Virus record (IMG/VR): IMGVR_UViG_3300032006_000031
Location: 1-37,842 of that record
DNA length: 37,842 nucleotides
Origin: a virus
Direction: 5' to 3' (one strand)
Positions within the stretch are counted from its first letter, which is position 1. Each line of letters begins with the position of its first letter. The position numbers were made by a program, and so were the translations under genes. Of the stretch, positions 1 through 37,842 are shown piece by piece. The notes under the pieces are model-generated. The model did no database searches. It was given only the letters and a program-made list of their open reading frames with translations, and was not told the DNA's origin.

Positions 1-8
1 ATATACCT

Positions 9-524
9 ATGAATATCAACGAAAAGTTAGCAACTATTCAGACTAAATTTAAATCGAAGAAAAGTAGATTTAATTCATTCGGCAAATATTACTTCCGCTC
101 TGCCGAAGACATTCTCGAAGCAACTAAGCCCTTTTTATTAGAATTAGGAGTTACAGTGGTATTAAATGAAAATTTAATATCTAGTGATCCTATGCCTATT
201 ATTGAGAGTATGGCTACAATTTCTGATGGAGAAAACGCTATTCAAGCTACGGCTTTAGTAGGAGTAGATCTATTACAGAAAGGTATGCAAACACCTCAAC
301 AATTTGGGTCAGCATCGAGCTATGGGAAGAAATATGCTTTAGGTAATTTATTTTTAATTGATGATACACAAGACAGCGATGCAGTTAATGATCATAAAAC
401 AACTATGAGTTCAGATCAAGTGGCAAAAGCTAAAGAATTTATTAAATCAGGAGGAAAAATAGATGCAATTAAAGCTAAATACTCTTTAACTAAAGAAGTT
501 GAAAAGGAATTAACAACACTCTAA
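9..524 (+). CDS. ERF-family single-strand annealing recombinase
   Basis: This 171-residue protein resembles ERF-superfamily phage recombinases, which anneal complementary single strands during recombination and recombination-dependent replication. The key signal is the block at about residues 100-125, G-S-A-S-S-Y-G-K-K-Y-A-L followed by an acidic D-D-T-Q-D-S-D stretch, matching the conserved ERF pattern G-S-A-x-S-Y-x-R-x-Y followed by Asp residues. The 120-residue core followed by a variable tail is the usual ERF layout. Its stop is directly followed by the ATG of a RecE-like exonuclease, the expected partner in a two-component phage recombination system. The gene starts eight bases from the window edge, so an upstream operon promoter cannot be seen. 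The family call rests on motif recognition only. Confidence 0.78.
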   Translation: MNINEKLATIQTKFKSKKSRFNSFGKYYFRSAEDILEATKPFLLELGVTVVLNENLISSDPMPIIESMATISDGENAIQATALVGVDLLQKGMQTPQQFGSASSYGKKYALGNLFLIDDTQDSDAVNDHKTTMSSDQVAKAKEFIKSGGKIDAIKAKYSLTKEVEKELTTL

Positions 525-1256
525 ATGACAAAAAAAGAGATTTTAAAAAAGTTAGAAAATGATGAGGATTATTATGGGGAATTTGGTCAACAATATCTTA
601 GTAATTCTGACATTTCTACTTTATTAAAAAATCCTTTAGCGCTACATACACCCAGTAGACAGACACCTGCGTTCTTGATTGGCGGTTATTTTCATACCGC
701 CATTCTTGAGCCAGATAAACTAAAAAAGTTTAAAGTAATAAAGTCTAATACAAGGAATACTAAAGCGTATAAAGAGATATCAGACGGAGAATTATGTTTA
801 TTACAACAAGAAGTAGATCAAATAGAACTTATGGTTGATACTGTATTAGCTAATAATGTTTGTAAAGATTTAATTCGAGGTAAAAAAGTAGAATATGAAA
901 TTCCCGGTATTTCCGAAATAGAAGGTGAACTATGGAAAGGTAAAGCTGATATAATAAATCACGATGAAAGAGTTATTGTAGATTTAAAAACCACCTCAGA
1001 TATAGATAATTTTAAATATAGTGCTTCGCGTTATAACTATGATAGCCAAGCTTTTATTTATAGTAAATTATTTGGATATGAGATGATATTTATAACTATA
1101 GATAAAACAACTCATCAAATAAAAATTTGTGAATGCTCAGATGCTTTCTATGATAAGGGTCGTGAGAAAGTAAAAGAAGCTGTAGCTCAATACAAATTAT
1201 TTTTTAAATCACCAGAATTTGATCCTAAACAATTTTTTAAAACTGAAATTTTATAA
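525..1256 (+). CDS. RecE/DUF3799-type PD-(D/E)XK exonuclease
   Basis: This 243-residue protein looks like the DUF3799 group of phage exodeoxyribonuclease VIII (RecE-like) nucleases, which resect a DNA end to give 3' single strands for the annealing protein. Visible motifs are G-x-x-x-H-x-x-x-L-E-P at about residues 53-63 (H57), G-K-A-D at 139-142 (D142), D-L-K-T-T at 153-157 (D153, K155), and Q-A-F-x-Y at 175-179. This order and spacing is typical of RecB/Cas4-like PD-(D/E)XK nucleases. It starts with no gap after the ERF-like gene, so the two are probably translationally coupled and work as a pair. The nuclease fold is well supported. The preference for double-stranded ends is inferred from the family. 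Confidence 0.85.
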   Translation: MTKKEILKKLENDEDYYGEFGQQYLSNSDISTLLKNPLALHTPSRQTPAFLIGGYFHTAILEPDKLKKFKVIKSNTRNTKAYKEISDGELCLLQQEVDQIELMVDTVLANNVCKDLIRGKKVEYEIPGISEIEGELWKGKADIINHDERVIVDLKTTSDIDNFKYSASRYNYDSQAFIYSKLFGYEMIFITIDKTTHQIKICECSDAFYDKGREKVKEAVAQYKLFFKSPEFDPKQFFKTEIL

Positions 1257-1257
1257 T

Positions 1258-1467
1258 ATGGCAAGAATAAATAGACGTACAAAAACCTGTACAATGACAG
1301 GATTAAGATTTCCTGTATCACAATTTTATAGAAATACAAATACAGTGGATGGTTACCATCCTTATTCTAAAGTAGCAGATAACTTTAGACGTAGATTAAA
1401 AGATACTAACGTAACTACTATGGATTTACGTGAACTCTTTACTAACTTAAATACAAAAATAGCATAA
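1258..1467 (+). CDS. Small basic protein, degenerate zinc-ribbon look
   Basis: A 69-residue basic protein of unknown function. I chose the ATG at 1258, one base after the exonuclease stop; the same frame is open from 1219, but that start would overlap the exonuclease by 38 bases. The middle has an F-Y-R...D-G-Y-H-P-Y pattern like small phage zinc-ribbon proteins with C-x-x-C...F-Y...D-G...C-K, but only one Cys (C11) remains, so metal binding is doubtful. It sits between the exonuclease and an SSB-like gene, which suggests a role in replication or recombination. Its stop overlaps the next ATG by one base. Confidence 0.7.
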   Translation: MARINRRTKTCTMTGLRFPVSQFYRNTNTVDGYHPYSKVADNFRRRLKDTNVTTMDLRELFTNLNTKIA

Positions 1468-1778
1468 TGGCATCAATATTAAAAACAAGTATTAATTTAA
1501 ACAGTATCCCAAAGGATAAGATTATTGTAGGTGCTAAAGGTAAATATTTACCTATTAGTATAACTTTAAATGATGAAGTTGATCAGTTTGGTAATAACGG
1601 TCCTGTTATTGTAGAACAAACTAAAGAAGAAAGAGAAGCTAAAGTAGCAAAAGTTTATCTTGGTAATGCAAGAGTTGTTTGGACTAATGGGCAGAACGTA
1701 GATGCTCCACCTAGAATGGATCAACCTAAAGCAATGCCTAAAGCAGAACCAGCTGAAGAAGCAGATCTACCATTTTAA
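1467..1778 (+). CDS. Putative single-stranded DNA-binding protein (SSB-like tail)
   Basis: A 103-residue protein whose last residues are acidic and end in A-D-L-P-F. This matches the C-terminal tip of bacterial and phage SSBs (D-D-x-x-P-F), which recruits replication and repair partners. A Pro/Ala-rich linker at about 82-97 precedes the tip, also as in SSBs. The N-terminal 75 residues are beta-strand rich and could form a small OB-like domain, but I see no diagnostic OB motif. It lies between the recombination pair and the primase-helicase, exactly where a phage SSB is expected. The start overlaps the previous stop (TAATG). The SSB function is inferred from tail and context. Confidence 0.68.
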   Translation: MASILKTSINLNSIPKDKIIVGAKGKYLPISITLNDEVDQFGNNGPVIVEQTKEEREAKVAKVYLGNARVVWTNGQNVDAPPRMDQPKAMPKAEPAEEADLPF

Positions 1779-1815
1779 TACAAATTAAATACGAAAATTC
1801 GCAGATAATATATAT

Positions 1816-3534
1816 ATGCAGACAACAGAGATCAATGGATTCTTGATTGATAAGTTCAATCAATATAGTTTAGAGGAAGGGAAAACACAGGGGACTTGTC
1901 CTTTGTGTTCCTCTTCTAGACAACCTAAAAATCAAAAGCTTAAATGCGCTTCATATGATTGGGAACGGGGTCTCGGTACTTGTCATAACTGTAATACAAC
2001 TTTTCAATTACATACATATCAGCGTAAAGGTAATAGTGAAAAGATTTATATAAAACCTACGGAAGAGCCTAAAATGTATTTAGCAGAACCAGGTTCTAAA
2101 GTTGTAAAATGGTTTAAGACAAGAGGTATATCTGAAAAGACTTTAAAGGATTTAAAAGTATCTGAAGGTCCTGAATTTATGCCACAAACCGGTAAATCCG
2201 AGAATACGATAAAGTTCAATTACATGATGGGTGATACTTTAATTAATATAAAGTATCGTGATGGTAAGAAGAACTTTAAATTATATAAGGGTGCTGAGAA
2301 AATATTTTATAATATTAATAGTATTATAGGTTATGATACTTGTATTATAGTTGAAGGTGAAATGGACACATTAAGTTTTCACGAAGCTGGATTACCTAAT
2401 GTTATTTCAGTACCGAATGGCGCAACGCTTAATTCTAATAATTTAGATTATTTAGATAATTGCATAGATTATTTTGAAGATAAAGAAAAAATAATTTTAG
2501 CAGTAGACAATGATGAACCAGGCCAAGCTTTACAACAAGAATTAATAAGACGTCTTGGTGCTGAGGTTTGTTTTACTGTAGATTTTAAAGATTGTAAAGA
2601 TGCAAACGAATACTTATTAAAACATGGAAAAGAAAACCTTATCCAGCAAATTACAAAAGCAAAACCCGTCCCTCTGGAGAATGTTACAACGTTTAAAGAT
2701 ATTGAGGGAGAGGTTACAGACTTTGTTAAACACGGTTTTAAACCAGGTTACCAAGTGGGTTTGGCGAATTTTGATCGTATCTTTAGCACCTATACTGGTC
2801 AGTTTATTACTGTTACTGGTATACCATCTAGTGGTAAATCTGATTTTGTTGATCAGATGGTTATTGGGTATAATTTAAATTATAAATGGAAAACAGCTTT
2901 TGCTTCACCTGAAAATCAGCCTACATATCTTCACGCTCATAAGTTAATGAGAAAAGTTTGGCAAGGAATGCCTACTCCAGGAGATATTAATACTAATAAA
3001 TGGAAAGAAGTGGCTGAACACGTTAATGATAATTTCTTTTTTATAGATATGGAAAGATATACTCTTGAGTCTATATTAAGAAAAGGAGCAGAGCTTGTTA
3101 AACGTAAAGGAATTAAATGTTTAGTTATAGACCCTTTTAATAAGATTAGAGATATAGATTCTAATACAGAGGATGTTAATAGATATACAATGGAATATCT
3201 AACGAAGATAGAAACATTTGCTAAAAAATTTGATGTATTAGTTTTTATTGTAGCTCATCCAACTAAAATGTATAAAGATAAAGATGGAAAAATCGAAGAA
3301 CCTAATATGTATAATATAAAGGGTGGTGGAGAATGGTACGATGCTTCTTATCACGGAATTTTAGTGCATAGAGATTATGAAGCTAAAACTGTAAAAGCAA
3401 AAGTATTGAAAGTTAAATTTCAAAACTTAGGTGAAAACGGAGCTGAAGCTTATTTTAAATGGGAACCTAAATCAGGATGTTTTATTCCACAAGAAGATCA
3501 ACAAGTTATAAATGATATAATGCCATGGGAATAA
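1816..3534 (+). CDS. T7 gp4-type bifunctional primase-helicase
   Basis: A 572-residue replicative primase-helicase of the T7 gp4/Twinkle type, which primes lagging-strand synthesis and unwinds the fork as a hexamer. Three parts are visible. An N-terminal zinc-binding region has C28-x-x-C31 and C56-x-x-C59, with C44 between. A TOPRIM domain has the V-E-G-E motif (E180) and D-N-D (D231, D233). A RecA/DnaB-like helicase domain has Walker A G-I-P-S-S-G-K-S at 335-342 and Walker B L-V-I-D-P at about 436-440. The length is close to T7 gp4 (566 aa). A 37-base AT-rich leader separates it from the SSB-like gene and contains no clear Shine-Dalgarno sequence. No DNA polymerase is in the window; it is presumably encoded outside. 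Confidence 0.93.
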   Translation: MQTTEINGFLIDKFNQYSLEEGKTQGTCPLCSSSRQPKNQKLKCASYDWERGLGTCHNCNTTFQLHTYQRKGNSEKIYIKPTEEPKMYLAEPGSKVVKWFKTRGISEKTLKDLKVSEGPEFMPQTGKSENTIKFNYMMGDTLINIKYRDGKKNFKLYKGAEKIFYNINSIIGYDTCIIVEGEMDTLSFHEAGLPNVISVPNGATLNSNNLDYLDNCIDYFEDKEKIILAVDNDEPGQALQQELIRRLGAEVCFTVDFKDCKDANEYLLKHGKENLIQQITKAKPVPLENVTTFKDIEGEVTDFVKHGFKPGYQVGLANFDRIFSTYTGQFITVTGIPSSGKSDFVDQMVIGYNLNYKWKTAFASPENQPTYLHAHKLMRKVWQGMPTPGDINTNKWKEVAEHVNDNFFFIDMERYTLESILRKGAELVKRKGIKCLVIDPFNKIRDIDSNTEDVNRYTMEYLTKIETFAKKFDVLVFIVAHPTKMYKDKDGKIEEPNMYNIKGGGEWYDASYHGILVHRDYEAKTVKAKVLKVKFQNLGENGAEAYFKWEPKSGCFIPQEDQQVINDIMPWE

Positions 3535-3803
3535 AATATAAAAAAAGAGTTAGCAATCCGATGCCATCTTATTTTCCAAGTACTGAGGAGAGAAAATGGA
3601 TGAACTATTGTGTAGATAATAATATACGTATTTCCCAACAACCTGTTAAAGAAGAAATAGGGAGATGGAGAATGACTGTTAATATAGGGCCATATAAAAG
3701 AGGTGAAGTTCCTCATATGTCTCCTAGTGTATATGATAAAGATACTGTTTATCCTGCTTATTATCAAATGTGTAAATATTATTATGATAAACGTAAAAAA
3801 TAA
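3525..3803 (+). CDS. Conserved-looking hypothetical protein
   Basis: A 92-residue basic, aromatic-rich soluble protein with no motif I recognise. The ATG at 3525 lies within the last codons of the primase-helicase gene, overlapping by 10 bases. That suggests coupled translation and argues for a real gene. Its 3' end in turn overlaps the start of the thymidylate-synthase-family gene by 20 bases. Tyrosine-rich stretches occur near residues 63-88 and the tail is Lys/Arg-rich. Position suggests a small accessory factor in replication or nucleotide metabolism, but there is no direct evidence. Confidence 0.65.
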   Translation: MGIKYKKRVSNPMPSYFPSTEERKWMNYCVDNNIRISQQPVKEEIGRWRMTVNIGPYKRGEVPHMSPSVYDKDTVYPAYYQMCKYYYDKRKK

Positions 3804-4437
3804 TTTTAAAAACGCTGATGAAGCTTTTAAATATTTCTATCCCTACATTAAAAAATATGGAATAGATTTTGGTGATACAAAAGCTTTATTTAATATAGGA
3901 TTTTATTTAGATAATCCTTTACAAGTTAATATAACACATCCAGAAAGAAACTGGAATATAGATTATGCTGAAGCTGAATGGCAATGGTATTTATCAGGAG
4001 ATCCTAGTGTAGAAAAATTAGGTCAAATTTATGGTAAAGTACCTCCAATATGGGATAAAATGGCGGATTCAGAAAGAAAGTGTAGATCTAACTATGGTTG
4101 GCAATGGAATAGAAATCATCAAATTGATTATGTTGTAGCTAAATTAAAAGATGTAAAAGATACACGACACGCTGCAATATCTATTTATGACGGTAAAGAA
4201 ATTAATACTTATGCTAAAGATACTCCATGCACTTATGCCGTGCAATTTACTATCTTAAATAATAAGTTAAATATGGCCGTTATGATGAGATCTAATGACC
4301 TCTGGTATGGCTTTTGTAATGATCAATATTGTTTTGTTATGTTACAAAAAATGATTGCAGAGAGGCTGTCTATTGAGCTTGGAAATTATTATCATTTTGC
4401 ACATAATTTCCATTTGTATAACAATAAAATTAAATAA
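3784..4437 (+). CDS. Thymidylate synthase / dCMP hydroxymethylase family enzyme
   Basis: A 217-residue member of the ThyA fold family, which adds a one-carbon unit from methylene-tetrahydrofolate to C5 of a pyrimidine nucleotide. Matching blocks are W-Y-L-S-G-D (68-73), I-W-D (89-91), Y-G-W-Q-W (104-108), P-C-T-Y-A-V-Q-F (148-155) with nucleophile C149, M-R-S-N-D (168-172) and H-L-Y (210-212). Two positions differ from classical ThyA: the catalytic Cys is followed by Thr, not His, and D180 stands where ThyA has the Asn (E. coli N177) that selects dUMP. T4 dCMP hydroxymethylase also has Asp there. The product may therefore be hydroxymethyl- or methyl-dCMP rather than dTMP. I chose the ATG at 3784; the longer start at 3703 would add a hydrophobic stretch unlike the family and a long overlap. 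Confidence 0.85.
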   Translation: MINVKNNFKNADEAFKYFYPYIKKYGIDFGDTKALFNIGFYLDNPLQVNITHPERNWNIDYAEAEWQWYLSGDPSVEKLGQIYGKVPPIWDKMADSERKCRSNYGWQWNRNHQIDYVVAKLKDVKDTRHAAISIYDGKEINTYAKDTPCTYAVQFTILNNKLNMAVMMRSNDLWYGFCNDQYCFVMLQKMIAERLSIELGNYYHFAHNFHLYNNKIK

Positions 4438-4444
4438 AATAAAT

Positions 4445-5215
4445 ATGTATTATTTATACCATATACCTGGTAAAAAAATAGGTGTTACAAGTAATCTTAA
4501 TACAAGAGTTACGCTTATACAAGGGTATAAAGAAGGAGAGTACGAAGTTCTAGAATCAAGTGAAGATATTGATTATATATCTGATCGAGAAATAGAACTT
4601 CAAAAGTCTTACGGCTATAAAGTAGATAGACGTAAGTATAATGAATTATATAAATCTAATGATATGAATATAAACGCAACTGAACAAACTTCTACTTTCC
4701 CATATCCAGTAAATGAATTGAAAGAAGCTCTTATTAAACATAATGGGATGAATTGGGAAACTCAATTTGGTACATTTAAATTAACAGATGATAATATCAA
4801 ATGGATAATGTCTAATGTACATGTATCAATGTATAATCAAAATAGATCTTACATATATAATAAAGCTTTCTATGAAAATTGTATTAAGAAAGACGATATT
4901 AAGTGTAATAAAAAACCTTTAAAAATGTTTCAACAAATAAGAGATTGGGCAGAAGAAAGGGGTTTATATGCTAAAGGAAGCGCAACAACTCAATATATTA
5001 AATTACAAGAAGAGTGTGGAGAGCTTGCAAAAGCTTTATTAAAAAATGATCAAACAGAAGTTATAGATGCTATAGGAGATATAGTTGTAGTATTAACTAA
5101 CTTAGCTCATCAAAGAGGAACTCATATTGAAACTTGTATTAGTTCAGCTTATAATGAAATTAAAGGACGCACGGGCCAAATGATTAATGGAACATTTGTT
5201 AAAGATGAAAATTAA
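4445..5215 (+). CDS. GIY-YIG-like / MazG-type NTP pyrophosphohydrolase fusion
   Basis: A 256-residue protein with two recognisable ends. Residues about 1-65 resemble a GIY-YIG-like domain: Y-Y-L-Y-H-I-P-G, then K-I-G-V-T-S-N-L and R21, and a later R-E-I-E-L-Q-K-S-Y-G-Y with a candidate catalytic Glu. Residues about 155-250 are a MazG-type all-alpha NTP pyrophosphohydrolase, with the metal-binding E-E-C-G-E (189-193) and E-V-I-D-A-I-G-D (205-212). MazG enzymes split (d)NTPs to (d)NMPs plus pyrophosphate. The middle region (about 70-150) is unassigned. The ATG at 4445 follows the upstream stop by seven bases; an in-frame upstream start at 4355 would overlap the previous gene. Next to the TS-family gene, it could supply a dNMP substrate or clear a competing dNTP. 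Confidence 0.82.
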   Translation: MYYLYHIPGKKIGVTSNLNTRVTLIQGYKEGEYEVLESSEDIDYISDREIELQKSYGYKVDRRKYNELYKSNDMNINATEQTSTFPYPVNELKEALIKHNGMNWETQFGTFKLTDDNIKWIMSNVHVSMYNQNRSYIYNKAFYENCIKKDDIKCNKKPLKMFQQIRDWAEERGLYAKGSATTQYIKLQEECGELAKALLKNDQTEVIDAIGDIVVVLTNLAHQRGTHIETCISSAYNEIKGRTGQMINGTFVKDEN

Positions 5216-5468
5216 TACAAAAGATCAAATAGTTTTATCTGTTTTAAAAAAAATGGATGAACGTAGTTTAGTTGGCCAAAAAAAGTATGGTGCAACTATG
5301 ATGGAAGAAATAGAAGGGCAAAAAAAAGATTTAAATAGATTTCTTAACGATGTACAAGAAGAAATCATGGATGCTCTTTTATATATCGAAGCTGCTAAAA
5401 GATGTTTACAAGATGAAATTGAAGAAGGTATGTTAAAGCAACTTCACGTAGATTATGAAAAGATTTAG
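5205..5468 (+). CDS. Small MazG-like / all-alpha NTP-PPase family protein
   Basis: An 87-residue mostly helical acidic protein. It has the pattern R-S-L-V-G-Q-K-K-Y-G-A-T followed by an acidic helix and E-E-I-M-D-A-L-L-Y-I-E, seen in short phage proteins related to the all-alpha NTP pyrophosphohydrolase superfamily. The E-E-x-x-D could be half of a metal site; the protein is shorter than a full MazG and may act as a dimer or be catalytically weak. The ATG at 5205 is inside the end of the GIY-YIG/MazG gene (11-base overlap). Its own end overlaps the endonuclease gene by 14 bases. Two MazG-related genes in a row point to control of the nucleotide pool. Confidence 0.7.
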   Translation: MKINTKDQIVLSVLKKMDERSLVGQKKYGATMMEEIEGQKKDLNRFLNDVQEEIMDALLYIEAAKRCLQDEIEEGMLKQLHVDYEKI

Positions 5469-5904
5469 AAGAAAAAAGAAAGGACCTGTAGTATCAAAAA
5501 AAATAACTCATGATGGTATTACTTTTTCTTCTGGACTTGAGAAATATATGTATATAGCTTTAAAAAAAGCTAAAATCCAAGCTGTATATGAAGGCCAGAC
5601 TTATGAAATATTTGAAGGATTTAATTTTCCAAATAAAGCATACGAAAGATGTGGGAATGGAAAAGGAGATTATAAAAATAGAGGTAGTAAGAAAATCCTT
5701 AATATAAAATATACACCTGATTTTATCGGTAGAGGATTTATAATAGAAACAAAAGGAAGAGCAAACGAAAGTTTTCCTTTACGTTGGAAAATGTTTAAAA
5801 GATATGTAGTAAAACATTTACCTGGAGTAACTTTATATAAACCACAAAATCAAAAAGAATGCGACGAAACAATAAGGTTGATATTAGAGTCCAAAAACAA
5901 TTAG
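5455..5904 (+). CDS. T7 endonuclease I-type Holliday junction resolvase
   Basis: A 149-residue nuclease that closely follows phage T7 gp3 (endonuclease I), which cuts branched DNA such as Holliday junctions before packaging. The T7 active site has F-R-S-G-L-E, Y-T-P-D-F and E-T-K-G. Here they appear as F-S-S-G-L-E (E29), Y-T-P-D-F (D89) and E-T-K-G (E98, K100), in the same order. The length equals T7 gp3 (149 aa). An insertion of about 20 residues rich in Gly and Lys sits between the first and second motifs (about 62-82). The gene starts 14 bases inside the previous gene and overlaps a small ORF at its end. With the annealing protein, exonuclease and SSB-like protein it completes a recombination set. 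Confidence 0.9.
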   Translation: MKRFRRKKKGPVVSKKITHDGITFSSGLEKYMYIALKKAKIQAVYEGQTYEIFEGFNFPNKAYERCGNGKGDYKNRGSKKILNIKYTPDFIGRGFIIETKGRANESFPLRWKMFKRYVVKHLPGVTLYKPQNQKECDETIRLILESKNN

Positions 5905-6029
5905 CAAGACAAAAATATGCCGAACGTCAAATTGACAAATGGGTTAAGTGGAGAATGGAAGTTAAAGGATATTTGTTTTACAAAGATCTTGTAGAGATGC
6001 AAGAAAAGTTTAATATAAAATGTTATTAA
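5859..6029 (+). CDS. Small basic hypothetical protein (56 aa)
   Basis: A 56-residue Lys/Arg/Gln-rich protein, probably helical, starting at ATG 5859 in another frame of the resolvase gene and overlapping its last 46 bases. The frame contains no stop and fills the space up to the next small gene, whose ATG comes one base after its TAA. An alternative 25-codon ORF starts at 5917 in a third frame, but it ends early and leaves a gap. No motif is recognised. The composition (K-Q-L-A-R-Q-K-Y...D-K-W-V-K-W-R) suggests nucleic-acid or protein contact, but function is unknown. Confidence 0.5.
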   Translation: MRRNNKVDIRVQKQLARQKYAERQIDKWVKWRMEVKGYLFYKDLVEMQEKFNIKCY

Positions 6030-6030
6030 A

Positions 6031-6174
6031 ATGAACGAAAAAAGTTGGGAATTAACAATGGGTTTTTATCCTGGTATTTTAATAGGGATAAGAAGTTATT
6101 CACATTCAGGATCAACACAACATGTTTTGTATCTCCCATTTGTAGACGTTTGTCTAGAGATTTTTGAAGATTAA
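6031..6174 (+). CDS. Small hypothetical protein (47 aa)
   Basis: A 47-residue acidic protein with a compact aromatic core: W-E-L-T-M-G-F-Y-P-G-I-L-I-G-I-R, then L-Y-L-P-F-V-D-V-C-L-E-I. The pattern reads as a small alpha/beta or beta-hairpin domain and not as a membrane helix, since charged residues flank the hydrophobic runs. I have an impression of similar short proteins in other marine phages but cannot name a family. It begins one base after the previous stop and is followed by a 19-base AT-rich spacer before the lipoprotein gene. Confidence 0.6.
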   Translation: MNEKSWELTMGFYPGILIGIRSYSHSGSTQHVLYLPFVDVCLEIFED

Positions 6175-6193
6175 TTAAATTAAATTAAATATT

Positions 6194-6475
6194 ATGAAAC
6201 AATTATTATATATAAGCTTAATAGCTTTAATGTGTTCTTGTTCTGGAAGTCAATTGTTTTTAGAAGCAAGAACAACTTATGATGTCCCATTAAATCATGA
6301 TGGACATATCAATAAAAACGTTATGGAATCTGATGCTAAAAATGTATCTGGTTTAAATCAATTTAATCCACAAATTAGATTAACATATAGACAATATTTA
6401 TTTGATGGTAAAAAACAACAAATGAAACAAATTGTTAAAAAACAATTACAAAACTATAATATAAAACAAAAATAA
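6194..6475 (+). CDS. Putative phage lipoprotein
   Basis: A 93-residue protein with a short N-terminal signal: two Lys/Gln residues, a hydrophobic core (L-L-Y-I-S-L-I-A-L) and the end L-M-C-S-C-S-G-S. The S-C-S-G pattern resembles Bacteroidetes lipoprotein signals, with C16 (or C14) as the lipid-bearing residue. The mature part of about 77 residues is polar and ends in a basic Gln/Lys-rich helix. Phage lipoproteins often act in superinfection exclusion by blocking DNA entry or a receptor from the membrane. That role is inference, as I see no known exclusion domain. The gene has a 19-base leader of repeated AAATT and overlaps the nrdB start by one base. Confidence 0.68.
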   Translation: MKQLLYISLIALMCSCSGSQLFLEARTTYDVPLNHDGHINKNVMESDAKNVSGLNQFNPQIRLTYRQYLFDGKKQQMKQIVKKQLQNYNIKQK

Positions 6476-7443
6476 TGGGTTTATTTGACGAAAGAATTGC
6501 TTATAAACCTTTTGAATATCCTGAATATTATAATGAAGGTTGGCTTAAACAAGCACAAGCGTTTTGGTTACATACTGAAATACCTATGTCAGGAGATGTA
6601 AAAGACTGGAATGAAAAATTAACTAAACAAGAAAAAAACCTAGTAGGAAATATCTTGCTAGGTTTTGCTCAGACTGAATGTGCAGTATCTGATTATTGGA
6701 CACAAAAAGTAGTATCTTGGTTTCCTAAACATGAAATACAACAAATGGCTATGATGTTTGGTTCTCAAGAAACTATACACGCTGTGGCTTACTCTTATTT
6801 AAACGAAACCCTTGGCTTAGAAAATTTTGAAGCGTTCTTACAAGACAAGGCAACAATGGAACGCTTTGATAATTTAATTAGTTATAATGGAAATAACACT
6901 ACTGGAATTGCCAGAAGCATTGCTATCTTTAGCGCATTTGCTGAAGGTGTTAGTCTTTATTCTGCTTTTGCTGTTTTATATAGTTTTCAACTCAGAAATC
7001 TTTTAAAAGGAGTAGGTCAGCAGATGAAATGGAGTGTAAGAGATGAATCCTTACATTCTAAAATGGGATGTCAACTCTTTAGACATATGTGTGAAGAAGA
7101 TCCTAAGTTATTAAACAAATCTAAAAAAGATATATTAGATGCAGCAAAAACAATGCTTAAAGCAGAAGAAAACTATATTGACAAAATGTTCGAACTGGGT
7201 GACATTGAAAACCTTAGAGCCTACGATCTTAAACAGTTTATTCGTAAAAGACTCAATGAAAAAATCATGGAACTCGGTTACACAAACGAACGGGAATACT
7301 TTGAATTTGACCAAGATGCAGCAAAAAATCTTGACTGGTTCTACCATCTTACCGGGGGGCATACTCATACTGATTTTTTTGCTATTCGTCCGACTGATTA
7401 TTCCAAAGCAAATGAAGGAGAAGATTTTGAAGATATTTGGTAA
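6475..7443 (+). CDS. nrdB: Class I ribonucleotide reductase small (radical) subunit
   Basis: A 322-residue R2 subunit, which holds the di-metal centre that generates the radical for reduction of ribonucleotides. Expected ligands are in order: E68 at the position of E. coli D84, E99 and H102 (E-T-I-H), E157, then E191 and H194 (R-D-E-S-L-H). The spacings (31, then 34 between E157 and E191) equal E. coli. The radical Tyr is present (Y106, in E-T-I-H-A-V-A-Y). The acidic C-terminus E-D-F-E-D-I-W is the type that docks into the large subunit. The gene begins in TAATG overlap with the lipoprotein stop. Codon use becomes somewhat GC-richer in its last quarter. nrdA follows after three small genes. 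Confidence 0.95.
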   Translation: MGLFDERIAYKPFEYPEYYNEGWLKQAQAFWLHTEIPMSGDVKDWNEKLTKQEKNLVGNILLGFAQTECAVSDYWTQKVVSWFPKHEIQQMAMMFGSQETIHAVAYSYLNETLGLENFEAFLQDKATMERFDNLISYNGNNTTGIARSIAIFSAFAEGVSLYSAFAVLYSFQLRNLLKGVGQQMKWSVRDESLHSKMGCQLFRHMCEEDPKLLNKSKKDILDAAKTMLKAEENYIDKMFELGDIENLRAYDLKQFIRKRLNEKIMELGYTNEREYFEFDQDAAKNLDWFYHLTGGHTHTDFFAIRPTDYSKANEGEDFEDIW

Positions 7444-7803
7444 ATGAGAATATGTAATATTTGTGGGAAAAAGAAAAAAGATTCTAAATTTAAACATCTT
7501 AAAAAGAAAACTTGCAAAAGATGTGAATTTAGATGGAAAAGATCTTTTTTAAGATTATTAGTTCATGATAGAAGACTTAGCGCAAAAGAAAGAATAGCTA
7601 ATAGACTAGGATATTTCGGAACTGCTTTTATAATGATTAGCCCATATCTTCTTTCATACGGAAATATAGGTGCTATTACATATGTTATTGGAGGTATTGT
7701 ATGTATACCTCAGGTTTGGGTTGCTAAACAATGGAATTTAGTATTAGTTAATTTAAACGTCAGTATTGGTTATTTAATTTATATATTACACAATGGAGGA
7801 TAA
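7444..7803 (+). CDS. Zinc-ribbon plus multi-pass membrane protein
   Basis: A 119-residue protein with two parts. The N-terminal 30 residues carry C4-x-x-C7 and C24-x-x-C27 with many Lys, a likely zinc ribbon. Residues about 55-116 form two to three hydrophobic helices (about 57-72, 75-93, 97-115), with a Pro-Gln pair at 89-90 and the phrase K-Q-W-N-L-V-L-V-N-L-N. The gene directly abuts nrdB and overlaps the next gene by 11 bases. The helices vaguely resemble small SemiSWEET/PQ-loop or PnuC-type transport units. I cannot confirm this and leave the function open. Confidence 0.62.
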   Translation: MRICNICGKKKKDSKFKHLKKKTCKRCEFRWKRSFLRLLVHDRRLSAKERIANRLGYFGTAFIMISPYLLSYGNIGAITYVIGGIVCIPQVWVAKQWNLVLVNLNVSIGYLIYILHNGG

Positions 7804-8005
7804 AGAAAAAATAAAAGAATACGCACTTAAACATTATAAAAAAACTTTTATTAAAAAAGTTATAACAAGAGATGGTAAGGGAAAAATAACCCGCAGACAA
7901 TTTATTGATTTAGAACCTATTATTTTAATTAAAGATAATCATATAGAGGTTAAAAACAATATAGATGCATCACCAATTATATTAAGTAAAAATATATTAA
8001 AATGA
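7793..8005 (+). CDS. Small hypothetical protein (70 aa)
   Basis: A 70-residue basic protein in the nrdB-nrdA interval. It has a Lys-rich helical start and a likely beta-rich remainder (F-I-D-L-E-P-I-I-L-I-K-D-N-H-I-E-V), with no recognisable domain, signal or membrane segment. The start overlaps the membrane protein gene by 11 bases and its stop overlaps the next gene as ATGA. This tight packing supports it being translated. Function is unknown. Confidence 0.58.
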   Translation: MEDKEKIKEYALKHYKKTFIKKVITRDGKGKITRRQFIDLEPIILIKDNHIEVKNNIDASPIILSKNILK

Positions 8006-8235
8006 AAGAAAGTAAATTAATAGAAAAATTTAATAAATTAGAAAAACAAATGGCAGCGGTTACTAATGTACTGCGTAAAATAATACACGATTTGGGTAAT
8101 ATAGAAAATTTAGCTCAAGGCACTTTAACTACACTTAAAACTTTTATGGGTGAAAAAGAGTGGGATAAAATAATAAAAGAATTAAAAGATAAAGATATTG
8201 TTAAAGATAAAAAAGAAAAAAAATTAGAAGTATAA
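8002..8235 (+). CDS. Small coiled-coil protein upstream of nrdA
   Basis: A 77-residue, highly charged, helical protein with heptad-like spacing of Leu/Ile (L-I-E-K-F-N-K-L-E-K-Q-M, later L-R-K-I-I-H-D-L-G-N-I-E-N-L) and a Lys/Glu/Asp-rich tail. It probably forms a coiled coil. It is linked by ATGA overlap to the upstream gene and by TAATG overlap to nrdA. An accessory role with the reductase is possible by position only. Confidence 0.6.
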   Translation: MKESKLIEKFNKLEKQMAAVTNVLRKIIHDLGNIENLAQGTLTTLKTFMGEKEWDKIIKELKDKDIVKDKKEKKLEV

Positions 8236-9953
8236 TGTGGAATAACAATTGGATAAAAGGAGAAGATTATCCTTCTTGGGGTAATAATGAAATTTACAAA
8301 CAAACTATAACTGGTGGTTATTTGTTACCAAATGAAACCCCTCGTGAAGCATATAAAAGAGTAGCTAAAACTATTGCTAAACGTTTATATAAACCTGAAT
8401 TAGCTGATAGATTTTTTGAATATATTTGGAATGGTTGGCTTTGTTTAGCATCTCCAGTATTATCTAATACAGGTACAGATAGAGGTTTACCTATAAGTTG
8501 TTTTGGAATTGACGTAGCAGATAGTATAAATGATATAGGCCAAAAGAATTTAGAAATGATGATGTTAGCTAAACACGGTGGTGGTGTAGGAATAGGTGTA
8601 AATATGATTAGGCCTTCAGGAGCTAAAATTACAGGTAATGGAACTTCAGATGGTGTGGTGCCATTTTGTAAAATATATGATTCTACTATATTAGCAACAA
8701 ATCAAGGCAGTGTTAGACGTGGAGCAGCTTCAGTTAATATAAATATAGAACATCCTGATTTTTTAGAGTGGTTAGAAATTAGAGAACCTAAAGGTGATAT
8801 CAATAGACAATCATTAAATTTACATCAGTGTGCTGTTGTGGGTGATAAATTTATGAGAAGATTAGAAGCAGGAGATACAGTATCAAGAAAAAAATGGAGT
8901 AAACTGTTACAAAAAAGAAAAGCAACGGGAGAACCTTATATTTTATTTAAAGGTAATACCAATAAAGCTAATCCATCGGCATACAAAGACAACGCTTTAA
9001 AAGTTCACATGACTAATATATGCAGCGAAATAGTTTTACATACAGATGAATCTCATAGTTTTGTTTGTTGTTTATCTAGTTTAAATCTAGCTAAATATGA
9101 TGAATGGAAAAACACTAATATTATTTATGATTCTATATGGTTTTTAGATGGTGTATTAGAAGAATTTATACAAAGAGCTAAATATAGAAAAGGTTTTGAA
9201 AATTCAGTAAGATCTGCAGAAAAAGGTAGAGCGTTAGGATTAGGAGTTTTAGGTTGGCATACTTATTTACAAGAAAAAGGATTACCTTTTGAAGGATTAC
9301 TTGCTCAATTTGAAACTAGAAAAATATTTAGTCAAATCAAAATAGAATCCGAAAGAGCTAGTATGGAACTTGCTGAAATATATGGTGAACCTTTGTGGTG
9401 TAAAGGTACAGGTATGCGTAACACTCATTTAAGAGCTATAGCCCCAACAGTAAGTAATTCTAAGTTATCTGGTAATGTATCACCAGGTATTGAACCTTGG
9501 GCTGCTAATGTATTTACAGAACAATCTGCTAAAGGAACTTTTATTAGAAAAAATCCTACATTAGTTAAACTTTTAAGAAAACATAAATTAAATACAAATG
9601 AAATTTGGGATAAAATTTTGGCGGATGGTGGTTCAGTGCAAGCCATTGATGAACTTGATTCTGTGGTTCTTGCTAATGACATACCAGCTAAAGACGTTTT
9701 TAAAACGTTTAAAGAAATAAATCAATTAGAGTTAGTTAATCAAGCTGGTTTAAGACAACAATATATAGATCAATCAGTAAGTTTAAATCTTGCTTTTCCA
9801 TCAGAAGCTCCACCTAAATGGATAAATAAAGTTCATATAGATGCTTGGAAAAAAGGGGTTAAAACGCTTTATTATATGAGAACTGAATCTGTATTAAGAG
9901 GTGATATTGCGGCACAAGCAATGGATCCAGGTTGTGTTAGCTGCGATGGATAA
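8235..9953 (+). CDS. nrdA: Class I ribonucleotide reductase large (catalytic) subunit
   Basis: A 572-residue R1 subunit, which reduces ribonucleoside diphosphates to deoxyribonucleotides with NrdB. Visible residues are the substrate-reducing C89 (I-S-C-F-G), the active-site N-x-C-x-E with N261, C263 and E265, a second Cys around 278-279 (V-C-C-L-S-S-L-N-L), the radical-transfer pair Y546-Y547 (T-L-Y-Y-M-R-T-E-S), and a C-terminal C567-x-x-C570 pair for re-reduction. The substrate loop S-G-N-V-S-P-G-I-E-P is present at about 412-421. The protein is nearly 190 residues shorter than E. coli NrdA and has no N-terminal ATP-cone, so dATP feedback through that domain should be absent. No intron or intein interrupts it. 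Confidence 0.95.
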   Translation: MWNNNWIKGEDYPSWGNNEIYKQTITGGYLLPNETPREAYKRVAKTIAKRLYKPELADRFFEYIWNGWLCLASPVLSNTGTDRGLPISCFGIDVADSINDIGQKNLEMMMLAKHGGGVGIGVNMIRPSGAKITGNGTSDGVVPFCKIYDSTILATNQGSVRRGAASVNINIEHPDFLEWLEIREPKGDINRQSLNLHQCAVVGDKFMRRLEAGDTVSRKKWSKLLQKRKATGEPYILFKGNTNKANPSAYKDNALKVHMTNICSEIVLHTDESHSFVCCLSSLNLAKYDEWKNTNIIYDSIWFLDGVLEEFIQRAKYRKGFENSVRSAEKGRALGLGVLGWHTYLQEKGLPFEGLLAQFETRKIFSQIKIESERASMELAEIYGEPLWCKGTGMRNTHLRAIAPTVSNSKLSGNVSPGIEPWAANVFTEQSAKGTFIRKNPTLVKLLRKHKLNTNEIWDKILADGGSVQAIDELDSVVLANDIPAKDVFKTFKEINQLELVNQAGLRQQYIDQSVSLNLAFPSEAPPKWINKVHIDAWKKGVKTLYYMRTESVLRGDIAAQAMDPGCVSCDG

Positions 9954-9984
9954 TAAAAGAAGGGAGACCTTTCGATCTCCCTTC
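9951..9984 (-). terminator. Rho-independent terminator of the late (- strand) operon
   Basis: A perfect 9-bp stem (GAAGGGAGA at 9959-9967 with TCTCCCTTC at 9976-9984) closes an 8-base loop. Read on the minus strand it is followed directly by TTTTATTA (9951-9958), the expected U-rich tail. It lies about 50 bases past the M15 peptidase stop and is the natural end of the leftward operon. Confidence 0.75.
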
Positions 9985-9990
9985 AATACA

Positions 9991-10036
9991 GGAACTTTGG
10001 GGTGTGGAGCCCATTTTATCGTGTTCCCTTTTATTT
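9991..10036 (+). terminator. Possible terminator of the early (+ strand) operon
   Basis: Downstream of nrdA, GGAAC (9991-9995) can pair with GTTCC (10023-10027), enclosing an inner TGGG/CCCA stem (9998-10001 with 10010-10013). CTTTTATTT follows at 10028-10036, as expected for a plus-strand terminator. The stem is interrupted, so this is weaker than the neighbouring minus-strand hairpin. Confidence 0.5.
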
Positions 10037-10388
10037 AATAAGTCCAGATTACATCAGGATCTTTATCAGGATCCATATCTACATGTATAAAGGTATTTCC
10101 TATACCTATTCTAGTAAATCCTACATCTAATAAACAATTTAGAAGATCATACCTGTCTCTTGAATTTATACAGTGAATATCAACTGCTAAACCTTTAAGA
10201 TGAGAGGAATTCTTTTTTCCCCCAACCTTTTTATTATGCTCTTTTGTTCGATAACCACTGTTTATATGGATCGCTCTATCAAACTTAGATCGTACTAGAT
10301 CTATTTTATCTAGCATTTCTTGTTTCATATTTCTTCCACTACCCATTTCATCAGGTGAATCAAACTCTGTAATATTAAAATATTGCAT
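10035..10388 (-). CDS. M15-type peptidase endolysin
   Basis: A 117-residue zinc peptidase of the M15 (VanY/L-Ala-D-Glu peptidase-like) type, which cuts peptidoglycan cross-bridges for host lysis. The family pattern is clear: S-G-Y-R-T (44-48), H-N-K-K-V-G-G (51-57), S-S-H-L-K-G-L-A-V-D with zinc ligands H63 and D70, and T-F-I-H-V-D with H102 and catalytic-region D104. There is no signal peptide, so export needs a holin or other membrane damage. The gene is the last of the operon, starts in TAATG overlap with a 25-codon ORF and lies just after a two-TM protein, a typical lysis cassette layout. Confidence 0.88.
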   Translation of the reverse strand: MQYFNITEFDSPDEMGSGRNMKQEMLDKIDLVRSKFDRAIHINSGYRTKEHNKKVGGKKNSSHLKGLAVDIHCINSRDRYDLLNCLLDVGFTRIGIGNTFIHVDMDPDKDPDVIWTY

Positions 10389-10465
10389 TATCTGTATTTT
10401 TTAAACATTAGTTTATAAAGCAAAGCATTCCACGCTGCTTGTAATTTATCTATAAATTTTTTCAT
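10388..10465 (-). CDS. 25-aa cationic amphipathic peptide in lysis cassette
   Basis: A 25-codon ORF between the two-TM membrane protein and the endolysin. The peptide has seven Lys/Arg and one Asp, with a central hydrophobic stretch containing Trp and Leu (L-Q-A-A-W-N-A-L-L-Y-K-L-M-F), so it would be a cationic amphipathic helix. It starts one base after the upstream stop, with GGAG (10472-10475) six bases before its ATG, and its TAA overlaps the endolysin ATG by one base. The exact fit supports translation, though the purine run is also coding sequence of the upstream gene. A membrane-disrupting or holin-assisting role is inference; it might only be a translational relay to the endolysin. 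Confidence 0.5.
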   Translation of the reverse strand: MKKFIDKLQAAWNALLYKLMFKKYR

Positions 10466-10466
10466 A

Positions 10467-10886
10467 TTATTCTCCTTTACACTTACAATTATTATCTCCA
10501 CAAGTACATTTCTTCCCTGTGTTGTATATAGTATCAAAAGCATTAGCTCCTAATAAAGTAAGTTGATCTATCATGTTTGTTTGTATTTTGATAAGCATTT
10601 TTTCAAGCTCATCTTTTTGAGTTACTAAATGATCTACTTTAGAAGTTAATCCTTCGTTTTGTTTTTTAAGTTCGTTGACTTCATCTGGATTTCTTCCAAT
10701 AACAGTCATTATTACTACTGATAAAGATCCTACAATCATACCTATTATAGATACAACTACATCTTTATTCATGTTTGGTATTTCGTTATATGATAAGAAA
10801 ATTAGTATACCAATTACTAATAAAAATATACCAATCGCTCCTATATAATGTCTTAATTCTTTGGCAACGCCATTTGCTATTTTCAT
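10467..10886 (-). CDS. Two-TM membrane protein with coiled coil (holin-like candidate)
   Basis: A 139-residue membrane protein. Two hydrophobic helices lie at about 14-32 and 43-64, joined by a short polar loop. A charged coiled-coil region (about 67-103) follows, then a C-terminal cluster C-T-C-G-D-N-N-C-K-C (Cys 127, 129, 134, 136) that could bind a metal. Two TM helices next to an endolysin gene fit a class II holin, but the long coiled coil and Cys cluster are unusual for holins and could point to a virion-associated or spanin-like role. It starts by ATGA overlap with the giant ejection-protein gene. Confidence 0.65.
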   Translation of the reverse strand: MKIANGVAKELRHYIGAIGIFLLVIGILIFLSYNEIPNMNKDVVVSIIGMIVGSLSVVIMTVIGRNPDEVNELKKQNEGLTSKVDHLVTQKDELEKMLIKIQTNMIDQLTLLGANAFDTIYNTGKKCTCGDNNCKCKGE

Positions 10887-13800
10887 TTTCTTCTTGTTTT
10901 TTGTTTTCTTTTAGTTTTTCTAGTTGATTTTTTTCTAGTAATTTTATTATCTTCTATTTTATTAGGTTTTTTAACTCCTAATTCCCAGTCAGCCCAACCA
11001 GCAAGCATAGCAATTCTAGCCCACGCTTCATAATCTGAACTACTGGCTTTTCTTATATTATCAATTTTCTTAAATGCTCTATCTAAAGGAATGTTTGTAG
11101 TAGCAGCTATAACTTGACCTGCTGCTAAATAAGCCGGATTGTCTAATGAAAACCCTTTTTCCATTATTTCTTTTTTATTCCAAGAATAAGATCTACCTGC
11201 TGCTCTTAATTTACTTAATTTAGAAGACACGGGAGGGGATAACTGAGCTATTTCTTTAGTTAACACGTCTTGATATTTAGGTGATTTTTTATCTGCTTCT
11301 CTTGACAGTTTAATTCCTGTATTTTTTAATACTGAAAATATAGCACCACCAATACCAGCACCTCTTAATATACTATCTGCCATAGAATTAACTATATTAG
11401 CATATTTTTCTTCTCTTTTTTCTTTTTCTTCTTCATCATCTCCAAAGCCCATCGCAAACAAAGCTTGTTGCATTGCATTAAATAATAAATTTTGTGCTAT
11501 TCCATAATAAAATATCTTAGATATATTAGTCATTGTATCCCCTCGGCCATTCTTAAGATCACTAGCGGCTTTTTTGATTAATCTAGTGTATTGCATTGGA
11601 GTATTAGCAAAAGCTAATATAATACGTCCTAATGGCCCAGCTTGCTGTGCACTGATTCTATCTGGTCTACTTGATTGTTGAGCTTCTTCTGCTATTTCTC
11701 TAAAATCTATAAAAGCTTTATCTTCAGCTTCAGCCTTAGACATACCTTCTTTAGTATATTTTTTTATTCTGTTTCTATAAAAAGTAGAACCTCCTGAAGC
11801 AATAGCAAAACTATCTGCTATTTGTGTAGGTAAAAATCCAAGTCGTAGCATTTCACTTATAACTCCTCTTACCCCACCTTTTTTTGCCATATCTGCTATA
11901 TCAGCTTCATTTACATTTAACTTTAAACCATTTCTTCTATCTACTAAAAAGTCACTATTAAATAATGTTTTAAAATCTTTCCAAAATTGCGGTTGATTTG
12001 CAAAAGCTTTACCTGCTGCAAATATATTATTGTCTTTAAAATTAACAAAGTTAACGGCTGATATAGTTTGAAGCACTGCTGATCTAGTATTAAAAAACAT
12101 AATTGCACCAATAGAATTAGTTAACCAATCTGTTACTCTCCCTGTTAAAGAATCAGAGGTAAATTCCCTGTTTCTACCGGTACGCATTCTTTTTAATATG
12201 CCTTCTAAAGCTGTTCTATATCCTTTACCATAAGCGGCTTCTAATTTATTTAAATTTGCTTTTGAAAATATTTCATCTACATTATATTGCCATTGATCTA
12301 AATATTTAGCTCTTTTAATAGTGTTAATACCATCAATTAAATCGGTTGTAATATTTCCAGCTAACCAACCAAATTTAGGTGCAGGATAACTATCTCCTTT
12401 TTGTAATGCTATTAATTGATCTGCAAATGTAACTAACTCTGGTTTACTTTCAACAAAATCAATAAGTTCTTTTAAATCGGTTTTAGACATACCATCTGGC
12501 GTCATTCCTTGCTTATTCCAAATATAAGTTCTTATTGCTTGTTCTTGAGTGAAAGGTTCTCCTGGTAATTTTTTCTTTAAATTCTTAGGAACAATTTTTA
12601 ATTCTTTTTTAAGAGCTTTAAAATCATTCATAAGTGCTATTCTATCTCTTGATATATTATCCATAGCCCTTGCAAAAGGATCTAATAAATTCTTTTTATA
12701 CCAAGCCATTTGAGCATCTCCTAGTTTTCCTTTACCTAAAGTTTTATATAACAACCCTACAAAATCTTCAGCAGATGGTGGGACAAAGAAATTAAATTTA
12801 CCTTTATTAGCACCTACTACTTGTGCTTTAACATCAGAATAAACTTTATCAGCCCCAATACCAGTTTTATTTTCTAGTATCTTATTAAAGTCACCACTTA
12901 AATCTTGTGATTGACTAAATTTCATTTGAGCTTTTGATTGTTCATTGTCTAATTTTTTCATTTCAGACAATACTCTATTATTAAATATATTTCCTTTACT
13001 GAATTTTATTTTAACAGGTAATTCTTTATTATTTTTAACAGCCGCCTGTTTCAAAGACTTATTAAATGCATCATCAATAAAATTACCAGCATTGTCTACT
13101 CCATATATATCAAAAACCGTTTTTTTATTATTTAATTCGATACTGTTGGGATCAATTCCAAAATTATTACTTGCTACATCTAAATTAAAATATCTCGCCC
13201 ATATATTATCTTCTAAAGTCCATCCTTTTGGTGGAACTTGAGTATAATTATATTTTTCCCCAAAGGCTGTACCTTTTAATTTATTATCATCAATTTTAGA
13301 TAATACACCTTGAAAATAATTTCTTTCAATATTTTTAAAATTTTCTTTTACTTTACCCTGAATTGCGGATTTAAATAAATACTTAGCAACTAAACTAGCA
13401 GGTAAAGTATGTTCTTCTACAATTTCTCCTTTTAAATTTTTAGAAATAAATGTTATAGGCGCGGAAGTTCTTACAATATGTCCCATACCTTGACTAGTAG
13501 AACTTAATATAGCCGCTATAAATCTAGCATTATTTTTATTATCTTGTATCATTTTTTCAAAAATAATAAAAACATCTTCTAATCCTTTTAATTTAGCTTT
13601 ATTTTGTTTTTCTAATTTATTAGTTTGCCATAAATTTTTTAAAAAAGATGGTGTAATTTTTCTATTTTTTCCTGTACCTGTAGTATATCCTTGTCTTTGA
13701 GCTGCTTGTGCTATATTAAAGTTTTCTTTTTGAAACTTTTTTCCTTTCACTATTTTCATTATATCTTCTTTACTGGTAAAGAAAAAACCTCTTTTTGCTG

Positions 13801-16800
13801 CAGAATCTCCTGCGTTTGCAAAAGTACCAGTAGTTATAATACTTTTAGGAAAGTAATTTGGTATGTTTTCAGCAAACCATTTTTTAAAATCTTTTACATC
13901 ATTTTCATTTTTAGGATCTAAGGGTTGCTGACCTAGTTTTTTTACATAATTTTTCCATACAATTTTTTCATTTGAAAAATCTTTAGAATCATCTTGAGTA
14001 ACATTTTTAAATACATTTTCTTCATCTAATCTTTTACTAAATTTTAAACCAGGATCTCTATCTATTTGTTTACCTATTTTAGCTTCATCTGTTTTAGTTA
14101 CTTTTTGATCTTTTAATTTAGCAACAGCCTCACGTTTAGCTTTTACTTCAGGTTCTTTTATAACCTCCATAGTAGCATCTAAAGCCATAATTTCTCCAAG
14201 AGTTTCAGCTAAAGCATCTTTACGTGTACCTTTAGTAGATGTACCTACATCTGGGCCTAAGAAATAATTTACAAATTCTTGTTTATCAATAGATCTTTTC
14301 TTAAATATTTTTTTACCTTCTGGAGTTTTTTCTCTTTGCCCTGTATCTTCTGCAAATTGTCTAAATCTTTTATTTAAAATATCTTGAGGTAAAGCTTTAT
14401 AAATAGATTCAAAATTATCTTCTAAGAATTTTTTATAATTTTCTCTAGTACCTAATAATTCTGCTAAAGGAGTTTTAAGTTCTGTTCTATAAGCTTTTTG
14501 TAATGCTTGTTTAAATTCTTTAGATTCTATTTCAGGTAATTTAGTACCAAAAGTTTTTCTAACAGCTTGTTTAACTTTATCTATTAAGTCTTTATCTATT
14601 TTAAGATCTCTTCTTAGTTTTGATCTAATAGATTTTTCTTGTGCAGGCGTAGGCGTATCTTCAACAGCAACACTTTTAGCTTCAGTTACATCAGCTTCAA
14701 ATACATCTTTAGTTGCAGCTTCGCCTTTTTTAAATACATTACCAATTTTATTTTGTAATTGAGAATTAATCCAACCAGATAAACTATTATTTTGTTCAGG
14801 ATTAAAATTTCTAATATGAGGAATAAGTTCTGCTATAGTACCACTTATAAAATCTTCTTGTGAAAATCCAGGTGGTTTTTCCCTAGGTATTTTACTTTTA
14901 ATAAGGCCTTGTAAACCTTCATATAAATCTCCAATTACTTGATCTGATTTATTATTCCATTCTGTTTTACTTATAGTATATTTACCGTCTGTTTTAGGCC
15001 CAACTAATGCATCAATAGTTTCAGCTTTAGAAAACTTTTTAGCCCCTTCAGCTTGTCTGGTTTGTGTGGCAGATAAAATATCTTTACTTAGTTTACCTTC
15101 TTTTATGCTTTTACTATATTCTCGCATAAAATTATAAACGTCTTTACCTGTATCAAATTTAATATTACTAAAACCAACAGCTCTCAAAATAGGTGTTATA
15201 ACATCCATAAGTTTAGTAAACAAACTGTCATTGTACGTTATTTCTCCTAAAGCAATTGCATCAGAAAATTGAGTAATAAATTCATCAGGATTTTGTTCTA
15301 TATATTCTTTACTGTAATTTTCTTTTAATTTATTGTTTATTAAATCAACTTGATCTTTAGACATTTGAGCTTTAAACTGATCTAAAATTTTATTATCTAT
15401 TTTTGCAGCGTTAGCTAATATACCATGTAATAATTCATGACTTCCAACTGTTACTTTTTGTTTTTTAGCAGCTTCTACTTTGTCAATATATATTTTATTG
15501 GTTTTAGGATCATAAGCTCCTTCTACTCCACTTACTTTTTTACCTTTCTCATCAACAAAAACTTCATCAATAATTTGTTGATCTTCAGGTTTTGTACTAG
15601 TATCTAAAACTTGTACTTCAATACCTAAGTTTTGAGCACCTTCTTGAGCAAACTCAATATCTTTTTCTAGTTTAGAGTCTACAATAGATTTTCTAATATT
15701 TTCAATAGATTTATCTATTGATTTCATTTGATTGTTTATTCCTCTTAATGCATATCCAGCTTCTTTTTTAGATATAATATTTTTATTTCTTTTGTCTAAT
15801 ATTTCATTACCTTGGTTTCTTAATAAATCTTTTTCATCAATAAGCGTTTCAAGTTCATTTTTTTGAACAGGTGTTAATTGTTTAGCTATATTTTGATTAT
15901 TTTTTAAATAATTTCTTAATTGTTCTTCAACTCTATTTATTTCAAAATCTAAAGCATTTTTTACAACTTTACTAGAAGCGTTTGATTGTTGCGTTTTTAA
16001 ATTACTTAACTCTCTTAAAGAATTAAGAACAACTAGTTGTCCTTCTTTATCGTTTCTAAGAGCTCTATTAATTTTTCTTCCACCAATTCCTACTATACCA
16101 GCGCCAATAAATCCACCTAAATAAGCTTCCAATCCCTGGTCAGTTTGCATAGTGTCCCAAGCTATTTTAGCCGCTTCAGTTTTACTTTTACCTCTAGCTA
16201 ACTCAATATTCATTATTTCTGTTCCAAATTGACCCCACTCTGTTATTCCTTCTGTATTTTGAGTCAGTAAAAGCCCTACTGCACTTCTGCTTTTAAACGG
16301 AGCTTTAGTTATATATTTTGTAATACCTCTTAATCCCAAACGTTCCATAGCTACAGCTCCAACAGTTAAAACAGCCGGCGTTGTAAAGTCAGTTTCATTA
16401 TTCTGAGTCAACCGTTGTAAAGCATCTTCGTTATCCCCGTATAAATTTTTTGCTTTCTCTATATTAAAATCTGCAAACATTGGACCACCTATTTGAGGAA
16501 ACAAACTAGCGCCGCGAGTTACTATTGCTGGGCCTAAAGAAGATAATAATCCACTAACGAAATTAGCTGTACCACCAATTACATCAGCAACTCCAGCATC
16601 TTCATATCCTTCTTGTCCTAGCATTCCTCTAACACCAGGTACAAATCCTTTTCCTGTTTCTAAGATATCTTTTTCTTTATCTATAAACTTTTCAAATTCT
16701 TTTATCATTGCTCTATCAGCAAGTTCTCCTACCTCTATATCTGTACCACTATATTTAGTAATTATTTCTTCTCCACCTCGTTGTTTTTTACTTAATTCTT

Positions 16801-17251
16801 TCCATTTTTCTGGATCATTATCAAAAATAACTTCTTCTTCTGTATCTGGGTCTATATAAGCTATTGCAGATTCTGGGGCATCACCTATTAACCAATCAAC
16901 AGCATCTCCTCCAGCAACATTTTTTAACCAGTCTATACTACTAGCTTTAGCGCCATAATAAGCCTGCTCTAACTGGGTAGGTATGTTTAAAAAAGCTGCT
17001 GTAGTGTACAAACCCGATTCTACAAAAGTACCTAAAGGAGAAGTTTCTTCATTTTCTTTAGCTTGCTTTGAAACACCTACAAGTTCATCTACGTAACTAC
17101 TTAATTGTTCAATCTCAGGTTTATCTAAAGACACGTCCTCTACTTTATTTATACTAAATTCAGCTATATAATCTTCTACAGAAACATTCGAGTCAGCTGC
17201 GGCTTGTTCTATTTCTTCTAAAGAATAATATTCACCGTTTAATTCAAACAT
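10883..17251 (-). CDS. Giant polyvalent internal virion protein with metalloprotease motif
   Basis: A 2122-residue protein, the largest in the window, in the position of T7 gp16 (the large ejected core protein). The N-terminus has a short helical start (E-L-N-G-E-Y-Y-S-L-E-E-I) and hydrophobic Gly/Ala-rich stretches (about 230-400). Long charged helices fill about 400-540. A zinc metalloprotease motif H-E-L-L-H lies at 605-609, with an acidic D-E-F about 50 residues later as possible third ligand. A region near 790-850 resembles sigma-factor region 2 (F-N-P...L-S-G-W-I-N-S-Q-L). The C-terminal third has a conserved-looking core (G-P-L-G-R-I-I-L-A-F-A-N-T-P-M, about 1870) and the last 25 residues are almost all Lys, Arg and Thr. 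It is probably packaged and ejected into the cell. No RNA polymerase D-x-D-G-D motif is seen. Confidence 0.8.
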   Translation of the reverse strand: MFELNGEYYSLEEIEQAAADSNVSVEDYIAEFSINKVEDVSLDKPEIEQLSSYVDELVGVSKQAKENEETSPLGTFVESGLYTTAAFLNIPTQLEQAYYGAKASSIDWLKNVAGGDAVDWLIGDAPESAIAYIDPDTEEEVIFDNDPEKWKELSKKQRGGEEIITKYSGTDIEVGELADRAMIKEFEKFIDKEKDILETGKGFVPGVRGMLGQEGYEDAGVADVIGGTANFVSGLLSSLGPAIVTRGASLFPQIGGPMFADFNIEKAKNLYGDNEDALQRLTQNNETDFTTPAVLTVGAVAMERLGLRGITKYITKAPFKSRSAVGLLLTQNTEGITEWGQFGTEIMNIELARGKSKTEAAKIAWDTMQTDQGLEAYLGGFIGAGIVGIGGRKINRALRNDKEGQLVVLNSLRELSNLKTQQSNASSKVVKNALDFEINRVEEQLRNYLKNNQNIAKQLTPVQKNELETLIDEKDLLRNQGNEILDKRNKNIISKKEAGYALRGINNQMKSIDKSIENIRKSIVDSKLEKDIEFAQEGAQNLGIEVQVLDTSTKPEDQQIIDEVFVDEKGKKVSGVEGAYDPKTNKIYIDKVEAAKKQKVTVGSHELLHGILANAAKIDNKILDQFKAQMSKDQVDLINNKLKENYSKEYIEQNPDEFITQFSDAIALGEITYNDSLFTKLMDVITPILRAVGFSNIKFDTGKDVYNFMREYSKSIKEGKLSKDILSATQTRQAEGAKKFSKAETIDALVGPKTDGKYTISKTEWNNKSDQVIGDLYEGLQGLIKSKIPREKPPGFSQEDFISGTIAELIPHIRNFNPEQNNSLSGWINSQLQNKIGNVFKKGEAATKDVFEADVTEAKSVAVEDTPTPAQEKSIRSKLRRDLKIDKDLIDKVKQAVRKTFGTKLPEIESKEFKQALQKAYRTELKTPLAELLGTRENYKKFLEDNFESIYKALPQDILNKRFRQFAEDTGQREKTPEGKKIFKKRSIDKQEFVNYFLGPDVGTSTKGTRKDALAETLGEIMALDATMEVIKEPEVKAKREAVAKLKDQKVTKTDEAKIGKQIDRDPGLKFSKRLDEENVFKNVTQDDSKDFSNEKIVWKNYVKKLGQQPLDPKNENDVKDFKKWFAENIPNYFPKSIITTGTFANAGDSAAKRGFFFTSKEDIMKIVKGKKFQKENFNIAQAAQRQGYTTGTGKNRKITPSFLKNLWQTNKLEKQNKAKLKGLEDVFIIFEKMIQDNKNNARFIAAILSSTSQGMGHIVRTSAPITFISKNLKGEIVEEHTLPASLVAKYLFKSAIQGKVKENFKNIERNYFQGVLSKIDDNKLKGTAFGEKYNYTQVPPKGWTLEDNIWARYFNLDVASNNFGIDPNSIELNNKKTVFDIYGVDNAGNFIDDAFNKSLKQAAVKNNKELPVKIKFSKGNIFNNRVLSEMKKLDNEQSKAQMKFSQSQDLSGDFNKILENKTGIGADKVYSDVKAQVVGANKGKFNFFVPPSAEDFVGLLYKTLGKGKLGDAQMAWYKKNLLDPFARAMDNISRDRIALMNDFKALKKELKIVPKNLKKKLPGEPFTQEQAIRTYIWNKQGMTPDGMSKTDLKELIDFVESKPELVTFADQLIALQKGDSYPAPKFGWLAGNITTDLIDGINTIKRAKYLDQWQYNVDEIFSKANLNKLEAAYGKGYRTALEGILKRMRTGRNREFTSDSLTGRVTDWLTNSIGAIMFFNTRSAVLQTISAVNFVNFKDNNIFAAGKAFANQPQFWKDFKTLFNSDFLVDRRNGLKLNVNEADIADMAKKGGVRGVISEMLRLGFLPTQIADSFAIASGGSTFYRNRIKKYTKEGMSKAEAEDKAFIDFREIAEEAQQSSRPDRISAQQAGPLGRIILAFANTPMQYTRLIKKAASDLKNGRGDTMTNISKIFYYGIAQNLLFNAMQQALFAMGFGDDEEEKEKREEKYANIVNSMADSILRGAGIGGAIFSVLKNTGIKLSREADKKSPKYQDVLTKEIAQLSPPVSSKLSKLRAAGRSYSWNKKEIMEKGFSLDNPAYLAAGQVIAATTNIPLDRAFKKIDNIRKASSSDYEAWARIAMLAGWADWELGVKKPNKIEDNKITRKKSTRKTKRKQKTRRK

Positions 17252-19041
17252 TAGTTAGTTTTTTTTGGAAGTGGAGTTTTTTGATTACCCCAAGCGTTAA
17301 GTTTTTGTTTTTCAAACTGTTCTTCACTTGGCACAATACTTGCTGTAAGATGATTTAATATATCATTTAATTTATTTTCTATTTGACTAGTTGGAACTCC
17401 TTGAGCAGTTAAAAGTTCTCTATAAAATTCTCTAGCTGTTGGAGGATTATCAAAATCTACTTCAAAAGCTTTTGTGTTTGGTGCACCTTTTTTCTGAATA
17501 TAATACCCTACAGTTTTTTCATTTTTACCTTTACCAACTGAAGCTTCATCTACTTTAAATCCTAATTTACTTAATTCTTTAACAAAAGATTTGTTATTTT
17601 CAGGTGTAGGAATAGATAATTTATTATCTGTCATTAGTATCCCAGCTTCATTTTTTGGTATATTAAAAGCGTTTCCAGCATTTGCAAGATTTGTAGCTTG
17701 TTTATCAGATTCAGGAATTTTTGGAGATTTATAAGTTTTTTGTTTTTCAGGACCAGTAATTTTCTCTTGTATTTGATCTTCAAAACCTTCACCAACTTGT
17801 TTTCCTCTGTAAGAATATTTTGTATTAACATCAGAGGTTTCTTCTTGACCTTCTTGATTAATATAAGTAATAGTGCCATCTTCATTTTCTTCTGCAGAAA
17901 TTACCTCATATCCTGGTATTTTATCTTCTAATGCTACGCCAACCATTTGCTGTACAAATTTAGCTTTAGCTTCATCAGTTAGTTTATAAACTCCAGGTTT
18001 TACTGTTTGAAGATCTTCACCATCTTTTGAATAGGCGACATACGTAGCCATTAAATCATTATAATCTTGTTTGTTATCTACACTATTAACCATAGATAAA
18101 AAATGTGCTTCATATTCAGGAATTAATCTACCAAGTACAGCATCCGTATTAACAGGTCTTATATATCGTACTCCAATTTTTTTACCAGTTTTAGAATCTA
18201 TTACGTCTTCCATAAAAGGTTGTTCTAAAAAACTATCTACTAATTTATTATTTTTATTAAATATACCAGTTTCTTTAGTAATAAAATTTATTCCATCATT
18301 ATCATCACCTTTAAATATATTTTCTGCTTCTGCATAATCTTGTGCTAATACGTCAGAAACATTAAAAGCATCTTTACCCTCTATTTTAGCCCAAACACTT
18401 GGTATTCCTTCTATTTCTCTTATTTCATATTCAACATCTGTAACCACCTTACCATCTCTAGTAAGCGTACCCATTAAAGCCATTTTACGTTCGTAATCTT
18501 GACAAATGCTTTTGTTAAATTGAGAACTTCCTTCACTACAACTACCAGTATAAATTCCTCCAGGTTCATTAGTATTAGTGTTTAATAGTTTTTCTCCTTG
18601 CGATGCTTTCCAATTATTTATATCAGTTAAACCATTTGTTAATGTTCTAATTTTAGCTTTTTCTTTATTAATTAATTCATGAAGTTCTTTTCTACTATAA
18701 ACAATAGTACCATCTTCTTTTACTTCTCTTTCGTCTGGTGCATCTTGTAATAATCCTTCATATTTATATTTAGCATTAATAGCATTATCAGCTAAATCAA
18801 ACCAACTTTGAGATCTTCCACCAGCTTTTTGTATATTAGCATGTATTCTATCTCTATTAACCTCTTGTGTTGCTAATCTAGCGTCTTCTTCTTTTTTAGC
18901 TTTTTCTAATTCTTTATTTCTAGCATCTGCATAAGTTTGAAGATAATTACTTGTTTGTTGACCTATACGACTAATAGCATTAGCAATTATCATTCCTGAT
19001 TCTCGATCGATAGCTTGTGTTGGATTTTCGTATGCTCCCAT
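17251..19041 (-). CDS. Putative internal virion protein (T7 gp15-like position)
   Basis: A 596-residue, acidic, soluble protein. The N-terminal 75 residues are helical and rich in Lys/Glu (A-R-N-K-E-L-E-K-A-K-K-E-E-D), then mixed alpha/beta sequence. C176 and C187 lie about ten residues apart in a Ser-rich segment and might pair. No enzyme motif was recognised. It lies between the gp14-like and the giant gp16-like proteins, the place of T7 gp15, and overlaps the latter as TAATG. I infer a core/ejection role from order and composition only. Confidence 0.6.
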   Translation of the reverse strand: MGAYENPTQAIDRESGMIIANAISRIGQQTSNYLQTYADARNKELEKAKKEEDARLATQEVNRDRIHANIQKAGGRSQSWFDLADNAINAKYKYEGLLQDAPDEREVKEDGTIVYSRKELHELINKEKAKIRTLTNGLTDINNWKASQGEKLLNTNTNEPGGIYTGSCSEGSSQFNKSICQDYERKMALMGTLTRDGKVVTDVEYEIREIEGIPSVWAKIEGKDAFNVSDVLAQDYAEAENIFKGDDNDGINFITKETGIFNKNNKLVDSFLEQPFMEDVIDSKTGKKIGVRYIRPVNTDAVLGRLIPEYEAHFLSMVNSVDNKQDYNDLMATYVAYSKDGEDLQTVKPGVYKLTDEAKAKFVQQMVGVALEDKIPGYEVISAEENEDGTITYINQEGQEETSDVNTKYSYRGKQVGEGFEDQIQEKITGPEKQKTYKSPKIPESDKQATNLANAGNAFNIPKNEAGILMTDNKLSIPTPENNKSFVKELSKLGFKVDEASVGKGKNEKTVGYYIQKKGAPNTKAFEVDFDNPPTAREFYRELLTAQGVPTSQIENKLNDILNHLTASIVPSEEQFEKQKLNAWGNQKTPLPKKTN

Positions 19042-19058
19042 GTTTTATTATTTATATA

Positions 19059-19805
19059 TTACGAACCAAAGTTTGGATTAGATGCTGCTCCTGCTGCAAT
19101 ACTACCTACAGCTCCAATTCCAGAGGAAATAGCTGCTGTACCTGCAGCTCTTGCGGCTGCTGCTTGTTGTTCTTGTCCTGACATTTGTGCAGACAATCTG
19201 TTTAATTTTTGCATATCTCTATTATCTTGTTCTCTATATACAAACTCTTTACCTTTTGCTTCAGCTGTTTGCACTTTTTCAGCTTGACTCATTTTAACGT
19301 CTTGCATTCTTTTAGCTTCACTCATTTTAATGTCTTGAATTCTAAGTTCTCCTTCAATTCTGGATTTTTCCATCATTTCTTGATTCCTAGCTTCTTGTTG
19401 TTCAATATTTGCGCTTACACCTTGTTTACTTTTTAATGCCATTTGAGCAAGAGCCGTTGCCCCACCAGCAGAAGCACCTGTGGCTGCTAAAGTATCTAGT
19501 GTGTTTGCTAAAGCCATATCAGCTTCTTGAGCTTGCATTTCAGCTGCTTGAGTTGCTACGGCCAAGTTCATTTTTGGGGTTGATGCCATACCACTTAAAT
19601 TACTAGCCATACCAGACAAGTCAGTAATACCCTCAAATGGATTAATTATTTTTGCTCTATTTTTTTCTAAATGTTCTATTTTAGCGTTTATTCTTTTGGC
19701 TTTTCTTTCAGCTCTTCTTCTTTGTTTTTTAGCTCTACTCGCTCCAAAGATAGTTGTTCCAATAGATACTGCTGCGCCAATTCCCGCGGCTATTAGTCCT
19801 GACAT
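19059..19805 (-). CDS. T7 gp14-like internal virion protein
   Basis: A 248-residue Ala/Gln/Met-rich helical protein. A Gly/Ala/Ile hydrophobic helix at about 3-23 is followed directly by a very basic stretch (R-A-K-K-Q-R-R-R-A-E-R-K-A-K-R), the typical start of phage gp14-type ejection proteins that form the channel in the outer membrane. The middle is a long coiled coil with an 11-residue repeat at about 161-182. Residues about 215-245 form a second Ala/Gly-rich hydrophobic segment. The order gp14-gp15-gp16-like in the operon matches T7 group phages. Confidence 0.76.
   Translation of the reverse strand: MSGLIAAGIGAAVSIGTTIFGASRAKKQRRRAERKAKRINAKIEHLEKNRAKIINPFEGITDLSGMASNLSGMASTPKMNLAVATQAAEMQAQEADMALANTLDTLAATGASAGGATALAQMALKSKQGVSANIEQQEARNQEMMEKSRIEGELRIQDIKMSEAKRMQDVKMSQAEKVQTAEAKGKEFVYREQDNRDMQKLNRLSAQMSGQEQQAAAARAAGTAAISSGIGAVGSIAAGAASNPNFGS
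19288..19353 (-). repeat. Two 33-bp near-identical units coding an 11-residue helical repeat
   Basis: CTCATTTTAA begins at 19288 and again at 19321, each followed by near-matching sequence (cGTCTTGcATTCT versus tGTCTTGaATTCT). On the minus strand they encode I-Q-D-I-K-M-S-E-A-K-R and M-Q-D-V-K-M-S-Q-A-E-K. The 33-base period equals 11 codons, consistent with a hendecad helix. Confidence 0.8.
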
Positions 19806-19808
19806 AGT

Positions 19809-20297
19809 TTATTTATTTTTAATATATTCTTTATATTCTTTTTTTGTTAAGGCATAATTATAATTTTCAACAAAATCTAAATCTTTATTATTAGAAGGAT
19901 TTTGAAACACATTTTGAAATATAGAATACTTATTTGCTCTTATAACCCTTTGTGTTCCTGCTTTTGAAAATCCTACATAAGGAGCTATATAGTTTTCTTC
20001 ACCATCTTTATTAACAATAGTTATATCTCCTTCTAAAAGAAACCATACATGATCTCGTTTATGTATAGCACTTATAATGATTGCTGTTGGATTTAATATC
20101 ATTTGTCTTAAATATATACCTGGGACAAAATTATGTTTTATTTCTCCCCATTTAGCTTTTTCTCTTACTAACTTTCCGTTATTATGAGTTATTAAATCAT
20201 TTGATTTATTTGCTAAAACATTTTTTAATACACTTGATACTTTGTTTTCAAAACTTTTTATTAAAATTTTATTTTTAATATATTTAATTAAATTCAA
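19809..20297 (-). CDS. Cupin-fold virion-operon protein
   Basis: A 162-residue protein with a probable small beta-barrel (cupin) domain at about 55-130. The first cupin motif is visible as I-H-K-R-D-H-V-W-F-L-L-E-G-D (H79, H83, G90). A-P-Y-V-G-F-S-K-A-G-T-Q-R-V follows at 105-118 as the second half. N-terminal residues 1-30 are basic and helical. Cupin proteins of this size occur in phage tail/ejection modules, but their function is unclear: metal or sugar binding or a structural jelly-roll role are options. It sits one base from the secreted protein gene and three bases from the gp14-like gene. Confidence 0.68.
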   Translation of the reverse strand: MNLIKYIKNKILIKSFENKVSSVLKNVLANKSNDLITHNNGKLVREKAKWGEIKHNFVPGIYLRQMILNPTAIIISAIHKRDHVWFLLEGDITIVNKDGEENYIAPYVGFSKAGTQRVIRANKYSIFQNVFQNPSNNKDLDFVENYNYALTKKEYKEYIKNK

Positions 20298-20298
20298 T

Positions 20299-20646
20299 TT
20301 ATTTTAATTTTAATACTTTATCTATAGTTTTTATTACTTCTTCTTGTGTTATTTTTAATTTAAAAGATAAATCTGCAGTCCATTGAAATTTAGTTTGACC
20401 GCCTACTCTTAATACTACTATAGGTAAAGGTTGTCCAGCAACACTTTTTTTAAATTCTGGACCTTGATTTTCTAATAAAGCATAATCAATAGATATTCTA
20501 TATCCTTTATAATCTTTAGGAAGTTTTAATTTTACATCATTACGAGTGTTCCACTCTGCGTTTATTTGTAATAATTGGATTGGTGGATTTTGAATTGTTG
20601 TGCTTGTTAAAATTAATAGTAATATTAAAGTAAATAAATATTTCAT
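20299..20646 (-). CDS. Secreted protein, possibly thioredoxin-like fold without CxxC
   Basis: A 115-residue protein with a clear N-terminal signal (M-K-Y-L-F then a Leu/Ile-rich core, about 4-17), indicating export or membrane anchoring. The remainder contains L-L-Q-I-N-A-E-W-N (25-33), Y-A-L-L-E-N-Q-G, L-P-I-V-V-L-R-V-G-G and a last amphipathic helix. This order loosely resembles the thioredoxin fold (beta-W, then P-x-V-V-V strand, then helix), but there is no Cys pair, so no redox role. The start overlaps the upstream stop by one base. An exported protein encoded within the tail/ejection operon is unusual. The fold call is tentative. Confidence 0.6.
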   Translation of the reverse strand: MKYLFTLILLLILTSTTIQNPPIQLLQINAEWNTRNDVKLKLPKDYKGYRISIDYALLENQGPEFKKSVAGQPLPIVVLRVGGQTKFQWTADLSFKLKITQEEVIKTIDKVLKLK

Positions 20647-20939
20647 TATCGTTTCTTTTTTGTATTGTTATTTAAATCATATAATCTTTCTTCAATTTTA
20701 TCTAGTTTATCTCCATTTTCGTTTACTTTGTCTTCGGTATTCATAATCGATTCACGAATTAATTCGTCTTTAAGATCATATTCGGTTCTTGATATAGGAG
20801 GTTCTGGAAGTTTTTTAGCTTCTTCTATATCGTCTTGTAATGCAAACCACATTCCTACTAGTGTGAATATTGCAACCCCTATGCCTATAAGTGTTTTTAT
20901 ACTTATGTTAAATTTTGTATCTTCGCTTAATTCTGCCAT
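20646..20939 (-). CDS. Small single-TM protein with coiled-coil tail
   Basis: A 97-residue protein with one transmembrane helix at about 14-34 (L-I-G-I-G-V-A-I-F-T-L-V-G-M-W-F). After it comes an acidic, Pro-containing linker (L-P-E-P-P-I-S-R-T-E-Y-D-L-K-D) and a charged coiled coil to a basic end. The shape resembles small phage membrane proteins such as i-spanin or holin accessory proteins, but it is far from the endolysin gene, so a lysis role is uncertain. Translation of the next gene is coupled by TAATG. Confidence 0.62.
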   Translation of the reverse strand: MAELSEDTKFNISIKTLIGIGVAIFTLVGMWFALQDDIEEAKKLPEPPISRTEYDLKDELIRESIMNTEDKVNENGDKLDKIEERLYDLNNNTKKKR

Positions 20940-20947
20940 TTTTATTT

Positions 20948-22420
20948 TTAATATGATGATTCGACATAATCCGTAGAAGCAGCAAATAATTCTTTTATAC
21001 CTCCAGGATCGGTTAATGTATCAGTAGAGATTTTAACTGTTGCATAATAACCTTTAATACCAGTCATTTTATTACCCCATATCACTTCTCCTGGAGCTGC
21101 TGTACTGTTATTAACTAAATTAGCCATATATTTATTTTCTTTTCTATCAAAACCAGCTCTGTTTATTGGAGGTGTTAAAGAAGTTGTGTTAGCTGTTATA
21201 GGGTTTGTACTTAAATTAGCATATTGATTTCCATAATTATCATATGCTCCTTCATTATAACTATAAATAGAGGTAATTGTGTCTTGTGTGTTAGTTACAC
21301 TCGAACCATCAAAATCAGTATTTACTGATCCGATACCAGTTAAATCAGAAACAAAACTGTTAACTTCCCAACCATTGCTTCCTTCATAGTTTATAGTTTT
21401 AAATACTTTAGAAACACTAACATCAGGATTAAATATAAATTCTATAGAAGCATCATTATCTACACCATAAAATTGACATCTTGGTTTTGTAGAAATATAG
21501 TGTTGATATAAACTAGCAGTATCATTTGCTCCAGCACTTGAAGCTCCTGTAGTATAAAATTTATTTTTTAAACTTAGCATCATACCTGGTTTATAGGTAT
21601 ATAAACTTGTCCAACCTTGAATATTTTCATCAAAAGACAATGTTTTATATGGAATAGAAGACTCTTCAGGTTGTATAGATAAAACATATTGTTTATTATA
21701 AATATCCCAACCACCAGTTAATTTACCATTACCCATAGTCCCAAATTGATCTCTAAAAAAATCAATCATACCATAATTAGATATCTCAGTAAGACCATCT
21801 TGAGATAATCTCATTACTGCATTTCTGTCTTTATCTGTAAAGTATTTTCTTCTTCCATACACGGCAAAACTTTCAGGGTTTTTACTTATACCAAAGTTTC
21901 CTACATAAGCTTGTACTTGACCAATCACGTTAGGACCAGATGTTACAGTTGAATTTCCTTCTGCTGAATAAATAGCATCTTTATCTATTAAAGCTCTACT
22001 TACTTTTTTCTCTTGAAATATAATTAAGTTTGTATCTTCTGCATAAAGTTTTTGTATACTACCATTAGCTGGATCTACACTTTTAATAATATCTTCTCCT
22101 ACCGAAAATACATTTGTATCATTAACACCAGTTCTAGCATTAAAAACTCCTGAGTAAATCATTGAATTTATTCTAGTTGATGCTTTAGGATTGTCTTCAA
22201 CTAAATATGCTTTTACTCCTTGACCAACATATGTATTATTATAACCGCCTCTAATACGCGCTTCTTCAACAGCCCAGTTATGCATATTTTGAGGTAAAGC
22301 ACCTAAAGTTCTATCACCTCTAGATCCATTCCATCCCACTGCGGACGGTTGTGTTCCATCTGTAGCTGTTTTACGTAAAATAAAACTGTTAAAAAATTTT
22401 ACTTCAACTGTTGCTGCCAT
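20948..22420 (-). CDS. Tail nozzle-like protein (propeller part)
   Basis: A 490-residue structural protein rich in beta strands, Gly, Ser and Asn. Phrases such as A-V-Y-G-R-R-K-Y-F-T-D-K-D-R-N-A-V, then L-S-Q-D-G-L-T-E-I-S, and W-D-I-Y-N-K-Q-Y-V-L-S-I look like blades of the beta-propeller domain of podovirus nozzle proteins (T7 gp12/P22 gp10 type). The end K-G-Y-Y-A-T-V-K-I-S...E-L-F-A-A-S-T-D-Y resembles the C-terminal strand of such proteins. It follows the 1850-residue protein by 34 bases with an AT-rich leader. It probably forms or caps the tail tube. The family assignment is from pattern memory. Confidence 0.65.
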   Translation of the reverse strand: MAATVEVKFFNSFILRKTATDGTQPSAVGWNGSRGDRTLGALPQNMHNWAVEEARIRGGYNNTYVGQGVKAYLVEDNPKASTRINSMIYSGVFNARTGVNDTNVFSVGEDIIKSVDPANGSIQKLYAEDTNLIIFQEKKVSRALIDKDAIYSAEGNSTVTSGPNVIGQVQAYVGNFGISKNPESFAVYGRRKYFTDKDRNAVMRLSQDGLTEISNYGMIDFFRDQFGTMGNGKLTGGWDIYNKQYVLSIQPEESSIPYKTLSFDENIQGWTSLYTYKPGMMLSLKNKFYTTGASSAGANDTASLYQHYISTKPRCQFYGVDNDASIEFIFNPDVSVSKVFKTINYEGSNGWEVNSFVSDLTGIGSVNTDFDGSSVTNTQDTITSIYSYNEGAYDNYGNQYANLSTNPITANTTSLTPPINRAGFDRKENKYMANLVNNSTAAPGEVIWGNKMTGIKGYYATVKISTDTLTDPGGIKELFAASTDYVESSY

Positions 22421-22454
22421 AATTTATAATTGCATATTTATTTGTATTATTACC

Positions 22455-25400
22455 TTAACAAGCGCTTAGACCAGCACCTTGAATATAATAGTTTTGCATA
22501 GACGCTCCTTGAAAAGCACCAGTGGCATAACTAACACCGTTAATTGTTATAAAAGCTTCTTGTGATAAATTATCTTCTGTATAAGTAGCTGTACCTCCTA
22601 CTATATTTACTGATCCAATATTATCATAACAAGAATATTGTAGATGAAAATTTAATTCGCCAACTGTTTGTATTTGTCTAGAACCCTGACTTAAAGACGC
22701 ACCATTGGTTATTTTACTCCATAAATTTTGTAAGTTACATGAAGAACTTCCATATAAACCACTAAATTTTTGTAATATTTTTATTTGATTGTTAGCTGAA
22801 GGTATTGGTTGTAAAATACCAAATTGATAACCTTGAGCTGGTTTAGGACAAGGATTGTTATTCCCTCCAGTAGTTTGATCTAAATTAGCTACACAAGGTT
22901 CTGCTGTTCTTATTACTTTTTTACCATTTTGATCAAATTGAGCAACCCACTTCATATCTCTTGGTCTTGCTGGAACAGATGATCCTTTTGTAGTATCACC
23001 TGAAGCTATTATAATACTTGCTCCGCCAGGACAAGTAGAACAAGTCCAAATTGGAGCTCCAAATCTTGTTGAAGCATATTCATTACCCCAATCTACATTT
23101 AAAGTTCCTTCTCCATTAACATTTCCTCTATAAGAAAACCATTTATTATTTGCCCCAGGAGACCAACCTATTGTTAATTCAGGATCAGTATAAAACCTTG
23201 ATATATATTTAAAAGACCATTCTCTAGCATAAACTACTACACTTGGATAAAAACCAGAAGCTTCTTCTTTAGTATCTGCTGGATTTTCACTTACTCTATA
23301 TGCGAAATATGCCGGTGGTACACTATTAGAACCAGAGCCATTATTATATGTAGATACTAATTGAGTAGGATTATAAAAATCTCCAAAACTTAAATATATT
23401 CTTTGATTTTGTTTAGCATTATCATACCCACTATATGAATAGGTTGGACATTCATTTAAACCTAATGTAGGTATTATTGGATTAGTTATAGTGCTGTTAT
23501 TAGTTGGAGATATATTATTTCCATAAGGATATCTAGTAATTAATCTATATTCTCCAAACTTATCTGGAGCATCACTTGGAGCTGTACCTCCTGGATCTCT
23601 ATATGCTTGGTTTCTTCCAATTACAAATAATTTTCTACCAATACTTACTAATGGCCAATTTCCTTGATTTTCTTTAGACTCCATCCATGATTCAAAACTA
23701 TCTGCTTTAGAAGGATCTCCACTACTACCCTCTTGATTTACAGCTTCACTTAACTGATCTTTTACACCTGTTAATGGAAAACCAGTAGGAGAAGTAAATT
23801 GATTTCCTCCGTAGCTTACTGAACTTTCTGATCTCCAATAACTATTACCTTGCGCACCTCCAAACTTTATTTCATTACCTTCAACATCTTTTGCTGTTTC
23901 CCAAGCTGAACTAGCATTTTGTCTATATTGTAAATACGTAGGCCAAGCTACACTAGGTCTATCATTTGGAGCTGCTCCATAATTACCTAATTCAAAATCT
24001 ACTATAATATAAGCACTTCCAGCCGTTAAACCTTCAGGACTTGGTAAAGGTCCTGTAGTAGTATTATCGCTTCTTCCTTCTGTTACATCTGTTCCTAAAC
24101 CAGAATTAGAAGCGTTCATAGAAATGTTCATGTTTCTATTAGAGTTTTTCCAACTCCAACCACTACAATTAGAAGCTGTTACGTTACCATAACTAGGTAA
24201 AGAATTACCTAAATCTAAGTTACTAGAATTAACAGGATTTCTATCTATTGGAGGTAAAGGTGTTGTGCTAACAGGATTATTACTACCAGTTCCGGGTACA
24301 GCCCAATAAAAACCAGATGATTCCGATGCTTGACTAACACATTGATTTTTTACACTCCCAAAACTATCATTTAAAGATAAAGTTTCATATCCAGTATTTC
24401 CATCTACAGACGGTGCACAAGTTACAACGGGATTACCTCCTACACCACCACCAGAAGCTATAGTTGTTTCAGTAGTTCCAGCATCTGTTAATGAAATTTC
24501 TAAAGCTACAGGTTGATTTAATGGTGGACAACTGCCATCAGCACAAGGATCTGTTACAACACCATTGTTGTCAATAACTAATTGGGGTATTCCATTTCCA
24601 ACAGGATCTTGAGATGTTATAGACCATCTTAAATCTTCTGTGTTTTTACTATTGTCTGTTGTTCCATTAACTCCTGTAAAAGAATAAACTGGTGTTTGTC
24701 CAGGTTCAACTACAATACCATCACTAGGACAATTTATTGTGGGTGGAACATTCCAAAGTTTTTCAAATTTAGTTATAGTAGCCTCTCTTCCTCCTGCATC
24801 ATTGTTTTTTACTATAAAATTAAATTCAAAAGTATTTTTTGCTATTGAATCATCACCTTCTCCTTCAGGTCCATAATAAAAAAATGTATCATTTGCTATT
24901 TTAATATTATATAAATCAGGAGTTGTGGTTCCATTACCAGGTTGTCGTTCTAAAACAAATTTATGTGTTATGGTTTCTTGTAAAGAATTTTTTACCCAAA
25001 AACCACCATTTAAATCAATCTCACTATTTATTACAGGAATCATATCTCCATTTACGGATAATGAATAAGGAAAGAAAGGTACGGATGTATATGTACCGCT
25101 AGAATATGAAGCGGTAATTGATGTTCCTGGACTTACATCTTCAGCAAAATTAAAAGTCCAAGTTTCTGGACCTTGTCCTCCGGTTGGAGGTAATGATCCT
25201 GTTGTAAAATCTTTTACAGAAGTTTCACCTTCTTTTATAGCTTCATTAAGTTCTGATATAGTTCCAGTTGATGACGTTTCCCAGTAAATATCTATTAAAG
25301 ATTCTACCGGAGTAGTTTCATATACTGATAACCAAGTATTTACTGCTGTTGTTGCTGTAGCTGGCGCTGTAGATCCAATAGGATTGTCAAGATCTGAAAT

Positions 25401-28007
25401 ATTCACTCTACCCATTAATGGATTAGAAATAGTTTGATATATAGATCCAAATTTAGTTGGTGTAGTATTATCAAATAAATCATTTTGATCAGATATAGTT
25501 GAAACTGTATCTGAAATAGCAATTTTTGTAGTTGTATTTACTGGGTTAAATTGAAAGTTGTTTAAAGGTTGAGCTACTTGATTTGGTTTTTCATTACCTG
25601 GTCCTACTCTACCATATAATTGTACCGAACTTCTAAATTGTTTTTGTTCAGGACCTACCTCTGTTAAATCTCTTGGAACTTTATTAATATTATCATTTAA
25701 TAAAGTTATATATGAAACTGTACCTGCTGCATCTGGATCATCCGCAATTGGAGGGTAAAAATTCATAATACCCGGTAAATAAACATTATAATATTCTTGT
25801 TCTGTTTGTTTAACTACTATTTTATAAGAATACCAACCTAGCGGGTTATAATCTGCGCTAGTAACATCTCCATTATATAAACTAGGCCAACCACTAATAA
25901 TATTATGTGGTATTAATTCTTCTATAGGAGTATTAAATAAAACTTTTATAGAATCACCAGGCCAAGTGTTAATATCGTTACCAGCGTTACTTCCATAATT
26001 TTGAACTTCATTATAAGGAAAATATACTGTATCTCCAACTAAAGTTAAATCATCGGCGTTTGTAGCTTGTTTACTAACAGAAGATAAAATTGTTGTAGAA
26101 CTTCTACCATATCTATCTGATAATATAATACCTATTTGATAATTTCTATTTTGTTTTACCGTATGCATAGGATATTCTCTTGACACAGTTCTTTCTATAG
26201 GTCTTTGAACATCTGGGTTATCAGCATGAACACTAAAATTTGTTAATTTATCAGAAACTGCTACGTTATAATCTAATGTGTCTGGAGGAGTATGCTTATT
26301 TTGAAAGTTACTATAAACAATTCTATTGCTAATAATTTCTTGCCCATGAGCTCTAACTGGCGCTTTGTCATATACTCTTATTATTTCACTTTCTGGTAAA
26401 GTTTTATAAGGTTTACTACCTTGATAATTATATTCTATAGTGGTTGCAGTTCCAAATCTTTCATATCCCGTTGTTCCTTCTCGTGGAACTATGTCTACAA
26501 CTTGTACAGCTAATGAATCTGATTCTTTATATAAAATCTCTATTTCATCTATTTTAAGTGCGTTAAACAGTTGATTAGCTTGAACTCCATTATTATCTTT
26601 ATCTAAAGGAAGAGGAATTTGTAAATAAATATTATTTACTTTATTTTCCATAAACCCAACAACAGTACTCCTATAAGCAGCTTCTTCATCAGTTGTCATA
26701 CCGGTTGGAGTAGTGTTATTTAAAAAATATCCATCTTGTTTAGGTATAAAAGCTGGTTGTGTAAATGGTGCCATTATAGAATAATTACCATCTTCATATT
26801 TAAATCTATAACTAAACCTTACAAATTTATCTTCTAAAAAATCAGGATCTCCATTAAATTTAGGATTATAATTTGGATTTTCAGTAAGACCAGGAGTATC
26901 AGCATTATAAGAAGTTGCTGAACCAGGGTTCATAGGATTACTAGCGTCTTCCATACTTGTTACCCATTGGTCTGTACCTGTTAAAGGAGAAGAAGTTCCT
27001 GGTGTTACATTTTCATTAAAACATAAAATACTTCCACTAGGAATATCTAAAATAGTTGTAGCTGGTGGGCTACCTGTACTTAGATTAGTTTTTAAAATTA
27101 AATTTGCCTCATTAGTAGTTGTATCAAAAACTTGTAAAACTGTATCAGTAGTAAATGCAGCTATTTGAGCTCCCGTACTTGGATTTAAAGCTGTTATTAA
27201 AGCTCCTACTAAAACTTTTGTATTTTGAGGACTAAAATCTTTAGCTAAACCTTCTCTATAATCAGATAATATTTTTATTTTATCAGATCCAGTAGTTGTT
27301 ATTCCATCTGTAATAGCAGCACCTCCATTAGGCCACACAGGAACTACATTATTATTCCATGTAAAATATGGATTATAATTTTGTCCTTCTGGTTGAGTAT
27401 CTTGTACATAAAAAGCCCCAGTTCTTTTTCTATATAACTGTATAGGTTGAAAAGGAGCATATGTAGCAACTGAAATTTGGTCTTCAGTAGTATAGTAGTT
27501 AGGAGTAGTAGCTCTTTCTACATTAATTCTACGAGGTTGGTTTCTATTATCTGTCCAAAATAATATTCCTTCTAATAAATTCACAGATAAAATAGGATGC
27601 GTAGTAGAAAAATTTAAAAATGCACCTTTAACAAGTTCAGTTGTTATTTTACTAGATATATTATGAACATAAATATAATTATTTGCACTAGGGGAATAAT
27701 TTAATGCTTGTAAGTTATAATCATTAGATTTAGTTTGATCATAATCAGTTAAAAATATATAAATGTTATTATTAACCTCATCAGTGTATAAACCTATAGT
27801 AGTTAAATTACAATTACACCCACTTAAGGTTTTTAAATCAACCAACACTTGGTTACCTAATACATTTTCTAACGCTCCAACGTCGGCACCTTCTGATTTA
27901 CTTACTTGTATATTAATTCCTTCACGATATTCACCATTTGGTAACAACCTAGCATCTAGGTCTTTATTCATTTTGGATTTAATAAAAGAATTTTTAGCTT
28001 CTGCCAT
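22455..28007 (-). CDS. Giant tail structural protein (nozzle N-terminal region plus Ig-like/adhesin domains)
   Basis: An 1850-residue beta-rich virion protein. The N-terminus, D-L-D-A-R-L-L-P-N-G-E-Y-R then I-Q-V-S-K-S-E-G-A-D-V-G and E-N-V-L-G-N, is a signature of phage tail nozzle or stabilization proteins. The first 900 residues read as propeller-like repeats (F-W-T-D-N-R-N-Q-P, D-R-Y-G-R-S-S). An Ig/cadherin-like domain follows near 1085-1185 (P-P-T-I-N-C-P, then V-E-P-G-Q). The last 650 residues are Gly/Ser/Asn/Tyr-rich and contain most of the Cys residues; the protein ends in Cys. These distal parts could contact the host surface. Five bases separate it from the upstream adaptor gene, and it is much longer than T7 gp12 (about 794 aa). 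Confidence 0.72.
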   Translation of the reverse strand: MAEAKNSFIKSKMNKDLDARLLPNGEYREGINIQVSKSEGADVGALENVLGNQVLVDLKTLSGCNCNLTTIGLYTDEVNNNIYIFLTDYDQTKSNDYNLQALNYSPSANNYIYVHNISSKITTELVKGAFLNFSTTHPILSVNLLEGILFWTDNRNQPRRINVERATTPNYYTTEDQISVATYAPFQPIQLYRKRTGAFYVQDTQPEGQNYNPYFTWNNNVVPVWPNGGAAITDGITTTGSDKIKILSDYREGLAKDFSPQNTKVLVGALITALNPSTGAQIAAFTTDTVLQVFDTTTNEANLILKTNLSTGSPPATTILDIPSGSILCFNENVTPGTSSPLTGTDQWVTSMEDASNPMNPGSATSYNADTPGLTENPNYNPKFNGDPDFLEDKFVRFSYRFKYEDGNYSIMAPFTQPAFIPKQDGYFLNNTTPTGMTTDEEAAYRSTVVGFMENKVNNIYLQIPLPLDKDNNGVQANQLFNALKIDEIEILYKESDSLAVQVVDIVPREGTTGYERFGTATTIEYNYQGSKPYKTLPESEIIRVYDKAPVRAHGQEIISNRIVYSNFQNKHTPPDTLDYNVAVSDKLTNFSVHADNPDVQRPIERTVSREYPMHTVKQNRNYQIGIILSDRYGRSSTTILSSVSKQATNADDLTLVGDTVYFPYNEVQNYGSNAGNDINTWPGDSIKVLFNTPIEELIPHNIISGWPSLYNGDVTSADYNPLGWYSYKIVVKQTEQEYYNVYLPGIMNFYPPIADDPDAAGTVSYITLLNDNINKVPRDLTEVGPEQKQFRSSVQLYGRVGPGNEKPNQVAQPLNNFQFNPVNTTTKIAISDTVSTISDQNDLFDNTTPTKFGSIYQTISNPLMGRVNISDLDNPIGSTAPATATTAVNTWLSVYETTPVESLIDIYWETSSTGTISELNEAIKEGETSVKDFTTGSLPPTGGQGPETWTFNFAEDVSPGTSITASYSSGTYTSVPFFPYSLSVNGDMIPVINSEIDLNGGFWVKNSLQETITHKFVLERQPGNGTTTPDLYNIKIANDTFFYYGPEGEGDDSIAKNTFEFNFIVKNNDAGGREATITKFEKLWNVPPTINCPSDGIVVEPGQTPVYSFTGVNGTTDNSKNTEDLRWSITSQDPVGNGIPQLVIDNNGVVTDPCADGSCPPLNQPVALEISLTDAGTTETTIASGGGVGGNPVVTCAPSVDGNTGYETLSLNDSFGSVKNQCVSQASESSGFYWAVPGTGSNNPVSTTPLPPIDRNPVNSSNLDLGNSLPSYGNVTASNCSGWSWKNSNRNMNISMNASNSGLGTDVTEGRSDNTTTGPLPSPEGLTAGSAYIIVDFELGNYGAAPNDRPSVAWPTYLQYRQNASSAWETAKDVEGNEIKFGGAQGNSYWRSESSVSYGGNQFTSPTGFPLTGVKDQLSEAVNQEGSSGDPSKADSFESWMESKENQGNWPLVSIGRKLFVIGRNQAYRDPGGTAPSDAPDKFGEYRLITRYPYGNNISPTNNSTITNPIIPTLGLNECPTYSYSGYDNAKQNQRIYLSFGDFYNPTQLVSTYNNGSGSNSVPPAYFAYRVSENPADTKEEASGFYPSVVVYAREWSFKYISRFYTDPELTIGWSPGANNKWFSYRGNVNGEGTLNVDWGNEYASTRFGAPIWTCSTCPGGASIIIASGDTTKGSSVPARPRDMKWVAQFDQNGKKVIRTAEPCVANLDQTTGGNNNPCPKPAQGYQFGILQPIPSANNQIKILQKFSGLYGSSSCNLQNLWSKITNGASLSQGSRQIQTVGELNFHLQYSCYDNIGSVNIVGGTATYTEDNLSQEAFITINGVSYATGAFQGASMQNYYIQGAGLSAC

Positions 28008-28011
28008 TTAT

Positions 28012-29235
28012 TTAAAATTTAAGCCATTTAGATTTACCCCTCATAATCTGTACAAATTCTTTAGATTTGATATTAGATAATCTTATTTTTGCGTTACGTA
28101 ATTTTGCGCTTTTTTCTCTTCGTAAACGCTGAACAATATATTCAGGTTGATTTATTCTGCTAGCTAAAACAGCATGACTTATGTAAGCATAAACAGCTTC
28201 TTCAGCTAATTTAGGTACTCTCATATCTTTTTCATACGAAAGTCCATCAGATATATATTCTAAAACTATTATTTTATCTTTTAAATCACTTGAAAATCCA
28301 AACGTTCCGTTTCTTTCATTAATAGTAAACCAACCATTAATTTGAGAAGTTTCAGGTTGCATACCATATCTTTGACCATAACCATAAAACCAATTACCGT
28401 ACCATCCATATAATCCATCTGCTATTAATCTTCCAGTAATATCATCTCTTATTTCTTGTAATAGTTCTGTATTTTGACTATCCCAACGTTCTTCTGTAAT
28501 AGATGTACCAGTTAAATTTTGACCTAAATTATCTTGAGTAGGAATTCCTTCAGCATCTTGAATAGGTTTGGTATATGGATTTGTAGTTAGAGTTGTGGGA
28601 TAAATTATATGAGTTATACCAACATCATCAACCCAAGACAAATTCACATAATTTACATAATCTTGAGGTATTGGAACACTTAAATGATAAGGAATGGTTA
28701 ATTCTTGTGATTTTATACTTTTTAAAGTATCATAACTAAATTCTTGTAATGCTCTTTTAGTATGAAAAATAACATCGGTTCTTTTTACACTAGGAATAAG
28801 CTTTCCTTCTCCTACATATGCTACTAAAAAATTATTAACTAAATCTTCTACTTTAATATAAGCGTAGCTATTATAATTTTCTTGCGTAACTTTACCATAA
28901 GCATCTTTATTTCCAAATTGACCTCCAGTTTCTGTTAATAATTGAATAACTAAATATGTTCCTTCAGCTTGAGCTGGAAGTGTAAAAACATTCCTTAAAA
29001 CACTATATGTTGTAGTATATTCAGTAAATGTTCCAGGATTCCCAGTTAAACTTGTATATAATCTAAAGTTATTTATATTATAATCTGGAGATGCAGGATC
29101 ATAGCTACCAAATGTTATATCAGTATTAAATGTTGCAGTAAAAGTTGTTTGGTTTGCTGTTGCAACAAACATTTGAGCCCCTGCATAATATTGCGAATTT
29201 TTTTCGGTAATTAACCCTCCATCTGGTTTTGACAT
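28012..29235 (-). CDS. Putative head-tail connector / tail adaptor protein
   Basis: A 407-residue structural protein. Residues 1-110 form a beta-rich domain (Q-M-F-V-A-T-A-N-Q-T-T-F-T-A). A helical adaptor-like region follows from about 120, with L-V-N-N-F-L-V-A-Y-V-G-E-G-K-L, K-R-A-L-Q-E-F-S-Y-D-T-L-K-S and I-P-Y-H-L-S-V-P-I-P-Q-D-Y. The basic C-terminal helices include R-L-R-R-E-K-S-A-K-L-R-N-A-K-I-R. This resembles connector proteins that bind below the portal and recruit the tail. It lies between a second adaptor-like gene and the nozzle-like gene, six bases after the former. Exact counterpart (P22 gp4 or T7 gp11 type) not determined. Confidence 0.66.
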   Translation of the reverse strand: MSKPDGGLITEKNSQYYAGAQMFVATANQTTFTATFNTDITFGSYDPASPDYNINNFRLYTSLTGNPGTFTEYTTTYSVLRNVFTLPAQAEGTYLVIQLLTETGGQFGNKDAYGKVTQENYNSYAYIKVEDLVNNFLVAYVGEGKLIPSVKRTDVIFHTKRALQEFSYDTLKSIKSQELTIPYHLSVPIPQDYVNYVNLSWVDDVGITHIIYPTTLTTNPYTKPIQDAEGIPTQDNLGQNLTGTSITEERWDSQNTELLQEIRDDITGRLIADGLYGWYGNWFYGYGQRYGMQPETSQINGWFTINERNGTFGFSSDLKDKIIVLEYISDGLSYEKDMRVPKLAEEAVYAYISHAVLASRINQPEYIVQRLRREKSAKLRNAKIRLSNIKSKEFVQIMRGKSKWLKF

Positions 29236-29241
29236 TGCTTA

Positions 29242-30018
29242 TTATATTTTTTCGTTTTGTTCATTAACCGCAACTTGTTGTGCTGCACTTTCTATTATTT
29301 GAGGATCTTCAATTATTATTCCTGCATATTTTAGAATTTGTAATATAACATTTGTTTGTTCAGAATCATGAAGTTCAAAATTATTGGAACCAGTAGGCAT
29401 TGTGCTTACATTATAAGGATCCTCATTATATGTATATTGACCTAATGTGCCCACTGTAAATCCCCATCTTGGAGGAATAGGCTTTCTAATATAATCTACT
29501 TTTATATCTCCTTGAGTTGTAATAGTTTCAGGTTGAACATAAAGTCTATTATTTTCAAAAAGATAAACGGGAAAAGTTTTGGAAGGTTTAGTAAGAGGAG
29601 ATTTTTTAATTTGATAGAATTCAGTTCTATCGAGTCTTTGTATTTCAACTTCATCATTGTATATAACAGAACCTAATCTGTAAAAAACAACTTCTTGGCC
29701 AAATATATCTAACGCGGGAAGAGTCCAGTAAGATACGGTGTTATTTGTTCCTGATGGTGTTGTAGAAATATATACTGCGTCTCCAACAGTTTTAAATATA
29801 TTCATTTTTTCATCAAGATTTTTTACTCTATCTGCATAATCAGTATCTGTTTGAGGTACTCTAATTAATTGATTTAAATCTTCAAAATATTTTTCAAATA
29901 TTTCCAATTGAACTTGAGTTCCCAAACTATTAAATTCAGTTGGGGTAATATAACCTCTTTGCTCTTTATTCAATATAAGCAAAACAGTTTGATATACCGT
30001 ATTTACATTTATAGCCAT
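29242..30018 (-). CDS. Putative tail adaptor / ring protein
   Basis: A 258-residue protein with a helical N-terminus typical of phage adaptors (V-N-T-V-Y-Q-T-V-L-L-I-L-N-K-E-Q-R-G), followed by beta strands with F-Y-R-L-G-S-V-I-Y and L-D-R-T-E-F-Y-Q-I-K-K-S-P-L. A late motif is V-D-Y-I-R-K-P-I-P-P-R-W, then a C-terminal helix with E-L-H-D-S-E-Q-T-N-V-I-L-Q-I-L. Y-I-R-K-P-x-x-P-x-W and helix-E-L-H are recurring features of phage tail-adaptor proteins, in my recollection. The gene is the first after a terminator hairpin, and it starts in an AT-rich region with no Shine-Dalgarno sequence. Confidence 0.65.
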   Translation of the reverse strand: MAINVNTVYQTVLLILNKEQRGYITPTEFNSLGTQVQLEIFEKYFEDLNQLIRVPQTDTDYADRVKNLDEKMNIFKTVGDAVYISTTPSGTNNTVSYWTLPALDIFGQEVVFYRLGSVIYNDEVEIQRLDRTEFYQIKKSPLTKPSKTFPVYLFENNRLYVQPETITTQGDIKVDYIRKPIPPRWGFTVGTLGQYTYNEDPYNVSTMPTGSNNFELHDSEQTNVILQILKYAGIIIEDPQIIESAAQQVAVNEQNEKI

Positions 30019-30036
30019 TTATGTTATATTATTATA

Positions 30037-30060
30037 ATAAAGGAGGCAAAAAGCCTCCCT
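30037..30060 (-). terminator. Rho-independent terminator between virion genes
   Basis: GGAGGC (30042-30047) and GCCTCC (30053-30058) pair around a five-base loop. On the minus strand the stem is followed by TTTATTAT. It lies just past the stop of the 274-aa gene (30073) and before the adaptor gene start (30018), so it should reduce read-through into the tail genes. Confidence 0.72.
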
Positions 30061-30072
30061 TATTAATTTATA

Positions 30073-30897
30073 TTAAGAAAGTTTTTTTTCTATTGATTTG
30101 AAGACATCTAAGCCTTCATCTGTCTTAAAAAATTGAGCCATTGCTGAATATGGATGTTCATCAAAAGGAACCGTCATAAGTTTCTTTTGATTAGATGCCC
30201 ACATAAAGGTTCTTTGATCTGAACTTAATTTTATAATTCCAGCTTCTGTAGCTTTTATTGCAAAATTTCGTAATTGTACATTTTCATCATTTGCTAAATC
30301 TAAGAACAGTTTAGCATTCTTTTTAGCAAATATTAATAAATCTCTTTTAATTTCTTTAGAACTCATCTCTGACACTTTAGATCCAGCTTCTACTCTTAAA
30401 ATAGCTTCTGCTTGGTCAATATCAATAGTTCGCGCCATATTTAAAGCATCTATTTCTAATTCTAAATCTATTAAATCATCTTGAGCTTGTACAACTTCAT
30501 CTACTTCTCTATATCTTTGTCCTTTTAAAGGATGATATAAAGATAATATTTTTTGTAATGCCTCTTGTTCTTTTTTTACTAACAAAGCTCCGTCTCTAAA
30601 AACAATATGTCCTAATGTAGCCTCTCCTTTTTGTTCATCTTTAAATGGAGAATTTTGATTAGTTGCATATCTAATTTCTCGTTGCTCTCTAGTTTTAGGA
30701 TCATACCACAAAAGCGCGTGGCGAGATGTATGTCTAGATGGAATTTTATATGTTAAAGGTGTTTTATCACCTGTTAAAATATAAGTTCTATCTTTTACTT
30801 CCCAGCTATCTTTGGAAGTTATTTTTTCTTTTTTTGGTTGCATAACCTGTTTAGGTTCTTCTAAAACAACCTCTTCATTTTTTATTTTTTTTGCCAT
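30073..30897 (-). CDS. Capsid-module structural protein of unknown role
   Basis: A 274-residue, charged, helical protein between the major capsid and adaptor genes. A basic/acidic N-terminal tail (about 1-45) precedes a domain with S-R-H-T-S-R-H-A-L-L-W-Y-D-P-K-T-R-E and G-H-I-V-F-R-D-G-A-L. Helices follow with L-S-L-Y-H-P-L-K-G-Q-R-Y and I-D-Q-A-E-A-I-L-R-V-E. It has no enzyme motif. By position it may be a head-completion or portal-associated protein. A terminator lies on each side of it, which suggests that it is expressed at a level different from the capsid and tail genes. Confidence 0.6.
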   Translation of the reverse strand: MAKKIKNEEVVLEEPKQVMQPKKEKITSKDSWEVKDRTYILTGDKTPLTYKIPSRHTSRHALLWYDPKTREQREIRYATNQNSPFKDEQKGEATLGHIVFRDGALLVKKEQEALQKILSLYHPLKGQRYREVDEVVQAQDDLIDLELEIDALNMARTIDIDQAEAILRVEAGSKVSEMSSKEIKRDLLIFAKKNAKLFLDLANDENVQLRNFAIKATEAGIIKLSSDQRTFMWASNQKKLMTVPFDEHPYSAMAQFFKTDEGLDVFKSIEKKLS

Positions 30898-30921
30898 GAT
30901 ATAATATAATTAAATAGTTAA

Positions 30922-30961
30922 AGTAAAGATACGGAGCACCCGAAGATGCTCCATCTTTACT
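30922..30961 (-). terminator. Strong hairpin after the major capsid gene
   Basis: AGTAAAGAT (30922-30930) pairs with ATCTTTACT (30953-30961), and inside it GGAGCA (30933-30938) pairs with TGCTCC (30947-30952). The stem is 15 bp with a 2-base bulge and an 8-base loop. On the minus strand it is followed by TTAACTATTTAATT. It is about 30 bases past the capsid stop and probably terminates or stabilises the capsid transcript. Confidence 0.7.
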
Positions 30962-30990
30962 GATATTAAATCCCTTTTGGTTTCATAGGA

Positions 30991-32442
30991 TTAAATACCT
31001 TTAAATAATACAAAGTTATTAGCAGCTTGAGTTACAAGACATCTTTCTGAAAGGAAGTTGACTTCCATTGCATCAAGATTAGAAGTGTAAGCACCTCCAG
31101 CTGATCCAGTTAACCAAGACTTCATACGTCTGTCTTCTGTTTGAGAAGCTCTATATCTAACGTGTAAGAATGGTCGTCTGATATTTGTACCTAAAATTTG
31201 ATCGTAAACAGTAGAAGTACCAGCTGGTATCAATACACCTTCGATGGATTGAATTCCAGTAACAGCACCTCTTGTAGACGCATCATTTAAATATTTCCAG
31301 TCAGTCTTATAGAAATCATAAGATCCTCTTCTGAAACCGCTAAATCCAAGATTTAAAGCCATTTCTTCAGAATTTTCAAATAATCCATAAGCTGTACCTC
31401 CTTGAGCACCATAAGATACATTAGCAAGCATGTTATCAAATTCTAATGCTGTTGATCTTTGTAAGAACAACATATTTTCTTCAATAGCTCCTTGAGTATC
31501 TAAGTTTTTAAGTATCTGATCAAAATCATCTATACCAGATGCTCCAGCAAATCCAACTTCTACGTTACCTCTTGATGAGATAGCAGCAAAAAGACCTTCA
31601 GTACCTTTGAATCCTGATGCAGCAGCGTTATTTCCAGCTGATGCAGCAGCAATTTCACCTTCAACGCATACCATTTCTAGATAATCTTCAAATCTTAATC
31701 TTGTTTCAGATTCAGCTTTTAAATACCATAAATATCCAGTAGTTCCATCTTCGGTTGCAACTTCAACCCAACCAATTTGAGCCATATCAGAACCATTTAT
31801 TGTGTAAACATTTCTGATGATGATTGGTGAATTATTATATTGCTGGAAAGCAGGAGTAATAGTTACTTGTGGTTGTACAGTATTGTTTAAAGCTAAAGCT
31901 CCAGCACCTGCATTAGATGTTGATGCGCCTTTAACAAATTCTGAACCATAAACAAATATTTTTACTGAAGTACCTAAACCACTTAAATCTGTAGTTAAAT
32001 AAGGAGCAACAGTTACAGCACCACTTGTAGTGTTAGAAGCTACTACAACACATTTTGCTTCATTGCCACTATCATCTAAAACTACAATAGTTTGACCTGG
32101 AGATATTACATTTCTTGTAACACCAGGAGATGTAGCAGCGGGTACTGTAATGATAGACGGGTTAGCTTGATCGTTAACACAGTTATCATATGCTATATGT
32201 AATCTATTTTGCTCTGACCAAACAACTTGGTCTGAAGTCAGAGGCATTTCAGCACCTACCATACGTAAAAAACCTGATAGAGTTCTATTTCCATATCTCT
32301 CTACTTCTTGTTCATAAATTTCTGGTAGATATTGCTGAGCAAAATCATTTGTCCCATCTGTAAAAGATAGGTAATTACTGGCTAATAGCTGCTGATTAGG
32401 AGCAGGAACTATTGCGCCAAATTGTGGAGTTAATACACCCAT
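30991..32442 (-). CDS. Major capsid protein
   Basis: A 483-residue protein in the position of the major capsid protein, after portal and scaffold. It has a helical N-terminus (Y-L-P-E-I-Y-E-Q-E-V-E-R-Y-G-N-R-T), an Ala/Gly/Thr-rich beta region, and a C-terminal part with R-R-P-F-L-H-V-R-Y-R-A-S-Q, R-R-M-K-S-W-L-T-G-S-A-G-G and F-L-S-E-R-C-L-V-T-Q-A-A-N-N-F. The last block is like the C-terminal strands of HK97-fold capsids from Bacteroidetes phages, including (as I recall) crAss-like ones. GC content is somewhat higher than in neighbouring genes, as expected for a highly expressed gene. A strong hairpin follows. The capsid call is well supported by order; fold is inferred. Confidence 0.8.
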   Translation of the reverse strand: MGVLTPQFGAIVPAPNQQLLASNYLSFTDGTNDFAQQYLPEIYEQEVERYGNRTLSGFLRMVGAEMPLTSDQVVWSEQNRLHIAYDNCVNDQANPSIITVPAATSPGVTRNVISPGQTIVVLDDSGNEAKCVVVASNTTSGAVTVAPYLTTDLSGLGTSVKIFVYGSEFVKGASTSNAGAGALALNNTVQPQVTITPAFQQYNNSPIIIRNVYTINGSDMAQIGWVEVATEDGTTGYLWYLKAESETRLRFEDYLEMVCVEGEIAAASAGNNAAASGFKGTEGLFAAISSRGNVEVGFAGASGIDDFDQILKNLDTQGAIEENMLFLQRSTALEFDNMLANVSYGAQGGTAYGLFENSEEMALNLGFSGFRRGSYDFYKTDWKYLNDASTRGAVTGIQSIEGVLIPAGTSTVYDQILGTNIRRPFLHVRYRASQTEDRRMKSWLTGSAGGAYTSNLDAMEVNFLSERCLVTQAANNFVLFKGI

Positions 32443-32460
32443 AATTGATAATTATTTATT

Positions 32461-33756
32461 TTAATTAAACGTTTTCTTTTTTATTCTTAATTTTGAAGAA
32501 TCAAGCCCACTAATTGCTTTTACTTTTAATCCACCTACAAATATTTCCCCTGAAGCAGTTTTACGTGGTTCAGTACTAATATTTTTAGATTTTGCTAATT
32601 GATCTTTAATTGCATCAGTTTTACCTTGCTCATAAAAATGATTAGCTATTGTATCAACATTTTGCGCTGCATATAAAGCTTTATGATAACCTTGTGTATC
32701 TTGTATTTCTCCTTCTTTATTAAGAAACTTCTTAATAAAATTGGATATATCACTTTGATTATCAGCAACAGTTGAAGGATCTTTTACTCCATATCTAAAT
32801 TTTTTATCTCCTAATTTAAAATCAAAACCTTTGAAATCTTCGTTAAAAAGTGTTTTAGTTTTAGATATAAATCTTTCGTGTTTAGCTTGATTTGCTGCTT
32901 GGTCTTCGGTATAGCGATTGAAAAAGTCCATTGCCTTTTGTTGTTCTTGTGTAACTCCCGGTCTCAACTTGATCTCGGCATAATATTTACTTTTAAGATC
33001 TTCTAAAAAGTTTTTGGCTTTAGCTATCTCTTCTTTGTAAGCGAGTTTTTTCTTTTTAATATCTCGCTCCTCATCCACCTCTTCGTCATAGCTGAAAGAA
33101 TCTTCAATTATAAAATTTCTTTCTTCAGCATTCAAATGAGGCTTAGCTTGTTTGTAATATTCATGTAATAATGCTTCATTATTTATTTTGCTATAATCAG
33201 CATTTAATCTAGCATAATCTTCAACAGTACCACCTGTTTCTTCCATGAATTTTACTAAATTTTCTATATTTTCAGGAAGTTTTTGTGTTTCTCCTTCCTG
33301 TTGTATTTCTTCTTGTTTCTGTGAGGCAATGGTAGTTTCAGTGCTTCCATCCATTCCTGTCTCGTTAGTGTTATCTTCTTCATCTGTAATTTCTTGCAAT
33401 GGTGATTCTGACTGTGTTTCTACTTTTTCTTCTTGAGATTCAGAAACTTCATTGGACTTTGATACCGATTCGTCCACCTTAGCGCTATCTCCGGTTTGTT
33501 CGCCCACAGCCACTTCCTTTGTTTCTCCGACTTGAATGGCATCTTGTTCTTCTTTTTTAGGTTTACTTAAATCTACTTTAACTAAATCAGGTACTAATTT
33601 GTCATCACCTAATTGTTTAGGTCTAGTTACTTTTTTTATTTTAAAACTACCTTCTTCTTTAGTAGGTTTTTCTTTAGTAGCCTCAACTGTTTCTTTAGCT
33701 TCTTCTACTTTTTCTAATACTTTTTCTTTTATTGTTTCTTCTGTTTTTTTTGACAT
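32461..33756 (-). CDS. Putative scaffolding protein
   Basis: A 431-residue, very charged, low-complexity helical protein. The first 160 residues are Lys/Glu/Thr/Ser/Gln-rich and probably disordered (E-T-I-K-E-K-V-L-E-K-V-E-E-A-K). The rest contains long helices (about 190-330) and a basic C-terminus (K-L-R-I-K-K-K-T-F-N). A disordered acidic N-terminus, central coiled coil and basic C-terminal hook is the classic phage scaffold layout, and it lies directly between portal and capsid genes. No motif proves it; the assignment rests on composition and order. Confidence 0.72.
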   Translation of the reverse strand: MSKKTEETIKEKVLEKVEEAKETVEATKEKPTKEEGSFKIKKVTRPKQLGDDKLVPDLVKVDLSKPKKEEQDAIQVGETKEVAVGEQTGDSAKVDESVSKSNEVSESQEEKVETQSESPLQEITDEEDNTNETGMDGSTETTIASQKQEEIQQEGETQKLPENIENLVKFMEETGGTVEDYARLNADYSKINNEALLHEYYKQAKPHLNAEERNFIIEDSFSYDEEVDEERDIKKKKLAYKEEIAKAKNFLEDLKSKYYAEIKLRPGVTQEQQKAMDFFNRYTEDQAANQAKHERFISKTKTLFNEDFKGFDFKLGDKKFRYGVKDPSTVADNQSDISNFIKKFLNKEGEIQDTQGYHKALYAAQNVDTIANHFYEQGKTDAIKDQLAKSKNISTEPRKTASGEIFVGGLKVKAISGLDSSKLRIKKKTFN

Positions 33757-33784
33757 AATATAATAATATAAAATTAATTAATTT

Positions 33785-36196
33785 TTAAGATGGACTAAAT
33801 TGCTCAAGTCCAAAACCATCTAAATTATCATTACCAGCAGATTCAAAATCTTTAGGTAATAAATCATTTTGTCTTTGGTCTATAAGTTCACTTTGTTGTG
33901 TGCCCTGTATTTTTACTCTTTGATCTTTACGATCTTCTATTGCCGCTTCTTTTTGTTGTTGTACTTGACCTTGTAATCTAGCTAATTCCATGTCATAATT
34001 AAACTCTTCGGCCATTAATTGTTTTTTAATCTCCGCTTCTCTTTCCATTTTAGCAATTTCAAACTGAGATTTTGCTTGTTCAATTTGAATTTCAGTTTCT
34101 GCTAATGCTTGATTTTTTTGTACTTCTGCTAACGCTGCTTTTTCGGCTGACTCAGCGTTTGCAGCAGCTTGTGCTTCAATATTTTCTAATTGTTGCGCTC
34201 TATCAAGTTCTTGTTTTTTCTTTTGTCTTGCTTTTAAACTTTGATTAGCAAGTTTTATATTTCTAATTTCTCTTAAATCAATAGCATCTTCAAGACTAAT
34301 ATTTTGTTGTTGAAGTGCCATTTGTATATTTTGTTCTAAATTAACTTTTTCTTCTTCTTCAGGTTCTAATTCTAAAAATATACCAAAATCATGTAAACTT
34401 AATTTTTTAATTTCATTAAGAGTATGAGTATTAAATGTATTGATACTTGTCATTAAACTTTGTTGAGTTAATGGAAATTGCAACATATCTGAAACTCTTA
34501 AACTAATATTTTCACAAACCCTTACGGTTAAATACATTAAAGATTGTAATATATGTTTTGTAGCTGTATTAGAGTTAGCGGCTGCTAATTTTTGTAAGCC
34601 CACTAATGAATCTTTTGCAGGTGTACTACCATCTCTTGCTTCATTTAATCCAGTGACATCTCTTATCATTTGTAAATAATATTGATAAGTTTGAATCATA
34701 GATTGAATCTTACCCATACCATTTGAAGTTTGTAATTCTTGTACTGGTACTTTTCCTCTATTTAATTCACCATCTTGTGTTAGAGATCTACCTACAATAC
34801 TACCAGTTTGAAAATACATATTCAATGCTTCTGCTGGGTTATAATTTGTACCATTACCTAAATCAACTTCTGCTAAACCATCAACATCTAAATACACACC
34901 ATCTGGTACCATTTTAGACAATACTTGTTGAAGTTTTAAATGCGTTAATTGAATCATATCAGCAAATCCAATAGTTTTTTCAACTATAGAATTAATACGA
35001 CCTTGATACATACGAGGCGATGTAATAACATAATTCATGTTAACTTTAGTAGTATCACTGTAAGGTCTAGTCATATTTTCACTTAATTCCCATTTAAGTA
35101 AATTACCACCTAAACCTAGTACTTTTGCCCCACAATATAATACTTCTATTGATCTTGAAGCTCTTTCAAAATTATCATTTGGTGGAGGATTAAAAGTATC
35201 TGGTTTTTCTAATGTTTTTTCTAATCCTTGTTCAGTTTGTTTTATTTTAAAAACTTGATCTTGATATGTTTTATATTCAAAATATAATACTTGAACTTGA
35301 TCTTGTGTTTCTTGTCCCCACCAAGTATTCTCTACATAAGAATTTCTGCCAGGATATTTTTGTATTTCTTCTAACTCACTATCAGTTAACCAAGGAAATT
35401 GTCTTTTAAGTTCTGATAATGACATATTTTTTACTTCTCCTACGTAATATATATCTTCAAAATTAGGATCATCTGTATATGAATAAACTATATTAGCAGG
35501 GTTTACATAATCAACAGTTATACCTTCTGATAAATTAAAATCAGTTTTAACACAACCCATTCCTAAAACAGTTAAATCATAAGCTAACCTTTTTTTAGTT
35601 TGATCATATTTATTATAATCTAAAATATTATTAATTGCTTCTTCTTCTGCAATTTCTATACTTTGTTTATAATTAAGTTGCATGTAAAGATCTAACTCAT
35701 TTTCATCTTCAGGTAATGATTCTGGATCAGCTGATGAATAAAAATTTTTTCCAGTTAATTGATTTAATTGTTCTATTTCAGCTCTGTTTTGAATATCTCT
35801 TAAAGCATTAGATGCATAATTAGTTCTTTGTTTAGTTGCAAAAGGATCTGTTGCATAAGATTTTATTTCATAACCTTTGTCAGTCATTCCATTTACTACT
35901 ATATCTACAAATTTTGATAAAATTGGAACAGGTTTCCAATCTAAATTAAGATAAGATAAATCTCCGTTTATAGCTAATTCGTCTTTATATTTTTGCACAG
36001 GTTGTTCTCCTCTAGCGTATAATCTTAATCTATTAAAATTTTGAAAGTTACTTATAAAACGGTTTTGTCCGCTGGAGTTTCTAAACCATTCATGCTCAAT
36101 AGCTTGAGCTACTTGTAGTCCATACTCTCTAGATTTTTTCTCTTCTTCAGGTACCACCTGATCAGGGAAAGAACTATTATAGTTAATCTTAACCAT
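33785..36196 (-). CDS. Portal protein with long coiled-coil C-terminus
   Basis: An 803-residue portal, the dodecameric ring through which DNA is packaged and ejected. Portal-like features are L-R-L-Y-A-R-G-E-Q (about 52-60), D-W-K-P-V-P-I-L-S-K-F-V-D-I-V-V-N-G-M (85-103), a mid-region with T-V-L-G-M-G-C-V-K-T-D, and helices with V-T-G-L-N-E-A-R-D-G-S. The last 170 residues are a Gln/Ala/Glu-rich coiled coil (A-L-A-E-V-Q-K-N-Q-A-L-A-E), which likely builds a barrel or crown inside the head. It begins immediately after the terminase stop (TAG-ATG), so the two are probably coupled. The length is typical of podovirus portals with a barrel. Confidence 0.85.
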   Translation of the reverse strand: MVKINYNSSFPDQVVPEEEKKSREYGLQVAQAIEHEWFRNSSGQNRFISNFQNFNRLRLYARGEQPVQKYKDELAINGDLSYLNLDWKPVPILSKFVDIVVNGMTDKGYEIKSYATDPFATKQRTNYASNALRDIQNRAEIEQLNQLTGKNFYSSADPESLPEDENELDLYMQLNYKQSIEIAEEEAINNILDYNKYDQTKKRLAYDLTVLGMGCVKTDFNLSEGITVDYVNPANIVYSYTDDPNFEDIYYVGEVKNMSLSELKRQFPWLTDSELEEIQKYPGRNSYVENTWWGQETQDQVQVLYFEYKTYQDQVFKIKQTEQGLEKTLEKPDTFNPPPNDNFERASRSIEVLYCGAKVLGLGGNLLKWELSENMTRPYSDTTKVNMNYVITSPRMYQGRINSIVEKTIGFADMIQLTHLKLQQVLSKMVPDGVYLDVDGLAEVDLGNGTNYNPAEALNMYFQTGSIVGRSLTQDGELNRGKVPVQELQTSNGMGKIQSMIQTYQYYLQMIRDVTGLNEARDGSTPAKDSLVGLQKLAAANSNTATKHILQSLMYLTVRVCENISLRVSDMLQFPLTQQSLMTSINTFNTHTLNEIKKLSLHDFGIFLELEPEEEEKVNLEQNIQMALQQQNISLEDAIDLREIRNIKLANQSLKARQKKKQELDRAQQLENIEAQAAANAESAEKAALAEVQKNQALAETEIQIEQAKSQFEIAKMEREAEIKKQLMAEEFNYDMELARLQGQVQQQKEAAIEDRKDQRVKIQGTQQSELIDQRQNDLLPKDFESAGNDNLDGFGLEQFSPS

Positions 36197-37842
36197 CTAA
36201 TTTAGTATTTTTGAATTTACTCCTTTATTATCGTATTTTTTAAAACCTAAAGGCACAGTTGTTAATTTTCTTTCCGCCACTGGTCTATATCTATTTTTAT
36301 TACACGCCATTATTGCTAAACCAGAGCTTATAGATGCATCATGTAATGTTCTGTTGTTAATATTAAATTTTGCCCAATCTTCTAAGGTTCTTTGAAAATA
36401 TAAATCTCCGTAATTCTCGCCGTTATATCCTATAAAATTTTCTATATAATCTTCTATAGCAGCAGCATGAGCTTGTTTTATATCTTCACTCGAATTAGGT
36501 ATACCCCCTATTTCTCTTTCTGCTACAGATAATTTATTATAAATTTTATCAGGTCGGTTCATAGAATAACCTCTATAACCTCTTCGTTTTAAATAATATA
36601 ATAATCGTGGTTTATTATTTTCTGCAAGTAATGGCATTCCATAAAAAACTAAAGCCATTAAAACATCTTCAAAAAATATTTCTGCAGTTTGTGGTCTAGC
36701 TATATATTCTAAAAAAAATGTGTTAGGAGGAACGTCCTCCATAGTGAATTTAGTTAAACCATGTAAAGATCCTTTAGAACCTCTACCATCTACGGTTCCG
36801 GAAATATCGTAAGGATCGCAACCAAAAGCACCACAATCACTGTTGCCAGGATATCGTATTCCATTTTTAATATTATGTCTATTTTGTAAATGAACTGGTG
36901 GAATCCATGATATAAAAAATCTTCCGTTATTATTAGGAACGAACAATACTCTACTATCTTTTATTCCATTTTCCCATTGAAAATTTCCTTGGGTAATTAT
37001 ATTGGTATTTTTTAAATCTTCATTATAATCTATTTGCTCATAGATTTTTGTTAAATTAAATAAAGACTGTTTAGCCTCATCTCTAAAAGCATGTTTTTCA
37101 GTTCTTGGAAATTGTCTATAAAATTCATTTAAACTATCTTGATCTTCTTTTAAACCTTCGACTTCGTTTTCCCAGTGGGAAATAACTCCGATGTTAATTT
37201 CGGATCCATCAATGCTTTTGACGGCTTTTTTTGGAGTTTCGAATACAGGTACCCCATGAGTATCAATGTATCCTTCGTAGTTCCACTCCATAGGTATGAA
37301 CAAACTATATAATCCTGAATTAGTCTGTCCGTTGCGGTTTCTTTTTGTAACATCTGAAGCATCATATAGTTTTTTAAAATTACTACCTCCTTTATCTAAA
37401 GCATTAGAGGTAGATCCCATCAGACATTTTCCAACTATTCTACTACCTAATCTTAACGTTGTTTTCGTGACCCTCCAGTTGTTGAGGATATTATCGGGCC
37501 TCTCCCATTTCCCCGATTCATCGTGCGCGAGGAGTTGGAGTTTCTCCCCATCATAGGAGTTGTCACCGGTATTCTTCCAATCGATGGTTGTGTCCAAGCC
37601 CTGGAGTTCCTCTTCAATGGTTGTGTGATTTTCCAGTTTTTTTCTGGTAAGTTTCGAGGCAGGGACTCTATATGCGAGCTCGGTCTTGGGGCGGTCCATA
37701 CCGTCCTGGATTGGTTTGAAAAAGAAGGGATAGTTAACTGATATTGGTACCACTTTGTCAGTAAACATCTTTTTCGCATCAGCTCCAGTTTTAGATAATA
37801 TTCCATATCGTGAATCTGAGGATATAGTGGCCTGGTGTACCA
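36197..37842 (-). CDS. terL: Terminase large subunit, N-terminus beyond window edge
   Basis: The motor ATPase/nuclease of DNA packaging. The visible part is at least 547 codons: the ATG at 37768 is internal, because the frame continues 24 codons upstream without a stop (S-D-S-R-Y-G-I-L-S-K-T-G) to the edge. Numbering from that Met, Walker B plus catalytic Glu is L-L-A-H-D-E-S (79-85), followed by a likely coupling motif G-S-T-S-N (118-122). The RNase H-like nuclease domain has G-C-D-P-Y-D at about 315 and A-E-N-N-K-P-R-L-L-Y-Y-L-K-R-R-G-Y near 380. Walker A must lie outside the window. About 300 bases at 37441-37740 are markedly GC-richer than the rest of the gene. Confidence 0.9.
   Translation of the reverse strand, partial: VHQATISSDSRYGILSKTGADAKKMFTDKVVPISVNYPFFFKPIQDGMDRPKTELAYRVPASKLTRKKLENHTTIEEELQGLDTTIDWKNTGDNSYDGEKLQLLAHDESGKWERPDNILNNWRVTKTTLRLGSRIVGKCLMGSTSNALDKGGSNFKKLYDASDVTKRNRNGQTNSGLYSLFIPMEWNYEGYIDTHGVPVFETPKKAVKSIDGSEINIGVISHWENEVEGLKEDQDSLNEFYRQFPRTEKHAFRDEAKQSLFNLTKIYEQIDYNEDLKNTNIITQGNFQWENGIKDSRVLFVPNNNGRFFISWIPPVHLQNRHNIKNGIRYPGNSDCGAFGCDPYDISGTVDGRGSKGSLHGLTKFTMEDVPPNTFFLEYIARPQTAEIFFEDVLMALVFYGMPLLAENNKPRLLYYLKRRGYRGYSMNRPDKIYNKLSVAEREIGGIPNSSEDIKQAHAAAIEDYIENFIGYNGENYGDLYFQRTLEDWAKFNINNRTLHDASISSGLAIMACNKNRYRPVAERKLTTVPLGFKKYDNKGVNSKILN
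37441..37740. other. GC-rich island inside the terminase gene
   Basis: Counted by hand in 60-base lines, GC is about 43, 53, 50, 42 and 50% (about 48% overall), against roughly 25-37% in adjoining or sample lines. Reading frame is intact and the codons switch to G/C-ending forms (CTC, ACC, GAC, GAG). It covers the ATPase region around Walker B. Confidence 0.75.

What the first reader, a model, noticed from the sequence alone, without database searches (positions are those of the whole stretch)
10883..17251. 2122-aa ejection protein with HELLH metalloprotease motif
The protein combines hydrophobic N-terminal segments, a zincin motif at 605-609 and a conserved C-terminal core. Polyvalent phage proteins are known to be packaged and delivered with DNA. 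A protease entering the host with the genome could cleave a host defence or RNA polymerase factor, or process virion proteins.
Basis: partly seen in the sequence, partly recalled or inferred. Interest (0 to 1): 0.55.

Follow-up and report, generated by a model that had tools for sequence, protein, structure and literature searches.

The report
Phage giant protein: protease plus sigma-like domain
A marine phage makes a giant protein, probably shot into the bacterium with its DNA, that carries a metalloprotease-type domain followed directly by a domain shaped like the part of a bacterial sigma factor that grips RNA polymerase, which suggests that the phage may seize the host's transcription machinery from the first moment of infection.

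Summary
In detail: a 2122-aa minus-strand ORF with HELLH at 605-609. The motif is not chance: 5 of 5000 shuffles contain one. Its position is occupied in all 118 giants aligned; 107 of 118 keep HExxH plus a downstream Glu, and 11 have lost the first His. A structure model puts HELLH and the Glu on successive core helices behind a three-stranded sheet, and that part matches lethal factor, IrrE and PPEP-3. The zincin domain is therefore supported. Virion location is supported indirectly: the giant at the same place in Cellulophaga phage phi40:1 was annotated from MS/MS.

It is sigma-70 region-2-like. A profile of 81 relatives, window left out, ranks sigma factors first to fourth among 177,635 PDB sequences (best E 3.4e-5). 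A relative's model returns sigma factors in 50 of 50 aligner rows shown. The domain follows the zincin in 111 of 111 giants that have both. It fails Pfam's sigma cut-off and no sigma 3 or 4 region was found, so I call it sigma2-like, not a sigma factor. RNA polymerase capture at genome entry is inferred, not shown.

The parts
10883..17251 (-). giant protein, 2122 aa (P0001)
16079..16597 (-). aa 219-391: three weakly hydrophobic stretches (219-243, 289-307, 373-391)
15164..15664 (-). aa 530-696: zincin-type metalloprotease domain
   Evidence: model block pLDDT 73-94; VIA-align matches to LF, PPEP-3 and IrrE, Z 5.1-6.4; profile in 118 of 118 giants
15425..15439 (-). HELLH, aa 605-609
15281..15283 (-). 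E657, candidate third zinc ligand
   Evidence: E in 118 of 118 aligned rows; on a helix C-terminal to the HELLH helix in the model
14705..15055 (-). aa 733-849: sigma-70 region 2-like domain
   Evidence: in relatives
10982..12934 (-). aa 1440-2090: conserved C-terminal core
   Evidence: weak homology to Tenacibaculum phage Gundel_1 gp074
17251..19041 (-). 596-aa protein just upstream, 1-nt overlap; positional counterpart of phi40:1 gp100 (virion by MS/MS)
   Evidence: no significant sequence similarity found
10467..10886 (-). 139-aa protein, 4-nt overlap, weak Rz-like spanin match
33785..36196 (-). portal protein, anchors the window to flavophages

Best explanation
The gene encodes a giant internal (ejection) protein of a short-tailed phage that probably infects Bacteroidota. 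It is a mosaic: a variable N-terminal half, a zincin-type metalloprotease (aa 530-696), directly behind it a sigma-70 region 1.2/2-like helical domain (aa 733-849), two further unassigned modules, and a near-constant C-terminal core (aa 1440-2090) that probably serves packaging or assembly. Shown here: ORF, motif, conservation, both folds (by model and by profile), order of the modules, late-operon position. Inferred: the protein is packaged and leaves the virion with the DNA; the sigma2-like domain docks on the host RNA polymerase (beta' clamp helices, where sigma region 2 binds) and brings polymerase to the entering genome or blocks host sigma; the zincin separates the domains from the giant chain or cuts a protein in the polymerase neighbourhood. 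My step-wise odds: zincin fold 0.95, sigma2-like fold 0.85, packaged and ejected 0.75, sigma2-like domain contacts RNA polymerase 0.4, zincin cleaves the giant itself rather than a host protein 0.5.
For: Zincin: HExxH plus Glu in 107 of 118 rows, Glu/His/Glu positions invariant in 118 of 118; helix-sheet order as Iyer et al. describe (PMC5512222 passages); matches to LF/PPEP-3/IrrE; Pfam Peptidase_M78 in 16 of 62 relatives' domains, best E 1.1e-7. Sigma2-like: window model top PDB hits are sigma domain 2 (8b3z_B probability 0.99, rmsd 2.4 over 76 columns; VIA Z 7.3); family profile without the window finds SigB E 3.4e-5, WhiG 0.0044, and 7 of 12 listed PDB hits are sigma factors or T4 gp55; a relative's model, block pLDDT 92-97 over residues 51-140, gives 50 of 50 VIA rows shown sigma factors, top Z 8.7, 2.8 A, 90 residues; hhalign against a mixed sigma profile P 4.7e-4 while 7 control modules give 0.14-0.89; held-out giants in MAG contigs: 6 of 6 long enough (of 12 loci) carry HExxH zincin and the module. 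Virion: late operon beside portal and head genes; phi40:1 gp101 annotated from MS/MS, linked by a homology chain P0001 - Gundel gp074 - phi38:1 gp101, phi38:1 gp101 being 99.9% identical to phi40:1 gp101.
Against: Pfam Sigma70_r2 does not reach its cut-off in the window (13.5-19.3 bits against 24); at E 1 or less it matches 1 of 31 modules and 1 of 81. hhalign against the phages' own sigma factors alone is not significant, and one control scored better (P 0.044 against 0.025). Foldseek E-values are above 0.1 throughout, and Z 7-9 for a helical bundle can be a common arrangement (tool's own note). No sigma 3 or 4 region was found, and these phages often carry a separate sigma factor of about 250 aa, so transcription may not need this domain. 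The module is not detected in 6 flavophage or related records. 11 of 118 giants have lost the first His. No experiment shows packaging of this protein.
Confidence: 0.45

Rival explanations
1. The sigma2-like fold is only a reused helical scaffold (linker, DNA-binding or packaging module); the protein is an ordinary ejection protein with a self-processing zincin and has nothing to do with RNA polymerase.
For: Divergence beyond the Pfam cut-off; no other sigma region found; separate phage sigma factor in 32 of 59 distinct records (combined by hand); polymerase-facing positions vary except an acidic one (E/D in 61 of 82 rows; its assignment to sigma70 D403 is recalled).
Against: Conservation of the aromatic at the FDP motif (82 of 82 rows) and of a second aromatic 9 residues after its Pro (74 of 82), where sigma70 has a DNA-melting aromatic by recollection; strict position behind the protease in 111 of 111.
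Confidence: 0.35
2. The zincin is an injected anti-host protease: it cuts a host repressor, anti-sigma or RNA polymerase-associated protein, and the sigma2-like domain is its targeting part, as IrrE/ImmA-type (M78) proteases cut transcription repressors (recalled).
For: Peptidase_M78 matches in 16 of 62 relatives' domains; IrrE among the fold matches (Z 5.5); adjacency of the two domains.
Against: The window's own domain has no M78 match at E 1 or less; no substrate known; Iyer et al. favour self-processing for such domains (PMC5512222 passages).
Confidence: 0.3
3. The protease is inactive and structural in part or all of the family, somewhat like the HExxH domain of N4 virion RNA polymerase, which is packaged unprocessed.
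For: 11 of 118 rows have Glu or Gln for the first His; N4 vRNAP C1 domain carries HExxH (PMC12633501 passages) and the protein is packaged unprocessed (PMC5512222 passages).
Against: 107 of 118 rows keep the full motif including the window.
Confidence: 0.25

Closest known systems
Polyvalent proteins with zincin-like MPTase (Iyer et al. 2017, PMC5512222)
   Same: giant multidomain late-gene protein with a zincin domain; a proposed theme is jump-starting transcription
   Different: 'sigma' does not occur in that paper; here a sigma2-like domain follows the zincin
N4 virion RNA polymerase gp50
   Same: giant ejected protein with HExxH domain, acts on early transcription (PMC12633501 passages)
   Different: no polymerase domain was found in P0001 by Pfam; it would borrow host polymerase instead
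Giant structural proteins of flavophages (phi40:1/phi38:1 gp101, Gundel gp074, elemo gp18)
   Same: same locus after the head genes and a 450-550-aa protein; P0001 core matches Gundel gp074, zincin profile matches elemo gp18
   Different: sigma-like module not detected in the 6 records tested
T4 gp55, a phage sigma with little beyond region 2 (recalled)
   Same: sigma2-type domain; gp55 chains are among the fold and profile matches
   Different: gp55 is a free late-transcription factor (recalled), not part of an ejected giant

Membership tests
Zincin-like MPTase domain | HExxH on a helix and Glu on a following core helix | tested here: met
   residues 605-609 and 657; model helices 73-86 and 127-138
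Zincin-like MPTase domain | three-stranded sheet with N-terminal helix | tested here: met
   helix 2-12, strands 16-20, 49-52, 57-61 of the model; definition from PMC5512222
Zincin-like MPTase domain | zinc binding and proteolysis | not testable with these tools
   needs protein
Peptidase M78 (IrrE) | match to PF06114 | tested here: inconclusive
   16 of 62 relatives at E 1 or less, best 1.1e-7; not the window domain
Sigma-70 factor | PF04542 above its cut-off | tested here: not met
   13.5-19.3 bits against 24; 1 of 81 relatives at E 1 or less
Sigma-70 factor | region 2 fold | tested here: met
Sigma-70 factor | regions 3 and 4 | tested here: inconclusive
   no Pfam match for such regions in P0001; a SID...IAD stretch resembles the region 3.2 linker only at E 1.8
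Sigma-70 factor | binds RNA polymerase and -10 DNA | not testable with these tools
   needs protein
Polyvalent protein | several distinct domains in one chain, zincin common | tested here: met
Polyvalent protein | gene among late virion genes | tested here: met
Polyvalent protein | delivered with DNA | not testable with these tools
   indirect only: counterpart detected by MS/MS in phi40:1
N4-type virion RNA polymerase | single-chain RNA polymerase domain | tested here: inconclusive
   no such Pfam match in P0001; parts outside aa 530-1090 were not modelled

The most novel reading that the evidence does not exclude
A whole lineage of marine Bacteroidota phages packages a sigma-like domain in its ejected giant protein: it captures host RNA polymerase at the entering genome (or unseats host sigma) before any phage gene is expressed, and a neighbouring zincin frees it or clears a host polymerase-bound regulator. 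That would be a virion-delivered sigma-like factor, a further way beside virion RNA polymerases and ADP-ribosylation of host polymerase to take over transcription at time zero.
Probability: 0.35. Interest if true: 0.87.

Novelty: new variant of a known kind. Interest (0 to 1): 0.66.

Why it matters
Zincin-bearing polyvalent proteins are known, but I found no report of a sigma-70-type domain in one (searches; open-licence papers only). If the domain works on RNA polymerase, it makes a long-standing question testable in this group: how a phage without a known virion RNA polymerase starts transcription, and perhaps DNA pull-in, at the first moment.

Tried and rejected
Sequence-only searches of the full protein gave nothing useful: Pfam, PHROGs and PDB show no significant match, tblastn in phage records none at 1e-5 and only Gundel_1 at E 0.002 with a loose limit.

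The sigma match was first judged a likely chance hit: in 37 relatives' records PF04542 falls on a separate ORF of about 250 aa (one record: a 95-aa frame), never on the giant, and a first hhalign with the 37-sequence alignment was negative. Deeper alignments, PDB profile searches and two models reversed that judgement. The hhalign test against phage sigmas alone stayed inconclusive. In a second set of 25 records one giant (L055's record) did match PF04542, E 5.5e-4.

Control searches: the core profile finds no sigma factor in PDB; module profiles find nothing in reversed giants, and among 1115 other ORFs 3 hits for the sigma-like profile, two of them taken as pieces of giants (L010, L094) and one unexplained 179-aa ORF in L109 at E 0.003. 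The zincin profile finds no significant PDB sequence; best are two zinc endoproteases at E 0.33-0.34. tblastn of a relative's module in phage records gave one hit, a sigma-70 factor at E 0.4, and of the zincin seven hits at E 5-7, three of them a Vibrio phage virion RNA polymerase or its unnamed twin: too weak to count alone.

Virion location from papers: the passages I read in the flavophage papers PMC8776804 and PMC7077304 did not give proteomics of these giants; the MS/MS note is in the phi40:1 record. phi19:3 gp129, another giant at that place, is annotated 'hypothetical', so virion detection is not universal.

Rows dropped: alignment A5 (62 rows) was picked mostly from rows with the full motif, so its invariance is not used; the census is. 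A4 uses 81 of 110 modules after removing near-duplicates above 90% identity. A1 and A2 use the window and 30 of 36 relatives.

Full report
Observation. The ORF at 10883-17251 is on the minus strand and encodes 2122 aa. HELLH at 605-609 is its only HExxH. With 5 His in the protein, 0.0009 such motifs are expected, and 5 of 5000 shuffles hold one. The C-terminal core is strongly conserved; the N-terminal hydrophobic stretches are weak.

Setting. The window is a 37.8-kb viral record. The minus strand carries terminase, portal, several head and virion proteins, a 1850-aa protein, a 596-aa protein, the giant, a spanin-like protein and an M15 endolysin in one direction; the plus strand carries recombination (ERF), primase-helicase, MazG and ribonucleotide reductase genes. 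The portal hits 87 phage records: Flavobacterium 68, Cellulophaga 15, Tenacibaculum 2, Maribacter 1 and one unclassified Caudoviricetes, so the phage probably infects Bacteroidota. Of 12 bacterial or archaeal MAG contigs with relatives, 5 are labelled Flavobacteriaceae, Cryomorphaceae, Saprospiraceae or Flavobacteriales; MAG labels of phage contigs are weak evidence.

The giant is in a virion locus. In isolated flavophages the last genes of the head operon are a protein of 450-550 aa followed by a giant (644 aa and a giant in the uncultured record ctfjg026). P0001 matches Gundel gp074 in the core (E 1.2e-8), and Gundel gp074 matches phi38:1 gp101 (E 2.4e-16), which is 99.9% identical to phi40:1 gp101. 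Thus the giants form one mosaic family, of which one member is found in virions.

Zincin. Relatives: 47 loci and 80 rows (three of these loci, L010, L019 and L027, were already held). Of the 129 loci then held (these, the window's own locus and 4 stretches of named phage records), 118 hold a giant with the region upstream of the core; several loci come from the same contig, and 96 of the 118 sequences are distinct. The zincin profile finds all 118 (108 with stricter filters and an earlier profile). 107 of 118 rows have H-E-H-E at the four ligand and base positions, 8 have E-E-H-E, 3 Q-E-H-E; among 95 distinct domain sequences 86, 6 and 3. The model of aa 530-1090 (31 sequences) has block pLDDT 73-94 over about aa 530-699, HELLH on one helix and E657 on a later one, three strands and an N-terminal helix before them. 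VIA-align lists lethal factor, PPEP-3, IrrE and a mycobacterial regulator for this part, Z 5.1-6.4. Iyer et al. report the same relation to lethal factor for the N4-type domain (PMC5512222, passages). Pfam M78, SprT-like and DUF3267 match 16, 7 and 7 of 62 relatives' domains.

Sigma-like domain. Pfam Sigma70_r2 gave a sub-threshold hit at aa 776-836 (E 0.063 over the whole protein; 0.003 for the fragment; 3.2e-5 in a one-genome search, 19.3 bits). Relatives' giants did not repeat it well (1 of 31, the window itself; 1 of 81; 1 of 25 records), so I looked for independent tests. (1) The 31-row profile searched against 177,635 PDB sequences lists 7 hits up to E 10, the first five being sigma factors (E 0.038-0.61). 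(2) An 81-row profile without the window: SigB 3.4e-5, WhiG 0.0044, 0.047 and 0.065; 7 of 12 hits are sigma factors or T4 gp55. (3) Window model: Foldseek hits are led by sigma factors, none at E 0.001 or better, 8b3z_B probability 0.99, TM 0.73 on the target, 2.4 A; VIA rows on model residues 204-336 are sigma factors, Z up to 7.3. (4) Model of the module of relative L021 (81 rows): block pLDDT 92-97 over residues 51-140; 50 of 50 VIA rows shown are sigma factors, top E. coli sigma70 Z 8.7, 2.8 A, 90 residues. (5) hhalign with a 13-sequence sigma profile (5 E. coli, 8 of the 15 phage sigmas): P 4.7e-4, probability 32%, 62 columns in the register of region 2; seven other modules of the giants: P 0.14-0.89. 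Against phage sigmas alone it is not significant. (6) Order: the module follows the zincin in 111 of 111 giants with both; none in reversed giants. (7) Held-out set: of 12 MAG loci, 6 reach far enough; 6 of 6 have an HExxH zincin and the module by the A4 profile, 4 of 6 by the s2b profile. Conserved columns: aromatic at the FDP motif 82 of 82, second aromatic 74 of 82, acidic residue 61 of 82. By recollection these correspond to sigma70 F419, Y430 and D403, the last facing the beta' clamp.

What it is not. It fails the Pfam sigma cut-off and has no recognised region 3 or 4, so it is not filed as a sigma factor. Many of these phages have their own free sigma factor: 32 of 59 distinct records (combined by hand, three records shared; one of the 32 is a 95-aa frame). 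All are classed without a completeness of 90% or more, so absence means little. In the window PF04542 hits only the giant.

Mechanism. Sigma region 2 binds the beta' clamp helices and the -10 element (established knowledge). A sigma2-like domain in an ejected protein is most simply a way to hold host RNA polymerase at the entering DNA; the rival is fold reuse. The zincin most likely separates parts of the chain, as Iyer et al. suggest for polyvalent proteins; a host target is possible. Both steps are inference.

Literature. Passages of PMC5512222 (no occurrence of 'sigma'), PMC12633501, PMC7824862, PMC12282133, PMC8776804 and PMC7077304 were read; PMC8954989 was seen in a search listing only. 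None of the passages shown describes a sigma domain in an ejected protein. The library holds only open-licence papers.

Noticed in passing
records of L003, L022, L044, L002, L017 and others: Relatives carry a separate sigma factor of about 250 aa, with a linker motif SID...IPD somewhat like the SID...IAD stretch behind the giants' sigma-like domain.
   Followed up: partly
L001, L002, L016, L038, L039, L062, L074, L095, L117: In these giants the zincin's first His is Glu or Gln (EExxH, QExxH) while the other positions stay; possibly a changed metal site or a dead enzyme.
   Followed up: partly
L040 and L094: The giant reads as two frames (L040: 2058 and 575 aa), a frameshift or assembly error.
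   Followed up: no
window 17251-19041: 596-aa protein upstream of the giant has a weak Pfam SSSPR-51 match (E 0.0008, below cut-off).
   Followed up: no
window 12932-13684 (about aa 1190-1440 of the giant): Partly conserved module with an EEHTLPASL stretch; no known family found.
   Followed up: no
L052 34202 onward (elemo gp18): The giant 'structural protein' of Elemovirus carries a zincin of the same profile (E 5.8e-11), not annotated as such in the record.
   Followed up: partly
L049 15097 and L050 36929 onward: Giants of Gundel_1 and ctfjg026 each hold an HEFGH motif, perhaps another zincin type; the profile does not match them.
   Followed up: no
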